Shown here piece by piece: positions 1 to 64,000 of a stretch of 64,000 bases of DNA. The DNA is from Arthrobacter sp. FW306-2-2C-D06B (GTDB lineage Bacteria > Actinomycetota > Actinomycetes > Actinomycetales > Micrococcaceae), in the NCBI RefSeq assembly GCF_021789175.1, contig NZ_CP084560.1:124001-188000 (forward strand), given 5' to 3'. Positions within the stretch are counted from its first letter, which is position 1, and the number at the start of each line of letters is the position of its first letter. A program made the position numbers and the translations under genes. A model generated the notes under the pieces. It was given only the letters and a program-made list of their open reading frames with translations. It had not been told where the DNA came from and did not search any database.

Positions 1-1
1 G

Positions 2-379
2 GCCATGGACCAGTTCGGGCCCACAACGGACGCTTCGCAGTACTGGCTCAAGGAAATGACCGCAGAGATGGCGCTGGACAACTCGCCCCATCTCCATGTC
101 GGGAAGATCAAGACACCCATGCTGGTGATCCACGGTGACAAGGACTACCGAGTGCCGATCGGCGAGGGCCTGAGGCTTTGGTACGAACTGCTTTCCAGTT
201 CCGGGCTGCCCGCCGATGAGAACGGCGAGACCCAGCACCGCTTCCTGTACTTCCCTGACGAGAACCATTGGATCCTGCAGCCGCAGCACGCCAAGGTCTG
301 GTACGGCGTCGTGGAGCACTTCCTGGCCAGGCAGGTACTCGGGCAGGAGGTTCCTGTTCCTGAGGACCTGGGACTTTAG
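2..379 (+). CDS. C-terminal part of an S9-family (prolyl oligopeptidase-type) peptidase, truncated by window start
   Basis: Only the last ~125 residues are present and the frame is open to the left edge. The segment is the end of an alpha/beta-hydrolase peptidase domain. PMLVIHGDKDYRVP carries the expected catalytic Asp turn and FPDENHWILQP carries the catalytic His; this pair is typical of acylaminoacyl peptidase/dipeptidyl peptidase members of S9. The nucleophile Ser lies outside the window, so activity cannot be judged. The gene ends 28 nt before the next start. Confidence 0.8.
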   Translation, partial: AMDQFGPTTDASQYWLKEMTAEMALDNSPHLHVGKIKTPMLVIHGDKDYRVPIGEGLRLWYELLSSSGLPADENGETQHRFLYFPDENHWILQPQHAKVWYGVVEHFLARQVLGQEVPVPEDLGL

Positions 380-407
380 GCGGCTTTCGCCTCGTAAGAT
401 TGGGGCT

Positions 408-917
408 GTGACTTCGACCTTCAGTATCCGCCCTGCCCGCACCAGCGATGTTGCCGCGATCAAGCGGCTTGTAGCGCCTCTGGCGGAGCAGCGAATCCTG
501 ATGGCCAAGGAGACCGTGGCCTACTACGAGAGCCTTCAGGAGTTCCGGATCGCCGAATCGTCCGACGGCGAGGTGATCGGTTGCGGTGCCTTGCACGTCA
601 TGTGGGAGGACCTGGCCGAGGTGCGCACTTTGGCGGCCGACGACAAGTGGCGGGGCAAGGGCGTGGGCCATGTCCTTGTCCAGCAGCTCCTGGAGGACGC
701 CCGGGCGTTGGGGGTTGCGCGTGTCTTCTGCCTGACGTTCGAAGTGGACTTCTTCAAGCGCCACGGATTCGAAGTCATGGCAGACCAGACCGCCGTCGAC
801 CCCCAGGTCTATTCGGAATTGCTGCGTTCCCATGACGAAGGCGTGGCCGAGTTCCTCGATCTGGCCCGGGTGAAGCCCAATACCCTGGGCAATACCCGCA
901 TGATCAAGGTCCTTTAG
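408..917 (+). CDS. Amino-acid N-acetyltransferase (N-acetylglutamate synthase type, GNAT fold)
   Basis: 169-aa single-domain GNAT protein. It contains the acetyl-CoA loop segment DKWRGKGVGHVLVQQLLEDA (about residues 80-100) and the C-terminal FFKRHGFEVM motif common to this fold. Short stand-alone GNAT proteins of this kind act as N-acetylglutamate synthase in actinobacteria, the first step of arginine synthesis, so that role is inferred. The GTG start at 408 was chosen because the protein then begins at the GNAT beta-strand (TFSIRPA) and because TAAGAT (395-400) lies exactly 7 nt upstream, as in a leaderless transcript. A longer in-frame extension upstream overlaps the previous gene and is not credible. 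Confidence 0.75.
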   Translation: MTSTFSIRPARTSDVAAIKRLVAPLAEQRILMAKETVAYYESLQEFRIAESSDGEVIGCGALHVMWEDLAEVRTLAADDKWRGKGVGHVLVQQLLEDARALGVARVFCLTFEVDFFKRHGFEVMADQTAVDPQVYSELLRSHDEGVAEFLDLARVKPNTLGNTRMIKVL

Positions 918-961
918 CTCCCTTCTTCTCCTCGGTTCCTGGACGTCTTGGTCCGCAACCC

Positions 962-996
962 TTTACGTATATCAACTTGATGGATAAACTAGTTGA
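962..996 (+). promoter_or_regulatory. Promoter with overlapping inverted repeat before the small ORF at 1038
   Basis: A -35-like TTTACG (962-967) is separated by 17 bp from a -10-like TAAACT (985-990). The -10 is bracketed by TCAACT (972-977) and AGTTGA (991-996), a 6-bp inverted repeat that could be a repressor site. The regulator is unknown. Confidence 0.45.
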
Positions 997-1037
997 GGCT
1001 CGGTTGCGGCGGGCCAACCATACTGTGGAGGCGAGAA

Positions 1038-1244
1038 ATGAAGTACCACGTTATGTTTCCGGACTTTTCAGGTTTCCAAATCGACATGCCGCGTCCCGGC
1101 GCCACACCGGAGTCGCGCAAGCGGGGGACCGGGGGTTGCATGCGGTCCGGGTGCGCGGATCTTTGGCCCGACTCGATGGCCAAAGAAGCAACACCCCAAG
1201 ACTTCGGCATCGGTCGTTTGACGGTGGGCGGGCCGCCTCACTGA
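1038..1244 (+). CDS. Small protein of unknown function (68 aa)
   Basis: I do not recognise this protein. It begins MKYHVMFPDFSGFQ and holds two closely spaced cysteines (GGCMRSGCADLW) in the middle, with a Pro/Gly-rich tail. Support for a real gene is contextual: GGAGG (1027-1031) sits 6 nt before the ATG, a -35/-10 pair lies at 962-990, and a 14-bp perfect hairpin follows at 1269. Longer frames through this stretch (977-1660) lack such signals. It stands alone between the acetyltransferase and the dha operon. Confidence 0.5.
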   Translation: MKYHVMFPDFSGFQIDMPRPGATPESRKRGTGGCMRSGCADLWPDSMAKEATPQDFGIGRLTVGGPPH

Positions 1245-1268
1245 CCGGGCGGATGCCGGAAGGTTTTT

Positions 1269-1302
1269 CAGAAGGGACAACCATTGGGGGTTGTCCCTTC
1301 TG
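1269..1302 (+). terminator. Perfect 14-bp hairpin, probable terminator
   Basis: CAGAAGGGACAACC (1269-1282) and its exact complement (1289-1302) flank a 6-nt loop. No U-tract follows on the plus strand, which is common for actinobacterial terminators. It separates the small ORF from dhaK. Confidence 0.6.
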
Positions 1303-1357
1303 CGTTTCCGGGTTCCGGACTCTCCACATACGGACCGTCCCCTACCGTGCCCGAGGC

Positions 1358-1387
1358 GCTGGTAGTAGGGTCAAATCACCTACCAGC
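1358..1387. promoter_or_regulatory. Inverted repeat in the dhaK leader, candidate operator
   Basis: GCTGGTAG (1358-1365) and CTACCAGC (1380-1387) form an 8-bp inverted repeat with a 14-bp spacer. A -10-like TAGGGT (1366-1371) lies inside it, 20 nt before dhaK. It could be a binding site controlling dhaKLM; no regulator gene is adjacent. Confidence 0.35.
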
Positions 1388-1406
1388 AACGCCCCAGGAG
1401 CGCGCC

Positions 1407-2408
1407 ATGAAAAAGCTCATCAACGATCCCCGCTCGGTGGTGGACGAGTCTGTCGAGGGTTTCGGCATGGCCCATGCCGATCTCGTGGACGTCCATACGG
1501 ACCCCATCTTCGTCGTTCGAAAAGGAGCGCCCGTGGCCGGCAAAGTGGCGCTTGTGTCGGGAGGTGGGAGCGGCCACGAGCCGCTTCATGCCGGCTTTGT
1601 GGGGCACGGAATGCTCGACGCCGCCGTGCCGGGTGCCGTGTTCACCTCGCCCACTCCTGACCAGATCATTCCGGCGACCGCCGCAGTCGATTCAGGCGCC
1701 GGCGTCATACACATCGTGAAGAACTACACCGGTGACGTGCTGAACTTCGAGACCGCGGCAGAGATGGCCCAGGCTGAAGGAATCAGCGTCCGCTCCGTCC
1801 TTGTTAACGACGACGTCGCGGTGGAGGATTCCCTGTACACGGCAGGCCGTCGCGGCGTGGGGGGCACTGTGCTGGTCGAAAAGATTGCCGGCGCGGCAGC
1901 GGAGCGTGGGGATTCGTTGGAAGCTGTCGCGGGGGTGGCGGAGGGGGTTGTCCGGAACGTGCGCACCATGGGCGTCGCCTTGTCCGGCTGCACCGTGCCG
2001 CATGCCGGGGTGCCTAGCTTTGAGCTCGCTGACGATGAAATCGAAATCGGCATTGGTATTCACGGTGAACCAGGCAGGCACCGGATCGCGATGGAGGGCG
2101 CCGACGCCATCACCAGCCGCCTCCTGGACCCTGTCCTGGAGGACCTCGGGATCAAGGCCGGTGAAGAGGTGCTGCTCTTCGTCAACGGAATGGGCGGTAC
2201 GCCCCTCAGTGAGTTGTACATTGTCTACCGCCGGGCGGCCCAGATCCTCGCGGAAAGAGGAGCCAAAGTGGAGCGCTCACTGGTAGGCAACTATGTCACG
2301 TCGCTTGAGATGCAAGGCTGCTCCATCTCGGTACTGCGGCTCGATGACGAACTGACCGCCCTCTGGGACGCACCCGTCCACACTCCGGCCCTGCGTTGGG
2401 GGATGTAA
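1407..2408 (+). CDS. dhaK: Dihydroxyacetone kinase subunit DhaK
   Basis: 333-aa PTS-dependent dihydroxyacetone kinase substrate-binding subunit. SGGGSGHEP (residues 51-59) is the glycine-rich DHA pocket, and the His of GIGIHGEPG (His219) is the residue expected to bind DHA covalently as a hemiaminal. Length and ends fit the stand-alone DhaK of PTS-type systems rather than ATP-dependent two-domain kinases. The ATG at 1407 has AGGAG six nt upstream; an upstream in-frame extension to 1284 has no family counterpart. First gene of dhaKLM; product is DHAP for glycolysis. Confidence 0.95.
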
Positions 2409-2410
2409 CA

Positions 2411-3061
2411 GTGGGCCTGGGGGTCGAATGGGCGGTCCAATGGTTGACCCTCTCCGCTCGGCTCATGTCCGAGCATCGGGAGGAATTGATTGCGCTGGAC
2501 CGTGCGATAGGCGACTCCGACCACGGTGAAAACATGGACCGGGGATTCCAGGCTGTCATGGAGAAACTTGCCCAGACTCCGCCCGAGACACCTGGCGCAG
2601 CCCTGAAGCTGGCTGCGATGGCGCTGATGTCCAAAGTGGGCGGGGCAGCCGGACCGCTATATGGAACCGCGTACCTCCGGGCGGCCACGGCGCTGGGAGA
2701 AAACGCAGACATTGACGCGGCAGCGCTCGCCGGAGCACTGACCGCTGCTCGGGACGGAATTGTTGCCCGCGGCAAGGCGGAGCTCGGCGATAAAACCATG
2801 GTGGATGCCTGGTCTCCGGCTGTGGAAGCGGCGGACGAGGTCCTCGTTGCCGGTGGAGATGCTGTGGCGGTGTTGGCTGCGGCGGCCGAGGCTGCCGAGG
2901 TTGGTGCCGTCACGACAGATCCGTTGGTAGCCCGCAAGGGGCGCGCAAGCTACCTCGGTGAACGCAGCGCAGGTCACCGCGATCCCGGGGCTGCGTCTTC
3001 CGCCCTGTTGTTGCGCGCAGCCGCTACAGCTGCGGGTTTCCCTGAAGGGGCCGCTGAATGA
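2411..3061 (+). CDS. dhaL: Dihydroxyacetone kinase ADP-binding subunit DhaL
   Basis: 216 aa. The segment ALDRAIGDSDHGENM places Asp30, Asp35 and Asp37 where DhaL proteins coordinate the two Mg ions that hold ADP. DhaL transfers phosphate from DhaM to DHA bound on DhaK. The GTG at 2411 starts 2 nt after the dhaK stop, with GGGGGA just upstream; a TTG at 2396 is also in frame and overlaps dhaK. The stop overlaps the dhaM start, so translation is probably coupled. Confidence 0.93.
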   Translation: MGLGVEWAVQWLTLSARLMSEHREELIALDRAIGDSDHGENMDRGFQAVMEKLAQTPPETPGAALKLAAMALMSKVGGAAGPLYGTAYLRAATALGENADIDAAALAGALTAARDGIVARGKAELGDKTMVDAWSPAVEAADEVLVAGGDAVAVLAAAAEAAEVGAVTTDPLVARKGRASYLGERSAGHRDPGAASSALLLRAAATAAGFPEGAAE

Positions 3062-3753
3062 CGGTGGGCTTGGTGGTGGTCTCGCACAGCCGGAAAATCG
3101 CGGAAGGTGCGGTGGAGTTGGCTGCGCAGATGGCTACCGATGTGAAGTTCTACGCCGTCGGCGGCACGGATGATGGCCGGATAGGCACCGACCTGGAGAA
3201 AACGATCGCCGCATTCGAGGCAGGAATCGGGGAGGCTTCAGGGGATGGCGTGGTGGTCCTGACGGATCTAGGTTCGGCCGTTATGACGGCAGAATCAGCG
3301 GCCGAGTTCTGCAGCGAGCCGGAAAAGGTCCTCCTTGCCGACGCTCCCTTGGTTGAGGGCCTGGTTGCCGCCGCGGTGGCCACCCAGGGTGGTGCCCCGG
3401 CGGCCGCAGTGAAAGCCGCCGCCGAGGCGGTCCGTTTCGGTCAGGAGCCGGTTTTTGAGACGGCGGGGCCGGCAGGATCCCAAGGCAGGGGCGAACCGGC
3501 GGAAAGCGGTGAGTTCGAGCTCGTAAACCCCATGGGAATGCACGCCAGGCCTGCGGCCAAAATTGCTGGCGGACTTGCCGGCCTGGATGTGGAGGCAACT
3601 GTAAACGGCGTTGATGGCACCTCCATCATGGAGCTCATGAGCCTCGCCGTGGGCAAGGGCGGCAAGCTCAAGGTCGAGGCTTGGGGGAAAGATTCATCCA
3701 AGGCCGTGGATTACGTCAGGCGACTGGTGGAACAGGGATTCGGCGAGATCTGA
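3058..3753 (+). CDS. dhaM: PTS-type phosphoryl donor DhaM (EIIA-Man domain fused to HPr domain)
   Basis: 231 aa. Residues 1-130 are the mannose-type EIIA domain, with His10 in VVVSHS as phosphoryl acceptor. Residues 150-231 form an HPr domain with the active His162 in MGMHARPAA. The E. coli protein has a third, partial Enzyme I domain; it is absent here, so phosphate should come from a separate PTS Enzyme I via this HPr or free HPr. The ATG overlaps the dhaL TGA by 4 bp. It recharges ADP bound to DhaL. Confidence 0.92.
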   Translation: MTVGLVVVSHSRKIAEGAVELAAQMATDVKFYAVGGTDDGRIGTDLEKTIAAFEAGIGEASGDGVVVLTDLGSAVMTAESAAEFCSEPEKVLLADAPLVEGLVAAAVATQGGAPAAAVKAAAEAVRFGQEPVFETAGPAGSQGRGEPAESGEFELVNPMGMHARPAAKIAGGLAGLDVEATVNGVDGTSIMELMSLAVGKGGKLKVEAWGKDSSKAVDYVRRLVEQGFGEI

Positions 3754-3808
3754 CGCCGCGCCGAGATGTCGCTGTATGTCGGAAATTGCCGCGGCGCGCA
3801 GGGGGTGT

Positions 3809-4297
3809 TCAGGACTGCCGCAGGCCGTGGGCATCGAGCACGAGGCTTGCCGTGATGGTGGTCTGGCACTGCTCGCCCCACGGTTTGGCGCTTGTGGGTG
3901 TAAAGCTGAGTGTCCTGGCCGGCAACGTCGCGCCGTTTGTTCCCGTGCCAGTCACTTCGGCATCGATGGGCGAGGACGTCAGTGTTCCCATGTTGAGGAA
4001 GCCGTATCGGGTGCCATCCGGTGACGCGACGGCAGAGCATGACCCCTCGGGTTCCGGCCCGCAGGATTGAGGGAGCGACACGCTGCCCGGGCGCAGCTCC
4101 ACATCGGCCTCGCGGCATCTCCCGTCCTGGCACGCCTTCAAATGGACGGTTTTGACCATTGGCGCGTACTCTGCCGTGATTGTCAGGGAGACCACGGGGG
4201 CCATCGCAATTGCCGGGCAAACGGTGACTTGAGGTTCGCATCCCGACCAGAGCGCCGCCGTCGTGGTCAATGCTATGGCGGCCCACAACCTGCGCAT
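3809..4297 (-). CDS. Putative secreted lipoprotein of unknown function
   Basis: 162 aa with an N-terminal MRR positive patch, a hydrophobic stretch (LWAAIALTTTAALW) and Cys at residue 19 in SGC, suggesting lipid attachment; the lipobox is imperfect (Trp at -3). The mature part has six further cysteines and no domain I recognise. The start at 4297 is chosen because the signal peptide begins there; the frame extends to 4369 without signal features. TATTCT lies 5 nt upstream of the ATG, a possible leaderless -10. Convergent with dhaM and divergent from the methyltransferase. Confidence 0.6.
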   Translation of the reverse strand: MRRLWAAIALTTTAALWSGCEPQVTVCPAIAMAPVVSLTITAEYAPMVKTVHLKACQDGRCREADVELRPGSVSLPQSCGPEPEGSCSAVASPDGTRYGFLNMGTLTSSPIDAEVTGTGTNGATLPARTLSFTPTSAKPWGEQCQTTITASLVLDAHGLRQS

Positions 4298-4478
4298 ACT
4301 TGAGAATAATCCCGCACCCGGGGCCCGGAACGGGATATCTGCAACTGGCAGGCACATCGTTACCGACATCTACGCATCGTTGCGGCTCCGCGACCTCAAG
4401 GCCTGGTCATGGGCGGGTTCGGCAGGGTTTTCTCAGGGCGCAGGGAATGCGCCGGCCGCACAGAATAGGGTTCTTTGC

Positions 4479-5135
4479 ATGACTGAACCCTCGGATCTGC
4501 TTGCCACCCGCGCCGCCTACAACACGGTAGCCGCCGATTACGCTGAACTCCTGCGCAACGAACTCGACACCAAACCCTTTGACCGGGCCATGCTCGGCAC
4601 GTTCGCCGAGCTCGTGCGTTCCTCCGGAGGCGGGGCGGTTGCAGACATCGGTTGCGGGCCCGGACGGATCACGGCGTACCTGGATTCCCTCGGGCTGGCG
4701 GCTTTCGGCATCGACCTCTCCCCGGAGATGGTGACAGTAGCCCGCAAGGACCACCCCGGCCTGCAGTTCGATGAAGGGTCGATGGAGGCCATGGAGCTGG
4801 CGGACGGCACTCTGGGTGGCATCGTTGCTTGGTATTCGATCATCCATACGCCGCCGGCCCGTTTGCCCGGAGTGTTCGCGGAGTTCCACCGGACCCTTCT
4901 GGACGGCGGCTTGCTGCTGCTCGCGTTCCAGGCCGGCGACGAGCCAAGGCATTTGGACTTCGCGTATGGCCACGAAATCGACCTCGACGCCTACCGCTTG
5001 CCGCCTGAACGCATCATGGAACTCCTCCTTCAGGCTGGCTTTGTTGTTGAAGCGCAGCTTCTCCGCGAGCCGGACGGCAGGTACGAGAAGACCCCGCAGG
5101 CGTATCTCCTAGCCCGCAAGCCGGCCCGGTCGTAG
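4479..5135 (+). CDS. Class I SAM-dependent methyltransferase
   Basis: 218 aa. VADIGCGPGRITAYL (about residues 52-66) is motif I, which binds S-adenosylmethionine; GIDLSPEMV follows as the acidic ribose-binding loop. The fold is complete but nothing identifies the substrate; the protein resembles the small-molecule Methyltransf_11/25 group. The ATG at 4479 is set by TAGGGT (4466-4471) exactly 7 nt upstream, with no Shine-Dalgarno, suggesting a leaderless mRNA. Convergent with mutY, 22 bp apart. Confidence 0.75.
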   Translation: MTEPSDLLATRAAYNTVAADYAELLRNELDTKPFDRAMLGTFAELVRSSGGGAVADIGCGPGRITAYLDSLGLAAFGIDLSPEMVTVARKDHPGLQFDEGSMEAMELADGTLGGIVAWYSIIHTPPARLPGVFAEFHRTLLDGGLLLLAFQAGDEPRHLDFAYGHEIDLDAYRLPPERIMELLLQAGFVVEAQLLREPDGRYEKTPQAYLLARKPARS

Positions 5136-5157
5136 CGGAAGCGGTGCAAAAGGAGGC

Positions 5158-6126
5158 CTAGGCCGGGAGCCGCAGCCCGCCGTCGTGCATCTCGGCCAAG
5201 CCGTCACTCAGTAGCCCCTGAAGTGCGCGCTCCAGCTGCTCGGGGGCCGAATTCAAGCGGTGCAGGGCAGCCAGTGGTACGGCCGCGCCCTCGGCGGCAA
5301 AACCGAGGTCAGCTGCGGGTCGTTCGAACAGTTCAGGGGCTACCGGCGACTCTGCAACTCGCAATACGGCCATGACTGCACCCCGCAGCTGCCGGTCTGT
5401 GCCGTGCCACGCCTGGCCCTTGGGCGTATACGTGGGTGGCGGTTCACCTGCGGCAAGCCACGCGCAGGAATCGCGGACGGGGCAGTCCAGGCATTTGGGG
5501 GAGCGGGCGGTGCACACGAGCGCTCCGAGTTCCATGACGGAAGCGTTCCAGCGGACGGAGAGCCCGACGTCGTCGGGCACGAGTGATTCGGCGAGGCGCA
5601 TCTCCGATGCGGTGAGCGACGGCGCCGGAAGCGCAAGTCCCGAAACGAGCCGGGCATGCACTCGCCGGATGTTGGTGTCTACGACGGTTTCGCGGCGACC
5701 GAAAGCAAAGGCAGCCACGGCAGCGGCCGTATAGTCACCGACGCCGGGAAGGCTCAACAGCGATGCATGCGTGTCCGGCACCCTGCCTCCATGCTGTTCC
5801 ACGATCGCGACGGCGGCCGCATGGAGCCTGAGCGCGCGGCGGGGATAACCGAGCCTTCCCCAATGTCGTACGGCCTCGCCCGAAGGCTGCTTTGCGAGAT
5901 CCGCGGGTTCCGGCCAGCGTTCCATCCAGTCCCTCCACACCGGCAGTACGCGGACTACCGGAGTCTGCTGCAGCATGACCTCGCTGACCAGGATCCCCCA
6001 TGGGCTGCAGTCCGGCGACCTCCACGGCAAGATGCGGGCCACCTCGGAGAACCAGCGGTCCAAGGACTGGTGCAAGTCCGTAAGGCGATGGGTGCCGGCA
6101 AGTTCAGTGGCGCCTGGCAGTGACAT
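5158..6126 (-). CDS. mutY: A/G-specific adenine glycosylase MutY
   Basis: 322 aa. SEVMLQQTPV supplies the catalytic Glu49; LLSLPGVGDYTAAAV (124-137) is the helix-hairpin-helix; VVDTN contains the catalytic Asp150; Cys205, 212, 215 and 221 (C-x6-C-x2-C-x5-C) bind the 4Fe-4S cluster. It removes adenine opposite 8-oxoguanine in base-excision repair. The C-terminus is short compared with E. coli MutY, as is usual in actinobacteria. The start at 6126 has AAGGA five nt upstream; the frame runs on to 6231 but lacks a better start. Confidence 0.93.
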   Translation of the reverse strand: MSLPGATELAGTHRLTDLHQSLDRWFSEVARILPWRSPDCSPWGILVSEVMLQQTPVVRVLPVWRDWMERWPEPADLAKQPSGEAVRHWGRLGYPRRALRLHAAAVAIVEQHGGRVPDTHASLLSLPGVGDYTAAAVAAFAFGRRETVVDTNIRRVHARLVSGLALPAPSLTASEMRLAESLVPDDVGLSVRWNASVMELGALVCTARSPKCLDCPVRDSCAWLAAGEPPPTYTPKGQAWHGTDRQLRGAVMAVLRVAESPVAPELFERPAADLGFAAEGAAVPLAALHRLNSAPEQLERALQGLLSDGLAEMHDGGLRLPA

Positions 6127-6286
6127 GGAGATCCTTGCTGCGGTTCGTGGGGGGCCCTGTTGGTGGCCGATTCCTGCCATCCACTGTAGTGGAGCCGGCC
6201 GAATGACGTAGGTCATACTGGCTCCGATCACGCCCTGGCGGCGTGGTGCGGCACCATCCAGGCCTTGCGTTGCCTAGCCTAGAAGC

Positions 6287-7006
6287 ATGGTCAACAAGGG
6301 CAAGCAACCGCCGAGGGCGCGCACGTCGCCGTCGGCGAAAAGCCGTGCCCGGGCCGGAGGCACAAACCGTTCGGCGAACGGGGTCCGGCCCCAAAGGCGA
6401 CGGACGAGCCCTGCCGTTTACCGGCGTCGGAGGCTGGTTGTTTTCGGCGCGCTCCTGATGGTCCTGGCGATGCTCGTGGCCGGGGTAGTGGCTATGAGTT
6501 CATCCCTTGCAAGCAAGGCTGATCCCCGCGCATCCACGACCCCGGGGGTCGGAGCCGCTCCGGCGAGCCAGGCCCCTACGACGGATCCCATCGCGGCCAC
6601 CACAACGCCCACGGCCACGCCGGTGTGCGACCTCAATCTGGTGACGGTAACGGCGTCCACGGACCAGCCTGCGTATGCGGCCGGGCAGAACCCCGTGCTG
6701 AGCATGAAGATCACCAATGGCGGAGCAGCACCGTGCCAGGTCAACGTCGGCACGTCCCAGATGGAGTTCCTGGTGATGAGCGGCGAGGACCGGATTTTCT
6801 CCTCCAAGGACTGCCAAGCGAAGGGCGATGACCTCGTGAAGCAGATTGATCCGGGCAAGAGCGAAACCGCCAACTTCCCGTGGCAACGCAACCGGACGAC
6901 GGAGGGCTGCGGCGTAATCTCGGCCAAGCCTGCCACCGGCACCTACACCTTCAAGGCCGTACTCGGAAACAAAGCGAGCACCAAAGCGGTCTTCCAGCTG
7001 GGTTAG
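6287..7006 (+). CDS. Membrane-anchored extracytoplasmic protein of unknown function
   Basis: 239 aa. Residues 1-48 are Arg/Lys-rich and cytoplasmic, 49-72 form one hydrophobic helix (LVVFGALLMVLAMLVAGVVAM), then a Thr/Pro/Ala-rich linker leads to a C-terminal beta-type domain with four cysteines. The domain reads like an Ig-like fold used outside the cell; I cannot assign a function. TAGCCT (6275-6280) is 6 nt before the ATG, indicating a leaderless transcript. Its stop overlaps the disA stop by 4 bp, tail to tail. Confidence 0.75.
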   Translation: MVNKGKQPPRARTSPSAKSRARAGGTNRSANGVRPQRRRTSPAVYRRRRLVVFGALLMVLAMLVAGVVAMSSSLASKADPRASTTPGVGAAPASQAPTTDPIAATTTPTATPVCDLNLVTVTASTDQPAYAAGQNPVLSMKITNGGAAPCQVNVGTSQMEFLVMSGEDRIFSSKDCQAKGDDLVKQIDPGKSETANFPWQRNRTTEGCGVISAKPATGTYTFKAVLGNKASTKAVFQLG

Positions 7007-8079
7007 AGGAACCTGTCCAGGAGGCTTGCTTCGGCCATCCGGCTGAGCCCTTCGCGGACGGTCCGGGCGCGCTGGTCCCCGATGCCGTCCACGGTCATGA
7101 GATCGTCGATAGTGGCGGCCATGAGGTACTGGAGTCCGCCGAAGTGCTCCACCAGGCGGTCGGCCACGGCTTTCGGAACCGACTTCAGCCCGGACAAGAG
7201 GCGGTAGCCGCGCGGCTGAACACCCGCGTCGAGCACGTCCATGCCCCCGGCGAATCCGATGATCCCGGCGATCTTGCCCAGATCGATCAGCTCCGCCGGG
7301 CCAAGATCCAGAAGGGCCTGCACCGCACCGTCGATGTCCTCGGGCGAGGCGTCGGCGCCGGCGTAGTCGCGGATGATCACGTCGCTGCCCGGGCCGCGGC
7401 CGGTGGTGAGCTCTTCCAACTGCAGCGAGAGCAACCTGCCGTCCTCACCCAGCTCCAGGACATACTGAGCGATTTCCTCGGCAATGCGCCGGACCATTTC
7501 CTGGCGCTGGAGGGTGACAGCCACATCCCGGACGGTGACCATGGCTTCGATTTCGAGGGCCGACAGGGCGCTGGTGACCTGGTCCAGGCGGGCGCTGTAA
7601 CGTTCGAGGGTTGCGAGAGCCTGGTTGGCGCGGGCGAGGACTTTCTCCGAGCCCTCCAGCACGTGCCGCAGGCCGTTGACGTAGAGGGCGATGATCTGCA
7701 TGGACTGGCTGACCGAAATCACCGGCACTCCGGTCTGGATGGCCACGCGCTCGGCCGTCCTGTGACGCGTTCCTGATTCCTGGGTCTCGATGCTGGAGTC
7801 CGGCACAAGCTGTACCGCGGCACGAAGGATGTTCCCGGCGTCCTTGTCGCAGATGATGGCACCGTCCATCTTCGCGAGTTCACGCAACCGCGTCGGGGAG
7901 AAATCGATGCCGATTTCAAAGCCGCCCGAGCAGATGGATTCGATGGTCCGGTCCGTTCCCAGCACAATCAGGGCACCGGTGCGCCCACGGAGGATGCGTT
8001 CCAGGCCGTCGCGCAACGGTGTTCCGGGGGCCACCCTGCCCAGAGTCGCCTTGAGCGAATCTTCGGGGCTCCGAGCCAT
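7003..8079 (-). CDS. disA: DNA integrity scanning diadenylate cyclase DisA
   Basis: 358 aa, the normal length. DGA (72-74) and RHR (105-107, in SGTRHRTAER) are the two signature motifs of the DAC domain that makes c-di-AMP from ATP. A middle helical region and a C-terminal helix-hairpin-helix domain (ATIDDLMTVDGIGDQRARTV) bind branched DNA. The ATG at 8079 has GAAGGGA 8 nt upstream. radA lies 3.2 kb further on the same strand; in many Gram-positives the two are adjacent, here prfC and a membrane protein are interposed. Confidence 0.95.
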   Translation of the reverse strand: MARSPEDSLKATLGRVAPGTPLRDGLERILRGRTGALIVLGTDRTIESICSGGFEIGIDFSPTRLRELAKMDGAIICDKDAGNILRAAVQLVPDSSIETQESGTRHRTAERVAIQTGVPVISVSQSMQIIALYVNGLRHVLEGSEKVLARANQALATLERYSARLDQVTSALSALEIEAMVTVRDVAVTLQRQEMVRRIAEEIAQYVLELGEDGRLLSLQLEELTTGRGPGSDVIIRDYAGADASPEDIDGAVQALLDLGPAELIDLGKIAGIIGFAGGMDVLDAGVQPRGYRLLSGLKSVPKAVADRLVEHFGGLQYLMAATIDDLMTVDGIGDQRARTVREGLSRMAEASLLDRFL

Positions 8080-8349
8080 AGGTGTTCCCTTCAAAGGTGC
8101 AGGCAGGCGCGCCCGCAATTGTGCCGTTTTCCAGCAGTGAGTCGACGGGACCAAAATGCCAGGTTTCCCGCAAGCACAATGATAGAGGTATAGACCGGCA
8201 ACAACCGCACGGGCAAGCCTTAAAGTGCCCCAAAGAAGGCTATGTGGCGGGCGCTTCGAAACGCGTTCGACGGCGGCCGCCGCGCCGCCACTTTCAGCTC
8301 GGTCCCTGGACCCGCAGTTCGGTCCCGGAACCTCAGTGACCCTTGACCC

Positions 8350-8583
8350 TCACGGAGCCGTCCGAAGGCGCGCGAGTCGCTCAAGGTCGCGACGGACGCT
8401 CTGCAGCGCAGCTTCCCGGGAGGCAGCCCTTCCCGTGTCCGGATGCGCTTGCCTCGCAGGAGGGTGGACCCCACCTCTGCCGGGGTTCGGCCGGTGCCCT
8501 TGCTGGTTCGCAGCGGGGTTCCCCGCAGGGGAGGGGCCGAAGGGATCGTAGAACAAGTCATTCCCTGGATTCATTGATGCCAT
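8350..8583 (-). CDS. Small protein of unknown function (77 aa)
   Basis: Begins MASMNPGNDLFYDPFG, followed by a Gly/Pro/Asn-rich middle and a basic C-terminal helix (EAALQSVRRDLERLARLRTAP). Not recognised. AAAGGAAC precedes the ATG at 8583 very closely; the Met three codons later (8574) would have better spacing. Codon third positions are G/C-rich but include enough variation to be coding. Overlapping frames on both strands are longer but lack start signals. It is divergent from prfC. Confidence 0.45.
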   Translation of the reverse strand: MASMNPGNDLFYDPFGPSPAGNPAANQQGHRPNPGRGGVHPPARQAHPDTGRAASREAALQSVRRDLERLARLRTAP

Positions 8584-8910
8584 GTTCCTTTCATGCCGTC
8601 GTCGGCTGCTCGGGTTTTTCCTGGCGGATGGCTCCAATCCGGGCCGGACGCGTCCGCTATGAGTTCAAACTATCGGCAGGTGATTTCGGAGGTTTGTGCA
8701 CCTCGTTTCGATCCTGTTAAGCGCTGGCCCGGGACCCTGCCTCCGGCGTGGTCCCGGGCTGCGATAAACTTGGTATCTTGGCTGGCGCGCAAATCGTGCC
8801 GCTCCCTGAGTTGGCCCCCGGCCGGCACGGGGCCAGTATCCAGCCTCCATCCCACGTTCGGCCCGTCGTTCCAATGCGGGCAACGCCCAGATCGCAGCGA
8901 AAGTAGCACC
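8584..8910 (+). promoter_or_regulatory. 327-bp gene-free leader upstream of prfC with a 10-bp hairpin
   Basis: No convincing gene. It holds a 10-bp inverted repeat, GCCCGGGACC (8727-8736) with its complement at 8750-8759, followed at once by a -10-like TAAACT (8764-8769) and a ~130-nt untranslated leader to the prfC GTG. A palindrome CGGACGCGTCCG lies near 8644. The prfC frame stays open through this region, but no conserved RF3 extension exists. Confidence 0.35.
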
Positions 8911-10524
8911 GTGTCCCAAGAAGTCCTGAGCCCCGCCCGAGTCCAGGAAATTCACCATGAGGCCTCCCGGCGTCGGACTTTCGCGGTCATTTCGCACCCT
9001 GACGCCGGCAAGTCCACGCTCACGGAAGCCCTCGCCCTGCACGCCAAGGTCATCGGCACCGCCGGTGCGTCCAGCGGCAAGGCCAACCGCAAGGAAACTG
9101 TTTCCGACTGGATGCAGATGGAAAAGGACCGCGGTATTTCCATCAGCTCCGCGGCATTGCAGTTCTCCTACCGGGACACCGTGATCAACCTGCTGGACAC
9201 CCCGGGCCACGCCGATTTCTCCGAGGACACCTACCGCGTCCTGGCCGCCGTCGACTGCGCAGTGATGCTGGTGGATGCCGCCAAGGGCCTGGAAACGCAG
9301 ACCATGAAGCTCTTCGAGGTCTGCAAGCAGCGGAACCTTCCGATCATCACGGTCATCAACAAATGGGACCGCCCGGGCCTCGACGCCCTCGCGCTGATGG
9401 ACGAGATCACGGAACGCACCGGACTCCAGCCGATGCCCTTGACGTGGGCCGTGGGCATTTCCGGCGACTTCCGTGGGGTCTGGGACCTGCGCAACGACCG
9501 CTTCGCGCGGTTCGCGCGCAACAATGCCGGTGCCAACATCGCCATCACCGAGTACTTCACTCCGGAGGAAGCAGCCGAAACCCAGGGCAACAACTGGAGC
9601 GACGCCGTCGACGAAGCCGGACTCGTGATCGAATCGAACCTCGAGTTCAACGTTGAGAGCTTCCACGCCGGAACGGCAACACCTATCCTCTTCAGTTCGG
9701 CGGCCCTGAACTTCGGGGTCAAGGAAATCCTTGACGCCCTGGTGGACTTCGCGCCTCCGGCCGCACCCCGCCCCGACGTCGACGGCGAGCCCCGTTCGGT
9801 AGACGCTCCCTTCGCGGGGTTCGTCTTCAAGGTCCAGGCAGGTATGAACAAGGCCCACCGCGACCACGTCGCGTTCATCCGCGTGTGCTCCGGCGTCTTC
9901 GAGCGCGGCATGGTCGTCACGCAGACCCGCACCGGAAAGTCCTTCGCCACGAAGTACGCCCAGCAGGTGTTCGGGCGCGAACGCGAAGTCATCGACGAGG
10001 CCTATCCAGGCGACGTCGTTGGCCTGGTCAACGCGTCCTCGCTGCGCGTAGGGGACAGCCTGTTCCTCGACCAGCCCGTGGAATTCCCCGCCATTCCGCT
10101 CTTTGCCCCCGAGCATTTCCAGGTGGCCCGGTCCCAGGATCCCAGCCGGTTCAAGCAGTTCCGCCGCGGCATTGAGCAGCTTGAGCACGAAGGCGTCATC
10201 CAGGTACTCCGTTCCGACGTCCGGGGCGACCAGGCACCTGTGCTCGCGGCTGTCGGTCCCATGCAGTTCGAGGTTGTGGAAGACCGCATGGCCCACGACT
10301 TCAACGCCCCGATGCGCCTGGAGCGCCTTCCGTACTCGATGGCAAGGATCTCGACCGCGGAGGCCATGCCGGCGCTCGCCAACGTCCCGGGCGCAGAGGT
10401 GCTGCTGAGGTCCGACGGCGAATACCTCGCGTTGTTCAACGATGTCTGGGCACTGCGCCGGATCGAGAAGAACCACCCGAAGCTGACGCTGGTCCCGATC
10501 GGCACGCACAACCCGGCAAAATAG
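8911..10524 (+). CDS. prfC: Peptide chain release factor 3 (RF3 GTPase)
   Basis: 537 aa translation GTPase that recycles RF1/RF2 from the ribosome. SHPDAGKST (about 28-36) is the P-loop, DTPGH is G3, NKWD is G4, and the segment MEKDRGISISSAALQF is the RF3/EF-G switch I. Domain II and the RF3-specific C-terminal domain are complete. The GTG at 8911 gives the usual RF3 start (VSQEVLSPARVQEIHHEASRRRTFAVISHPDAGK); the frame is open 106 codons further upstream but without family similarity. Confidence 0.95.
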   Translation: MSQEVLSPARVQEIHHEASRRRTFAVISHPDAGKSTLTEALALHAKVIGTAGASSGKANRKETVSDWMQMEKDRGISISSAALQFSYRDTVINLLDTPGHADFSEDTYRVLAAVDCAVMLVDAAKGLETQTMKLFEVCKQRNLPIITVINKWDRPGLDALALMDEITERTGLQPMPLTWAVGISGDFRGVWDLRNDRFARFARNNAGANIAITEYFTPEEAAETQGNNWSDAVDEAGLVIESNLEFNVESFHAGTATPILFSSAALNFGVKEILDALVDFAPPAAPRPDVDGEPRSVDAPFAGFVFKVQAGMNKAHRDHVAFIRVCSGVFERGMVVTQTRTGKSFATKYAQQVFGREREVIDEAYPGDVVGLVNASSLRVGDSLFLDQPVEFPAIPLFAPEHFQVARSQDPSRFKQFRRGIEQLEHEGVIQVLRSDVRGDQAPVLAAVGPMQFEVVEDRMAHDFNAPMRLERLPYSMARISTAEAMPALANVPGAEVLLRSDGEYLALFNDVWALRRIEKNHPKLTLVPIGTHNPAK

Positions 10525-10532
10525 TATTCCCC

Positions 10533-10612
10533 TGGACATGCCCCTCGCATGAGCTGAGGGCTGGACATAGTACTGTTATGTCCAGCCCTTGGCTCGAACG
10601 GGGGGCATGTCC
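10533..10612. terminator. Nested palindromes between prfC and a convergent gene, probable two-way terminator
   Basis: The inner arms AGGGCTGGACATA (10557-10569) and its exact complement (10577-10589) enclose a 7-nt loop. The outer arms GGACATGCCCC (10533-10543) and GGGGCATGTCC (10602-10612) pair around them. GGACAT or its complement thus occurs four times. Position between convergent genes suggests bidirectional termination. Confidence 0.6.
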
Positions 10613-10640
10613 GGTGGGGAGCGTGGGCTTGGGGGAGTGG

Positions 10641-11264
10641 TCAGTAGCTCACTTGGCGTTCGAGCTTGTTTCCCAGTCCCAGCATGGCGAGGCTCACCGC
10701 GAGGAATCCTATGGAGATCGCGACGGCGAAGACCGCCACCCCGCCCCAACCGCCCGCGCGCATAGGGTCGATGAACCAGTAGGCGTACCAGTTGACGAAA
10801 GAGCCCCGGATCAGGCTGTAGACGAGATACGCAACGGGGTAGAGCAGCCAGTACCAGAGGTGCTTGATGGTCAGCCTGGAGCGCGGAGGCTGGAACAGCC
10901 AATCGGCCACCATGACAACCGGCATCAGGTAGTGGACCACGAAGTTGACCCAGGGGAGCAGGGAGCCGAGGTCCTGCCCCGCCAGGAGTGCGCCGAAGAC
11001 GAGTCCCACGACGGCCATGGCGATCGTCGCAGTGCCCCGGGTGGCGTCGTCGAGCTCGCTCGGCCGTTTGCCAACCAGCACGCGGTAGCCGCTGATCAGC
11101 AGCACCACGGACGCGAAGATGTTGGACAGGTTGGTGAAGTAGCTGAAGAAGTTCCATGGATCGAAGCCCAGACCGATGTGGACCGTGAGCTGCGTCCCGA
11201 CCGCAACAAGGGTCAAGAGGCCAAAGAAGAGGCGTCCCCCAATGAGCACATTTCTTTTTGTCAT
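10641..11264 (-). CDS. Pr6Pr-type multi-pass membrane protein
   Basis: 207 aa with six predicted membrane helices. FSYFTNLSNIFASVVLLISG and LPWVNFVVHYLMPVVMVADWLFQPP match the conserved pattern of the Pr6Pr (FAR-17a/AIG1-like) family; the biochemical role in bacteria is unknown. The ATG at 11264 begins a short basic leader (MTKRN) before helix 1; the Shine-Dalgarno is weak and upstream in-frame codons exist to 11309. Confidence 0.75.
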   Translation of the reverse strand: MTKRNVLIGGRLFFGLLTLVAVGTQLTVHIGLGFDPWNFFSYFTNLSNIFASVVLLISGYRVLVGKRPSELDDATRGTATIAMAVVGLVFGALLAGQDLGSLLPWVNFVVHYLMPVVMVADWLFQPPRSRLTIKHLWYWLLYPVAYLVYSLIRGSFVNWYAYWFIDPMRAGGWGGVAVFAVAISIGFLAVSLAMLGLGNKLERQVSY

Positions 11265-11328
11265 GGGGATAATTTTCCGGTGGGCGAGTCCAACCCATGC
11301 CCCCGACACTCCGAAGCCAAGCCGCCCG

Positions 11329-12702
11329 CTAGGTGATCAGCAACTCCAAGGCCTCGGCCAGGTGTGCCACTTCGCGGACCGAGAAACCCTCCGGGACGGG
11401 GCCCGGTCCGTTGGGACTCGCCGGCACCACGGCGTGGGTGAACCCAAGCCGCTGCGCCTCGTGGATGCGCTGGTTGATCCCGGGCACCGGACGGACCTCG
11501 CCGGCCAGGCCAACCTCGCCGAAGGCAATGAGCCGCTGCGGCAGTGCCTTGCGCGCCTTTGCCGAGGCCACGGCAAGCGCCACAGCCAGGTCGGTGGCCG
11601 GTTCGCTCAATTTCACTCCTCCGACAGTGGCTACGTAAGAGTCGTCCTTGTGCAGGATGCAGCCAGCGCGCTGTTGGAGCACGGCCAGGAGCATGGCCAC
11701 GCGCGAGCTGTCCAGTCCGCTCGTGGCCCTGCGGGGTTGTGAGCTGGTACTTTCGGCCAGGAGGGACTGCACCTCGGCCAGCAGCGGGCGCCGGCCTTCC
11801 ATGGTCACCGTGATGCAGGTGCCGGACACCGGCTCGCGGGTCCGCGATACAAAAAGGCCGCTGGGATCGGCGAGGCCTTCGATACCGGCCTCATTGAGGT
11901 CGAAACAGCCGACGTCGTCCGTGGCCCCGTAGCGGTTCTTAACCGCGCGCAACAAGCGCAAGCGCGAATGGCGCTCGCCTTCGAACTGGCACACAACGTC
12001 CACCAAGTGCTCCAAAAGACGCGGACCGGCAATAGAGCCGTCCTTGGTCACGTGGCCAACCAGCAGCGTGGTCATGTTGCGGCGCTTCGCGGCGGCGATG
12101 ATGGAAGCCGCGACTTCCCGGACCTGAGAGACTCCGCCAGCGCTGCCTTCGACATCGGCGCTGCTGAGGGTCTGCACCGAGTCCACAATCAGCAGCTTCG
12201 GCTCAAGCTTCTCCACTTGCCCCAGCGCCTGCCCGAGGTCCGTCTCCGCCGAGAGGTAGAGGGTATGCGCGACCGCGTCGATCCGCTCCGCACGGAGCTT
12301 GACCTGAGCCGCCGATTCCTCGCCCGTAACGTACAGGACGTCCTGCCCAGTGCGGGCGAATTTCGCGGCGACATCCAGGAGGAGGGTGGATTTCCCGACG
12401 CCGGGTTCCCCGGCGAGCAGGATCACCGCGCCGGGAACCAGCCCTCCGCCCAGGACGCGATCCAGTTCGTCGACGCCGGTAGGCAGGAATGCGGCCGTGG
12501 TGCCGTCTACCTCGGCAATCCGGCGGGCCGGCTCCAAAACTGTTGTGGCCGCCGTCGTACGCGCAACCGTGACGCCTGTTTCCTCCACGGTGCCCCACGC
12601 CTGGCACTCACCGCAGCGCCCCACCCACTTGACCGTGGTCCACCCGCATTCGGCACATTTGTACGCGGGCGTCTTGGAGGTGCGTGCGGTCTTGGAAGCC
12701 AT
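11329..12702 (-). CDS. radA: DNA repair protein RadA (Sms)
   Basis: 457 aa. Cys16, 19, 30 and 33 form the N-terminal C4 zinc finger; GEPGVGKST (98-106) is Walker A; KNRYG near residue 258 is the RadA-specific motif (usually KNRFG); the C-terminal ~170 residues are the Lon-protease-like domain. RadA is a branch-migration helicase acting in recombination. The start at 12702 has TAGCCT (12715-12710 on the minus strand) 7 nt upstream and no Shine-Dalgarno, so the mRNA is probably leaderless. Confidence 0.95.
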   Translation of the reverse strand: MASKTARTSKTPAYKCAECGWTTVKWVGRCGECQAWGTVEETGVTVARTTAATTVLEPARRIAEVDGTTAAFLPTGVDELDRVLGGGLVPGAVILLAGEPGVGKSTLLLDVAAKFARTGQDVLYVTGEESAAQVKLRAERIDAVAHTLYLSAETDLGQALGQVEKLEPKLLIVDSVQTLSSADVEGSAGGVSQVREVAASIIAAAKRRNMTTLLVGHVTKDGSIAGPRLLEHLVDVVCQFEGERHSRLRLLRAVKNRYGATDDVGCFDLNEAGIEGLADPSGLFVSRTREPVSGTCITVTMEGRRPLLAEVQSLLAESTSSQPRRATSGLDSSRVAMLLAVLQQRAGCILHKDDSYVATVGGVKLSEPATDLAVALAVASAKARKALPQRLIAFGEVGLAGEVRPVPGINQRIHEAQRLGFTHAVVPASPNGPGPVPEGFSVREVAHLAEALELLIT

Positions 12703-12743
12703 GCCTACAAGGCTAGTGGAGGGGTAGGACAGTCAAGTGCGCC

Positions 12744-13874
12744 TCACTGCAGGGGAGGAAGAACGTCGCGTGCTTCCCGCGGGTCCATGCCCGCGGCCTC
12801 GAGCAAGTCCACCATGAGCGGGCGGAAGAGCATCACCACGGTTTCGCCCTCAAGCTTCTGGACGTGCAGCATTTTGGGGTGCAACCGGGTGGCAATGTCG
12901 GCCAGGTCCTGGCGCGCACCGCGCAGGTGGGCGCGGCGGGCGCCGTCGTGCACCTCCGCGAGACCGAGCGACAGTTCTTCGACCGCGGCGGAAGTGTCCT
13001 GAAGGACCTCAGCAATGCTGTCCGTCGCCTCATCCGTCAATGCCGCATGGTTGATGGCGCTCGTGAGCCTCCGCGCGAACACCCGGCCGTTGCGAAGGGC
13101 GAGGTCGATCGAATCCAGCGATTCCTCGAGCATGGTGAGCTCGTCACGGTGCCGCCGGTACGCCGGGGCCAGCGTGGCCACTTCTCCGGAGGCCTTGAGG
13201 GATTGGCGCATCCGGTCCACGAGGGGCTGGCAGTTCCGCCCCCGGATGAGGGCATGCCAGGCCTGGGTCGAATCGCTGTTGATCAGGGCGTCTGCACATT
13301 CACGGAGGACCTCCGAGAGTTCGTGCAGGAGTTTGCGGACGTCCTGGCGCGGCTCCCGGCGCGGGTCCTTCGGGACCAGCATGGTGACCAGCAGTGCGAA
13401 AACCCCGCCCACTACGGCGTCGATGCTCCGCGTGAACGGCCCGCCGGCCGGCGCAGGCAGCAAGACCACGAGAAGCGATTGCAGGCCCAGTTGGGTGGTG
13501 AAGATGGAGCCACCGTCCAGGAAACGTGCCAACAGGATGGAGAAAAGAAGGACGACGGCGGCCTGCCAGATCCCTGAACCCAGCCAGTGAAGGAGCAGGT
13601 CACCCACGACGATCCCGAGGGTGCAGCCGAAACCGACTTCCACCACTCGGCGAAGCCGTGGATCCCGCGAGAAGCCGAGCGCGATCAGTGACGAGGTCGC
13701 AGCGAAAAGGGGACCTGAGTGCCCCAGGATATATTCAGCGAACGCGTAGGCGCCCACGGCGCACACGGTCATCTGGACCGCCGGAAGCAACGAGTTCCGG
13801 CTGCGGACGAGGCCGGTGCGCAGCCGCGCCCGCAGGAATTTCCTGCTTGCTGAAAGTCCTTGGGGGGCGGTCAT
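12744..13874 (-). CDS. FUSC-family membrane protein (aromatic acid exporter-like)
   Basis: 376 aa. Five or six hydrophobic helices span residues ~30-175, followed by a helical cytoplasmic domain rich in Arg, Glu and Leu. This half-size architecture is seen in actinobacterial FUSC proteins distantly related to AaeB/FusC exporters; the substrate is unknown. TAGACT (13886-13881, minus strand) lies 6 nt before the ATG, indicating a leaderless transcript. The left copy of the 32-bp direct repeat (13888-13919) begins one base beyond that -10 box, in the position of the promoter's upstream part. Confidence 0.8.
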   Translation of the reverse strand: MTAPQGLSASRKFLRARLRTGLVRSRNSLLPAVQMTVCAVGAYAFAEYILGHSGPLFAATSSLIALGFSRDPRLRRVVEVGFGCTLGIVVGDLLLHWLGSGIWQAAVVLLFSILLARFLDGGSIFTTQLGLQSLLVVLLPAPAGGPFTRSIDAVVGGVFALLVTMLVPKDPRREPRQDVRKLLHELSEVLRECADALINSDSTQAWHALIRGRNCQPLVDRMRQSLKASGEVATLAPAYRRHRDELTMLEESLDSIDLALRNGRVFARRLTSAINHAALTDEATDSIAEVLQDTSAAVEELSLGLAEVHDGARRAHLRGARQDLADIATRLHPKMLHVQKLEGETVVMLFRPLMVDLLEAAGMDPREARDVLPPLQ

Positions 13875-13887
13875 GGCTCAAGTCTAT

Positions 13888-13919
13888 TCAGGAGAGGCTT
13901 ACGGGGTGCGGGTCGCTGA
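13888..13919. repeat. Left copy of a 32-bp perfect direct repeat
   Basis: The 32 bases starting TCAGGAGAGGCTTACGG are repeated exactly at 14481-14512, 593 bp away. The two copies bound the secreted-protein gene and a TnpB-like remnant. This copy coincides with the upstream promoter region of the FUSC gene. Confidence 0.9.
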
Positions 13920-13942
13920 GTTTCAACCAGGCTTCTCGCGGT

Positions 13943-13978
13943 GCTTCCGGCCCTGACGAAGTCACCAGGGCCGGAAGC
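13943..13978 (-). terminator. Terminator of the small secreted-protein gene
   Basis: GCTTCCGGCCCTG (13943-13955) and its perfect complement (13966-13978) form a 13-bp stem with a 10-nt loop, 30 bp past the stop of the gene at 14008-14334. Confidence 0.7.
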
Positions 13979-14007
13979 GAAGCACTACGTGTTTGTGAGC
14001 GTCTAAT

Positions 14008-14334
14008 TTAGTAGTCGCAACCTCTGTTAAAGGAGTTGATGCTCCCGTCAACAACGCTTAGCCAAGCTGATCCGTAACTGCTCGGTCCCCAAAGCACCGT
14101 GAAGCCGTTGGCATATGCGGCCGCATAGTTGCTCGGGTTGTAGTAATTTGCTCGGACGTAGCCATTTGCCGAGACGCTGATCCAAGAGTTGTATCCGCCG
14201 CAATTGAGTGGGCCGAAGTAGTTGACCCGAATCTCCTCGGCGTTCGACGCGGGTGGCGCTGCCAGCATCAATCCAGCCGTCGCAAGCAGCGCTGCAGCGA
14301 ATCGGGTGCCCTTGCTTTTTCTCGACAGTTTCAT
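14008..14334 (-). CDS. Small secreted protein of unknown function (108 aa)
   Basis: A classical signal peptide (MKLSRKSKGTRFAAALLATAGLMLAAPPASNAEE, cleavage after about residue 32) leads to a ~75-residue mature protein rich in Tyr, Asn, Ser and Gly with only two cysteines, one near each end (PLNCGG, NRGCDY), which could form one disulfide. The composition suggests a small beta-rich exported protein, such as a bacteriocin or surface factor, but no family is recognised; I compared it by eye with lactococcin 972 and it does not match. GGGGA precedes the ATG. The gene is visibly less GC-rich than its neighbours and lies between 32-bp direct repeats. Confidence 0.7.
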   Translation of the reverse strand: MKLSRKSKGTRFAAALLATAGLMLAAPPASNAEEIRVNYFGPLNCGGYNSWISVSANGYVRANYYNPSNYAAAYANGFTVLWGPSSYGSAWLSVVDGSINSFNRGCDY

Positions 14335-14335
14335 T

Positions 14336-14491
14336 TCATCCCCATTTCAATATATCCAGATTGCCTGGACTTACCTGTCGGCGCTGGTGCGCCCGCCTCA
14401 ATGATGCACGCGAGAACTTGCCAACTAGGCCGCCGGCAAGGAAGGCTTCACCGAGTATTTTGGCTGCGTTAACGTCACGGTCAGGAGAGGC
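14336..14491 (-). pseudogene. Remnant resembling the C-terminus of a TnpB/IS605 OrfB protein
   Basis: Read on the minus strand from 14491, the frame gives SPDRDVNAAKILGEAFLAGG, close to the RuvC-III motif (DRDVNAARNIL) near the end of TnpB nucleases, and stops at 14336-14338 after ~50 codons. A stop codon lies just upstream and nothing else of TnpB is present. The Asp codon straddles the inner edge of the right direct repeat. This suggests the region derives from an IS200/IS605-type element; the match is short and may be chance. Confidence 0.4.
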
Positions 14492-14512
14492 TTACGGGGT
14501 GCGGGTCGCTGA
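14481..14512. repeat. Right copy of the 32-bp perfect direct repeat
   Basis: Identical to 13888-13919. Beyond it the sequence continues into the pstS leader, so the repeat marks the right border of the inserted segment. Confidence 0.9.
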
Positions 14513-14603
14513 AGGAACCGCGAAGTGAGGGGCGTCACTAAATCCCCCAGGGGGCGCCAAACGCAAGGGCGACGCTGCACATGTAAGCCAATAGTCCACA
14601 GTC

Positions 14604-14625
14604 GTTCACCTTCCGTTCACTTTGG
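14604..14625 (+). promoter_or_regulatory. PHO box upstream of pstS
   Basis: Two adjacent 11-bp direct repeats, GTTCACCTTCC and GTTCACTTTGG, match the actinobacterial PhoP box pattern (GTTCACC-type direct repeat units) known from Streptomyces. It lies 125 bp before the pstS start. The inference is induction of pstSCAB by PhoP at phosphate limitation; phoPR is not in this window. Confidence 0.8.
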
Positions 14626-14749
14626 ACCGCCGGTCCCGTTACCTGCGGCTCCTACCGTCAATAAAGGTACAAACACGTACGCATATCTTTCGTATGCCGA
14701 CTTTCTCCCTCGGCACGCATCAGAGAATCCCTGGAAGGGGTACATCCCA

Positions 14750-15868
14750 GTGAAGGCAACTCGCTTCGGCCGCAACGCGGCAATCGCGGTCCTCGCAGTC
14801 GGCGCACTTGCGCTGACCGCTTGCGGTTCGGATAACGCAACCAACGCCCCGGCGGCAACCCAGTCTTCCGCGGGCGTCAAGGTCACCGGCACCCTGACCG
14901 GCATTGGCGCCTCCTCGACCGGCGCGGCCATGGACGCTTGGAAGGCCGCATTTGCGTCCTCCAACCCCGGCGCAACCGTGCAGTACTCCCCGGATGGTTC
15001 CGGCGCGGGCCGCAAGGCAATCATCGACGGTTCGGCCCAGTTCGCCGGCTCCGACGCATACCTGACCGACGCTGAGCTCGCCAGCTCCAAGACCAAGTGC
15101 GGCACCGACGGTGCCATCAATATCCCGGTCTACATCTCCCCGATCGCTGTCGCCTTCAACATCCCCAACGTCAAGGACTTGAAGCTCGACGCCGACACGG
15201 TTGCGAAGATCTTCCGCGGCCAGATCACCAACTGGAACGATCCCGCTATCGCGGGCCTGAACGCCGGCGTCACGCTTCCGGACCTCAAGGTCACCCCGGT
15301 CAACCGCTCTGACGACTCTGGCACCACCCAGAACTTCACCGACTACCTGGCTGCCGCCGCTCCCTCGGTCTGGACCGACAAGGCTGCTGGAGTTTGGCCG
15401 GCATCCCTGAAGGGCGAGAACGCCAAGGGCACCTCCGGCGTCGTCAAGACCGTTACCGACACCCCGGGTGCCGTGACCTACGCCGACGACTCGTACGTCT
15501 CCGGCAAGCTTGGCACCGCTCAGATCAAGGTTGGCTCGGACTTCGTCAAGATCTCCGCTGACGCCGCAGCCAAGGCTGCCGAACTCGGCAAGCCCGTTGC
15601 TGGCCGCGCAGCCAACGACCTCTCCATCAAGCTCGACCGCACGACCACAGCTGCCGGCGTATACCCGGTTGTCCTCGTTTCCTACCACGTCGTCTGCACC
15701 ACCTACGACAAGAAGGAAACCGCTGACCTGGTCAAGGCATTCGAGAGCTACGTAGTCTCCGACGCCGGCCAGCAGGCTGCCGCCGGTGCCGCCAAGTCCG
15801 CACCGCTCTCCAAGGCTCTGCAGGACAAGGCGAAGGCCGCTGTTGACTCCATCAAGGCCAAGGCCTAA
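14750..15868 (+). CDS. pstS: Phosphate ABC transporter substrate-binding lipoprotein PstS
   Basis: 372 aa. A lipoprotein signal ends at the lipobox ALTAC (Cys24). TGIGASSTGAAMDAW and PDGSGAGRKAIIDGSAQFAGSDAYL are the phosphate-binding loops of PstS; NRSDDSGTTQNFTDYL is the second ligand loop. It captures periplasm-side phosphate for PstCAB. The GTG at 14750 starts directly at the signal peptide with GGAAGGGG upstream; the frame is open to 14525 but that part has no signal features and contains the PHO box. Confidence 0.95.
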   Translation: MKATRFGRNAAIAVLAVGALALTACGSDNATNAPAATQSSAGVKVTGTLTGIGASSTGAAMDAWKAAFASSNPGATVQYSPDGSGAGRKAIIDGSAQFAGSDAYLTDAELASSKTKCGTDGAINIPVYISPIAVAFNIPNVKDLKLDADTVAKIFRGQITNWNDPAIAGLNAGVTLPDLKVTPVNRSDDSGTTQNFTDYLAAAAPSVWTDKAAGVWPASLKGENAKGTSGVVKTVTDTPGAVTYADDSYVSGKLGTAQIKVGSDFVKISADAAAKAAELGKPVAGRAANDLSIKLDRTTTAAGVYPVVLVSYHVVCTTYDKKETADLVKAFESYVVSDAGQQAAAGAAKSAPLSKALQDKAKAAVDSIKAKA

Positions 15869-15934
15869 GGACCACAACGGAGTAGTGGTGCCGCCGACCG
15901 CGGCACCGCTACCCTGAATATCGAGGTTCCCTGT

Positions 15935-15963
15935 CCCGCGCTGGTGAAGCATCACCAGGCGGG
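15935..15963 (+). other. Hairpin between pstS and pstC, probable attenuator or mRNA stabiliser
   Basis: CCCGC plus CTGGTGA (15935-15947, one G bulged) pairs with TCACCAG plus GCGGG (15952-15963) across a 4-nt loop. Stem-loops at this place commonly leave more mRNA for the binding protein than for the permease subunits. Confidence 0.6.
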
Positions 15964-16007
15964 GCGGGGAACTTGGCCATTCTTGAACGAATCTGAAGGA
16001 TCGTGAA

Positions 16008-16940
16008 GTGACCACCAACTCCTTGACCACTTCCCAAGGTGCCGGGCGCACCGGGGACAAGGTCTTCTCCGGAGCCACCCTGGCCGCAGGATGCCTGATC
16101 CTCGTGGTCCTCTTCGGCGTCGCACTTTTCCTTGTAGTCCAGGCCATTCCGGCGCTAGTGGCTCCGGCCGCGGACATCCAAGGCGGCCACGGCTTCTTCG
16201 CTTACATCGGCCCGATCGTGGTGGGGACCCTGATTGCCGCCGTCATCGCGCTTGTGATCGCTACCCCCGTTGCCATCGGCGTCGCGCTGTTCATCTCGCA
16301 CTACGCGCCCCGCAGGCTCGCCTCCGGTCTCGGATACGTAGTTGACCTCCTGGCTGCCATTCCTTCCGTGGTTTACGGCGCATGGGGCGCCGCCTTCCTT
16401 GCCCCGCAGATTTCGCCCGCCTACACTTGGCTGGCCACCAACTTGGGGTGGTTGCCGATCTTCCAGGGGCCGGCGTCGGCTACTGGCAAAACCATCTTGA
16501 CCGCAAGCATCGTCCTCTCCGTGATGGTTCTGCCGATCATCACGTCCCTGGCGCGTGAAATCTTCCTGCAGACCCCGAAGCTCCACGAGGAAGCCGCTCT
16601 GGCCCTCGGAGCGACCCGCTGGGAAATGATCAAGATGGCTGTCCTGCCGTTCGGCCGGCCGGGCATCGTCAGCGCCATCATGCTGGGCCTCGGCCGCGCT
16701 CTCGGCGAGACCATGGCTGTAGCGCTGGTGCTGTCCTCCGGCGTATTGACCGCGAGCCTGATCCAGTCCGGCAACCAGACCATTGCCGCCGAGATCGCCT
16801 TGAACTTCCCTGAAGCCAGCGGGGTCAAGGTCAATACTTTGATCGCTGCCGGATTGGTATTGTTCGTCATCACCCTGGGTGTCAACATGGTTGCACGCTG
16901 GATCATCACCAGGCACAAAGAATTCTCGGGAGCCAACTAA
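16008..16940 (+). CDS. pstC: Phosphate ABC transporter permease PstC
   Basis: 310 aa with six membrane helices. The EAALALGATRWEMIKMAVLPFGRPGI segment is the EAA loop that contacts PstB. It forms the channel with PstA. GTG start at 16008; the stop TAA shares a base with the pstA ATG, so the two are translationally coupled. Confidence 0.95.
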   Translation: MTTNSLTTSQGAGRTGDKVFSGATLAAGCLILVVLFGVALFLVVQAIPALVAPAADIQGGHGFFAYIGPIVVGTLIAAVIALVIATPVAIGVALFISHYAPRRLASGLGYVVDLLAAIPSVVYGAWGAAFLAPQISPAYTWLATNLGWLPIFQGPASATGKTILTASIVLSVMVLPIITSLAREIFLQTPKLHEEAALALGATRWEMIKMAVLPFGRPGIVSAIMLGLGRALGETMAVALVLSSGVLTASLIQSGNQTIAAEIALNFPEASGVKVNTLIAAGLVLFVITLGVNMVARWIITRHKEFSGAN

Positions 16941-18049
16941 TGACTGTGACCGCCCCCGTCGCGCGCAAACGCTCGGCCCTCACCAAAGGCCAGCTGCCCG
17001 CCTTTGCGCCGTATATCGTCCTGGCTGTCGCCCTGGTGCTCGGCGCAGCGATCCTCGCGCTGATCGGCTTCAACGCCTTCGGCTGGGGCATCGTGTCCGC
17101 CATCCTCTTCGCGATCGGCCTGGTCGGCTGGAGCGCAGCCGTCGAAGGCGGCCGCAAGGCGAGCGACAAGCTTGCCACGTGCCTGGTCGTCGGCTCTTTC
17201 CTCGTGGCGCTGCTGCCCCTGATTTCGGTGATCTGGACTGTCCTGGTGAACGGCATTCCTGGCATCATCACCCCTGGCTTCCTGACGACATCCATGAACG
17301 GCGTCACGGGGGCCTTCGACAACAGGAGCGCCGAAGAAGGGACCAAGGTGCTTGGTGGCATTTACCATGCGCTCATGGGGACCGTGCAGATCACATTGCT
17401 TGCCACGGTCATCTCGGTTCCGGTGGGCTTGCTGACCGCAATCTACCTCGTGGAGTACGGCAATGACCGGGCCCTCGCCCGTGCCATCACGTTCTTCGTC
17501 GACGTCATGACCGGCATCCCGTCGATCGTAGCGGGCCTCTTTTCCGCAGCATTCTTCTTCGCCGTAGTCGGACCGGGCACCAAGACGGGTGCGGTCGCCG
17601 CCGTCGCGCTTTCAGTCCTGATGATTCCGGTGGTGGTCCGCTCCAGCGAGGAAATGCTGAAGATCGTCCCGAACGAGCTCCGTGAGGCGGCTTATGCGCT
17701 GGGTGTCCGCAAGTGGCGCACCATCGTCAAGGTGGTCATCCCGACGGCGATTTCCGGCATCGCGTCCGGCGTCACCCTGGCGATCGCCCGGGTGATCGGC
17801 GAGACGGCTCCGATCCTGGTCACCGCAGGTTTCGCCACAACGATCAACAACAACGTGTTCGGCGGCTGGATGGCCTCGCTGCCTACGTTCATCTACACGC
17901 AGATCCTGAACCCGACCTCGCCGTCCAACCCGGACCCGTCGAGCCAACGGGCATGGGGTGCCGCGCTGGTCCTGATCATCCTGGTGATGCTCCTGAACCT
18001 CGGCGCAAGGCTGATCGCCCGGATCTTCGCCCCCAAGGCCGGCCGTTGA
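16940..18049 (+). CDS. pstA: Phosphate ABC transporter permease PstA
   Basis: 369 aa. About 100 N-terminal residues with extra hydrophobic segments precede the usual six-helix permease domain. REAAYALGVRKWRTIVKVVIPTAISGI is the EAA loop. It overlaps pstC by one base. The long N-terminus is typical of actinobacterial PstA. Confidence 0.95.
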   Translation: MTVTAPVARKRSALTKGQLPAFAPYIVLAVALVLGAAILALIGFNAFGWGIVSAILFAIGLVGWSAAVEGGRKASDKLATCLVVGSFLVALLPLISVIWTVLVNGIPGIITPGFLTTSMNGVTGAFDNRSAEEGTKVLGGIYHALMGTVQITLLATVISVPVGLLTAIYLVEYGNDRALARAITFFVDVMTGIPSIVAGLFSAAFFFAVVGPGTKTGAVAAVALSVLMIPVVVRSSEEMLKIVPNELREAAYALGVRKWRTIVKVVIPTAISGIASGVTLAIARVIGETAPILVTAGFATTINNNVFGGWMASLPTFIYTQILNPTSPSNPDPSSQRAWGAALVLIILVMLLNLGARLIARIFAPKAGR

Positions 18050-18097
18050 GCCGCCAGGCCACACGCAAACTTCCAACCACAGCACCGAAGGAACACC

Positions 18098-18877
18098 ATG
18101 TCTAAGCGGATCGACGTCAAGGATCTGAACGTCTACTACGGCAGCTTCCTGGCCGTTGAAGGCGTCAACATCAACATTGAAGCCAAATCGGTCACGGCAT
18201 TCATCGGCCCGTCCGGTTGTGGCAAGTCCACGTTCCTGCGCACCCTGAACCGCATGCACGAAGTACTTCCCGGTGCGCGTGTTGAGGGCGAAGTCCTGCT
18301 CGACGGCGACAACCTCTACGGCCCCGGCGTGGACCCTGTGACGGTCCGCACCCAGGTTGGCATGGTCTTCCAGCGGCCCAATCCATTCCCCACGATGTCC
18401 ATCCGCGACAACGTGCTGGCCGGCGTGAAGCTGAACAACAAGCGGATCAGCAAGGGTGCGGCCGACGCGCTCGTGGAGAAGTCCCTGCGCGGCGCCAACC
18501 TGTGGAACGAGGTCAAGGACCGCCTCGAGAAGCCGGGCTCCGGACTCTCCGGCGGCCAGCAGCAGCGGCTCTGCATTGCCCGCGCCATTGCTGTGGAACC
18601 GCAGGTCATCCTCATGGACGAGCCCTGCTCGGCGCTGGACCCCATCTCTACTTTGGCCGTCGAAGACCTCATCAATGAGCTCAAGGACGAATACACCGTG
18701 GTAATCGTGACCCACAACATGCAGCAGGCCGCACGCGTTTCCGACAAGACCGCGTTCTTCAACATCGCCGGCACCGGCAAGCCGGGCAAGCTCATCGAGT
18801 TCGCGGACACCACCACGATCTTCAACAACCCGTCCCAGAAGGCCACGGAAGACTACGTCTCCGGCCGGTTCGGATAA
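18098..18877 (+). CDS. pstB: Phosphate ABC transporter ATPase PstB
   Basis: 259 aa. Walker [10 protein letters not shown] (37-45), ABC signature LSGGQQQRL, Walker [13 protein letters not shown] and the switch His in [13 protein letters not shown] are all present. It powers PstCA. Starts 48 bp after pstA with AAGGAACACC before the ATG. No phoU follows; the operon ends in a two-way terminator. Confidence 0.97.
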
Positions 18878-18881
18878 GTCC

Positions 18882-18994
18882 CCACCGGCTCCCAGCCTTC
18901 GCAAGCTCAGGCCGGGGCCCTCGCCGGCGTGGGCCCAGCCACCGGCTCCCGGCCTTCGCAAGCTCAGGCCGGGGCCCTCGCCGGTGTGGGCCCA
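18882..18994. repeat. Tandem 57-bp repeat, two copies, 3' of pstB
   Basis: The 56-bp block at 18882-18937 recurs at 18939-18994 with two substitutions. The block is GC-rich and contains CTTCGCAAGCTCAGGCCGG. It lies between the pstB stop and the terminator. A minus-strand frame through it would encode a two-fold repeat, but has no start signal. Confidence 0.85.
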
Positions 18995-18999
18995 CTGCG

Positions 19000-19053
19000 A
19001 AAAGCCCGACCGCGACGGTCACCTTCCGAGGTGACTGCCGCCGTCGGGCTTTT
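19000..19053. terminator. Bidirectional terminator between pstB and pit
   Basis: AAAAGCCCGAC (19000-19010) pairs with GTCGGGCTTTT (19043-19053), and an inner stem GTCACC/GGTGAC (19018-19023/19030-19035) closes the loop. A and T tracts at both ends allow termination in both directions. Confidence 0.85.
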
Positions 19054-19078
19054 GCGTGCTTGGCGGGACTCGCTCAAC

Positions 19079-20092
19079 TCAACGCGACAGCGGCGAGAGC
19101 GCCAGCCCGAGGACGAACGCCACTGCGGCGGTAACGATCGGCGTCGCGACCCAGAACCCCAGGATCCGCAGCACCATCCGACGGTTGGTGACGGAAAAGT
19201 TCTGGTTGGTTCCTGCGCCGAGCACTGCGGACGTCACAGTGTGCGTCGTAGAAAGCGGCAAGTGGAAGCCGATGGCACCGACGAACAGCATCAGCGAGGT
19301 CAGGCTCTGGGCAATGAATCCCCGCATCGGGTCTACCCGCGTCAGCTTGTAACCCAGGGTGTACGAGATGCGCCAACCACCGCAAAGCGTTCCCGCCGTG
19401 AGCATGACGGCCGTCAGCAGGATGACCCAGATCGGGAGGTCATTGGAGCCGGACACGCCTGCCGCCACAGCGCCCAACAGGATCACGGCTACGGTTCTCT
19501 GGCCGTCCTGCAAGCCGTGGCCGAGCGCGACGGCGGCGGCCGAGACGGACTGTGCGTGGCGGAAGCGGCCATGCACGACGTCGGGCTGGGTGTAGCGGGC
19601 CGCCCACGTTACAGGCCACACGAGAAGATAGGCGCCAAGGAAGGCAATCACCGGGGACAGCAGCAAGGGCAACACCACTTGCGCCAGCAAAATACCGTCC
19701 ACCCCGCTGATGGAGCTGCCTCCCATCACTGCGCTTGCGGCTCCGGCGCCCACCAGGCCCCCCACCAAGGCATGGGTTGAGGAGAGCGGCACACCACGCC
19801 ACCAAGCGTAGATTCCCCAAAGGATGGCGCTGCACAACCCCGCGGCGAGCATCGTAAGCCCGTTCATTCCCGAGGGGAGAATCACCCACGACTGGCTGAA
19901 AACCAGCGCGAAACTGCCGCTGAGCAGCACGCCGGCAAAGTTGAAGATGGCCGCCAACACAACGGCGACAGACGGAGTCAGGGCACGTGTCCGCACGGAG
20001 AGTGCGACGGCGGTCGAGACGTCGCGGAAGCCGTTCAGGAATGCGAAGCCAGCCGCCAGCACCACCACAAGGGCGAAGAATGCGACCGCCAC
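19079..20092 (-). CDS. pit: PiT-family low-affinity inorganic phosphate transporter
   Basis: 337 aa with about ten membrane helices. The family's two related halves are visible: FLNGFRDVSTAVALSVRTRALTP near the N-terminus and FHLPLSTTHTVTSAVLGAGTNQNF in the second half. It transports metal-phosphate or phosphate with H+ or Na+. GTG start at 20092, one base after the DUF47 gene stop. It converges on pstSCAB, giving a high- and a low-affinity system side by side. Confidence 0.88.
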   Translation of the reverse strand: MAVAFFALVVVLAAGFAFLNGFRDVSTAVALSVRTRALTPSVAVVLAAIFNFAGVLLSGSFALVFSQSWVILPSGMNGLTMLAAGLCSAILWGIYAWWRGVPLSSTHALVGGLVGAGAASAVMGGSSISGVDGILLAQVVLPLLLSPVIAFLGAYLLVWPVTWAARYTQPDVVHGRFRHAQSVSAAAVALGHGLQDGQRTVAVILLGAVAAGVSGSNDLPIWVILLTAVMLTAGTLCGGWRISYTLGYKLTRVDPMRGFIAQSLTSLMLFVGAIGFHLPLSTTHTVTSAVLGAGTNQNFSVTNRRMVLRILGFWVATPIVTAAVAFVLGLALSPLSR

Positions 20093-20093
20093 C

Positions 20094-20711
20094 TCATGCT
20101 TCCTTGACGATGATGCTGCCTACCTGGGTCGCGACGCGGCGCATGTCCTTGGTAGCGTCCACTAGTTGATTGGCTACGTCGCGGTTCCGCGAAAATTGGG
20201 TGGACTTCATGTCGCGGAGCATCTCGGCCACCCAGGTCCGATGGCTGCGCTCCGCACGCTTGGCCAGCCGCAAGACCTCGATCCAGTAATCCTCGAGTTC
20301 GTCCAGATCGTCGAGCTGGCGCATTGCATCAACCGTGAGTTCCGCCTGGCGGCTGATGATCTCCAACTGGTCCGCCGCGCGCTTGGGCAGCCGGTCCAGT
20401 TTGTAGAGCGCCACGAGCTCACCTGCGGCATCCAGCTTTTCCATCGCCTCGTTGAGGAAACGGGAGAGGGCGTACATGTCCTCGCGGGGGAGCGGGTTCA
20501 CGAAGCTCGTGCGCATGTGGGTCAGGAGGGCGAAATGCAGATCCGTGGATTTCGCCTCGTGTTCGTGCATCTCCTCCACAAGCCGTTCGTGCTCCGCGAC
20601 AGGAGCTCCGAAGATCTCCGAAAGCGTCCCGGTTGCCTCAAGAATCTGGCGGGCCATTTGCGACAACAATTGCAACCCGGCGGGTTCCTGGGGGAAGAGA
20701 CGCAGCTTCAT
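20094..20711 (-). CDS. DUF47 (PhoU-like) Pit accessory protein
   Basis: 205 aa, almost all helical and acidic, matching DUF47/PitR proteins that are encoded next to Pit and are thought to tune it. HEHEAKSTDLHFALLTHMRTSFVNPLPREDMYALS is the conserved region. Start at 20711 (MKLRLFPQEP) chosen as the family start; the frame continues to 20768 without a good signal. First gene of a two-gene operon with pit. Confidence 0.88.
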   Translation of the reverse strand: MKLRLFPQEPAGLQLLSQMARQILEATGTLSEIFGAPVAEHERLVEEMHEHEAKSTDLHFALLTHMRTSFVNPLPREDMYALSRFLNEAMEKLDAAGELVALYKLDRLPKRAADQLEIISRQAELTVDAMRQLDDLDELEDYWIEVLRLAKRAERSHRTWVAEMLRDMKSTQFSRNRDVANQLVDATKDMRRVATQVGSIIVKEA

Positions 20712-20949
20712 TTGGCTTCCGGTAGGCGGGAGGGATAGGGGTGGGGCGGCGTCTTCGCCGAAGGGCATAAAAATGGTGCCGAACCGGATACGCCTCTCGG
20801 CGGTAGGCCGCTCGAAGCGGCTATAAGTTGAAGCCCGGGGGTTTCGCGGTTCGACACCAGTTTCAGTTTTCTACGTCGTCCGAGCTAAGTCAATCTTGAC
20901 AGCTGGCGCCGGGGGTGGTTGTGACGGTCCCTCGCCCTTATATTTCATG
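20712..20949. other. Gene-free interval between the DUF47 gene and the next upstream gene
   Basis: 238 bp, less GC-rich in the middle. A TTGACA hexamer lies near 20896 on the plus strand without a following gene. No PHO box is visible before the DUF47 gene on the minus strand. Nothing else seen. Confidence 0.4.
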
Positions 20950-21609
20950 TCAGTCCAGCTCTCCCAGGCGCCACGCATTGGCCGCGTGCTCGAGATCTTC
21001 CGCGGTCTTTACCAACTGGTGGGAGTTCCGGGTCAGCTTGCTTGCATGGCCTTCATTGGAATGCTCTGCACTGTCCGCCAGGGTGGCTTGGCCCAGCGCG
21101 ACGACGCGGCAAAACGCGGCTGAGCGTTCCAGCGCGACGTCGAAATCGCCGTCGAACGCTCCCGAAAGAATGGCGTCCGCCATTTGCTTCATTTCGTCGG
21201 CTCCCGGCGGCTCGGCAGCGCCCGCCACAACGTGGGAAACCTGGGCGGTGTCCCGGCCGGCCTTGAAGTACACGGAAATCCGCTCCGAGTTCTGCATAGT
21301 GGCCGCGCGCAACGCGTAGAGCCGCCACAAGGCACCCGGCAAGGACCGGGCGGGGCTCTCGGCCCACATTTCGGCGATGGCCTCCAGGCCTTGCTCATCA
21401 GCGAGCTTCACGAGGCGCCTGGTGATCTTGGGATCATCGCTATCCCGACCTCGCCGCACGAGGGCTTGAGCGGCAAGGTGCGCGGCTTCGGACACGCGCG
21501 CGGGGTCCGCTCCGCCGGCAAACGGCTCGAAGTCAACCGGCGCGAAGGGTTTCGGCTTGTGGTGCCTATTTGCTCCGCCGTACACAGGAGGTCCCGATTG
21601 TTCGCTCAT
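20950..21609 (-). CDS. Conserved-looking actinobacterial protein of unknown function
   Basis: 219 aa, soluble, helical. The first 35 residues are Pro/Gly/His-rich and probably disordered (PVYGGANRHHKPKPFAPVDFEPFAGG). No catalytic motif is recognised. TAGCGT (21621-21616, minus strand) lies 6 nt before the ATG, so a leaderless transcript is likely, which also fixes the start. It is divergent from tRNA-Lys. Confidence 0.7.
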   Translation of the reverse strand: MSEQSGPPVYGGANRHHKPKPFAPVDFEPFAGGADPARVSEAAHLAAQALVRRGRDSDDPKITRRLVKLADEQGLEAIAEMWAESPARSLPGALWRLYALRAATMQNSERISVYFKAGRDTAQVSHVVAGAAEPPGADEMKQMADAILSGAFDGDFDVALERSAAFCRVVALGQATLADSAEHSNEGHASKLTRNSHQLVKTAEDLEHAANAWRLGELD

Positions 21610-21848
21610 GCCCCAACGCTACTCCTGTGTTTTCGCTCGTGCACTCTTGACTGGGGCTTGTTGCAACCTCCCCATGTATGGATCCGTGGGAGCGGCGACA
21701 CACCGTTGTTGCCGCGCGTCGTCGTCGGGGTTTGGTTCAAAGGTGGGGAGAACGCTGCCGGCCCGGTCACGACGGCGCGGGTGCGACGCGTGTCAAAACG
21801 GCCTTGAGCTTGAGGTACAGTATTTATGGCTGTTTCTACAGTCAGCAG

Positions 21849-21921
21849 GGGCCTTTAGCTCAGTTGGTAGAGCATCGGACTTTTAATCCGTGGGTCGTGG
21901 GTTCGATCCCCACAGGGCCCA
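21849..21921 (+). tRNA. tRNA-Lys (anticodon UUU)
   Basis: 73 nt with a 7-bp acceptor stem (GGGCCTT with AGGGCCC, one G-U), D-arm GCTC/GAGC, anticodon loop CTTTTAA giving UUU, and T-arm GTGGG-TTCGATC-CCCAC. The discriminator base is A and CCA is not encoded. A strong terminator follows. Confidence 0.95.
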
Positions 21922-21929
21922 CCCTCTTA

Positions 21930-21958
21930 CCCCCGGAACCGCGCGGTTCCGGGGGTTT
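21930..21958 (+). terminator. Terminator after tRNA-Lys
   Basis: CCCCCGGAACC (21930-21940) pairs exactly with 21945-21955 across a GCGC loop, then TTT. It also lies just past the end of the convergent CoA-transferase gene. Confidence 0.85.
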
Positions 21959-21976
21959 ACTTGTGCCAAACGAAAA

Positions 21977-23377
21977 CTAGGCCGTGGCCCACACCGCCGG
22001 GTGGCGGCCGAGTGGTCCGGCTTGTTGCGACCAATGCGCGGGGGAGCCGTCGATTCGCCCTGGAAGCGGCACGCGGCGTGCCGGCCCCCAGTCAGTGGTG
22101 GTTGCCGTGAGGGTGAAGTCATTCGGTGTCGGTACCGATAGGTGGTCGTTCGGCGGAGTCAGCGAGTACAGCAGATTGGCCGTGCCGATGAGTGAGCCTT
22201 GGATGCGGGCAGTCGCCGAGTGGGTGAGCCGTCGAGTCAAGGCACGGGCGACGGCCGCGGCCAGGAGCCAGCCGGTCGCGTGGTCGAGGGCTTGGACGGG
22301 AAGCGGGACCGGCTCCGCTTGGCCCGTGGCGGTAGCGCCGTCGTCGGCGATCCCGCAGCTCATCTGGACCAGGCTGTCGAACCCGCGGCGGTTGCGCCAT
22401 GGGCCATCCCAGCCGTAGGCGTCCAGGCTGGCGATGATCAAGCCGGGGTTCAGTGCGGTGAGGGCCTCCTCGTCGTAGCCCAGGCGTGTCAGGGCGTCGC
22501 CTCGCAGTCCCGACACGAGCACATCCGCACCCGCGAGCAGTTCCTCGAACATCGCGCGGTCGCTTGAGGCGGTGAGATCCAACGCGGCGGTACGTTTGCC
22601 GAGCGTCGTCTCAGGCAGTAGCGACGGAACCTCGTCAAAGCCGGGCGGATCGATCCGGAGCACGTCCGCGCCGTAGCCGGCAAGGAACTTGGTGCAGACC
22701 GGTCCAGCGATTACCCGAGTCAGGTCGAGGACGCGCACGCCGTCGAAGGGCAGTTTCCCGTCGGCGTCCGGCATGCGGGCACCGGATGAGCGGCGCTCGA
22801 CGACGGTCAGGGGCGGCGCGTCCGCGGTCGCCGCCCCTGGAGCCGAGGCAAGCCACCGGACGCGGTTGTGCATGACGGCGGCGCATCCGCCCGCCTCCAC
22901 GATGGCCGTCTCCAATTCCTCGGCGGGCAGCCCGGCCACCGCGGCCTGGACTGTTTCGCGGTCATGGGCTCCCAGCACCCGCTCGACGGCGGCGCGGTGG
23001 CTGGCGTAGTTGGTGTGGAGCCTGATCCAGGCGTCGGCCGCACGATAGTTGCCGGCGATGGGGTCCCAGAGCGGTGGCCGGTTCCAGCCGACTGGGGTGA
23101 ACAGCCTCTCGGACGCGAACGCGGCGCATGACTCCCGACTGTCTACCGTCACGGCCGGCTGTCGTGACTCTCGGCGGGCTGCCAGAAACTGTGCTGCCGC
23201 CACCGTTGCCGCGGCAACCGCCCCCGTGGCCAGCCCGGTTACGTCGAAAGCGGCAGGGAGCACCGCCCGCGGCCCGGTCGTCGTGAGCTGAGCGGCCGCC
23301 AAATCCGCATCTTCGGCACCGAGTGCGTGCCACAAGCGGGAGGTCGCATCAGCGAAGCTGTCGTTCACACTCACCAT
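21977..23377 (-). CDS. Class III CoA-transferase (CaiB/BaiF family)
   Basis: 466 aa. The family's N-terminal signature FDGVRVLDLTRVIAGPVCTKFLAGYGADVLRIDPP occurs only near residue 240. The likely catalytic Asp is in RRGFDSLVQMSCGIA. The first ~230 residues resemble another copy of the family's large domain without the signature, so the protein looks like a duplicated or permuted form, as in other actinobacterial ~470-aa members. The acyl-CoA substrate cannot be deduced. The ATG at 23377 is preceded in frame by a TTG at 23383. Confidence 0.8.
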   Translation of the reverse strand: MVSVNDSFADATSRLWHALGAEDADLAAAQLTTTGPRAVLPAAFDVTGLATGAVAAATVAAAQFLAARRESRQPAVTVDSRESCAAFASERLFTPVGWNRPPLWDPIAGNYRAADAWIRLHTNYASHRAAVERVLGAHDRETVQAAVAGLPAEELETAIVEAGGCAAVMHNRVRWLASAPGAATADAPPLTVVERRSSGARMPDADGKLPFDGVRVLDLTRVIAGPVCTKFLAGYGADVLRIDPPGFDEVPSLLPETTLGKRTAALDLTASSDRAMFEELLAGADVLVSGLRGDALTRLGYDEEALTALNPGLIIASLDAYGWDGPWRNRRGFDSLVQMSCGIADDGATATGQAEPVPLPVQALDHATGWLLAAAVARALTRRLTHSATARIQGSLIGTANLLYSLTPPNDHLSVPTPNDFTLTATTTDWGPARRVPLPGRIDGSPAHWSQQAGPLGRHPAVWATA

Positions 23378-23464
23378 TGTCAATGGGCCTACACGGAACG
23401 GGCAACGGCAGCCGGATCTGATGCCTCCTGCCCAAGTGGGCCTTCAACTGCCAGACTGTTCTTC

Positions 23465-24073
23465 ATGCATGCGCTTTTGGACGGACTCTTGAACACCAGC
23501 CCGCTCGTGATCGCGTGCATCGTTTTCGCCCTCGTGTTCGCTGAGGATGCAATCTTTGTGGGGTTTGTGATCCCCGGCGAAACGGCGGCGGTGGTCGGCG
23601 GGGTGATTGCGAGCCGAGGGCTCTTCGAATTGTGGGTCATGATCGCCATTGTGGTGACTGCCGCGATCACGGGAGACACCGTGGGCTACGAAATAGGCAA
23701 GCATTTCGGCCCGCGGGTAATGGCCTTGAAGATCCTGGACAAAAGACGAGCCCAATTGCAGAAGGCCGAAGACTTCCTCAAAGACAAAGGTGGCGTCGCG
23801 GTACTTTTGGGCCGGTTTACGGCCTTCTTTCGTGCCGTCATGCCCGCGCTCGCCGGACTCAGCCGCATGCCTTACCGGCGCTTCGCGTTCTGGAATTTCA
23901 GCGGCGGCATTATCTGGGGGTCCTTGTTCGTGACGCTCGGTTTTGTGGCCGGAAATTCGTACGAAGAAGTGGCCCGCGTGGTGGGCCGGGGGGCGGCGGC
24001 TGTGGTGGCAGTTATTGTGGTGGCGATTGTGCTGGTGTGGCAGGTCAGGAAGCACCGCGCCAAGAAGGCCTGA
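23465..24073 (+). CDS. DedA-family membrane protein
   Basis: 202 aa. FVIPGETAAVVGGVIAS and the GRFTAFFRAVMPALAGLSRMPYRRF stretch are the DedA (SNARE-associated/VTT) hallmarks; the Arg-rich re-entrant segment is linked to proton-coupled lipid flipping in studied members. CAGACT lies 7 nt before the ATG, so it may be leaderless. Its start region is divergent from the CoA-transferase gene. Confidence 0.88.
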   Translation: MHALLDGLLNTSPLVIACIVFALVFAEDAIFVGFVIPGETAAVVGGVIASRGLFELWVMIAIVVTAAITGDTVGYEIGKHFGPRVMALKILDKRRAQLQKAEDFLKDKGGVAVLLGRFTAFFRAVMPALAGLSRMPYRRFAFWNFSGGIIWGSLFVTLGFVAGNSYEEVARVVGRGAAAVVAVIVVAIVLVWQVRKHRAKKA

Positions 24074-24275
24074 TGCACGGGAGTGCGGAAATCCGGCGGA
24101 AACCTTAAAGCTTTAGGCTGGTCACAATTCGTTCGGGAGGGGCGGTGAAGGGGCGAACTGGATATGTCTGACGTTTGGCGTTATAACCGTAGTAGCTGCC
24201 CCGACGTCCTCGGCTTTTCTGAGCCTCGAGTGATCTGATGTCCGCTTCTGCAGCACAGAACTTTAAGGAGAACCG

Positions 24276-24578
24276 ATGCATCTTTTGCCCCGTGAGCAGG
24301 AAAAGCTCATGATCGTGGTCGCGGCCGACCTCGCCCGCCGTCGGCAATCCCGCGGTCTGAAGCTCAACTTCCCCGAAGCCGTGGCGATCATCAGCTACGA
24401 ACTGATTGAGGGGGCTCGTGACGGGAAAACCGTGGCTGAACTGATGAGCTACGGGACCACCCTGCTTGGTCGTGAGGATGTCATGGAAGGCGTGCCCGAG
24501 ATGATCCATGACGTCCAGATCGAGGCCACATTCCCCGACGGGACCAAGCTCGTCACCGTCCACGACCCGATCCGCTAG
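24276..24578 (+). CDS. ureA: Urease gamma subunit UreA
   Basis: 100 aa, full length, beginning [23 protein letters not shown] and ending VHDPIR, the canonical UreA ends. AAGGAGAACC precedes the ATG. First gene of ureABCEFGD. The 202-bp upstream gap (24074-24275) holds no gene; I could not identify a nitrogen-regulator (GlnR) or nickel-responsive site in it with confidence. Confidence 0.97.
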
Positions 24579-24587
24579 GAGGCCAAC

Positions 24588-24992
24588 ATGATTCCCGGTG
24601 AATACCGTCTCCAAACAGAGCCCATTGCCTGCAACAGCGGACGGGAGGCAGTCGCCGTCGACGTCGTCAACCGTGGCGACCGCCCGGTCCAGGTGGGCTC
24701 GCATTACCACTTTGCCGAATCGAATCCCGCGCTCGATTTCGACCGCGAAGCCGCTTACGGCCGCCGCCTCGATATCCCTGCCGGAACGGCCGCGCGCTTC
24801 GAACCCGGCGATTCCAAGACCGTCAAGCTCATTGCGCTTGCGGGCAACCGCGAAGTCTACGGCCTGCGGAACGCCGTCAACGGTCCCCTTGATGCGGACG
24901 CCGGAAAGGACGACGGCGGCGCTGCCGCTGCCACCGAAGGGACCGGAGCCACCGAAGGGTCCGAAGCAGGCAAGGAAGGGACAGCCCAGTGA
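24588..24992 (+). CDS. ureB: Urease beta subunit UreB with an acidic low-complexity tail
   Basis: 134 aa. Residues 1-100 are a normal UreB (IPGEY at the start, [15 protein letters not shown] in the core, VYGLR near its end). The last ~30 residues form a Gly/Ala/Glu/Thr-rich tail ([16 protein letters not shown]) not needed for the fold. The stop overlaps the ureC GTG by 4 bp. Confidence 0.96.
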
Positions 24993-26734
24993 GCTTCGAA
25001 ATTTCGCGCAAGCAATACGCAGACCTCTACGGCCCGACGACCGGCGACTCGATCCGCTTGGCGGACACCGAACTTTTCCTTGAGATCGAGAAGGACTATA
25101 CGGTCTACGGCGAAGAGGTCATGTTCGGCGGCGGCAAAGTGGTCCGGGACGGCATGGGGCAGAACGGTCAAGTGACCCGGGATGAGGACGTTCCGGACAC
25201 CGTCATTTCAAACGTGGTGGTCCTCGACTACACCGGAATTTACAAGGCCGATGTGGCGCTCAAAGACGGCCACATCTTCAAGATCGGCAAGGCAGGAAAC
25301 CCGCAGATCGCCGACGGCGTGGACATCGTGATCGGGGCCAGCACCGAGATGATTGCCGGGGAGGGGAAGATCCTCACCGCAGGCGGGGTCGACACCCACA
25401 TCCACTACATTTCCCCGGACCAGGTCCCCACGGCCCTGTGCAGCGGCATCACCACTATGGTCGGCGGCGGTACGGGTCCGGCGGAAGGAACCAAGGCCAC
25501 CACCATTACTCCCGGCAAGTGGCACATTTCACGGATGCTGCAAGCCGCGGAAGGGCTGCCGATCAATATCGGCCTCTTCGGCAAGGGCCACGCGTCCGCC
25601 ATCGAGCCGCTCGCCGAACAGATCCGCGCAGGAGCGGTCGGCCTCAAAGTGCATGAGGACTGGGGCGCCACGACGTCATCCATCGACATGTCCTTGCAAG
25701 TAGCTGATGAATACGACGTCCAGGTAGCCATCCACACGGACACGCTCAACGAGTGCGGATTCGTGGAGGACACCATCAAGGCCATCGATGGCCGGGTGAT
25801 CCACACCTTCCACACCGAAGGCGCCGGCGGCGGCCACGCTCCGGACATCATCAAGATCGCCGGATTGCCCAATGTGCTCCCGGCATCCACCAACCCGACG
25901 CTCCCGTACACGCGGAACACCATCGAAGAGCACCTCGACATGCTCATGGTGTGCCACCACCTCAACCCGGACATCCCGGAAGACGTGGCCTTCGCCGATT
26001 CCCGCATCCGGGCCGAAACCATCGCCGCCGAAGACGTACTCCAGGACCTGGGCATCTTCTCCATGACCTCCTCGGATTCCCAGGCCATGGGCCGCGTGGG
26101 CGAAGTCGTCATCCGCACCTGGCAAGTGGCCGACGCCATGAAGCGGCAGCGAGGCGTCCTCAAAGACGCGTCAGGTGCGAGCCACGGCGCTCCGAACGGC
26201 CTGGGCGCGGAAAGCGATAACTTCAGGATCAAGCGCTACATCTCCAAATACACCATCAACCCGGCGATCGCGCAGGGCATGGCAGACTCCATCGGCTCCG
26301 TGGAGGTGGGCAAATTCGCCGACCTCGTCCTGTGGAATCCGGCCTTCTTCGGCGTGAAACCGGAACTGGTCATCAAAGGCGGGCAAATCGCCTACGCGCT
26401 CATGGGCGATTCCAATGGCTCCATCCCCACCCCGCAGCCGCGCACCATGCGCCCGATGTTCGCCACCTACGGCAAGGCGCTGCAGCAGTCCTCCATCACC
26501 TTCCTGTCCAAGGCGGCCATCGACGCCGGCGTGCCGGAAGAGCTTGGCCTGGAACGGGTCATCCGCCCGGTGTCCGGCATCCGGAACCTGAGGAAGGCGG
26601 ACCTCAAGTTCAACGGCGAAACGCCCGATATCGCCGTCGACCCCGAAACCTACAAAGTGACGGTCGACGGCCAAGACGTCACCTGCGAGCCTTCCGACGT
26701 GCTGCCCATGGCCCAGCGCTACTTCCTTTTCTAG
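24989..26734 (+). CDS. ureC: Urease alpha (catalytic) subunit UreC
   Basis: 581 aa. His137 and His139 ([11 protein letters not shown]), Lys220 ([11 protein letters not shown], carbamylated) and the downstream [15 protein letters not shown] histidines build the di-nickel site. MVCHHLN is the active-site flap with its Cys. All ligands are present, so an active enzyme hydrolysing urea to ammonia and carbamate is expected. GTG start fixed by the overlap with ureB. Confidence 0.98.
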
Positions 26735-26753
26735 ACGGCCGGAGGAGAACCAC

Positions 26754-27233
26754 ATGATCATCGAAAAGATCCTCGGCAACCTGAACGAACTGCCCGATCC
26801 CGAACAATACGCCGGCCTCCACAAGGAGAAAGTCGTGCTGCCCAGCGCCCAACTGGTCAAACGCATCCAACGCGTCACCACGGACCACGGGAAGGAGCTC
26901 GGCATCCGGCTCCCCGCCGGATCCGGAGACCTGCGCGACGGCGACATCCTCGCCGTCGAGGACGCTAACCTGATCGTGGTGTCCGTGCTGCCGAGCGACG
27001 TCCTGGTCATCGCCGCCCGAAGCATCTACGAAATGGGCGTCGTGGCGCACTCCCTCGGCAACCGGCACCTGCAGGCCCAGTTCTTCGACGCTGCGTCCGA
27101 GTACGGGGCCGAAGTCATGGTGTGCCAGTACGACCACACGGTCGAGGACTACCTCAAGCACGTCGGTGTGCCTTACGACCGCCAGGAACGCGTAATGCCG
27201 GTGCCTTTCCGCCATGCTGAACACACGCACTAG
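26754..27233 (+). CDS. ureE: Urease accessory nickel metallochaperone UreE
   Basis: 159 aa. The N-terminal peptide-binding half is followed by the metal-binding half (MGVVAHSLGNRHLQAQF). The tail is short with HAEHTH at the end, a small nickel-binding His cluster rather than a long His-rich tail. It delivers Ni to the UreG-containing maturation complex. GGAGGA precedes the ATG. Confidence 0.93.
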   Translation: MIIEKILGNLNELPDPEQYAGLHKEKVVLPSAQLVKRIQRVTTDHGKELGIRLPAGSGDLRDGDILAVEDANLIVVSVLPSDVLVIAARSIYEMGVVAHSLGNRHLQAQFFDAASEYGAEVMVCQYDHTVEDYLKHVGVPYDRQERVMPVPFRHAEHTH

Positions 27234-27281
27234 GCCGGTCCCGGTGGTCGGCGGCTTGTCGTCTCGCCTTGAGGGGGCGGC

Positions 27282-27950
27282 ATGACCTCTTATCAACTAG
27301 CTCTCCAGCAGCTCACCGACTCTGCCCTGCCCACGGGGGCGTTTGCTCATTCTTTGGGGTTTGAGACGTACATCGATCGTGGGCTCGTAGCTGATGAGGG
27401 GAGTTTTGGGGTCTGGCTGTCCGCGTTTGTGGGGCAGCAGTTGACTTATTCCGATGGCTTGGCCATTCGGTTCCTGTACGAGGGAGCGGACCTGGGTTCG
27501 TTGGATGAGCATTTGAGCGCTCAGCTCTTGCCTCGGCAGGTGCGGGAGGCCAGTACCAAAATGGGCGGGCGGCTGATCGAAATCGGGACCGAAGTCTTTC
27601 CGTCGGCCGAGCTGGAAGCGTACCGGACTCTCGTGACCACGGGCCGGGCTGCCGGGCATCAGCCGCTGGCGTTCGCCGTCGTCGCGCGCTCGCTGGGCGT
27701 GCCGTTCGAAGAAGCGCTCGCCGCTTACCTTTTCGCGACGGTCACCTCCCTGACGCAGAACGCCGTGCGCGCCATCCCGCTCGGCCAGAACTCCGGGCAG
27801 CGGCTGTTGCGCAAGGCGCACGACGACGTCGCTGCCGCCGTCGAACATGTCCGGCACCTCAGCTGGGACGACTTCGGAGCCGTCAGCCCGGGGCTGGAAA
27901 TTTCGCAGATGCGGCACGAATGGCAACGTGCGCGCATGTTCATGAGCTAG
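27282..27950 (+). CDS. ureF: Urease accessory protein UreF
   Basis: 222 aa, helical. [20 protein letters not shown] near the N-terminus is the UreF signature. UreF acts with UreG and UreD in loading Ni and CO2 into apo-urease. It begins 48 bp after ureE. Its 5' third uses noticeably more T-ending codons than ureC, as does ureD, a mild composition break inside the operon. Confidence 0.92.
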
Positions 27951-27966
27951 AACCACAGGAGGACAC

Positions 27967-28584
27967 ATGTCTGAACCCATCAAGATCGGCATCGGCGGCC
28001 CGGTAGGTGCCGGCAAAACGCAGCTCGTGGAGCGCCTGACCCGGCACATGAGCCGGGAAATCTCCATGGCCGCAATTACCAACGACATCTACACGATTGA
28101 AGACGCCAAAATCCTCGCGGCCAACGGCATCCTGCCGGAGGACCGCATCATCGGCGTCGAAACGGGCGGCTGCCCGCATACCGCCATCCGCGAAGACACC
28201 TCCATGAACACGGCGGCCATCGAGGAACTCAAGAAGCGGCACCCCGACCTGCAGGTCATCTTCGTCGAATCCGGCGGCGACAACCTCTCCGCCACATTCA
28301 GCCCCGAACTCGTGGACTTCTCGATCTACATCATCGACGTCGCCCAAGGGGAGAAAATCCCCCGAAAGGCCGGCCAAGGCATGATCAAGTCGGACCTCTT
28401 CATCATCAACAAGACCGACCTCGCCCCGTTCGTCGGCGCGGACCTGTCAGTGATGGAACGGGACTCCAAGGAATTCCGCGGCGACAAGCCGTTCTGCTTT
28501 ACCAACCTGAAAACCGACGAAGGGCTCGACAAGGTCATCGCATGGATGCGGCACGACGTCCTGATGCTCGACCTGGCGCAATGA
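27967..28584 (+). CDS. ureG: Urease accessory GTPase UreG
   Basis: 205 aa. GGPVGAGKT (about residues 8-16) is the P-loop, [15 protein letters not shown] the switch region, and the Cys-Pro-His motif ([11 protein letters not shown]) binds nickel. GTP hydrolysis drives urease activation. AGGAGG precedes the ATG; the stop overlaps the ureD start by 4 bp. Confidence 0.96.
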
Positions 28585-29477
28585 GTTCACTCGCGAACGC
28601 TCTCATCTCACCTGGGCCTTCATCCGCGTCCGCTGATCGGCCCGAGATGGGTCGCCTTGCGCTCGTCATAGGGAAACGTGCCGGTCGTTCCGTGGCCGTG
28701 CAGCAGTTTCATCAGGGTGCGTTGCGGGTTTTGAGGCCGCACTACTTGGATGGGTCCGGGCAGGTTTGTTATGTCATGGTCAATCCGGGCGGGGCGTATT
28801 TGGGGGCGGATCTCTATGTTGTGGATGTGGAGGTCGAGGCCGGGGCTTCGTTGCTTTTGACGACTCAGTCGGCCACGAAGATCTATCGGACTCCGGGGTC
28901 CTTTGCCGAGCAGCGCATGACGATCCTCCTGGGGGAGGGTGCGGAACTGGAGTTGGCTCCCGACCAGCTCATCGCCTACCGGGACGCCTGCTATCGGCAG
29001 AATACGCACATCACGGTGCATCCGACGTCGAGCCTCATCATGGCGGAAGTCATCACTCCCGGCTGGTCGCCGGACGGCGCCTCCTTCCGGTACCGGGAAC
29101 TCCGCCTCCGGAACGAAATCCACGTGGAGGGCGACCACGGCGCGGTGCTGCTCGCCCTGGACAACCTCCTGATCCGGCCGCCGCTGGGTGATGTGACCGG
29201 AATGGGCTTCATGGAGGGGTACAGCCACCTGGGATCGCTCATTGTGGTGGATCCGCGGGTTGACCAGGCGCTCGCCGATGAGCTGCGCGGCCTGACGGCG
29301 GGGTATGACGCTTACTTGGGCTTGTCGCTGACCCGGACCCTTACGGGCACAACGGGCTTGGTCCTACGCTCCCTCTCGAACAGCACCGAGGAACTGAATC
29401 GGTTGCTTGGTGCCTGTACCGGCCTTTTGCGCGAACGCTGGTACGGCAGGGCGGCGCTCAACCTCAGGAAGTACTGA
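28581..29477 (+). CDS. ureD: Urease accessory protein UreD
   Basis: 298 aa. Typical UreD (UreH) sequence with [34 protein letters not shown], the scaffold that binds apo-urease and UreF. Start fixed by the ATGA overlap with ureG. Codon choice is relaxed (many T-ending codons) near the 5' end. The stop overlaps the start of the nickel transporter gene. Confidence 0.93.
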
Positions 29478-30556
29478 TGACCTCACTCGCGGAGTTCGCC
29501 TCGATGTACCGCCGGCGTGAGCATCTTCCGCTGAAGTCGCGCCTCGCTTTCATGTTCGGCTCCGTCGTCCTCCTGCACCTTGCCGCCGTCGTGCTCCTGC
29601 TGGTGGGTGCCGCCGGTGGAGGGCAGCCCCTGGCGCTCGGCCTCGTGCTGACGGCATATGTGGCCGGCATCAAGCACAGCTACGACTGGGACCACATCGC
29701 CGCGATCGACAATTCCACACGAAAATTCGTGGCACAGCGGAAGGACCCCGTGAGCGTCGGCTTCGCCTTCAGCCTGGGCCACAGCTCCGTGGTAATCCTG
29801 GCCGGGGTGATGGCGGTCGGTGGCGCCAGCCTGGCGGGCCAGCTCATGGAGGACGGCACCCCCGGGCACCTCGTGCTCGGGCTGATCGGCAGCGGCGTGT
29901 CGGGGCTCTTCCTCCTCGCCATGGGCGTCTTCAACGGCTCTGCTTTCCTCCGCACGATGCAGCTGTACCGCGCCGCCCGGGCTGGCGGCGCGATCGCCGT
30001 CGACGACCTCGAAACCAAAGGGTTCATCGCGCGGCTCCTGGCCAAGCCGCTATCCAAGGTCCAGCGACCGCGGAACATCTACGTCATCGGGTTCTTGTTC
30101 GGGCTCGGCTTCGACACTGCTACCACCATCGGGCTGCTGGTGCTCACGACGGCGGCGTCGCTCGCGGGTGTATCCGTTCTCGCCCTCCTGGCTCTGCCGC
30201 TGGCTTTCACCGCTGCGATGACGCTCTGCGATTCCGTCAACGGCGTGGCCATGATGCGAATGTATAAATCCGCCATCCACGATCCCCAACGCAAGCTTGG
30301 ATTCAACGCCATCATCACCGGTATCTCGGCCTTCTCGGCGCTCTTCATCTCGGTCATCACGCTGGGCGGTTTCCTCAACGCGGCTTTCGGGCTGAGCGAT
30401 CCTGTCACCACCTGGCTGGGCGAGATAGACCTCGGCGACGCCGGGCTGGTGCTGATTGCGCTGTTCGCCCTCGTATGGGCGGTCGCGGCCCTGCGGTTCC
30501 GGGTCCGCGCGGCGCTCCGTGGGAAGCCTGACGACGCCCGCTCACTTATAACCTGA
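29477..30556 (+). CDS. NiCoT-family (HoxN/NixA) nickel permease
   Basis: 359 aa with eight predicted helices. IKHSYDWDHIAAIDNSTR (His67 to His73) is the HX4DH nickel signature, and GFAFSLGHSSVV and LGFDTATTIGLL are the other conserved NiCoT motifs. It overlaps ureD by one base, so nickel uptake is co-expressed with urease maturation. The last eight codons (DDARSLIT) are the first unit of an intergenic repeat (30533-30550), so the C-terminus seems to have been replaced by repeat sequence. Confidence 0.92.
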   Translation: MTSLAEFASMYRRREHLPLKSRLAFMFGSVVLLHLAAVVLLLVGAAGGGQPLALGLVLTAYVAGIKHSYDWDHIAAIDNSTRKFVAQRKDPVSVGFAFSLGHSSVVILAGVMAVGGASLAGQLMEDGTPGHLVLGLIGSGVSGLFLLAMGVFNGSAFLRTMQLYRAARAGGAIAVDDLETKGFIARLLAKPLSKVQRPRNIYVIGFLFGLGFDTATTIGLLVLTTAASLAGVSVLALLALPLAFTAAMTLCDSVNGVAMMRMYKSAIHDPQRKLGFNAIITGISAFSALFISVITLGGFLNAAFGLSDPVTTWLGEIDLGDAGLVLIALFALVWAVAALRFRVRAALRGKPDDARSLIT

Positions 30557-30614
30557 ATTCTGACGACGCTCGCTCTCTTATGCCGGGAAAATCGAGGACG
30601 CTCGCTCTCTTATG
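30533..30614 (-). repeat. Dispersed intergenic repeat, cluster A (three units)
   Basis: Units at 30533-30550, 30565-30582 and 30597-30614, period 32 bp. The core on the plus strand is GACGCTCGCTCTCTTATG, and the first unit is a variant. The first unit lies inside the nickel permease reading frame. Confidence 0.85.
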
Positions 30615-30714
30615 GGGCTATTTTTGTCAACCCTCCTGCAGTTGTATCGCCGGGGGGGCGGCACTGGGCGCGGAAGTCGCCGTCGGGCATTGAATAGTTG
30701 GCGGCGACGACGGG

Positions 30715-31737
30715 CTATAGCTTGTGCTGGAGCCACTCCAGAAGCCGATCCACCGGCCATGTTGTGATGATCCGATCGGCGGGTACGCCGTTGGCTTCCG
30801 CCCGCTCGGCACCGTATTGCAGGAAATCGAGCTGGCCTGGGGCATGCGCGTCACTGTCGATGCTGAAAAGGCAGCCAGCGTCGAGGGCAATACGAATCAA
30901 TTCGTCCGGCGGGTCCTGGCGTTCGGGCCTTGAGTTGATCTCGACGGCGACTGAGTGCTCTGCGCATGACCCGAATACATTTTCTGCGTCGAACTCCGAG
31001 GGGGGCCGTGTTCCTCGTGATCCTTTGACCAAGCGGCCGGTGCAGTGCCCAAGGACGTTGGTGTGGGGGTTTTCGATGGCGGCGAGCATGCGTCGAGTCA
31101 TGGTCCGTTTGTTGGATCGGAGCTTCGAGTGGACACTGGTCACCACGACGTCGAGTTGGCCCAGCAGTTCCGCGGACTGGTCCAACTCGCCGTTTTCAAG
31201 GATGTCCACTTCGATTCCCGTTAATAGTCGAAAGCTGGACGATTGGCCGTTGTTGATCCCATCCACAACCGTGAGCTGCTCCATCAAACGCTCCGGACTG
31301 AGCCCGTTGGCGATGGTGAGGTTGGGGGAATGATCAGTCAAAGCGAGATATTCCCGTCCGAGAATACGGGCCGCATCGGCCATGTCCTCGATCGCTGAAC
31401 CGCCATCCGACCAGTTGCTGTGGCTGTGCAGATCGCCCCTGAGCTCGGCGTGCAGCTTGTGTCCGCCGTCGACCAAAGGTGCGGCCCCTCGGCGGCGGAG
31501 GTTCTCGAGGTAGTCGGGAACGGCGCCGCTCAAGGCCTGGCTGATCACTTCGAAGGTCCGGCTGCCGATTCCCTTGGTTCGCTTGAGGCGGCCATCCTTG
31601 ACTCGTGCAGCCAGTTCCTCTTGGCTCAGTCCGGCGATAACGCCCGCAGCCCGTCGGAACGCCTGGACCTTGAAGCTTTCCGCGAGTTCCCGTTCCAGCC
31701 AGAAGGCGGTTTCGTTGAGCGCGTCTATGGCGTCCAT
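30715..31737 (-). CDS. PHP-domain phosphoesterase with N-terminal helix-hairpin-helix (PolX-like C-terminal part)
   Basis: 340 aa. Residues ~1-85 are a helix-hairpin-helix region (VKDGRLKRTKGIGSRTFEVI). From ~100 the PHP metal site follows: DLHSHSNWSDG, LALTDHS, GIEVDIL, TSVHS, VLGHCTG, FSIDSDAH. Proteins with this arrangement resemble the end of bacterial DNA polymerase X without the polymerase, and may be nucleases or phosphatases in repair. The substrate is unknown. The PHP ligands are complete, so activity is expected. CATGAT is 6 nt before the ATG, possibly leaderless. Confidence 0.8.
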   Translation of the reverse strand: MDAIDALNETAFWLERELAESFKVQAFRRAAGVIAGLSQEELAARVKDGRLKRTKGIGSRTFEVISQALSGAVPDYLENLRRRGAAPLVDGGHKLHAELRGDLHSHSNWSDGGSAIEDMADAARILGREYLALTDHSPNLTIANGLSPERLMEQLTVVDGINNGQSSSFRLLTGIEVDILENGELDQSAELLGQLDVVVTSVHSKLRSNKRTMTRRMLAAIENPHTNVLGHCTGRLVKGSRGTRPPSEFDAENVFGSCAEHSVAVEINSRPERQDPPDELIRIALDAGCLFSIDSDAHAPGQLDFLQYGAERAEANGVPADRIITTWPVDRLLEWLQHKL

Positions 31738-31768
31738 AGCTCAATCATGTACCACGCGGCGCCCAGAC

Positions 31769-31857
31769 GTATGTGAGAGAGGGTTTGGGTTTTGACGGTT
31801 GTTTGTGAGAGAGGGTTTGGATTTTGGTGCCGATAGGTGAGCGAGGGTTTCGGGTTG
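31769..31857 (+). repeat. Dispersed intergenic repeat, cluster B (three units)
   Basis: Units begin near 31769, 31801 and 31832: TATGTGAGAGAGGGTTTGGG, a TTTGTGAGAGAGGG version and ATAGGTGAGCGAGGGTTTC. This cluster is in the divergent 250-bp gap between the PHP gene and malQ; apart from it I see no feature there. Confidence 0.75.
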
Positions 31858-31988
31858 GGGGCGTCATGCTGTCGGAATAACTGCGGCTGCCCCAGCCGCC
31901 CTGCAATAATCGGAACCAGTTGCCTCGCTCGAGTTGCACGCGGGGCGGTATGCACCTTCGGACGAATCACATCGCAGACGAGGCGGAC

Positions 31989-34181
31989 ATGACCAACACT
32001 CCCATCCAGCAGGACACCGACACCACGGCGATGCCAACCGCCCCGAACATCGCCATCGACGAGGACCTGCTTCACCAGCTCGCGGACGCTCATGGCGTCG
32101 GGACATCGTTCCACGGCTGGGATGGGCTGCAACACGACGTTTCGCCCACCACGCTGATACAGGTACTGGGTGCCCTGGGAGTCACCGCCCATTCCAACGG
32201 GCAGATCGCAGCGGCCCTCGCGGACGCGGAAGTGGCACCATGGCGGCGGATGCTGCCGCCCGCCGTCGTCGTCCAAGAGGGAACAACGGCGGCTGTCCAC
32301 GTCCACGTCCGCGACGGTTCGCCGGCCCGACTGACGATCTCACTCGAGGACGGAACGGAACTCGCCGCCATCCAGCAGGAGGATTGGGCGCCGCCGCGCG
32401 ACGTGGATGGAGTGTCTACGGGCCGTGCCACCTTTGAGGTGCCGGCGGGCTTGCCGCTCGGCTGGCATTCGCTCACGGCCGAGTCCGACGGCGTGACCGC
32501 CACCGCCGCGCTGGCCGTGGTCCCAGCCAGGTTGCAGACGGCAGCACAGCTGGAGGAACGGCGCGGGTGGGGACTCGCAACGCAGCTGTATTCGGTACGC
32601 TCGAAGCGCTCATGGGGTATCGGGGATTTCGCGGACCTGGCCGATTTGGCGTCGTTGGCCGGCGCACGCGGCGCCGACTACGTCCTGGTCAACCCCTTGC
32701 ATGCCGCAGATCCGGTGCCTCCGGTTCAAGCGTCACCGTATTCTCCGTCGACCAGGCGGTTCTTCAACCCCCTTTATATTCGGATTGAAGAAATTCCCGA
32801 ATTGGCATATGTCAAGCCCCGGAAACGGGCCACGGTGGACCGGCTGCTGGATCACGTCCATGCCCTCAACAAGGACGCGGAACGGCTGGACCGGGACCAG
32901 ATCTTCGCCGCCAAGCTTGCTGCCCTGGAACTCCTGCACACAGTCAAGCTTTCTCCGGCCCGGCAACGTGCCTTCGAGGAATTCTGCCGCGAGTCGGGCC
33001 CGGGCCTGGACGATTTCGCCCTTTGGTGCGCCATTCGCGAGGACCGGTCGCCGGACGACCCCTTCTGGCAGGACCCAGCGGCCACCCTCGGTTCGCCCAA
33101 GGTTGAGTCGATGCGCCAGGCTTTGGCCGATCGGATCGGTTTCCACCGTTGGCTTCAGTGGATCTGCGATGAGCAGCTCGAGTCGGCCCAGGCCGCGGCA
33201 AGGCGGTCTGGCATGCGGCTGGGAGTGGTGCACGATCTCGCGGTCGGGGCGGACCTCAGCAGCGCCGACGCCTGGACCCTGCGTAGCACCTTCGCGCCGG
33301 GTGTCAGCGTGGGCGCCCCTCCGGACATGTACAACCAGCTCGGCCAGAACTGGAACCAGCCGCCGTGGCACCCGGTCCGCCTTGCCGAGGCGGGCTACGC
33401 CCCATTGCGCGCGATGCTCTCCACCGTCCTTCGCCATGCCGGCGGAATCCGGGTGGACCACATCCTGGGGCTGTTCCGCTTGTGGTGGGTGCCGGCCGGG
33501 AACTCCGCCCGCGACGGCGCCTACGTCAGGTACGACCATGAGGCCCTCATCGGCATCCTCGCTTTGGAAGCGCACCGCGCGAGCGCGGTGGTCATCGGCG
33601 AAGACCTGGGCGTCTTCGAGCCATGGGTGCGGGACTACCTTGCGGCCCGCGGCATCCTGGGCACGTCGATTCTGTGGTTCGAGTACGACGGCGACTCGCC
33701 CCTGCCGCCCGAACGTTACCGAGTGCAGGCCCTCGCCAGCGTCAACACCCACGACCTCCCGCCGACTGCCGGGTACCTCGCCGGCGATCACGTGGAACTC
33801 CGGAGTCAACTGGGCCTGCTCGAACGGAGCGTGGCCGAGGAACGGGCCGAGCACGAGGCCAGCCTGGACAAGATGATGGCCTTGCTATGGGATCGGGGCC
33901 TGCTGCCGGCCGACGGAAAAGCGCTTGGCGAAGAGCAAGTCATTGAGGCGCTGCATCGGCTGCTGGCACTTGCGCCGTCGGTCCTGCTGGGCGTTGCGTT
34001 AGTGGATGCCGTGGGGGAACGGCGCGTGCAGAACCAGCCGGGAACGACGTCGGAGGTCTACCCGAACTGGCAAGTCCCGCTAGCCGACGAGCGCGGACGC
34101 GCGGTCCTCATCGATGACCTCGACGCGAACCCGAGGTTCAACTCCCTGCTGGCGGCGGTTGACGAGGCCGTACGAGGTTAG
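31989..34181 (+). CDS. malQ: 4-alpha-glucanotransferase (amylomaltase, GH77)
   Basis: 730 aa. A ~170-residue N-terminal beta domain typical of actinobacterial MalQ precedes the GH77 barrel. GGIRVDHILGLFRLWWVP carries the nucleophile Asp, VVIGEDLGVFEPWV the acid/base Glu, and SVNTHDLPPTAGY the third acidic residue with its His. It transfers maltodextrin segments in glycogen/maltose metabolism. ATG at 31989 with GAGG five nt before it; an ATG at 31950 is an alternative adding 13 residues. Confidence 0.94.
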   Translation: MTNTPIQQDTDTTAMPTAPNIAIDEDLLHQLADAHGVGTSFHGWDGLQHDVSPTTLIQVLGALGVTAHSNGQIAAALADAEVAPWRRMLPPAVVVQEGTTAAVHVHVRDGSPARLTISLEDGTELAAIQQEDWAPPRDVDGVSTGRATFEVPAGLPLGWHSLTAESDGVTATAALAVVPARLQTAAQLEERRGWGLATQLYSVRSKRSWGIGDFADLADLASLAGARGADYVLVNPLHAADPVPPVQASPYSPSTRRFFNPLYIRIEEIPELAYVKPRKRATVDRLLDHVHALNKDAERLDRDQIFAAKLAALELLHTVKLSPARQRAFEEFCRESGPGLDDFALWCAIREDRSPDDPFWQDPAATLGSPKVESMRQALADRIGFHRWLQWICDEQLESAQAAARRSGMRLGVVHDLAVGADLSSADAWTLRSTFAPGVSVGAPPDMYNQLGQNWNQPPWHPVRLAEAGYAPLRAMLSTVLRHAGGIRVDHILGLFRLWWVPAGNSARDGAYVRYDHEALIGILALEAHRASAVVIGEDLGVFEPWVRDYLAARGILGTSILWFEYDGDSPLPPERYRVQALASVNTHDLPPTAGYLAGDHVELRSQLGLLERSVAEERAEHEASLDKMMALLWDRGLLPADGKALGEEQVIEALHRLLALAPSVLLGVALVDAVGERRVQNQPGTTSEVYPNWQVPLADERGRAVLIDDLDANPRFNSLLAAVDEAVRG

Positions 34182-34196
34182 GCGTCGGCATCGAGA

Positions 34197-34243
34197 CGTG
34201 AGATCTCGCCTCTTTCGGGTCGGGAAAGGGGCGAGATCTCACG
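34197..34243. terminator. Bidirectional terminator between malQ and the lactonase gene
   Basis: CGTGAGATCTCGCC (34197-34210) pairs perfectly with 34230-34243, and the stem continues inward through TCTTTC/GGAAAG with one wobble. It lies between convergent genes. Confidence 0.85.
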
Positions 34244-34256
34244 CATCGATGAGCCG

Positions 34257-35327
34257 CTACAGCGCCGGGACCAACGCGGTGGGGGAACCCGCGTTCAGCT
34301 GGTCGAGGACTTCGCCCGGGATGCCGGTGGCAGGGTTCAATGCGAACGTGGCGACTTGGTTGGAACGCTCGTGCGCCACGTGGAGCCAGCCGTCACGGAC
34401 CAGGTGGTGGCGGGGCCAGTCTCCTCCGCTGGGGACATCTGCCACAGGACGGAGCCGGGTTCCGCTGCCTTCGACGGCCAGTACCGAGATCCGGTTGGAG
34501 CCGCGGATGCCCGCGTAGACGAAGCGATTGTCCGGAGACAGCGCGATTTCGGCGGCAGCATCGCCGTCGGCTGCGCCACCCACCGTCGCGGGACCGCGAC
34601 GGTGGAGCACAAAGCGGCCGTCCGCGCCGGGCAGGAGCACCACCACTTCGATGGAATATTCGGTCACCACGAATACGGCGTCGGCGGAGGGGTGCTGGAC
34701 CAAGTGGCGTGGACCGCTGCTCATCGGGAGTGCGACTTGGTGGTCAGGAAGCAGGCCGGTGTCTGGGAAATAGTTCCACACCCGTACAAGGTCGAAGCCG
34801 AGGTCGGTGGTCATGATCCGGCCGTCCTCGAGCATGAGGCTCGCGTGGGCACGGCTCACCCGGGCGCCGCCCGTGGCGATGTCGATCCCGCCGTCGACGC
34901 CGTCGTGCGGGTCCTTCGCCGGCGGCGCGGCAAAGCGCGATGTGATCCCGCCGTCGTCGTCGAGTCCGTACAGCAGCACGTTCCCGTCGCCCCAGCAGTT
35001 GACCACGATGAAACGGGCGGAAGGGTCGACGGCGACATGGCAGGCCGCATCTCCAGCCGGCCAGGCATCCCCCAAGGGTTCAAGGCCGAACGGCCCGGTC
35101 CGCCGGTACGCCCGGACCGTCTGCGCGGCCTCGGCTACCGCATAGACCACCGGCAGCGTGGGGTGAACGGCAAGGAACGACGGCGAGGGTGCTTCGACGG
35201 CGGTGCCCAGCCAACTCAGGCTGCCATCTTCCCGGGCCGAAACTGCCCCAATGCCCGTTCCGTTCCCGTCGCTGTCCGCGGTGTACGCACCTGTCCAAAT
35301 GAGCGTTCCCTCGATGTTTTCTGCCAT
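34257..35327 (-). CDS. Lactonase family protein (seven-bladed beta-propeller, 6-phosphogluconolactonase-like)
   Basis: 356 aa. Repeated blade motifs such as HPTLPVVYAVAEAAQTVRAY, DPSARFIVVNCWGDGNVLLY and SPDNRFVYAGIRGSNRISVL identify the YbhE/Pgl-type lactonase family. GPRHLVQHPS and PRHHLVRDGWLHVAHERSNQV hold the conserved Arg-His residues. Whether it acts on 6-phosphogluconolactone or another lactone is not visible. It faces the sugar-related AKR genes upstream on the same strand. Confidence 0.8.
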   Translation of the reverse strand: MAENIEGTLIWTGAYTADSDGNGTGIGAVSAREDGSLSWLGTAVEAPSPSFLAVHPTLPVVYAVAEAAQTVRAYRRTGPFGLEPLGDAWPAGDAACHVAVDPSARFIVVNCWGDGNVLLYGLDDDGGITSRFAAPPAKDPHDGVDGGIDIATGGARVSRAHASLMLEDGRIMTTDLGFDLVRVWNYFPDTGLLPDHQVALPMSSGPRHLVQHPSADAVFVVTEYSIEVVVLLPGADGRFVLHRRGPATVGGAADGDAAAEIALSPDNRFVYAGIRGSNRISVLAVEGSGTRLRPVADVPSGGDWPRHHLVRDGWLHVAHERSNQVATFALNPATGIPGEVLDQLNAGSPTALVPAL

Positions 35328-35359
35328 GCCGTCCTCAGTGCTGGTGATGGAATGCTGCC

Positions 35360-36190
35360 TCAGTGGCCTTGTACATCCGAGTCGACGCCGGCATCGGCAC
35401 CCGCGTCCAAGGTGGCGATCGCGGACAGGTCGTCGTGGTCCAATGCGAAGTCGAAAACGTCCAGGTTTTCCTTCATGCGCAGCGGATTGGCGGACTTCGG
35501 GATGGCCACGAGCCCCTCCTGGACGTGCCAGCGCAGCACCACCTGACCCGGAGTCTTTCCGTGTTTCTTCCCGATCGCGGCCAACACCGGGGCATTCAGG
35601 AGATCGCGGCCGGCCCCCAACGGACTATACGATTCGGTGACGATGCCATGGTTGCCGTTGAAGGCCCGCTCATCGATCCGGGTGATGGACGGCGAGATCT
35701 GGATTTGGTTGACGGCGGGCACCACCGACGTTTCCTCCAGAAGCCGCTCGAGATGCGCGGGCTTGAAGTTGGACACGCCGATTGAGCGCACCTTCCCTTC
35801 AGCCCGGAGCCGCTCGAAAGTCTCCCAAGTGGACACGAAGTCATTCCGCTGCGGGAGCGGCCAATGGATCAGCAAGAGGTCCACATAGTCCAGCCCGAGC
35901 CGCTTAAGGGAGCCCTCGAGCCCGTCGACGGCGCGGTCGCGGCCCTGGTGGGTGCCGTCCAGCTTGGTCGTGATGAACAGTTCTTCGCGCGGGATGCCGC
36001 AGTCCCGCACGCCTTGCCCGACGCCGGCCTCGTTACCGTAGCGGTACGCCGTGTCGACGTGCCGGTAGCCAAGCTCGACGGCGGACACCACTGCCTTGGC
36101 GACCTGGGCGTCGTCGAGCGGCCAGGTTCCGAGGCCGATCTGCGGAATGGCATTACCGTCATTGAACCTGACGGTCGGAGCAAGTGCCAT
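35360..36190 (-). CDS. Aldo/keto reductase (2,5-diketo-gluconate reductase type)
   Basis: 276 aa TIM-barrel oxidoreductase. The catalytic tetrad is visible: Asp in HVDTAYRYGNE, Tyr in the same motif, Lys in FITTKLDG and His in LLIHWPLP. The NADPH loop is IPKSANPLRMKENLDVFDF. This is the AKR5-like short-chain group. The C-terminus DAGADAGVDSDVQGH is acidic. AAAGGACAGG precedes the ATG. Part of a same-strand AKR/epimerase cluster. Confidence 0.88.
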   Translation of the reverse strand: MALAPTVRFNDGNAIPQIGLGTWPLDDAQVAKAVVSAVELGYRHVDTAYRYGNEAGVGQGVRDCGIPREELFITTKLDGTHQGRDRAVDGLEGSLKRLGLDYVDLLLIHWPLPQRNDFVSTWETFERLRAEGKVRSIGVSNFKPAHLERLLEETSVVPAVNQIQISPSITRIDERAFNGNHGIVTESYSPLGAGRDLLNAPVLAAIGKKHGKTPGQVVLRWHVQEGLVAIPKSANPLRMKENLDVFDFALDHDDLSAIATLDAGADAGVDSDVQGH

Positions 36191-36209
36191 GGTCCTGTCC
36201 TTTCGGTTG

Positions 36210-37214
36210 CTAGATCGGCCTCCGTGACCATTGGACCAGTTGATCGCTGAGTTTCATGAAGTCCTGGTCCACGTGCTTGATGCCTGGATGTTCATCATGC
36301 CACCGGACGATCTCCCGAGCGCCTGCCGCGAAAGGAATTTCTGCGCGATACGAGGGAACGAGCGTCTTGATCTTGGTGTTGTCGAAGACCACGGAGTGGG
36401 ACCTGTCCCCGAGAAGACCGGGACCAAGCTCCGGGGAGTGCGCGGCAATGGTCTCCGACGCGATGTGCACCAGTTCGGGGTCCGGCACTCCAGCCGCCGT
36501 GGCGAAGAGCCGGTAGACCTGGTCCCACGGGAGCGCTTCGTCAGAGGTGATGGTATAGCTTTCACCAACAGCCTGCGGCTGGCCCAGGAGGCCGAGGAAG
36601 GCCACCGCAAAATCATTCGCATGCGTGAGGGTCCACAGCGAGGTACCGTCGCCGTGGACCACCACAGGCAGGCCTTCCCGCATCCGATGGATGTCCGTCC
36701 AACCGCCCAGAAGGGCGATCCGCGTGCGGTCGTAGGTGTGCGAAGGCCGAACGATAGTCACGGGGAATCCCTCGTCGCGGTAGGCCCGCACAAGAAGGTC
36801 TTCGCACGCGATCTTGTCCTGGGAGTACTTCCAGAACGGGTTCCTTAGCGGGGTCGACTCAAGGATCGGCAAGTGTGCGGGCGGCTTCTGGTAGGCCGAA
36901 GCCGAACTGATGAACACGTACTGACCGGTCCGGCCGCGGAACAGCTCCACCGCGGCAGCCACATGCTCCGGCGTGAAGGAGATGAAGTCGGCGACGACGT
37001 CGAACTCGCGGCCGTTCAGCACCTCCGCGACCTCGACGGGGTTGCGGATATCTGCCTGGAGCAGTTCCGCGCCCGGAGGGGCCGGCCTTTCCGAGCTCAG
37101 TCCGCGATTGAGCATGGTGAGCCGGTGACCCAGCGCGACGGCGCGCTCCGCCGCCGCCGCGCTGATGGTCCCGGTCCCGCCAATGAACAGCAGCCGTAAC
37201 GGTGCCGACGTCAC
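36210..37214 (-). CDS. NAD(P)-dependent epimerase/dehydratase-like SDR protein
   Basis: ~334 aa. LLFIGGTGTISAAAAERAVALGH is the Rossmann GxxGxxG-type motif. The active-site Tyr and Lys of extended SDRs appear as PFWKYSQDKIACEDLL (YSQDK). Related proteins include chloroplast CSP41-like and sugar epimerase families; the substrate is unknown. GTG at 37214 overlaps the stop of the AKR gene at 37211 by 4 bp; the GTG one codon earlier (37217) is equally possible. Confidence 0.8.
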   Translation of the reverse strand: MTSAPLRLLFIGGTGTISAAAAERAVALGHRLTMLNRGLSSERPAPPGAELLQADIRNPVEVAEVLNGREFDVVADFISFTPEHVAAAVELFRGRTGQYVFISSASAYQKPPAHLPILESTPLRNPFWKYSQDKIACEDLLVRAYRDEGFPVTIVRPSHTYDRTRIALLGGWTDIHRMREGLPVVVHGDGTSLWTLTHANDFAVAFLGLLGQPQAVGESYTITSDEALPWDQVYRLFATAAGVPDPELVHIASETIAAHSPELGPGLLGDRSHSVVFDNTKIKTLVPSYRAEIPFAAGAREIVRWHDEHPGIKHVDQDFMKLSDQLVQWSRRPI

Positions 37215-38182
37215 CACGCGTAGTCTTCCGGCGCGGTCCGGTGGCCCGGGAAGATGTCGTCGAGCCGCTTGAGGGCATCGGCGTCGAGGGTGACATCCAA
37301 AGCCCTGATGGCGGCGTCCAACTGCTCCTGCGTGCGCGGACCCACGATCGGTGCGGTCACAGCCGGCTGGTGCAGCAGCCAGGCCAAGGCCACATCGCCG
37401 GGCTCGTGGCCAAGGTCGTCGGCGAGGTCCTCGTACTGGCGGATCTGGTCTTCGTGCTTCTTGAGGGTCTCGGCCGCGCGGCCCTCAAGGCGACGGACGC
37501 CGTCGCGCTCTTTCTTCAGGACGCCGCCCAGAAGGCCGCCGTGAAGCGGCGACCACGGGATCAGCCCGAGGCCGTACTGCTGGGCGGCCGGGATGACCTC
37601 CAGTTCGACGTTGCGGGTGAGCAGGTTGTAGATGGACTGCTCGCTCACGAGTCCGTTGTAGTTGCGCCGCGCGGCGGCCTCCTGGGCTTGGGCGATGTGC
37701 CAGCCGGCGAAGTTGCTGCTTCCGGAATACAGGATCTTGCCCTGCTGGACCGCTACCTCAATGGCCTGCCAGATCTCGTCCCACGGCGTGTTCCGGTCCA
37801 CGTGGTGGAACTGGTACACATCGATGTAGTCGGTCTGAAGGCGCTTGAGGCTGGCGTCCAAGGCACGCCGGATGTTGAGGGCGGAGAGCTTCGACTCGTT
37901 GGGGCGGTCCGTCATGGTTCCATAGAGCTTGGTGGCCAGGACGACGCGTTCTCGGCGCTCGCCGCCCTTGGCGAACCAGCGGCCCAGGATTTCCTCGGTC
38001 CATCCCCGGTGCTCCGTGCCGCCGTAGACGTTGGCGGTATCGAAAAAGTTGATGCCGGAGTCCAAGGCTGAGTCCATGATGGAGTGCGCTGCGGATTCCT
38101 CCGTCTGCGGGCCGAAGTTCATGGTTCCGAGGCACAAGCGGGAGACGCTGAGGCCTGAGCGGCCCAAGTGGGTGTACTGCAT
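37211..38182 (-). CDS. Aldo/keto reductase (Tas/YajO-like)
   Basis: 323 aa. INFFDTANVYGGTEHRGWTEEILGRW, LATKLYGTM, YQFHHVDRNTPWDEIW provide the Asp, Tyr, Lys and His tetrad of the AKR11/12-like group; VGPRTQEQLDAAIRALDVTL is the NADPH loop. AAGGAACC precedes the ATG. Its stop overlaps the epimerase start, suggesting co-translation. Distinct in subfamily from its two AKR neighbours. Confidence 0.88.
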   Translation of the reverse strand: MQYTHLGRSGLSVSRLCLGTMNFGPQTEESAAHSIMDSALDSGINFFDTANVYGGTEHRGWTEEILGRWFAKGGERRERVVLATKLYGTMTDRPNESKLSALNIRRALDASLKRLQTDYIDVYQFHHVDRNTPWDEIWQAIEVAVQQGKILYSGSSNFAGWHIAQAQEAAARRNYNGLVSEQSIYNLLTRNVELEVIPAAQQYGLGLIPWSPLHGGLLGGVLKKERDGVRRLEGRAAETLKKHEDQIRQYEDLADDLGHEPGDVALAWLLHQPAVTAPIVGPRTQEQLDAAIRALDVTLDADALKRLDDIFPGHRTAPEDYAW

Positions 38183-38211
38183 GGTTGGGGTTCCTTACGC
38201 TGCGGTGGTTT

Positions 38212-39057
38212 CTACATCTGGCTGAAGGACGCGACGGCGGGGTCGGCGCCGAGGCGGGCACCGGCGTCGAGCGCGCTGATGGCTGCCAGTTCGTCCCGGG
38301 AGAGCTGCAACGACGCTGCCGCGAGGTTCTGGCGGATCCGTTCCGGGTGGACGGACTTAGGGATGACGATGTTGCCGGTTCCCAGATGCCAGGCCAGGAC
38401 GATCTGTGCCGGGGTGGCATCGTGCGTTTCGGCGAGTTCGGTGACCGTTGCCGACCCCAGGTCCGCTCCCTGTCCCAGCGGGCTGTAGGCCTCGACGGCG
38501 ATCCCGTGCGAGCGGCTCTTCGCTGCAAGTTCCCGCTGCTGGAAGGTCGGGTGCAGTTCGATCTGGTTGACGGCGGGTACGACGTCGGCGAACTCGAGGA
38601 GGGTATCGAGGTGTTCGGGCAGGAAGTTGGAAACCCCGATGGCCCGGGCGCCGCCGTCGGCATGGATCTTTTCCAGGGCCTTCCACGCGTCGACGAACAG
38701 GCCCTGGGACGGCACGGGCCAGTGGATCAAGTAGAGATCAATGACGTCGAAGCCGAGTTCGCGGCAGCTGTTGCTGAACGCTGACGCTGCCTGGCCTTGT
38801 TCGCCATTGCGGAGTTTGGTGGTGATGAAGAGTTCCTCCCGGGCGATCCCGGAAGCCTTGATTGCCGCGCCGACGCCGGATTCGTTCCGGTAGGCCGCAG
38901 CCGTGTCGATGTGCCGGTACCCGGCTTCAAGGGCGTCCTCAACGGCCTTCTGGGTCTCGGCAGGCGGGACCTGAAAGACGCCGAAGCCGAGCTGGGGGAT
39001 GGTGACCGAGTTGTTCAGGACGAGCCCGGGAACGGTTGAATTCTGAGCGTTGGACAT
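38212..39057 (-). CDS. Aldo/keto reductase (2,5-diketo-gluconate reductase type)
   Basis: 281 aa. HIDTAAAYRNESGVG, FITTKLRNGEQG and YLIHWPVPSQGLF give the complete catalytic tetrad. It resembles the 35360-36190 protein closely, so one may be a duplicate of the other. The start at 39057 (MSNAQNSTVPG) follows GAAAGGG. It is the promoter-proximal gene of the cluster, divergent from the XRE regulator, which probably controls it. Confidence 0.88.
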   Translation of the reverse strand: MSNAQNSTVPGLVLNNSVTIPQLGFGVFQVPPAETQKAVEDALEAGYRHIDTAAAYRNESGVGAAIKASGIAREELFITTKLRNGEQGQAASAFSNSCRELGFDVIDLYLIHWPVPSQGLFVDAWKALEKIHADGGARAIGVSNFLPEHLDTLLEFADVVPAVNQIELHPTFQQRELAAKSRSHGIAVEAYSPLGQGADLGSATVTELAETHDATPAQIVLAWHLGTGNIVIPKSVHPERIRQNLAAASLQLSRDELAAISALDAGARLGADPAVASFSQM

Positions 39058-39160
39058 GTCCGGCCCTTTCGTCGCTGGTGGGTGGATTGCCTGACTGGCT
39101 TTTTCGAGCCTATGCACTTTCGGCACAACAAGCAGTAGTTTTGACGCCCCCTGCTTTTCC

Positions 39161-39177
39161 TAGGACTCGCAGTCCTA
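39161..39177. promoter_or_regulatory. Palindromic operator between the AKR cluster and its XRE regulator
   Basis: TAGGACT (39161-39167) and AGTCCTA (39171-39177) form a perfect inverted repeat with a 3-bp centre. It lies in the 164-bp divergent promoter region. A TTGACG hexamer (39141-39146) is just upstream. It is the obvious candidate site for the adjacent regulator. Confidence 0.6.
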
Positions 39178-39221
39178 CCTTGGCCGTAGAAACAGGCCGC
39201 TAGGGAGGGAAGAATGGGAAC

Positions 39222-40127
39222 ATGGGTCAGAGCGCCGAATTCGGAAAATTCCTCAAAGCCATGCGTGCCCGGATGTCGCCGGAGGATGCAGGGTTGCCGG
39301 ACGCGTCCGGCGCGCGCCGGGTTCCCGGGCTGCGCAGGGAAGAGATTGCCCGACTGGCCGATGTCAGCACGGACTACTACACGCGGCTCGAACAAGGCCG
39401 CCATATCCATCCGTCCCGGGCAGTCCTTGAATCGGTGTCGAGGGCGCTTCGCCTGGACTCAAGCGAGCACACCCACATGATGGACCTCCTTGAGCATTGC
39501 GCGTCGAGCGCCAAGGCACCGACTCCCGCACCACGGGTGCGGCCGGCCTTGCGTCAACTTCTGGACGCCGTGGGCGACGTTCCCGCGCTCCTGCTTGGCC
39601 GGCGCAGCGACGTGCTCGGAGCCAATCGGATGGCGGTCTTGCTCTTTGCCGACTTCCCGGCCATGCCCGCTGCCGAGCGGAATCTCACGCGCTGGCTGAT
39701 CCTGGACCCCCAGGCACGCGAGCTGTTCCGGGACTGGAAGACGGTTGCCGCGGAAGCCGCCGGTGCACTGCGTGCGGATATCGGGCGGCACCCGGACGAT
39801 CCCCAAGCCAACCAGCTCGTGGGCGAACTCGCCGTCAACAGCGAACACTTCCGCCAGTGGTGGGCAGGGCATCGAGTGGCCGCCCGTTCAGCCGGGACTG
39901 TCCGCCTGCACCACCCCACGGTGGGGGACGTGGAACTGAACTTCGAGAACCTGTCCCTGCCGGAGGATCCGGACCAGGTCTTGCGGGTCTATTCCGCGAA
40001 GGCGGGTTCGCCGTCGGACGATGCCCTGAAGTTGCTCGGTAGCTTTGGTGCGGGAACGGCGTTTGGTGCCGGAACGGCGACGACGGGCCCGGAGCTGTCC
40101 GAGCGTCATGCAATGGGCGAAAGCTGA
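39222..40127 (+). CDS. XRE-type transcriptional regulator with MmyB-like ligand-binding domain
   Basis: 301 aa. The helix-turn-helix is at about 30-75 (VPGLRREEIARLADVSTDYYTRLEQGR), with the conserved preceding LPDASGARRVPGLRREE. The C-terminal ~170 residues are the PAS-like MmyB domain (RWLILDPQARELFRDW). Such regulators usually sit divergently from oxidoreductase genes, as here. The tail repeats GAGTAFGAGTA. GGGAGGGA lies ~11 nt before the ATG. Confidence 0.88.
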   Translation: MGQSAEFGKFLKAMRARMSPEDAGLPDASGARRVPGLRREEIARLADVSTDYYTRLEQGRHIHPSRAVLESVSRALRLDSSEHTHMMDLLEHCASSAKAPTPAPRVRPALRQLLDAVGDVPALLLGRRSDVLGANRMAVLLFADFPAMPAAERNLTRWLILDPQARELFRDWKTVAAEAAGALRADIGRHPDDPQANQLVGELAVNSEHFRQWWAGHRVAARSAGTVRLHHPTVGDVELNFENLSLPEDPDQVLRVYSAKAGSPSDDALKLLGSFGAGTAFGAGTATTGPELSERHAMGES

Positions 40128-40272
40128 ACCAGTTTCAGCCAAAAGTGCTCCACGTCACTGTGCTGCTGCATAGTGATTTGGCGTGATTTTGTCTTAGTGC
40201 CCATTGGGCGGCTTTTGAATCGCGTTTACGCTGAATCCAGACCTTTTCGCATATCAAGGATGGAATTCAACG

Positions 40273-40479
40273 ATGAAACGCATCGCGCTGCTCAGGGAGC
40301 GGGCAACCACCGCCGGGTCCGCCGGATCCACGGGCTCGCATTGCCCGGCATCCGGTCAGTGGAGCCCTGAAGGAGAACCCCACGTGGTGCGCACGTTCTT
40401 CGAGGGCCACGTCTTCCCGTCCCACAACGGCGCGGCAACAGTCTGGCGCCGCCAGTACTTGCTCGCTGAGTCCCGATGA
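40273..40479 (+). CDS. Small protein of unknown function (68 aa), tentative
   Basis: MKRIALLRERATTAGSAGSTGSHC then a short beta-like end (VRTFFEGHVFPSHNGAATVWRRQYLLAE). Not recognised. AAGGA lies 12 nt before the ATG, which is weak. The case for it is the 4-bp ATGA overlap with the next small ORF and the strong terminator after that. Could instead be leader RNA. Confidence 0.4.
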   Translation: MKRIALLRERATTAGSAGSTGSHCPASGQWSPEGEPHVVRTFFEGHVFPSHNGAATVWRRQYLLAESR

Positions 40480-40748
40480 GTCCTGAAACCTTGGGCGTGT
40501 GGGGCCCAAGCCACTTCACGACGTCGGCCCAACGGCCCGCTGGAGCGGCCCTTCGCCTGCCGCCGTCGAAATGGTCGGAACTCAGCCGCGGCGAAGCCGT
40601 CTGGATCCACGAGGAAAAATGGGGTTTCGACGCCGGCCTTGTGGACGAAGTTTCTTCCGACCACGAATTCCTGTGGATCGATTTTGCCGGCCGTGGCCGG
40701 CGACTCCTCTGTGGCGGTGACCCCGTCCAAGTCTGGACCCGCGGGTGA
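40476..40748 (+). CDS. Small protein of unknown function (90 aa)
   Basis: Compact sequence with several Trp (VWGPSHF, WSELSRGEAVWIHEEKWGF, FLWIDFAGRGRRLLCGG), suggesting a small beta-barrel. I know no match. Its start overlaps the upstream ORF stop by 4 bp and a perfect 14-bp hairpin follows 17 bp after its stop, supporting real expression. Confidence 0.5.
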   Translation: MSPETLGVWGPSHFTTSAQRPAGAALRLPPSKWSELSRGEAVWIHEEKWGFDAGLVDEVSSDHEFLWIDFAGRGRRLLCGGDPVQVWTRG

Positions 40749-40764
40749 GTCCAGCCTCGCAACT

Positions 40765-40804
40765 GATGGCCGCCAGCCTTTCCACAGAAGGGCTGGCGGC
40801 CATC
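40765..40804. terminator. Terminator between the small ORF pair and dodecin
   Basis: GATGGCCGCCAGCC (40765-40778) pairs perfectly with 40791-40804, leaving a 12-nt loop. It serves convergent genes. Confidence 0.8.
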
Positions 40805-40830
40805 GTCGGTTTCGGGGTGTTGAGGGCTTG

Positions 40831-41040
40831 TTAACGCTCCAGGCGGAATCCGAGTTTGATGGTTACCTGCCAGTCGGCAACGGCGCCCTCGCTGAGGTGG
40901 CCGCGGATTTCCTTGACCTCGAACCAGTCGAGGTTCCGGAGGGTCTGGCTTGCGGCCGCAATCCCGTTCCTGATGGCGGCGTCGACGCCCTCGGACGAAG
41001 TTCCAACAATTTCGGAAACGCTGTATGTGTGGTCAGCCAT
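40831..41040 (-). CDS. Dodecin family flavin-binding protein
   Basis: 69 aa, the normal dodecin length. SSEGVDAAIRNGIAAASQTLRNLDWFEVKEIRGHL contains the Trp that stacks on bound flavin; VADWQVTIKLGFRLE is the closing strand. Dodecins form hollow dodecamers that store riboflavin or FMN/FAD. AGGAGC precedes the ATG. Confidence 0.95.
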   Translation of the reverse strand: MADHTYSVSEIVGTSSEGVDAAIRNGIAAASQTLRNLDWFEVKEIRGHLSEGAVADWQVTIKLGFRLER

Positions 41041-41144
41041 TCTTGCTCCTCATGATCGTCCTTGATGCCTGAACTGCGGGCCTGGCAGGCCGTGAAAGCA
41101 GACTAGCCGACGCAGGGCCAGGGGACTAGGGTCTGGTCCCCGCC

Positions 41145-41284
41145 GACGCTCGCTCACCTATGGTTTGTCCCCTCCCGACGCTCGCTCACCTACGGGGCCT
41201 TTCGGCCGAACGCCCGCTCACCTATGAGGCCTTTCGGCCGAACGCCCGCTCACCTACCGGGCCGATGGCCAAACGCTCGGTTGG
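41145..41284 (-). repeat. Dispersed intergenic repeat, cluster C (four units plus a partial)
   Basis: Units at 41145-41163, 41177-41195, 41209-41228 and 41241-41260 with 32-bp period, then a partial AACGCTCGGTTGG near 41271. The plus-strand core is ACGCTCGCTCACCTATG or ACGCCCGCTCACCTATG; units 3 and 4 also share GGCCTTTCGGCCG-type flanks. The 270-bp gap 41041-41311 holds nothing else. Confidence 0.88.
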
Positions 41285-41311
41285 GGCCCCGGTCAGCACC
41301 GGCTTCGGACG

Positions 41312-42700
41312 TCACGTGCGGAGGGATGCGGCTTCCTCAAGGTTCTGGCCTTTGGTCTCAGGAGCCATGAAGTAGCTGACTGCTGCGCCGATGAGTGCGA
41401 TGCCTGCCGCAATCCACATGGTCCCGGAGAGGCCGAGGTGCGTCAGTGCTAGCGGGGTAGCGAAGGTGCCGATGGCGGCTCCGACCCGGCTTGTTCCGGT
41501 GCGCAGGCCGACGGCGGTCGCCCGCACCTTGGTCGGGAAGAGTTCGTTGGGGTAGATCCATTCGAGAATTGAAGGTCCGCCGTTGAAGATGGCGTAGAAG
41601 GCGAAGGCCAGTGCGATCAGGGCGAGCGGCGCGTTTGGGAAAATTGCGAGGAAAAGCAGCCCGACGCCGGAGAGGACAAAGCCCCAAATCAGGACCGGCC
41701 GGCGGCCGAGTTTGTCCACGACCAAGAGAGCGACGATGTTGCCAACGAGGAAGAAAAGGTTGATCAGTCCGTAGCCGATGTTCGCCTCGTCGCCAGACTG
41801 GAGGTTGAACAGTGCGAGGATCTGTGGACCGAAGGCGTAGATCGAGAACAGCGTGACGATGGTGCAAGTCCAAAAAATTGAGATGAAGACAACTCGATTC
41901 AGATAGCCGCCAGTCAGCACGAGCCGGAAGGCTTTCGCGGTACTGAGCTTGGCTGCGTTCGGATCGTGTGCCGTGATTCCGTCCAGAGTCGCGCCCTCCC
42001 CGATGGTCTTCTTGAGGATGTCGAGGGCTTCCTCGCGACGGCCTTTCCCGACGAGCCAATGGGGAGATTCGGGGATGGTGGCCCTTGCGATGAGGATCAG
42101 CACCGCGGGAACGGCAGAGGACAGCAACATCCATCGCCACCCATCATCCAAGGACAGAAGCCAATAACCGACGAAGGCGGCTACCGTCGCCCCGACAAAC
42201 CACATCGCATTGAGGCCGCCAAGGAGTCGAGCACGCCAATTCTTTGGGACAAATTCTGCGACGAGAGCTGTTGCAATGGGGTAGTCAGCGCCCACCGCGA
42301 TGCCGATCATGAGCCGCAGGACGAACAGTTGCCACGGTTCCTGAACGAAAAACTGGGCGATGGAGAACACGATGATGGCAATGAGGTCGATCGTGTACAT
42401 AAGCTTGCGCCCGATTTTGTCGGTCAGGTTTCCGAAGATCAAGCCTCCGAGGAAGACGCCGATCAGTGCGGAGGCGCCAATGAGACCGTTCCACCAGTCA
42501 TTCATATGCCAGGCGGGAATTATCTGCACCAAAGCTATGCCGATGATTGCGAGGATATATCCGTCGAGAAACGGACCCCCTGAACTGAATAGGGTAAGGC
42601 GTTTGTGGAACGAATTGAGCGGTGCCGAGTCGAGGGTAACCTCGACCGTTTTGGTTGGGAGGAGCATGATGGTTCCGATCCGGGAAGGGGATAGCGTCAT
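41312..42700 (-). CDS. MFS transporter of the sugar/acid porter group
   Basis: 462 aa, twelve helices. The D-R-x-G-R-type loop after helix 2 (GNLTDKIGRKLMYTID), its second copy (VDKLGRRPVLIWG) and the PESPHWLVGKGRREEA motif after helix 6 are those of the sugar porter/metabolite:H+ symporter families. It is the last gene of the 48017-41312 operon, 33 bp after ridA, so it probably imports the substrate of that pathway. Confidence 0.85.
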   Translation of the reverse strand: MTLSPSRIGTIMLLPTKTVEVTLDSAPLNSFHKRLTLFSSGGPFLDGYILAIIGIALVQIIPAWHMNDWWNGLIGASALIGVFLGGLIFGNLTDKIGRKLMYTIDLIAIIVFSIAQFFVQEPWQLFVLRLMIGIAVGADYPIATALVAEFVPKNWRARLLGGLNAMWFVGATVAAFVGYWLLSLDDGWRWMLLSSAVPAVLILIARATIPESPHWLVGKGRREEALDILKKTIGEGATLDGITAHDPNAAKLSTAKAFRLVLTGGYLNRVVFISIFWTCTIVTLFSIYAFGPQILALFNLQSGDEANIGYGLINLFFLVGNIVALLVVDKLGRRPVLIWGFVLSGVGLLFLAIFPNAPLALIALAFAFYAIFNGGPSILEWIYPNELFPTKVRATAVGLRTGTSRVGAAIGTFATPLALTHLGLSGTMWIAAGIALIGAAVSYFMAPETKGQNLEEAASLRT

Positions 42701-42733
42701 TGGATACCCCAGCAGATCCGTATTTTTATACGG

Positions 42734-43114
42734 TCACGCTGTTGTTGTTGCGATGGCATCGATTTCGATGCGCTTCTCGCCCCTGAACCTTGCAACCTGA
42801 ACGGTGGTGCGGGGAGGCAAGGGGTGGCCGCTGAGCCTTGTGAGGTACGCGGCGTTGTATTGATCAAACTCGTCGAGGTCGGCTAGGAAGACGGTAATTT
42901 TGAGAAGGTGCGACAAACTCGACCCCGCGCACTTGAGGGCCGCTTCCAGGTTGTCGAAGGCCTGGACAACCTGGCCAGAGATGTCGGCTGGTACGGTTCC
43001 GTCGTCGCAAGACGGTACCTGGCCGCACATGAAGATGAGGCCGCCGACTGCTGCGGAGGCCGAATAAGGCCGGGGATTGCCGTCGGTGAACTGGGTTCTC
43101 ACGATGGTGTTCAT
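42734..43114 (-). CDS. RidA family enamine/imine deaminase
   Basis: 126 aa. GQVPSCDDGTVPADISGQVVQAFDNLEAALKCAG and the Arg in PPRTTVQVARF (the carboxylate-binding Arg of active RidA) followed by EKRIEIDAIAT are all present. RidA hydrolyses reactive enamines/imines to ketones and ammonia, suggesting an imine intermediate in the pathway. The ATG at 43114 overlaps the previous gene's TGA by 4 bp; the frame extends to 43162 inside that gene. Confidence 0.88.
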   Translation of the reverse strand: MNTIVRTQFTDGNPRPYSASAAVGGLIFMCGQVPSCDDGTVPADISGQVVQAFDNLEAALKCAGSSLSHLLKITVFLADLDEFDQYNAAYLTRLSGHPLPPRTTVQVARFRGEKRIEIDAIATTTA

Positions 43115-43854
43115 GCGTCCGGTACCAGGAATTTCCGGGACAACTGGTACATCTTCTGCCATTCTTCTTCACTGACTTTCAGGGGTTTGGCGGGAATGGA
43201 ACTTGTCTTGAGATCGATCGGGGAAGCCGCTGGCAACACGATGATGCTGGTCACCTCTCGTTCCTGATGCCCGTCGGGAACTGAATCGATCAGGTCGTGG
43301 GGAGGCTCTTGGCTGGCGATGACGCCTTGGCTGGTGAGGGTCCGGTCTTCGATTCGGGCGAGGTTCCCCGTCTCGTTGCCTGCAGTGGATGTGACCAGGA
43401 TGATCGTCCTTTGCAACGAAGCTGAGCGCCGGATCAACAGGTCGTTCCAGAGCTGCGCTTGGATGCAGGGACTGCTGGTTCGAGCCGCGGAGACTTCGTC
43501 CGCGGGGTAGTCCAAGGCACAATCTATGAGCTGGAGGGCCGTCCGCAGCCTGGGTTGGCGGGTGGTGACGAGCTCCGTCAGGTTCCCGCCGCCCCAGAAG
43601 GCGGGGGCCGCCGTCGCCGGCTGGGACGGTGTTTCCCAGTCCGCGTCAAGCAGTGCCATGAGTTGACTGAGTCCGTCATGCTGGTCGCATTCCGAGCGGA
43701 GAATCGCGAAGGCTCCCTCCTGGGCCTCGGCTGGGTCTGCCCCTGCCGCACAAAGTGCCCTGTAAGCTGCCTCCTTGATTTCGCGCGGCTGGATGGAAAT
43801 CGTCCGGGCCGCTGGATCGGCTTTGCGTGTCGTCCGGGCGGTGGTGTCAGACAT
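43111..43854 (-). CDS. Uncharacterised 247-aa protein in the LysR-linked operon
   Basis: Not firmly recognised. Residues ~20-60 (SIQPREIKEAAYRALCAAGADPAEAQEGAFAIL) look like the helical start of DUF3726/Ldh-type proteins; the rest has short beta-like segments and no clear catalytic motif. It overlaps the upstream M19 gene by 8 bp and ridA by 4 bp, so it is clearly part of the coupled operon. It may be a non-catalytic partner of a neighbouring enzyme; this is inference. Confidence 0.7.
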   Translation of the reverse strand: MSDTTARTTRKADPAARTISIQPREIKEAAYRALCAAGADPAEAQEGAFAILRSECDQHDGLSQLMALLDADWETPSQPATAAPAFWGGGNLTELVTTRQPRLRTALQLIDCALDYPADEVSAARTSSPCIQAQLWNDLLIRRSASLQRTIILVTSTAGNETGNLARIEDRTLTSQGVIASQEPPHDLIDSVPDGHQEREVTSIIVLPAASPIDLKTSSIPAKPLKVSEEEWQKMYQLSRKFLVPDA

Positions 43855-44839
43855 GCGCGTGTTCCTTCGTGGTGTCCATGACTTCGGTGAAGAGCCGGCT
43901 CCAGTTGCCGCCCATGACAGCGCCGATGACGTCGTCGGTAAGGCCTGTCGAGGACAAACCCTCCGTTAGCCGGGGGAAGTCCAGGGGGCCGCTGAACCAG
44001 TTTGGCCACAGTGGCCACGTGGGGGCATCTTCTGGATGAGTGGGTTGCCAGCGGCCATTGCGGAGCCAGCCGACAAATTCCTGGTCCCAGCCTCTGGTGC
44101 AGTCACTTCCGATGCCGATACTGGTGGGACCGTACAGGTCGACCATTCGAGAGACCATGCTGCAGAAACTTTCGAGGGTGACCCCCTCCCCGCCGCTGAC
44201 AGTCGGATACAAGCAGCAGCCGATGACGCCGCCCCTCTCGACGAGGGGCTGGATGACCTCGTGGGGTTTGTTGCGGGGGGTGTCATAGAACCAGAGAGGG
44301 TTGGAATGGGTGATGGAGACCGGGACCGCTGAGGCTTCGATCGCCTCACGGCTCGTCCGATATCCGACATGCGAAAGGTCGATGAGCATTCCCACCCGAT
44401 TCATCTCCTCCACAACTACTCGGCCATACCGGGTGAGGCCGGCATCGCTTGACTCAAAGCACCCGCTGCCGAGAAGGTTTTGGTTGTTATAGGTCAGTTG
44501 GGCTATCCGGACTCCGAGTCGATGGAACAGCTCGACGTTTCGGTAGTCGTCTTCGAACGGGCTTGTGTTCTGGAATCCCAGGAACACGGCAATCCTGTTC
44601 TGCCGCTTCGCTTTGTCGATGTCCTCTCCGGTTGCTGCAAGGAACACTAGATCCTGATTGCGGTTCGCGAGTTCCAGCCATTGGCCGACCGACCGGAGGG
44701 TATCGGCGGCGTTTTCCCAGACGGCGCAAGTGGCGTTGACGGCGCTGACGCCGCCAGAACGCAGTTCCTCCAGGACAGGACGGTTCCAATTGCTGATCTG
44801 GAGTCCGTCCACGACGGTAAGCCGCTCATGAAGACTCAT
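43847..44839 (-). CDS. Divergent M19 (renal dipeptidase-fold) protein lacking part of the metal site
   Basis: 330 aa. The barrel and several M19 landmarks are clear: LIDLSHVGYRTSREAIEAS (His157), VPVSITHSNPLWF (His178), GIGSDCTRGW (Asp). The N-terminal H-x-D pair (normally DGHND) is replaced by DGLQI (residues 11-15) and the bridging Glu by Gln90 (FLGFQNTSP); LTHN is LTYNNQ. A normal two-zinc peptidase is therefore unlikely. I recall a proteobacterial subfamily with the same DGLQ and GFQN replacements, so this is a distinct, conserved type. ATG at 44839 overlaps the previous stop by 4 bp. Confidence 0.8.
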   Translation of the reverse strand: MSLHERLTVVDGLQISNWNRPVLEELRSGGVSAVNATCAVWENAADTLRSVGQWLELANRNQDLVFLAATGEDIDKAKRQNRIAVFLGFQNTSPFEDDYRNVELFHRLGVRIAQLTYNNQNLLGSGCFESSDAGLTRYGRVVVEEMNRVGMLIDLSHVGYRTSREAIEASAVPVSITHSNPLWFYDTPRNKPHEVIQPLVERGGVIGCCLYPTVSGGEGVTLESFCSMVSRMVDLYGPTSIGIGSDCTRGWDQEFVGWLRNGRWQPTHPEDAPTWPLWPNWFSGPLDFPRLTEGLSSTGLTDDVIGAVMGGNWSRLFTEVMDTTKEHAHV

Positions 44840-46560
44840 CGTGCCGAGTCCTGGGGCGCGGTGGGGAAGAGCCAATCATCGGCGTCGGTGCTGTTATTGA
44901 TGTCCGCTGCCCGGGGTGCTCCGCTGAACAGGGTGACGCGCAGCCAGTCGGTGGATTGGGGGCTGAAGTTGTTCATCCCGTACGTTGCCAACTGAAAGCG
45001 TTGTGTGCTCAAGGGCAGAAACTCGGCGTCGACAAGGTTGTCCCGGAGCTCTCCGTAGTAGTAAGGCCGTGTTTGTTGAACGCGTGCTGCGGCAAAGCGG
45101 TGCATAGGGTAGGCCAGGAGAAACTCCGTGATGCTACTGTGGGCCGGAAAACTTTCAAGGTCCTCCGTGAGGGCGCTGATCCGGCGAGCGATGTCAGTGC
45201 AGTGTTCTACCGTGCCAGGGCGGCGGCCAGCGCGTGGTGCCCGACGGGGTTCTTCATTGGCTTCGGAGGAGAACCAGTAGTAGCTTGCGCGTTCCGGGTC
45301 CACGAAGTCGTAGGCTCGGACCCAGCCGTAGTTTCTGTCGAGCAACTGCTTCAGCTCCCAGCAGCGCATGGTCGTGTCGGTCCATGTGGTGTCGGGAACC
45401 GTGAGGAGGGCCTCCGCAGCGTCGTCAAAGTCGGAGCGCAGTTCAACGACTATGGAGGCGAAGAGTCCGCGGGCTTCCGGACTCAGGGCCGTCGCGACCT
45501 CGTGGAGTCGGTCGAGCACCCGAGCGGGCTCGGACCCGGTGGACCTGTATGTCTGCAAGTCTGCGAGGAGTTGCTGTAGTTGAAGCCTGATCGCTTCGGC
45601 GGGCAGGAACGGGGCAGTTTCGAGTGCGTGTTTCTCTGCGAGATAGCGGTCCGCCTTTCTGAGCAGCTCCGCTACACGTGCGAGGTCAGGATGGTCGGGG
45701 CGATAGTCCTGGCCGAGACCTGCAGCGAGGGGAACTTCCCGCAACCTGCACCACGCGTCCAGATAGCCGGGGTGGTTGATGACGAAAGGGACCATGCCCA
45801 GGCCGGTCGCGTTGCCCAGTCCCAGATATTTGCTCCACTCGGTATTGAGGGACGCGGCCGTGGTGCCGCGTTGCACGGCCTTTTCGCGGGCGACGTGTTC
45901 CACCATGTCCATGCTGAGCTCGCGCAGGAGCCAGGCGGTGAGCATTTGGGAGCGGTATGGGACGGCCAAGGGGTGGTCCGTAGGGAAGTCCGCGAACTCC
46001 TTCAGGCCGAATTTTCCATTGCCGTAGAACGCGGTGCTGCGGATGAGGTACGGGCTGGGTCCGATGAAGTCGACATCCGGTTGGTCGCCGGCGGCTAGGC
46101 AGTCGCTGACGTAGTCAAAGAAGCGGGCACTTCGATTGGCTCGGGTGAGGATGATCGTGTCCGGGTCAACGCGGCCGCGCTCCTGGACGGGGACATTTCG
46201 TCGCAAGTCCGCTTCCCGTTCGGGGTTGAGATCGCCTTCGATGAGGGCTGCGGTGACGTCCCAGGCATCAGCGATGACGCGGTCCGTGCGTTCGCTTTCA
46301 TCCAAGGTGCGGGAAAAGGCGATGAAGCTCAGCTTCCGGCCTTCGGCATCCACGGTGTAGACCGCCGTACCGCAGCCCTCCGCATCGAATTCGAGTCGGG
46401 TACGGGTTACGGACCATTTCCGGGCTGCGGCTCGACGGAGGAAGGTGCGGGCGAAACTGTGACGTGTGGCCCAGGCTCCGTTCATGTCGGTGCCGGAGAG
46501 AACCTCGTGTGGAGGCCGTAGCTTGGGTACGACTCGGTGGTCCAAGAGTGTCATGATCAT
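44836..46560 (-). CDS. Large uncharacterised protein (574 aa) in the LysR-linked operon
   Basis: No family recognised. It is soluble, Arg/Leu/Asp-rich, without signal peptide or membrane segments. Notable stretches include IGPSPYLIRSTAFYGNGKFGLKEF, YRSQMLTAWLLRELSMDMVEHVAREK and ITEFLLAYPMHRFAAARVQQTRPYYYGELRD. I see no nucleotide-binding loop or metal motif. It overlaps the ALDH gene and the M19-like gene by 4 bp each, placing it centrally in the operon. It may be the unidentified catalytic core of the pathway. Confidence 0.72.
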   Translation of the reverse strand: MIMTLLDHRVVPKLRPPHEVLSGTDMNGAWATRHSFARTFLRRAAARKWSVTRTRLEFDAEGCGTAVYTVDAEGRKLSFIAFSRTLDESERTDRVIADAWDVTAALIEGDLNPEREADLRRNVPVQERGRVDPDTIILTRANRSARFFDYVSDCLAAGDQPDVDFIGPSPYLIRSTAFYGNGKFGLKEFADFPTDHPLAVPYRSQMLTAWLLRELSMDMVEHVAREKAVQRGTTAASLNTEWSKYLGLGNATGLGMVPFVINHPGYLDAWCRLREVPLAAGLGQDYRPDHPDLARVAELLRKADRYLAEKHALETAPFLPAEAIRLQLQQLLADLQTYRSTGSEPARVLDRLHEVATALSPEARGLFASIVVELRSDFDDAAEALLTVPDTTWTDTTMRCWELKQLLDRNYGWVRAYDFVDPERASYYWFSSEANEEPRRAPRAGRRPGTVEHCTDIARRISALTEDLESFPAHSSITEFLLAYPMHRFAAARVQQTRPYYYGELRDNLVDAEFLPLSTQRFQLATYGMNNFSPQSTDWLRVTLFSGAPRAADINNSTDADDWLFPTAPQDSAR

Positions 46561-48017
46561 GCCTTTTCGGGTGCAAGGCGCAGGTACGCAGTCTTTTCAT
46601 GGGTGAAGAAGGCTGCAGCGGCTGCATTGTTCTGTTCGCGGGGCCCGGCGAACGTCGAATCTTTCATTCCGCCGAATGGTGCGTGCAGTTCCGATCCAGT
46701 GGAGGGTGCATTGACCTTCACCAGCCCGGCGTCCAAATAGGTGACGCATTTTCGGACGGCGCGTTCATCGCTCGTGAACACTGCTGCTGTCAGCCCGAAG
46801 TCTGTGCTGTTCGCCAACGCAATGGCGTCATCCAGGGTGGAAGCCCGTAGGACCGTCACAACGGGTCCGAACACCTCTTCATGGCAGATAGTCAACGATG
46901 CCGGCCCGGTCAGGACAGTAGGCGGAACAAAACATCCGTCCGAGTCCGGAACCGCGGCCTGGGCGATGATTTGCCCGCCTTCGGAGAGAGCTTGGCCGAT
47001 CGCCGATGTGATCTCGTCCCGCGCGGAAGCCGACACTACCGGGCCAATCTGCACCGACGGATCCGTGCCCGGCCCCACAGACAAAGCGGCAACCTTCTCC
47101 CTCAGCTTTGTGAGGAATTCCTCATGCCCGTCGCCGACGAGAATTATCCGGCGCGTTGCTGTGCATTTCTGGCCGGTGGATCCCATGGCCGCGTTGACGG
47201 CACTACTGGCAGCCAGTTCAGGGTCGGCGTCAGGGAGAACCAGCGTTGCATTGTGTCCGCCTAGTTCCATTTGCAGCTTCGCTCCGCGACCACAGACGAG
47301 GGCACGGATCTGGTGGCCCACGGGAACGGAGCCGGTGAATGTCACCCCGGCGACTTTCGGATGGGACACAAGTTCAGAACCGAGCGAACCTGGTCCTAGA
47401 AGCAGGTTCGCGACGCCGGCTGGAAGCCCGGCTTTCGCAAGGATGTCCATCAAGAGGACGGAGACGCCGGGGGTGTTGCTTGCCGACTTCCAAACCACCG
47501 TGTTCCCATGCAGCAAGGCTGGGGCGATTTTCCAGGCCGGGATCTGCAAGGGGAAATTCCATGGAGTGATCACGCCGACGATGCCCAGGGGTCTGCGGAC
47601 TGTAACGATGCGCTCGTCAGGGTGGCTGGAAGGATAGTCAGCGCCAACCGGGTTACGGGCAGAGCCGGCGTGGTAGTCAAATGTGTCAGCCGAGGCGTCG
47701 ACCTCCAGCCGCGATTCGGCCAGTGTCTTGCCGTGTTCTGCTGTCATCGTCCTAGCGATCTCTTCGGCTCGTTCGCGGATCATCTGGGCGACAGTCGACA
47801 AGACGCGACCTCTGGCCAGAATTCCGAGCCGGTCCCAAGCTGGCGCAGCCACAGTGGCAGCCTGTATCGCCTTTGCCAGATCCTCGGAACCTGCTTGACG
47901 GTACGCGGTAACCGCTTCGCTCGGTGCTGCCGGGTTGAAACGGTAGGTGATAGCCCCGGCGCTTTCTATCCAGGCGCCGTTGATGAAACTGCTGGCGGGC
48001 TCGGTCAATACGGGCAT
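46557..48017 (-). CDS. Aldehyde dehydrogenase (semialdehyde type, close to alpha-ketoglutaric semialdehyde dehydrogenase)
   Basis: 486 aa. Asn154 (TPWNFP), Glu251 (QMELGGH) and Cys285 (STGQKCTATRR) are the catalytic residues. The C-terminal PFGGMKDSTFAGPREQ resembles the PFGGRKGSSYGPREQ of alpha-ketoglutaric semialdehyde dehydrogenases, so a dicarboxylate semialdehyde substrate is suggested. AGAGG precedes the ATG. First gene of the minus-strand operon and divergent from the LysR gene. Confidence 0.9.
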   Translation of the reverse strand: MPVLTEPASSFINGAWIESAGAITYRFNPAAPSEAVTAYRQAGSEDLAKAIQAATVAAPAWDRLGILARGRVLSTVAQMIRERAEEIARTMTAEHGKTLAESRLEVDASADTFDYHAGSARNPVGADYPSSHPDERIVTVRRPLGIVGVITPWNFPLQIPAWKIAPALLHGNTVVWKSASNTPGVSVLLMDILAKAGLPAGVANLLLGPGSLGSELVSHPKVAGVTFTGSVPVGHQIRALVCGRGAKLQMELGGHNATLVLPDADPELAASSAVNAAMGSTGQKCTATRRIILVGDGHEEFLTKLREKVAALSVGPGTDPSVQIGPVVSASARDEITSAIGQALSEGGQIIAQAAVPDSDGCFVPPTVLTGPASLTICHEEVFGPVVTVLRASTLDDAIALANSTDFGLTAAVFTSDERAVRKCVTYLDAGLVKVNAPSTGSELHAPFGGMKDSTFAGPREQNNAAAAAFFTHEKTAYLRLAPEKA

Positions 48018-48094
48018 TATCTAACCTCTTGCTGATTGGTGATTTGTGACTGTCCTCACGATCAACGGTAGACCTCGCGGTCCCGCCACTGAAG

Positions 48095-48135
48095 TATCTA
48101 TTTGACGGCCATCGATATCTGTTTAGTCTTGTTCT
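48095..48135 (+). promoter_or_regulatory. LysR promoter and candidate LysR binding site
   Basis: TTGACG (48102-48107) and TAGTCT (48124-48129) are a -35/-10 pair with a 16-bp spacer; the ATG follows after 6 nt, so the lysR mRNA is leaderless. TATC (48095-48098) and GATA (48114-48117) form an inverted pair with a 15-bp spacer across the promoter, consistent with autoregulation and control of the divergent operon. Confidence 0.55.
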
Positions 48136-49020
48136 ATGAACCTTCGACGCCTTGAACTGTTCGTCGCAGTGGCTGAGGAATTGCATTTCAATCGCGCGGC
48201 CGAGCGCCTGCACATGGCCCAGCCACCCCTTAGTCAGCAGATCCGAAAGCTCGAAGAGGAATGCAAGGTGCAGCTCTTCGTGCGCAATTCGCGCAACGTC
48301 CAACTCACCGCCGATGGCGAACTGCTTTTGACGCACGCCAGGAAAGTCCTGAGCCAATACGCGGCCATGGCCTCGGCACTGCGTCAGGCACGAAACGGGG
48401 AAATCGGGCGGCTTCGCCTGGGCTTCGTCTCGTCGGCCGCGATTTCAGCAATCCCACCCGTCGTCAGATACCTCCGATCTGAGTGGCCGGGCATCGAGCT
48501 TGATCTCAGGGAAGTAACCACGGATGAACAGATGGACCTCATCGCCGCAGGAAACTTGGACGCTGGCATCGCGAGGGAGGTCAGGGCGGGTCCGGGGATA
48601 TCCCAGACCCTTCTGCGAAATGAACCCCTTGTAGTTGCGGTTGCTTTAGATCATCGGCTGGCCGCCCGCTCCTCGGTAAGTTTGGGAGAATTGGCGGGGG
48701 AGAAGTTCATTGCCTTCCCGAGGAGCCGCATTTCGCGGTTGTTCGACCACATCGCAGCGCTACTCCATTCCGCGGACGTCGAGTTCGACATCGCTCAGGA
48801 AGCTGTTCAGTTCCCCACAATCCTGGGCCTCGTGGCTGCGAGGCTCGGCGTCGCTGTTGTTCCGGATTCCCTCAAGGCATTTGCTATTCCGGGGCTGACC
48901 TACCTGGACATCGAGGACTCGAGTGCGATATCGAAGGTCAGCTTGATCTGCAGTTCGGAGATGTCGGAGTCCCCACTTGTGAGCAAACTCAGGATCGCGT
49001 GCCTCGACGCGCTGATCTGA
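48136..49020 (+). CDS. LysR-family transcriptional regulator
   Basis: 294 aa. The winged helix-turn-helix occupies 1-60 (LRRLELFVAVAEELHFNRAAERLHMAQPPLSQQIRKLEEE); the effector domain has the usual two lobes (RLRLGFVSSAAISAIPPVV, NEPLVVAVALDHRLA). The sequence type is that of regulators of aromatic/carboxylate catabolism (CatR/BenM-like start). It is divergent from the ALDH-to-MFS operon, its presumed target. Confidence 0.9.
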   Translation: MNLRRLELFVAVAEELHFNRAAERLHMAQPPLSQQIRKLEEECKVQLFVRNSRNVQLTADGELLLTHARKVLSQYAAMASALRQARNGEIGRLRLGFVSSAAISAIPPVVRYLRSEWPGIELDLREVTTDEQMDLIAAGNLDAGIAREVRAGPGISQTLLRNEPLVVAVALDHRLAARSSVSLGELAGEKFIAFPRSRISRLFDHIAALLHSADVEFDIAQEAVQFPTILGLVAARLGVAVVPDSLKAFAIPGLTYLDIEDSSAISKVSLICSSEMSESPLVSKLRIACLDALI

Positions 49021-49065
49021 GGGACACTTGGCTTGAAGCAGCCACGCTCCGTGGAAATGGCCCGT

Positions 49066-49147
49066 ATATGTGAGCGGGGGTCCACCCACAACCGTTGATA
49101 TGTGAGCGGGCGTTCGGGAAACGGCCCTGATATGTGAGCGGGGGTCC
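49066..49147 (+). repeat. Dispersed intergenic repeat, cluster D (three units)
   Basis: Plus-strand core ATATGTGAGCGGG at 49066, 49098 and 49129, about 31-32-bp period, followed by GGTCC or CGTTCGG. It fills the gap between the convergent lysR and gntR genes. Confidence 0.85.
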
Positions 49148-49162
49148 CAGGGGATCGGGGCG

Positions 49163-49864
49163 TTAGGCCTCCAGGACGTACGTCCTGAGATCGTCGAGGG
49201 TCTGCTGCATGTGTGCGTCCATCGCCTCGCGGGCTCGGGGCGAGTCGCCGGCTTCGAGGGCTTTCAGGATGGCCCGGTGATGTCCGATCGCGTGCCGCTG
49301 GATATCCGGGATTTGCGACGTCTGGGTACGCCGGGCTTCCAGGACGCGGTGCAGGGGTTCGAAAAGCACGGCCACGAAGACGTTGCCGGAAGCATGGAGG
49401 ATGACATCGTGGAAGCCCAGGTCCGCCTCGACGAACGCGCGCACATCATTGGAATCGTGGGCTTTCTGCATGGCGGACACGTGAACCTGCAGTTGGTCGA
49501 TTTCCTCGGGGGAGATCCGTGACGCAGCGAGTTCGCAGGCGCCGGTCTCGAGCATGCGGCGCAACTCAATGAGCTGGACGGACGCTGCGGCGTCGTTTTT
49601 CCCCTCCGATGCCGCCCGCAAGACAGCTTCGAGGGACGCCCAGCGGTTCAGCGGGTTGACGAACGTTCCCCGGCCGCGCTCCACGCTAAGGATTCGCTGG
49701 GCCTCGAGGGTCTTCATGGCCTCGCGGACAGTCATGCGGCTGACTTCATGCTTGGCGCTCAACTCGAGTTCGCCGGGAACCACTGTGCCCGGCGGAAATT
49801 CGCCCGCGACGATGCGGTCCAGCAGCTCGTCAGCGACGACGCCGACCAGCGACTTGCGTGCCAT
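49163..49864 (-). CDS. GntR/FadR-family regulator (FCD domain)
   Basis: 233 aa. The winged helix is at 1-75 (GEFPPGTVVPGELELSAKHEVSRMTVREAMKTLEAQRILSVERGRGTFV) and the FCD effector domain follows (ELRRMLETGACELAASR, ADLGFHDVILHASGN, HHRAILKALEAGD), with the metal-binding Asp/His residues. A perfect palindrome 15 bp upstream (49879-49893) is repeated before the C4 sugar-acid kinase gene, so it very likely represses itself and that operon. Confidence 0.92.
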   Translation of the reverse strand: MARKSLVGVVADELLDRIVAGEFPPGTVVPGELELSAKHEVSRMTVREAMKTLEAQRILSVERGRGTFVNPLNRWASLEAVLRAASEGKNDAAASVQLIELRRMLETGACELAASRISPEEIDQLQVHVSAMQKAHDSNDVRAFVEADLGFHDVILHASGNVFVAVLFEPLHRVLEARRTQTSQIPDIQRHAIGHHRAILKALEAGDSPRAREAMDAHMQQTLDDLRTYVLEA

Positions 49865-49878
49865 GGTGCTCCGTTCCT

Positions 49879-49893
49879 AGATGTCTGACATCT
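49879..49893. promoter_or_regulatory. GntR operator, copy 1
   Basis: AGATGTCTGACATCT, a perfect 15-bp palindrome with the FadR-type GTC...GAC core, upstream of gntR. Its last base is the first base of the hydrolase stop codon. The conserved block with copy 2 extends to 18 bp. Confidence 0.85.
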
Positions 49894-50714
49894 TACGCTG
49901 GCGGCTGCCGGCTTTCGTTCCAAAACGCGCCGAGCGCCAGGGCACAAGCACGCGGCTGCTCCCAATGCACGCTATGTCCGGAGTCGCGGATTGCCACAAG
50001 CCTCCGCAGCGGGCTTGCTGCCACGAAGGCTTCCACCTGGTCCAGTGAGCGTAGGCGGTCCCCGACGCCGGCAATCACCAGCGTCGGCGCCGTCACCTTT
50101 TCGGGGACATCCGCAGCCACTCCGGCCATCGCCGCGAGGCCGCTGGGGCCGAGGACCTCGAAAGGCAGCTCAAATCCGCGGCTCAGCAAGCGATGGTCTT
50201 CGGGGGACAATGTCCCGAACCAGGCGTTCATGCATTTCGCGCGCGTCGCGTCGTCAATGAAGCCTTGCCGTAACTGGGACTCGAGCATTGATTTGAAGCC
50301 TTCGTTCGGGGGAGCCGGAACCATGCCGACCAGGGCCACGCTCGCCACCAGCTCCGGATGCGCCGCCGCCAGCGTCAGCGCCACGCTGCCGCCCATTGAA
50401 TGGCCCACAATGTGGACGGGCGACGCGTGCCGGGCAGCAGCGGCAGCAACGGAATCCGCCGCTGATTCCAGAGTCCACCGGAAGCCCGGAGGCAATGCGT
50501 CCCCGCGGTGATACCCGGGCAAATCGACGATCCAGACGATTCGCCCGGTGTCGAGCAGTTCGGTGGCGAGTGGCTCCCAATAGGCGGATGTCGAGGCCCA
50601 GCCGTGCAGCAACAGGACGGGAGGCTGGGACGGTTTTCCCGACGTCGTGCTAGCAACCGTTGGAAGGCGCATGTCCACATGTAGCGCCGCGACGGCCGGA
50701 GGCTCTGGAAGCAT
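49893..50714 (-). CDS. Alpha/beta-hydrolase
   Basis: 273 aa. LLLHGWAS is the oxyanion-hole segment, HIVGHSMGGSV carries the nucleophile Ser, APTLVIAGVGDRL the Asp region and RDSGHSVHWEQP the catalytic His. Substrate unknown; this type hydrolyses small esters or lactones, and a lactonase role for sugar-acid lactones would fit the neighbouring operon but is speculative. TATGCT lies 6 nt before the ATG (leaderless). Its stop codon touches the GntR operator. Confidence 0.82.
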   Translation of the reverse strand: MLPEPPAVAALHVDMRLPTVASTTSGKPSQPPVLLLHGWASTSAYWEPLATELLDTGRIVWIVDLPGYHRGDALPPGFRWTLESAADSVAAAAARHASPVHIVGHSMGGSVALTLAAAHPELVASVALVGMVPAPPNEGFKSMLESQLRQGFIDDATRAKCMNAWFGTLSPEDHRLLSRGFELPFEVLGPSGLAAMAGVAADVPEKVTAPTLVIAGVGDRLRSLDQVEAFVAASPLRRLVAIRDSGHSVHWEQPRACALALGAFWNESRQPPA

Positions 50715-50784
50715 GCGCCAAGCATAGTGACCGCTGACACTTGCACAGCCGAAAGAGGGTGTGTCACACTAGCATTCAAATATT

Positions 50785-50799
50785 AGATGTCTGACATCT
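50785..50799. promoter_or_regulatory. GntR operator, copy 2
   Basis: The same AGATGTCTGACATCT palindrome as at 49879-49893, 34 bp before the kinase gene start. It also lies between the divergent hydrolase gene and the operon. Confidence 0.88.
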
Positions 50800-50833
50800 T
50801 ACATTTACCTTCAAAACCACGATGGAGTGCATA

Positions 50834-52351
50834 GTGACCCTCGAAGCCGATGTTCTGGCCGCCTTCCCGGCGGAAGTCCAGATCCCCGCTCAGCTGGTTG
50901 CCGACGCCGTAGCAGCGTCTTCCACAGCCTCGCCCCGCGTCCTGGTAGTCCTCGACGACGACCCCACGGGCACCCAATCAGTCGCCAACCTGCCGGTACT
51001 CACCCGCTGGGAGGTCACCGATTTCACATGGGCGTTCGCTCACATTGCGGAAAGCCGGTCCCAGCCCGCGGTCTACGTGCTGACCAACACGCGCAGCCTG
51101 GACCCGGTTGAGGCCGCTGCCCGCAACGAGGAAATCGTGCGCAACGCCCTCGCCGCATCGGGCCAGAACTCTGGCGGCTCCAAGCTTCGCTTGGGGTTCG
51201 TCAGCCGCTCCGACTCCACCCTCCGCGGCCACTACCCGCTGGAACCCGACGTCATCGCCGCCACGATCGCCGACGTGACCGGCGAGGCCACCGACGGCGT
51301 CGTGATCGTCCCGGCGTTTCCCGACGCCGGTCGCGTCACCATCGGCGGCGTGCACTACATGCGCGGCACCGGGGACAATGCCGGCAAGCTCACCCCGGTT
51401 TCCGAGACCGAGTTCGCCAAGGACGCGAGCTTCGGCTTCGCCAACTCCGAGATGGCCAAATATGTGGAGGAAAAGTCGCAGGGCCGCTTCCCGGCCAGCG
51501 ATGTGATCGTCCTCGACCTCAACATCATCCGCGCCGGCGCGGCCGCCGCGAACGGATCCGCCGGAGATCCCGAGCTCTCGGCCAAGGCCATCGCCGACGC
51601 GATCGAACCCGCCACGAACTCCACGCCCATCGTCGTGGACATCGTCACCGAGAACGATTTCCGCGCGCTCGCCCTCGGACTGGAAGAAGCCGAACGCCGC
51701 GGCAAGAAACTGCTGTACCGCGTGGGGCCGCCCTTCGTCCGCGCCCGGATCGGCCAGGAAATCCGCGAAGCGCTCAGCGGCGAGGAAGCCTACGAAGGCA
51801 ACTCCCCCTCCGCGGCTGGCGGCTTGATCGTTGTCGGCTCGCATGTCGGCCTCACCACGCGCCAGCTCAACACCCTGGCGGCCCAGCACAGCGCAGCCCG
51901 CATCATTGAGATCGATGTCGAGAAGCTTCTCGCTAGCGGCGCGGAAGCCTACCTGGACGAGACGGTCACCGCCGTCGTCGACGCCCTCCACACGGGCGAC
52001 GTCATTGTCCACACAAGCCGCCTTCTTATCAAGACCGACGACGCCGCAGCGAGCCTGAAGATTGCCCGCACCGTCTCTGCCGCCGTCGTCGCGATCGTGA
52101 ACCGGACGCTCAAGACCTTCCCGCCGCGCTTCGTCATCGCCAAGGGCGGCATCACATCGTCGGACGTGGCCGCGCACGGCCTGGAAATCCGCCACGCGAT
52201 TGTCCGCGGCCCGATGCTGCCCGGCATCGTCTCGCTGTGGGAACCGGTGGACGGACCCGCGAAAGGCATCCCGTACATCGTCTTCGCAGGCAACGTGGGC
52301 GACGACGAATCCCTCGCGCAGGTCACGCGCAAACTCAGCGCCACCTTCTAA
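50834..52351 (+). CDS. Four-carbon acid sugar kinase (DUF1537, OtnK/DtnK family)
   Basis: ~505 aa. The N-terminal LVVLDDDPTGTQS is the sugar-acid-binding signature of the family; GFVSRSDSTLRGHYPLE and the C-terminal FVIAKGGITSSDVAAHGL (nucleotide site) complete the two domains. Characterised members phosphorylate 3-oxo-tetronate or D-threonate. GTG at 50834 is preferred because GGAG lies 7 nt upstream; an ATG at 50822 is in frame. First gene of the GntR-regulated operon. Confidence 0.9.
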   Translation: MTLEADVLAAFPAEVQIPAQLVADAVAASSTASPRVLVVLDDDPTGTQSVANLPVLTRWEVTDFTWAFAHIAESRSQPAVYVLTNTRSLDPVEAAARNEEIVRNALAASGQNSGGSKLRLGFVSRSDSTLRGHYPLEPDVIAATIADVTGEATDGVVIVPAFPDAGRVTIGGVHYMRGTGDNAGKLTPVSETEFAKDASFGFANSEMAKYVEEKSQGRFPASDVIVLDLNIIRAGAAAANGSAGDPELSAKAIADAIEPATNSTPIVVDIVTENDFRALALGLEEAERRGKKLLYRVGPPFVRARIGQEIREALSGEEAYEGNSPSAAGGLIVVGSHVGLTTRQLNTLAAQHSAARIIEIDVEKLLASGAEAYLDETVTAVVDALHTGDVIVHTSRLLIKTDDAAASLKIARTVSAAVVAIVNRTLKTFPPRFVIAKGGITSSDVAAHGLEIRHAIVRGPMLPGIVSLWEPVDGPAKGIPYIVFAGNVGDDESLAQVTRKLSATF

Positions 52352-52374
52352 CCCCAAATTCAATGGAGAACACC

Positions 52375-53274
52375 ATGACCAGCAATTACACCGTCGCCGT
52401 CCTCGGCCTGGGCGCGATGGGCCTGCCGATGGCCACCCGCCTGGCAACCCGGCTCACCGTCCACGGCTTCGACATCGCCGAACCGCGTCTGAAGCTCGCC
52501 GCCGACGCCGGGATCCGCACCTTCGCTTCGGCGCGCGAAGCCTCCGAAGGCGCCGACGCCCTGCTCCTTGCCGTACGCAACGGCGAACAACTCGATGACG
52601 TCCTCTTCGGCGAGAACGGCGTCGCCCCTGTGCTCACGCCGGGCGCCGTCGTGATCCTTGGCAGCACCGTCGGTACCGAAGCCATTCCGGACACCGTGGC
52701 CCGCCTGGCCGAGTACGGCGTCGAACTCGTTGACGCACCCCTTTCCGGCGGCCCCAAGCGTGCCGGCGAAGGCGATCTCCTGATCGTGGTGGGCGCGACA
52801 CCGGCCGCCCAGGAAAAGGCCCGGCCGGCGCTGGAACTGCTGGCCTCCACCCTGAGCATCGTGGGTGACAAGCCCGGCGACGGCCAGGCACTCAAGACTG
52901 TCAACCAGCTGCTGTGCGGCGTGCACATCGCCGCTGCCGCCGAGGCCATGGCACTCGCGGACGCCCTCGGACTGGACCAGGCGAAGACCCTCGCTGCCCT
53001 GGAGGCAGGTGCGGCCGGCTCGTTCATGCTGTCCAACCGCGGCCCCCGCATCCTTGAGGCATACAACGAGGAAGGCGCGGAGGTCCTCAGCCGTTTGGAC
53101 ATCTTCGTCAAGGACATGGGCATCGTCGGCAAGGCCACGCGCGCCGCCGGCCTGGCCGCACCGGTTGCCGCCGCTGCCGAACAGCTCTACCTCCTCGGCC
53201 AGGCCCAGGGCCTCGCCGCCGCCGACGATTCCGCCGTCATCAAGGTCGTCGCGCCCACCAGGCGTACCAACTAA
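52375..53274 (+). CDS. NAD-dependent 3-hydroxyacid dehydrogenase, L-threonate dehydrogenase (LtnD) type
   Basis: 299 aa. VLGLGAMGLPMATRL is the Rossmann motif, DAPLSGGPKRAGEGDLLIVVG the substrate loop of the beta-hydroxyacid dehydrogenase family, and GQALKTVNQLLCGVH holds the catalytic Lys. Next to a DUF1537 kinase and GntP permease, oxidation of a tetronate (threonate/erythronate) to the 3-oxo acid is the best inference. GGAGAA precedes the ATG. Confidence 0.88.
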   Translation: MTSNYTVAVLGLGAMGLPMATRLATRLTVHGFDIAEPRLKLAADAGIRTFASAREASEGADALLLAVRNGEQLDDVLFGENGVAPVLTPGAVVILGSTVGTEAIPDTVARLAEYGVELVDAPLSGGPKRAGEGDLLIVVGATPAAQEKARPALELLASTLSIVGDKPGDGQALKTVNQLLCGVHIAAAAEAMALADALGLDQAKTLAALEAGAAGSFMLSNRGPRILEAYNEEGAEVLSRLDIFVKDMGIVGKATRAAGLAAPVAAAAEQLYLLGQAQGLAAADDSAVIKVVAPTRRTN

Positions 53275-53291
53275 CCCCTCGCACAACGTGC

Positions 53292-53355
53292 GACGACGGC
53301 GGTCCCCCCTCCGCCGTCGTCCCCGCCTCTCTTCCTGGCCTCGAGTCGAGGCCAG
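53292..53355 (+). other. Two successive hairpins between the dehydrogenase and permease genes
   Basis: GACGACGGCGG (53292-53302) pairs with 53311-53321 across 8 nt. Then CTGGCCTCGA (53335-53344) pairs with 53346-53355. They may attenuate or stabilise transcripts within the operon. Confidence 0.6.
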
Positions 53356-53379
53356 CTCTGTCAAAGGAGACACCCCCCG

Positions 53380-54846
53380 ATGAATCCCCTCATCAATACC
53401 TTGGCGGTCCGGGCAGCTGATGCCCCTGCCATCAAGCCCGCCGTGGACCTTGGGACCCCGCTGCTGCTGACCATCGCCGTTGCCGGCGTCGCACTCTTGC
53501 TGCTGATGATCATCCGCTTCAAGATCCAGGCCTTCGTCGCATTGCTGGCAGTGAGCATCCTGGTTGCCGTCGCCGCACAGATCCCCTTGGCTGACGTCTT
53601 CACCGTGGTGGCCAACGGCGTGGGCGGAACCATGGGCAAAGTCGCATTGCTGATTGCCCTCGGCGCCGTGCTTGGCCGCATGATCGAGGTGTCGGGAGGC
53701 GTTCAATCGCTGGCCAACCACTTCACCGCGAAGCTCGGCGCCAATCGAGTCGCAGTGGCACTGACCGCCGTCGGCTTCCTCGTTGCCATTCCCGTGTTCT
53801 TCGAAGTGGGCGTCATCGTCCTGGTGCCGATCGTCTACGCCTTCGCGAAGATCGCCAAGCTGCACCCCATCAAGTTCGGCCTTCCCATGGCCGGCATCAT
53901 GCTCTCCATCCACGTCGCGGTTCCTCCCCACCCGGGCATTGTTGCCGGGGCAGGCGTCATGGGTGCCGACATCGGACTCATCGCGATGATTTCACTCATC
54001 ATCTGCGTGCCGCTGGGTTTCCTGTCCTACTGGGTCGCCAGCATCATGAACCGCAAGGACTACGAACTGCTTCCGGGCGTCCGTGACCAGATTGAAGAAT
54101 TCGGCTCGGATTCGCTCGTGCGCGTCGGCCACGACGGTCCCGGTGCCAGCGCAGTCGCCGCGCCGCGTCCGGGCCTGATCATGTTCCTCATCGCCGCCCC
54201 GATCGTCCAGATCCTGCTCGGCACAGCCGGTACCCTCCTGATCAACAAGAAGGACTACTGGTACGGCGTCGCATCTTTCGTGGGCAACCCGTTCTTCGCC
54301 TTGCTGGTGGCCGTTGCGCTCGCTTTCTTCCTGCTGGCAGTCCGCCGCCAGTGGTCGCTCAAGGAAACCGGCGAGATCTTCGAAGGCGCACTGCCTCCCA
54401 TCGCCTCGATTCTCATGGTTGTGGCCGCCGGTGGCGTGTTCGGCGGTGTCCTGCAGGTCTCCGGCATCGGCGCGGCACTGTCCCAGACGCTGGATTCCCT
54501 GGGCGTGCCGATCATCCTGCTCGGCTTCATCATCTCCCTGGCATTGCGTGCCGCACAGGGTTCGGCCACGGTTGCCATCGTCACCACCACCGGACTCCTC
54601 TCGGCCGCCGTGGCGCACGGCGGCTACACCCCCGCGCAGATTGCCGTCATCGTGATCGCGATCGGCTTCGGCGGACTGGGCCTGTCCCATGTGACCGACG
54701 CCGGCTTCTGGGTGGTGGTGCGCTACTACGGCCTCACGGTGTCCGACGGGCTCAAGACCTGGACCGTGCTCACGACCATCCTGGGTGTCGCCGGCTTCCT
54801 GCTCAGCTATGTCGCCTGGATCCTGGTGGGAGGCCTGGCCCACTGA
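53380..54846 (+). CDS. GntP-family gluconate/sugar-acid permease
   Basis: 488 aa with about twelve helices. GAVLGRMIEVSGGVQSLANHF, GIMLSIHVAVPPHPGIVAGAGVMGADIG and ALRAAQGSATVAIVTTTGLLS are GntP hallmarks. It is predicted to import the C4 sugar acid used by the neighbouring enzymes. AAAGGAG lies ~10 nt before the ATG. The stop overlaps the aldolase ATG. Confidence 0.92.
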   Translation: MNPLINTLAVRAADAPAIKPAVDLGTPLLLTIAVAGVALLLLMIIRFKIQAFVALLAVSILVAVAAQIPLADVFTVVANGVGGTMGKVALLIALGAVLGRMIEVSGGVQSLANHFTAKLGANRVAVALTAVGFLVAIPVFFEVGVIVLVPIVYAFAKIAKLHPIKFGLPMAGIMLSIHVAVPPHPGIVAGAGVMGADIGLIAMISLIICVPLGFLSYWVASIMNRKDYELLPGVRDQIEEFGSDSLVRVGHDGPGASAVAAPRPGLIMFLIAAPIVQILLGTAGTLLINKKDYWYGVASFVGNPFFALLVAVALAFFLLAVRRQWSLKETGEIFEGALPPIASILMVVAAGGVFGGVLQVSGIGAALSQTLDSLGVPIILLGFIISLALRAAQGSATVAIVTTTGLLSAAVAHGGYTPAQIAVIVIAIGFGGLGLSHVTDAGFWVVVRYYGLTVSDGLKTWTVLTTILGVAGFLLSYVAWILVGGLAH

Positions 54847-55706
54847 TGCGTGTACGCCTTGACGATCTTGTAGGCTCCGCGCTGGAGCGAGGGGCAGCAG
54901 TCCCGGCCTTCACCTGCTACGACTTCACCACCGCCCTGGCCGTGGTGGCCGCTGCGGAGAAGTCCGGACATGGAGTCATCTTGCTGGTGGCACCGAAGAC
55001 AGCGGCCGCCCCGTTCGGCTTGCGGCTCATCACCGCCCTGCGAGCCTTGGCCGACGACGCCAGCGTGCCGGTCTCGGTGCAGCTGGACCACGCCTCGGAT
55101 CTGGACGTCATCCGTGATTCCGTGGCCGCCGGTGCCGACGCCGTCCTCGCCGACGGCTCGTCCCTCCCCTTCGAGGAGAACGTGGCCCTGGTCCGTGAAG
55201 TCCGCGCCGCGCTGGACGCTCACGGCGCCTCCGACGTCGTCATCGAAGCGGAACTCGGCGGGCTCGACGGCGACGAAGACAAGGCTTTCGGTGCTTCGGC
55301 AGGCGTCCATGCCGTAGGCCTGACGGATCCCGGCCAGGTGCAGGAGTTCGTCTCGCGCACCGGCGCCCAGCTGCTGGCCGTGGCTGTCGGAAATGCTCAT
55401 GGCCGCTACACCGGCGAGCCCAAGCTGCACTGGGACGTGCTGGAGGCCATTGCCTCGCGCACGGAGGTTCCGCTCGTACTCCACGGCGCGTCGGGCATCC
55501 CCGCTGCGGACGTCGTCAAGGCCACGTCCATGCGGGTGGGCAAGGTGAACTTCAACACCGAGCTCCGGACCGGCATCCTCGCCACCCTCGAGTCCGAGAC
55601 CACCGCTCACCGGGCCGACGGCGAGAACCTCCAGGGCCTGCTGGGACGCTGGAGTTCCTCGGCGTCGACGTTCGCTGGAGCAACACTGGACACGCTCAGC
55701 CGCTAG
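54846..55706 (+). CDS. Zinc-dependent class II aldolase (fructose-bisphosphate/tagatose-bisphosphate family)
   Basis: 286 aa. QLDHASD (Asp81 proton donor, His82 zinc ligand), the Glu in VIEAELGGLDG, VGNAHGRYTG and VLHGASGIP form the metal and phosphate site. In known tetronate pathways the last step is done by an unrelated AraD-like decarboxylase (OtnC); here this aldolase takes its place in the operon. Start fixed by the overlap with the permease gene. Confidence 0.88.
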   Translation: MRVRLDDLVGSALERGAAVPAFTCYDFTTALAVVAAAEKSGHGVILLVAPKTAAAPFGLRLITALRALADDASVPVSVQLDHASDLDVIRDSVAAGADAVLADGSSLPFEENVALVREVRAALDAHGASDVVIEAELGGLDGDEDKAFGASAGVHAVGLTDPGQVQEFVSRTGAQLLAVAVGNAHGRYTGEPKLHWDVLEAIASRTEVPLVLHGASGIPAADVVKATSMRVGKVNFNTELRTGILATLESETTAHRADGENLQGLLGRWSSSASTFAGATLDTLSR

Positions 55707-55731
55707 GCGCGGCTGGCGAACCCGCGTAACG

Positions 55732-55770
55732 CAGGGAGGCTACGATCAGCACATGATCGTAGCCTCCCTG
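55732..55770. promoter_or_regulatory. Perfect 17-bp inverted repeat across the -10 box and start codon of the DUF1304 gene
   Basis: CAGGGAGGCTACGATCA (55732-55748) and its exact complement (55754-55770) flank GCACA. The left arm contains AGGGAGG and the -10-like TACGAT (55741-55746), 6 nt before the ATG. It may be an operator, an RNA hairpin hiding the start, or a terminator for the aldolase operon. Confidence 0.75.
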
Positions 55771-56145
55771 ATTTTCGCCCTCCTTGCCGGCCTGCTGCAC
55801 GTCTACATCTTCAGCATGGAGTCCATTACGTGGACCCGTCCGGCCACGTGGAAGCGGTTCAGCGTCGCTTCCCAGTCCGATGCCGAAACCACCAAGCCCC
55901 TCGCGTACAACCAGGGTTTCTACAACCTCTTCCTCGCCATCGGGGCGCTCGCCGGGATCGTCTTTGTCGTGCTTGGTCATCCGCAGGTGGGCTGGACCCT
56001 CGTCTTCAGTTCGTGCGGCTCCATGCTGCTGGCGGCAATCGTGCTTGCCTTGAGCGGCAAAAAGTACCTCCGCGCCGCGGTCCTTCAGGGCACGACGCCG
56101 CTACTCGCCGTCGTGCTCGGCATCCTGGCCGTAGCGCTCGGCTAG
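55753..56145 (+). CDS. DUF1304 membrane protein
   Basis: 130 aa, four helices. LLHVYIFSMESITW, FSVASQSDAETTKPLAYNQGFYNLFLAIGA are the conserved DUF1304 segments. Function unknown. Both a GGGAGG (12 nt upstream) and a -10-like TACGAT (6 nt upstream) precede the ATG, and both lie in the inverted repeat described at 55732. Confidence 0.88.
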   Translation: MIVASLIFALLAGLLHVYIFSMESITWTRPATWKRFSVASQSDAETTKPLAYNQGFYNLFLAIGALAGIVFVVLGHPQVGWTLVFSSCGSMLLAAIVLALSGKKYLRAAVLQGTTPLLAVVLGILAVALG

Positions 56146-56150
56146 GCGCA

Positions 56151-56231
56151 ACCCTCGCTCACGTATGCGGTATTTCCCCCCGACGCTCGCTCACGTATGT
56201 GGGATTTTGGGATGATCCTCGCTCACCATTG
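56151..56231 (-). repeat. Dispersed intergenic repeat, cluster E (three units)
   Basis: Plus-strand units ACCCTCGCTCACGTATGCGG (56151-56170), GACGCTCGCTCACGTATG from 56182, and a shorter ATCCTCGCTCACCATTG (56215-56231). It lies between convergent genes. Confidence 0.82.
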
Positions 56232-56245
56232 CCTGTCGAGTCTGG

Positions 56246-59101
56246 TCACGAGGGTTTGCCCGTCAACACCCTGAATCCCAGTTCCGCATTGAAGCCGTGG
56301 ATTTCCCGGGTGTCCAGTGCCGACATGAAGGCCAGGATTTCCTCCGTGATCACCTGCCCGGGAACCAGGACAGGGAATCCGGGCGGATAGGGGGTGACGA
56401 AGGAGGCAGAGACCATCTCCTCGCCAGCGGCAACCCTTCGCGCAAGTTCGGCCGCACTGAAGTATTCGCAGGATCCGGCCTTGTAGCTCTCGAAGTAGGC
56501 TGCGCGCATGTTGCCGTCGGGGGTTTCCGCGTCCTTGCGGAAGCGTTCCGCGAAGCGGCTGAAGTCCGGCAAGGGCGGCGGTGTGCTGGTCAGCGCCGCG
56601 ACACGCGCACGGCGTGCCCGCTGCCCCAGACCGCTCAGGCCGGATTGCTCGTCTTCGAAGGTTTCGGCCAGCTTGACCAGGACCTCGACGAGGTAGGCAA
56701 CGGCGCTCCGCGAGGTGCCGATGTTGGTCATGAAGAGAACGCTGTTCCTTGAGGTCTTGTTGACCTGGATCCCGTACTTGTCCATCAGGAAGTCGTGCTT
56801 GAAGGTATCTCCGTCCACCCCGGTGAGACCGATGTGCAGGGTCAAACGGCTCGGATCAACAACGAATTCGTCCCGCTCCCAAGCTTCAGACATGGCCGCG
56901 AGCCCGTCGCGGAGCGGCATCTGCCGGCTTGTTTCGCGGTACTGCGCAGGGATGAGGTCCCTGGTGCCGAGGATGCGGAAGTACTTCTTCAGCAAGGGAT
57001 GTCTCGCCACGGCCTGGGCGATGCTGACCGCGAGATCTGCCTGCCGTTGCACGAGCTCATAGCCTTCGAACTCGACCTGCCTCCGCCCCATGTCCAGCGA
57101 GGCCAGGATCTGGTAGTTGGGCGACGTGGAGGTGTGCGTCATGTACGCCTCCCGGAAGCTCTCCTCGTTCAACTGGCCGAAGTCCTGGTCATGGATGTGG
57201 ATCATGGACCCCTGCCGGAGCGACGTCAGGGTCTTGTGGGTCGACTGGGTGGAGTAGACCCGCACCCGAGCCTTCGCCGGATCGGGCACCAGCCGCGTCT
57301 TCAGGAGCAGCTCATCGTTGACGTGCCCGACGCCGGGACCCGGGCCGCCGTCGTCGGGCTCGCCGCCCGCTTGGCCAACCTCCGCCCCAAGGTCCCGCAA
57401 TTGCGCGGCGTGGCGCCGGGCGTAGGCCGGATCCGCGAACTTTGCCTCAAGCGATCGGGCCGAAGCCATGGCAGTTCGACGGCGGTAGATGTGGTGGAAG
57501 CCCGCGAATGCGAACCACGCCTCGTCCCACAGGAAGACCAGGTCCGGTTTGATGGCGAGGCACTCTTCCATCACTCGTTCGACGTCGTACACAATCCCGT
57601 CGAACGTGCAGTTGGTGAGGGCGAGCATCTTGACCTCGTGGAGCCTGCCGGCGCGGCGGTAATCCAGGAGCATCCGCTTGATGCTTTCCAGGGGAACTGC
57701 GCCGTAGAACGAGAAATCGTTCAAGGGGTACGCATCCAAATACGAGACCTGCGCCCCGGCCAGCATGAGGGCGTAGTGGTGCGATTTGTGGCAGTTCCGG
57801 TCCACCAAGACAACGTCGCCGGGAGCCAGGATCGATTGGTGCACGATCTTGTTGGCCGTCGACGTTCCGTTGGTGACAAAGAGCGATTTCTGGGCACCAA
57901 AAGCCCGGGCAGCCAGCTTCTGGGCCTGCTTAAGCGACCCATGCGGATCCAACAGTGAATCGAGCCCGCCGGAGGTGGCGGAGGTTTCGGCAAGGAGCAG
58001 GTTGAGGCCATAGAACTCGCCGAGATCGTTGATCCATTTGGAATGGATGACCGATCCACCACGGGACACCGGCAGGGCATGGAAAACGCCGGCGGGTTTG
58101 CGACTGTATTGCTGGACAGCATGGAAGAACGGCGCCTCATACCGTTCCGCGATGCCGGCCAGCAAGGACAAGTGGAGTTCCAGTCCGTCCTGGCGGCGGA
58201 ATATCCGGCGGAATTGGCGGGTCAAGGAACCGGCGAGTTCTTCGATCCCCACTCCGGCCACCAGGTAGAGATCAAGTTCGGGGCGGAGCTGCCCCAGCCT
58301 CTCCGCCAAGCTCAGGATGCGGTCCAACGGTCGCTGGGGCAGCGACTTCCCCAAGAACCTGTCCAGGAAGCTGCGCACATCCCGGCTCAGGCGCTGCCTG
58401 CTGTCGGGGACGAATCCAGGCCGCAGCACACAGGCCTGGATGTCCGGGTTGAGCAAGATAGCCACGATGGCGTCCTCGAAGCTCGGCACGAACACGAGCT
58501 CGTAGTTGAAGGCGTCGGCGGGGCGGCGCTGGTTGAGCAATTCTGTTTGAAGGGCTTCACGGTCGACGCTGGAGACGTCATCGATCACGAGGACCTCGAA
58601 CCGCTTGCGTGATTCGGCGGGTTCTTCAACGCGGTCCACTTCGCGTTCGGGGTCCGGTGCGGGTTCCTGGGCGTGTTGGTTGTGGCCGGCAACGCGTCGC
58701 GCGACCGGTTCGATGAGGCTTAGCGCCTCAAGGTAGTCCCCGGCATCCAGGACCCGCCGCAATTCCATGACATATTGCTGCCCCGGAGACGCCCAATACA
58801 TCTCGAGGGATTCCAGCAGTGGCAACAACCTTCGAACCTCGCGCGGCAGTTCCCGCGACTGGCGGGCGCCCCCGGAACGCGACGTGGCGGCAGCCAGCTG
58901 TTTGACGGCGTAGCCAAGGAACTCCCAGGCGTCAGCCCGCACCCGCCAGGCGCTGCTGGGGACCTCGCCGCCGGACCCGGAATCGCCGTCGGCGTTTGGC
59001 CTCGCCGCCAAACCGAGGCCAAGCGATGCGCCACCGGCAAGGGCGGCTGGAGCGAGGGGAAATGGGGCTGACTGCACTGTCGCGAAATCGGCGCGTGCCA
59101 C
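56246..59101 (-). CDS. PLP-dependent Orn/Lys/Arg decarboxylase (fold type I, multidomain)
   Basis: 951 aa. The N-terminal ~370 residues include a receiver-like wing domain (VLVIDDVSS; FEDAIVAILLNPDIQACVL). The PLP domain has TNGTSTANKIVHQS, DRNCHKSHHYA, FLWDEAWFAFAGFH and YSTQSTHKTLTSLRQGS, whose Lys should bind PLP. It decarboxylates a basic amino acid to a polyamine precursor; which one is not visible. A Gly/Asp insertion (GGEPDDGGPGPG) lies mid-domain. The GTG at 59101 has AAAGGAG five nt upstream; the frame extends ten codons further. Confidence 0.88.
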   Translation of the reverse strand: MARADFATVQSAPFPLAPAALAGGASLGLGLAARPNADGDSGSGGEVPSSAWRVRADAWEFLGYAVKQLAAATSRSGGARQSRELPREVRRLLPLLESLEMYWASPGQQYVMELRRVLDAGDYLEALSLIEPVARRVAGHNQHAQEPAPDPEREVDRVEEPAESRKRFEVLVIDDVSSVDREALQTELLNQRRPADAFNYELVFVPSFEDAIVAILLNPDIQACVLRPGFVPDSRQRLSRDVRSFLDRFLGKSLPQRPLDRILSLAERLGQLRPELDLYLVAGVGIEELAGSLTRQFRRIFRRQDGLELHLSLLAGIAERYEAPFFHAVQQYSRKPAGVFHALPVSRGGSVIHSKWINDLGEFYGLNLLLAETSATSGGLDSLLDPHGSLKQAQKLAARAFGAQKSLFVTNGTSTANKIVHQSILAPGDVVLVDRNCHKSHHYALMLAGAQVSYLDAYPLNDFSFYGAVPLESIKRMLLDYRRAGRLHEVKMLALTNCTFDGIVYDVERVMEECLAIKPDLVFLWDEAWFAFAGFHHIYRRRTAMASARSLEAKFADPAYARRHAAQLRDLGAEVGQAGGEPDDGGPGPGVGHVNDELLLKTRLVPDPAKARVRVYSTQSTHKTLTSLRQGSMIHIHDQDFGQLNEESFREAYMTHTSTSPNYQILASLDMGRRQVEFEGYELVQRQADLAVSIAQAVARHPLLKKYFRILGTRDLIPAQYRETSRQMPLRDGLAAMSEAWERDEFVVDPSRLTLHIGLTGVDGDTFKHDFLMDKYGIQVNKTSRNSVLFMTNIGTSRSAVAYLVEVLVKLAETFEDEQSGLSGLGQRARRARVAALTSTPPPLPDFSRFAERFRKDAETPDGNMRAAYFESYKAGSCEYFSAAELARRVAAGEEMVSASFVTPYPPGFPVLVPGQVITEEILAFMSALDTREIHGFNAELGFRVLTGKPS

Positions 59102-59220
59102 GATGACTCCTTTGTCATGGATTGATAGCACTCTCTACTAAACGCCGCGAGCCGTCGCGGCGCACGGCAAATGTTCGGGTTGCCGTCTGGGTGTCCAGAT
59201 GGGAGCGGCGCGTCCCGTCA

Positions 59221-59300
59221 TTGGTGAGCGAGCGTTGGGGGATTTGGCGTCATAGGTGAGCGAGCGTTGGGGGATTTGGCGTCATAGGTGAGCGAGCGTT
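59221..59300 (+). repeat. Dispersed intergenic repeat, cluster F (three units)
   Basis: GGTGAGCGAGCGTT occurs at 59223, 59255 and 59287, with the same GGGGGATTTGGCGTCAT spacer between units, so period 32 bp. It lies between the decarboxylase start and the Lrp gene end. Confidence 0.9.
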
Positions 59301-59317
59301 TTTGACGAGGAGGGCAG

Positions 59318-60319
59318 CTAGCCTTCACGCCACAGCGGCAACGGGACCACGCTGCGGCTGCGTCCTGACTCGTCCAACACGTGCCCGAGGCGTTTGTAGT
59401 TTCGCACCACGGCTTGCCGGGAGATCACGGCGCTTCCCGGCGCGCGCTCCGCCAGTTCGCGCTCGTGGCCCTGGACCTCCAGATAGTCGCGGACCCACAG
59501 TGTCACGAGCAGATTCTGGGCGCCCAGAACCTGGGCGCTGAGCCTGCAGTTCGGCAGGGCAGCGAAATAGCGCCCGACGGCGTCAACATGGTGGGCGGGC
59601 ACGTTGAGGATCAGGCTCACTTCCCTGAGTCCTTGCTGGGCGGAAACGGACGTATCGCACCTCAGCGTCATGTAGCCGGACGCGAGGAACCGCTCCACCC
59701 GCCGTCGTGCGGTTTGGGGAGAGACGCCGCAGGCGGCTCCCAGTTCCGCCCAACTGGCCCGTCCGTCCTTCGCCAGTTCCTCCAAGAGGGACGCATCCAG
59801 CCGGTCGGGGGCGTAGGCCGCCGGGGCAGGCAGGGGATCCGCCGACATGAGCCGGGCCCTCGCCGGTTCAAGGGTGCCGCTGCGCCAGTCCGAAGCCTGC
59901 CGGTACAGCTTGGTGACGAAAACGACTTCCCGGTGGGTCACTCCGGGGAGGCCTGCGAAGGAGCCGGTGACGATGTCCATGAGCTCTTTGTGGCTCGAGG
60001 CGAAGCAGTCCACGAAGAGATCGTGGGAGCCGGACACCAGCGAAACGGTGCCGAATGCCGGCTCGGCGCAGAGCTTTTGAACCAGGGTTTCGTTCTCGCT
60101 TGGAAGTGAAGAAAGGCTAATGAACGCCGACCAGCCAGCACTCAGATATCGCGGACCAGGGGCCGGGGTGATCCAGGCCAGCCCCTGCTCAGCAAGGACG
60201 TTCCAGCGGCGCGCGACGGTGGGCCCCGACAAGCCCAGGACATCCCCCAAGCGGCTCCAGTCGGCACGGGGATTGATCTGAAGGGCGTTGACGATCTCAA
60301 GATCAATTTCGGAGATCAT
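59318..60319 (-). CDS. Double-length Lrp/AsnC-family regulator
   Basis: 333 aa, twice the usual size. One winged helix is at 1-55 (EIDLEIVNALQINPRADWSRLGDVLGLSGPTVARRW) with an AsnC domain after it, and a second set starts near 170 (DRLDASLLEELAKDGRASWAELGAACGVSPQTARRRVERF). Such tandem Lrp proteins occur in actinobacteria. GAAGGA precedes the ATG at 60319. Divergent from the MFS/amidohydrolase operon, which it probably controls. Confidence 0.9.
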   Translation of the reverse strand: MISEIDLEIVNALQINPRADWSRLGDVLGLSGPTVARRWNVLAEQGLAWITPAPGPRYLSAGWSAFISLSSLPSENETLVQKLCAEPAFGTVSLVSGSHDLFVDCFASSHKELMDIVTGSFAGLPGVTHREVVFVTKLYRQASDWRSGTLEPARARLMSADPLPAPAAYAPDRLDASLLEELAKDGRASWAELGAACGVSPQTARRRVERFLASGYMTLRCDTSVSAQQGLREVSLILNVPAHHVDAVGRYFAALPNCRLSAQVLGAQNLLVTLWVRDYLEVQGHERELAERAPGSAVISRQAVVRNYKRLGHVLDESGRSRSVVPLPLWREG

Positions 60320-60467
60320 GGCTGATTCCTTCAAAATTCACGGTTCTCAGAGGATTTCAAACAAATTCCTAGCCAGTGTAGACGGCGGACCTAACGTTGT
60401 GACTCGCATCACCCCCGCCCGCATCCCAACGCCCAGGCAAAGAAGCCCCCAACACTCAAGGAAGCAC

Positions 60468-61886
60468 ATGGCAAGCAAGACAGCACCTCCAGCGACGGCG
60501 GCCGTCGCACGCCGGACCATCACCGGAATGATCGTGGCGATGGCCCTCATCGAATCGCTCAGTGGAGTCACCCAGGGTTACCTCAACCCCATCCTCCCGG
60601 CCTTGGGGCCGAGCTTTTCGATCGATGACCCCACCATCAACGGCATTTTCCTGATCTCAAACGTGAGCTTTGCCGTGCTCACACCGATCATCTCGCGGCT
60701 CGGCGACAGCTATGGCTACAGGCTCGTGCTCCGCTGGTCGACGGCGGTAGTCGCTGCCGGCGTCCTCATGATGGCGTTGTGGCCCTCGCTGTGGACGGTG
60801 ACAATCGGCGTCGTGATGCTCACGTGTGTGGTTGGCTTCATCCCGTTGATGATGGGCATCCTGCGGGTGAGCAGCCCGGCGCAGACCCGCACCGGAGTCA
60901 GCGTGATGATCGGCATGCTCATGATCATGGTTGGCGCAGGCGGCCTGCTTGCCGGGATCATCGGCGTCGACGATCCCACCCTCGGGTTCTGGGTAGCGGT
61001 GCCGTTCGCGGTTGTGGGGCTGCTTTGTTCCTTCGTCCTGCCCGACGCCGGGACCCCCACCCGCGAAGGACTCGCCGTGGTGCCGCTCCTGGCATGTTCC
61101 CTCGGACTGATCGGCTTCGTGGTGGCACTGTCGATGGGCCCGGACTGGGGCTGGCTGGACGCCAAGACCATCGGATCCGGAATCATCGGACTCGCGCTGT
61201 TGGCCTACTGGGTGGTCCTGGACGCTCGAGGCGTGAACGGGAAGCGCTTCATGGACCTGCGGATGCTCGCCATCCCGCGCATCCGGACGGTCTCGATGGC
61301 CACTTTCTTCTTCGGTTTCGCCTCCATCAGCTATTTCGGCACGAACGGGATCTTCCTGTATTCAAACCCGGACAAGACCGGCTACGGCTTCGGGCTCAGC
61401 CCGCTCATGATTGCCATCGTCCTGGCCGCCGCATCCGTGCTCTCGCTGCTCGCCTCCCTTCTGACCTCAAAGGCGCTTAGCCTGTTCGGCGAACGCGCTA
61501 CCTTGGTATTCGCCGGTCTCTTGCTCGCTGGCGGCTTCCTGTCCATGGCAGCTGGGCACGGCTCCCTGGCCGGCTACTGCACCGGCTTCGCCATGTTCAA
61601 CCTGAGTCTTGGCATGTACCAGGCAGGAACCCGGGCGCTGTCCGTGGAGGGCGTTCCGATGGAGGAAACCTCGACGGCGGCCGGCCTCAACGAACTGGCG
61701 CTATCCGTTGGCATTGCGGTGGGCGCCGCCGTCGTGAAGCTCATCTCCTCGTCTTCAGTTCAGTCCGGGCACATCAGCGAGGGCGGCCTCCTGTCGATCT
61801 GGATTGCCCTGGCCATCGCGGCCCTGGTTGCTGCGGCAGCAGCCGCCCGTTATCCGAAGCGCCACGCAGCCGCGACAGCCGCATGA
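60468..61886 (+). CDS. MFS transporter (DHA-type, 14-helix-like)
   Basis: 472 aa, hydrophobic throughout. GVTQGYLNPILPALGPSFSI and ISRLGDSYGYRLVLRWS (loop 2-3) indicate a major facilitator drug:H+ antiporter-like protein. AAGGA precedes the ATG by about 5 nt. The stop overlaps the amidohydrolase start by 4 bp, so it likely transports that enzyme's substrate, an N-acyl or peptide-like compound. Confidence 0.85.
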   Translation: MASKTAPPATAAVARRTITGMIVAMALIESLSGVTQGYLNPILPALGPSFSIDDPTINGIFLISNVSFAVLTPIISRLGDSYGYRLVLRWSTAVVAAGVLMMALWPSLWTVTIGVVMLTCVVGFIPLMMGILRVSSPAQTRTGVSVMIGMLMIMVGAGGLLAGIIGVDDPTLGFWVAVPFAVVGLLCSFVLPDAGTPTREGLAVVPLLACSLGLIGFVVALSMGPDWGWLDAKTIGSGIIGLALLAYWVVLDARGVNGKRFMDLRMLAIPRIRTVSMATFFFGFASISYFGTNGIFLYSNPDKTGYGFGLSPLMIAIVLAAASVLSLLASLLTSKALSLFGERATLVFAGLLLAGGFLSMAAGHGSLAGYCTGFAMFNLSLGMYQAGTRALSVEGVPMEETSTAAGLNELALSVGIAVGAAVVKLISSSSVQSGHISEGGLLSIWIALAIAALVAAAAAARYPKRHAAATAA

Positions 61887-63094
61887 AAGCCGCCTCCATG
61901 AAAGCCGCCTCCATGGAAACCGCAACGCCCGCCACGACCTCTTCGGCCGCCGTTGAGCGCTCCGTCTCCGCCGCGCTGGAAAGGTGGGAGCCGGAAGTCC
62001 TTGGCCTGAGCCACGCGATCCACGCCGATCCGGAGCTCAGCGGGCAGGAATTCCGGGCCGCCAGGCGGGTTAGCGGGCTGCTCCGGAGGGCGGGCTTCGG
62101 CTTTGACGGTCCGCAGCCGCTCCTCCCTGCCTCCTTCAGCGCGCGGTTCGGGACCGGTGAACTGGTGGTCGCCCTGTGCGTTGAATACGACGCTTTGCCG
62201 ACCATTGGCCACGCGTGCGGACACAACGTGAACGCTGCCTGTGCTGTGGGCGCGGCACTCGCGCTCGCCTCCGTCGCCGACGAGCTCGGGATCACTGTCA
62301 AGGTCCTCGGCACTCCGGCGGAAGAGACAAGCGGCGGCAAGGTCGATCTCATCGGCGAGGGCTTCTTCGAAGACGTATCCCTGGCGATGATGGCCCATGC
62401 CGGCGCCGAGGACGTCATCGGCGGCTCGTCCCTGGCCATGGGTATGTGGGACGTGCTCTATGAAGGGCGCCCCGCGCATGCCGCAGCCGCTCCGTCCGAG
62501 GGGGTCAATGCCCTCGACGCGCTCGTGATTGCACAGACGGCCATTGCCTTGGGGCGGCAGCAACTTCCGCCCGGTTCGGTTGTTTCGTTGATCGTGACGG
62601 AAGGCGGGAGCGCCGTCAACGTCATACCGGAGCGGGCCCGGGCGAGCGTGGAAATGCGTTCACCGAGCCTCAAGAACCTGCGAACCATCGAGGAACGCGT
62701 GCGGCGCTGCCTGGAGGCGGGCGCACTTGCCACCGGGAGCGCCCTCAAGGTCACGCCCATGGGCAATGCCTACGCCGAACTCAGGCAGGATCGGTACCTA
62801 TCCGAGGCCTACCGGGAAGCGATGTCCGCCCGAGGGAGGGCTGTTGCGTTCAACGAAGATCCAGTAGCTTCCACGGATATGGGCAACGTCTCGCAACTGG
62901 TCCCAAGCATTCATCCGCTGCTCGGCTACGACGTGGGCGGCGCCGCCCACCACACCGCCGAGTTTGCTGCCCACGGCTCCTCCGCTTCCGCCGACCGGGC
63001 GGTCCTGGACGGCGCCTTCGGCCTGGCCCTGGCGGCGTGCGCGGCGGCCAACGATCCGCGGCAACGGGAACGGCTGCTGAACGTCCGTCGCTAA
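61883..63094 (+). CDS. M20 (M20D/AbgB-like) amidohydrolase
   Basis: 403 aa. CVEYDALPTIGHACGHN and GTPAEETSGGKVDL carry the metal-binding Cys/His/Glu of the aminobenzoyl-glutamate hydrolase/PM20D2 group; MMAHAG, HAAAAPSEGVNALDA and VGGAAHHTAEFA complete the site. It cleaves an N-acyl amino acid or dipeptide-like amide. The N-terminus repeats MKAAS twice from a tandem 15-bp repeat, so Met11 (METATPATT) might be the true start. Confidence 0.88.
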   Translation: MKAASMKAASMETATPATTSSAAVERSVSAALERWEPEVLGLSHAIHADPELSGQEFRAARRVSGLLRRAGFGFDGPQPLLPASFSARFGTGELVVALCVEYDALPTIGHACGHNVNAACAVGAALALASVADELGITVKVLGTPAEETSGGKVDLIGEGFFEDVSLAMMAHAGAEDVIGGSSLAMGMWDVLYEGRPAHAAAAPSEGVNALDALVIAQTAIALGRQQLPPGSVVSLIVTEGGSAVNVIPERARASVEMRSPSLKNLRTIEERVRRCLEAGALATGSALKVTPMGNAYAELRQDRYLSEAYREAMSARGRAVAFNEDPVASTDMGNVSQLVPSIHPLLGYDVGGAAHHTAEFAAHGSSASADRAVLDGAFGLALAACAAANDPRQRERLLNVRR

Positions 63095-63103
63095 AGCCGC
63101 GAC

Positions 63104-63159
63104 CGTGGGTGCGGTTCCACAGCTGCGTTCCGGAACGCAGCCCCCGGGCCGCACCCACG
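63104..63159 (+). terminator. Terminator after the amidohydrolase gene, nested stems
   Basis: CGTGGGTGCGG (63104-63114) pairs with 63149-63159; a perfect 20-bp palindrome GCTGCGTTCCGGAACGCAGC (63122-63141) sits inside. Confidence 0.75.
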
Positions 63160-63237
63160 AATTCTCGCCGGCCGCCCGCTCTGGCTCCGGCCGTCGAGCG
63201 GGCGGACAATGATCTCAGCAGTTCGCGAGGGAGCGTA

Positions 63238-64000
63238 ATGGGATTCTCGAGGCAACAAAAGACGTCCGTGGCCATGGCCGCATTGGGCCGCTCACGTGAT
63301 CCCGTGATCGATCTCGCCCGGTTCTTCTGCCTCATCCTGGTGGTGCTCTCGCATTGCATGATGGTCAGCCCGGTTCTACACCCGGACGGCACCGTCACCA
63401 CCGAAAACACGCTCATGGAGCAGCACTGGTTCGAACCCGTCCTGTGGGTGTTCCAAGTGATGCCGCTGTTCTTCGTCCTTGGCGGCATCACGGGACTGGA
63501 ATCGTGGCGTCGCCTGCGTGCGCGCGGCGGCTCCGGCGTCGACTATGCGCAACTGCGGCTCTTACGCCTCATCCGTCCGGCAACGGCGCTACTGGCCTCG
63601 ATGTTCGTGGGGCTGTGGGCCGCGCGGCTACTTGGCGTGGACCCGGAAGTGGTCCAGCTCATCGCGACTGGGGCGGGCATGCCCTTGTGGTTCCTGGCTG
63701 CGTACCTCGCCACTCAATTGAGCGTCCCCTTGCTGGCCAGGCTGCACGGACATGCCCCGTGGTTGACCCTCGGCGGGCTCGTGGCCGCCGTGATCACCCT
63801 TGACTCCCTGCGCGGGGCGTTTCCGATGCTCGCTTTCGTCAACATGCTCTTTGTGTGGTGCGCGGTCCAGCAATTCGGCTTCTTCATTGCCGATGGCATC
63901 TTCGCTGGACGCAGCCGGGGCTGGTTCGCGGGGTTGATCGTCGGCAGCAACCTGCTGTTGGGCTTCGTGACAGGGATCGGGGTCTACTCAGGAAACATGA
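63238..64000 (+). CDS. Acyltransferase 3 family membrane protein, truncated by window end
   Basis: The first 254 residues are present and the frame is open at the right edge. DPVIDLARFFCLILVVLSHCMM is the start of the acyltransferase 3 domain, with its catalytic His in VVLSHC; multiple helices follow (FQVMPLFFVLGGITGLESW, LIRPATALLASMFVGLWAARL). This family transfers acetyl or other acyl groups to extracellular sugars or lipids. GGGAG lies 6 nt before the ATG. Confidence 0.85.
   Translation, partial: MGFSRQQKTSVAMAALGRSRDPVIDLARFFCLILVVLSHCMMVSPVLHPDGTVTTENTLMEQHWFEPVLWVFQVMPLFFVLGGITGLESWRRLRARGGSGVDYAQLRLLRLIRPATALLASMFVGLWAARLLGVDPEVVQLIATGAGMPLWFLAAYLATQLSVPLLARLHGHAPWLTLGGLVAAVITLDSLRGAFPMLAFVNMLFVWCAVQQFGFFIADGIFAGRSRGWFAGLIVGSNLLLGFVTGIGVYSGNM

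Follow-up and report, generated by a model that had tools for sequence, protein, structure and literature searches.

We tentatively read a catabolic operon of Arthrobacter sp. FW306-2-2C-D06B, situated in the window analysed here (a stretch of 64,000 nucleotides), as one form, the one with RidA, of a widespread route for degrading a betaine-like N-heterocycle with a 2-carboxylate, most likely a compound of the kind of homarine (N-methylpicolinate) or picolinate; we find this reading plausible, if somewhat short of probable. An earlier note on this DNA had proposed the breakdown of a nitrogen-containing compound, and this catabolic reading is supported, with imine and semialdehyde steps. The substrate class could be narrowed to the betaine type because of the exchange of transporters among relatives of the operon and the link to mgd genes in some of them, whereas the substrate itself, each reaction, their order and the protein that opens the ring are what we infer.

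Layout and proteins of the operon

The seven open reading frames, six on the minus strand and a divergent LysR gene, were recovered where the earlier note had placed them (Table 1), and recomputation gave the same successive overlaps of 4, 4, 8 and 4 bp (ALDH/U574/M19-like/U247/RidA), followed by a 33-bp gap to the MFS gene. The starts of the M19-like and RidA genes were both taken as ATG, the corresponding entries of the open reading frame list opening at an upstream TTG and further upstream, respectively. The G+C content is 0.605 in 41312-49020 and 0.641 window-wide.

Table 1. Features of the operon and its divergent regulator, in window coordinates
Feature	Coordinates	Strand	Basis
LysR-type regulator, divergent from operon	48136..49020	+	PF03466/PF00126
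LysR-ALDH divergent intergenic region, 118 bp	48018..48135	.	gap measured
Aldehyde dehydrogenase (ALDH), motif GQKC	46557..48017	-	Pfam + NCBIfam profiles
U574 (574 aa), conserved, outside known families	44836..46560	-	Pfam/NCBIfam scans, AF2 model
M19-like protein, degenerate metal site	43847..44839	-	PF01244; nearest solved chain 2i5g
U247 (247 aa), divergent DUF3726 protein, shortened Ldh_2 fold	43111..43854	-	profile-profile + fold comparison
RidA enamine/imine deaminase	42734..43114	-	Pfam + NCBIfam profiles
MFS importer	41312..42700	-	Sugar_tr/MFS_1

Profile scans (Pfam, NCBIfam) name the LysR, ALDH, M19, RidA and MFS proteins. The best NCBIfam model of the ALDH is alpha-ketoglutaric semialdehyde dehydrogenase, an enzyme acting on 2,5-dioxopentanoate, and although the match (448.7 bits) is below the equivalog cut-off of 770, it supports the semialdehyde step suggested earlier. 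RidA hydrolyses 2-imino acids in an active site that uses Arg and Glu, and both residues, Arg102 and the Glu of EIDAIA, are kept in the alignment with TdcF, which likewise favours the enamine/imine step that had been deduced from the presence of this protein. For the MFS protein, the best NCBIfam model is that of aromatic acid:H+ symport (2A0115; 187 bits, below the curated cut-off of 418.55), and for the regulator that of AlsR (243 against a cut-off of 430), with BenM reaching 162 against 600, scores too low to decide whether it is of the carboxylate-catabolism type given in the earlier note.

The M19-like protein matches PF01244 with 236.7 bits against a cut-off of 26. Canonical M19 enzymes have a binuclear metal site formed by His-x-Asp, a bridging Glu and two His; judged by these ligands, the site is incomplete here, with Leu, Ile and Gln replacing His-x-Asp and the bridging Glu, and two His and an Asp retained. 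Among 83 aligned M19 rows, none carries His, Asp or Glu at the three lost-ligand columns, 81 have Gln at the column of the lost Glu and all 83 keep both His and the last Asp. Since the same ligands are lost in 2i5g, the nearest solved relative, the missing part of the metal site, which the earlier note had pointed out, is borne out and is best regarded as a trait of the subfamily. We take 2i5g to be PA5396 of the dgc (dimethylglycine) cluster. In pseudomonads and Vibrio, the dgc cluster includes a dipeptidase-type gene (PMC8079746, PMC12093977), and the literature consulted states no function for the M19 protein of that cluster; unlike it, the window operon does not contain dgcAB.

U247 yielded no Pfam family by single-sequence profile match. 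Rather than founding a novel family, it belongs to DUF3726 as a strongly diverged member and has a fold of the Ldh_2 type: the link to DUF3726, seen by profile-profile comparison only, has 91.8% probability and an E-value of 7e-7, and fold comparison recovered a shortened Ldh_2 fold. Because the DUF3726 model used for searching had been refined iteratively on the very loci compared below, the E-values it gives for them are not independent evidence; the profile-profile comparison is a separate test. Compared with the Ldh_2 reductases (delta1-piperideine-2-carboxylate reductase 1wtj, 3uoe and ureidoglycolate dehydrogenase), which have about 340 residues, U247 has 247, reaches Foldseek TM-scores of only about 0.5 and, like DUF3726, does not conserve the Ldh_2 'SHG' segment.

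U574 matched no family in the Pfam or NCBIfam scans, and structure comparison of its confident AF2 model (pLDDT 93.2; built with 71 rows, the same 71 as in the U574 tree) found no matching solved fold. Its relatives, of which 1,173 were found, carry only 'hypothetical' or 'uncharacterised' names among the matches listed, and the literature searched yielded no functional assignment of U574. Of the earlier view that the two unknown proteins are likely novel enzymes, the part on U574 keeps its footing in that the protein is familyless, whereas U247 has to be withdrawn as a novel family.

A conserved trio and its changing neighbours

We compared 85 loci with a U574 relative, comprising the best 80 places of a pattern-based scan and five plasmid loci; this is not a random sample, near-identical relatives are included and some contigs stop a short way from U574. 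An M19 gene is present within 6 kb of U574 in 82 of the 85 loci and a DUF3726-type gene in 83, followed by ALDH (62), LysR (45), RidA (38) and Ldh_2 (8). On the possibility, raised in the earlier note, that the unknown proteins occur without the other genes, the outcome is divided: U574 is associated with M19 and DUF3726 more than by chance and the three travel together, whereas ALDH, RidA and the transporter vary. The trio is conserved in Actinomycetota, Pseudomonadota and Bacillota, with single loci in other phyla. The order LysR-ALDH-M19-BCCT-U574-DUF3726 recurs in ten loci of Halomonas, Pseudomonas and Caballeronia, with RidA in nine (short contig L087 excluded), and U574-M19-DUF3726-ALDH-IclR in nine Bacillota loci, with BCCT in seven. 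Twenty proteins taken from representative loci were also scanned against Pfam, which bore out BCCT, DUF3726, IclR, RidA, Ldh_2, MTTB and others.

The transporter is exchanged between relatives. Of the 85 loci, 29 have a BCCT gene within 6 kb of U574, 21 have an MFS relative and one has both, and in many relatives BCCT occupies the MFS place. In Micrococcaceae at 50% identity (L024, L026, L027, L035 and L106), BCCT stands beside the order LysR-ALDH-U574-M19-DUF3726-RidA, and no MFS relative was found there. This pairing of the same gene order with BCCT within one family argues against the idea that the Arthrobacter form was co-opted for an unrelated nitrogen compound and that only its relatives have the betaine link; such a recruitment would accord with the MFS gene in place of BCCT, with the absence of Mgd (see below) and with other module types carrying aminotransferase, SSADH and other ABC genes, yet we regard it as improbable.

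Glycine-betaine ABC transporter genes adjoin the operon in Roseateles, together with purU and folD, and in Shinella, together with purU. Further neighbours in relatives include MTTB, carnitine-type genes, an aminotransferase with SSADH and other ABC transporters, which suggests more than a single substrate for the module. Any betaine would be compatible with BCCT and glycine-betaine transporters, and the operon might degrade an aliphatic betaine or N-methylated product (proline betaine/N-methylproline, or a carnitine- or butyrobetaine-like compound) instead of a pyridine, the ALDH making a dicarboxylate from the opened chain. The position of 2i5g as nearest solved relative of the M19-like protein, the dipeptidase-type gene of dgc clusters and the carnitine-type genes (BKACE, 3HCDH, ECH) near U574 in a marine relative all speak for such a substrate. 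The conserved module, however, contains no Rieske, DgcA-like or other demethylase, and an N-methylglutamate product would presumably fit a singly better than a twice methylated ring nitrogen, leaving the aliphatic betaine a rather small chance of being correct.

RidA, Ldh_2 and the link to mgd

The window operon belongs to the RidA type. RidA alone occurs within 6 kb of U574 in 38 of the 85 loci, Ldh_2 alone in 8, both in none and neither in 39 (in two of the latter, L097 and L098, RidA lies further out), so that the two exclude each other over this distance (Fisher p 0.0076, kinship ignored). Genes labelled sarcosine oxidase lie near U574 in four of the 85 loci, namely L068 (Hyphomonadaceae, at about 10 kb), L095 (Roseateles), L096 (Phaeobacter) and L099 (Shinella), and likewise in a further Phaeobacter locus, L100, fetched besides the 85. 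A regulator, of the GlxA family in Roseateles and Shinella and of helix-turn-helix type in Phaeobacter, stands between these genes and the U574 operon in L095, L096, L099 and L100. PMC13390433 reports that, in some strains, the AraC-type regulator TmaR keeps its linkage to mgd even though the trimethylamine genes upstream are missing.

The L100 beta subunit shares 73% identity with a Rhizobium leguminosarum copy beside gmaS, mgs and dmm and 79% with a Paracoccus aminovorans copy beside dmm, as against 51-54% with copies near glyA, serine ammonia-lyase or fdhA, and in the tree the U574-linked beta subunits of four relatives (L095, L099, L100 and L111) group with the gmaS/mgs/dmm- and dmm-side copies at 100/100. 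On the strength of identity and tree, we take the 'sarcosine oxidase' genes near U574 to be mgdABCD, encoding N-methylglutamate dehydrogenase, an assignment that would sharpen the loose label under which mgdABCD is listed. The window genome is without Mgd, its sole soxB over the cut-off (51% identity) falling outside the Mgd clade, and the mgd argument therefore applies to it only via relatives.

Mgd also tends to accompany the Ldh_2 type of operon. A beta subunit of at least 60% identity was found in five of seven Ldh_2-type genomes or records and in none of 27 RidA-type genomes (best 55%; p 7.5e-5, kinship ignored and genome completeness not given), the comparison covering 27 of the 38 RidA-type loci and seven of the eight Ldh_2-type ones (L093 excluded), three as a plasmid record only, with a limit of 60% that was chosen after the identities had been seen. 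One of the five Ldh_2-type beta subunits is only 60% identical and was not placed in the tree. In Phaeobacter inhibens DSM 17395, two U574 operons share one plasmid: the first has BCCT, lies near mgd and contains an Ldh_2 gene that reads in two frames, and the second has RidA. The Ldh_2 gene is whole in Phaeobacter strain M626 (L096).

A proposed route and the homarine pathway

The Ldh_2 family includes reductases, 1wtj among them, that act on cyclic imines of 2-carboxylates. Together with the chemistry of RidA and ALDH, the betaine importers and the Mgd of relatives, this makes a (methyl)imino C5 semialdehyde the simplest common intermediate. In the route that we propose, the MFS protein would import the substrate, LysR would sense the substrate or a product, and U574, the M19-like protein and U247 would jointly cleave the ring with loss of one carbon, yielding 2-(methyl)imino-5-oxopentanoate, which the ALDH would oxidise to 2-iminoglutarate or its N-methyl form for RidA to hydrolyse to 2-oxoglutarate and (methyl)amine. 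Where the pathway takes its other form, RidA would give way to a full Ldh_2 reductase, which would reduce the imine to N-methylglutamate, which MgdABCD would next demethylate to glutamate. As bookkeeping only, the conversion of homarine or picolinate, O and two H2O to the (methyl)imino C5 semialdehyde and formate balances; the operon contains no oxygenase, though the route requires one two-electron oxidation ahead of the ALDH. The trigonelline (tgn) and picolinate (pic) pathways are likewise routes of pyridine-carboxylate catabolism with aldehyde oxidation, but their ring-opening oxygenases or hydroxylases are absent from the window operon.

The homarine operon is reportedly named homABCDER, a name that would fit five enzyme genes and a regulator. 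The window operon could be an actinobacterial version of this published hom operon, which Ferrer-Gonzalez et al. 2026 (Nat Microbiol) would then have assigned already, and the label of an undescribed route, given in the earlier note, is doubtful, as that study of homarine catabolism, to which PMC13390433 refers, may describe this very operon. According to PMC13390433, citing Ferrer-Gonzalez et al. 2026, Mgd participates in homarine catabolism; correspondingly, four of the relatives of the U574 operon lie near mgd, three with a regulator between, and Mgd is present in the relatives from Phaeobacter, Roseateles, Shinella and Hyphomonadaceae, whereas the window genome has RidA and no Mgd. Moreover, a Rieske block near mgd is another candidate: it adjoins mgd in Ruegeria THAF33, where U574 is absent, is found beyond the U574 operon in Phaeobacter and may be the real homarine operon. 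We give the identity of the window operon with the published one a modest chance of being right.

The reading as a RidA-type form of a pathway for betaine-like N-heterocycles has points counted against it as well, namely Mgd near only 4 of the 85 loci and missing from the window genome, the 39 of 85 with neither exit within 6 kb, the varied contexts, the Rieske block and the lack of a recognised catalyst for the oxidation that has to precede the ALDH. A bolder version, speculative and quite unlikely as it stands, is that U574, a new family with possibly a new fold, complexes with the M19-like protein and U247 to open (N-methyl)pyridine-2-carboxylate rings without a classical oxygenase, the exits being RidA (2-oxoglutarate and amine) or Ldh_2 with Mgd (glutamate and methylene-tetrahydrofolate). 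If the main reading is correct, it would tie many unannotated genes to the turnover of betaine-type N-heterocycles in soil and sea, through one pathway with two alternative ends.

Of 206 genomes of the genus, 13 carry a U574 relative, and these relatives fall into three kinds by identity (76-100%, 49-50% and 34-35%). In one genome of the genus (G151), the U574 relative is split into two pieces.

Repeats flanking the operon and its regulator

The operon/regulator pair is flanked by two intergenic tandem repeats, which lie in opposite orientations.

Intergenic tandem repeats at the outer ends of the operon/regulator pair (window positions)
Feature	Coordinates	Outer end
Tandem repeat, 32-bp period	41126-41270	MFS side
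Tandem repeat, 32-bp period	49053-49147	LysR side

The repeat core, ACGCCCGCTCACNTAT, has 62 exact sites genome-wide (30 forward and 32 reverse), and the same pattern read backwards, which served as a comparison, has none in this genome.

Other U574 modules

Within the genus, two loci (L104 and L105) carry a third type of module around a relative, at approximately 35% identity, of U574, the 574-aa protein of no known family; here, U574 and a DUF3726 gene are divergent from an IclR-like gene plus M19. Plasmid pPGA1_262 of Phaeobacter inhibens DSM 17395 harbors two U574 operons (L100 and L101). The first includes BCCT and has mgd nearby, and its reductase gene, Ldh_2, is split over two frames, being whole in Phaeobacter M626 (L096); the second carries RidA and adjoins DMSP demethylase genes.

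N-methylglutamate dehydrogenase genes

Genes grouping with mgdABCD, which encode N-methylglutamate dehydrogenase, are present in L095, L099, L100, and L130-L133, where the public records label them solely as sarcosine oxidase family. In Ruegeria THAF33 (L130), a stretch with no annotated U574, mgd is adjoined by genes for a Rieske alpha subunit, a PDR/VanB reductase, LysR, and BCCT, possibly representing an alternative operon for an N-methylated compound.
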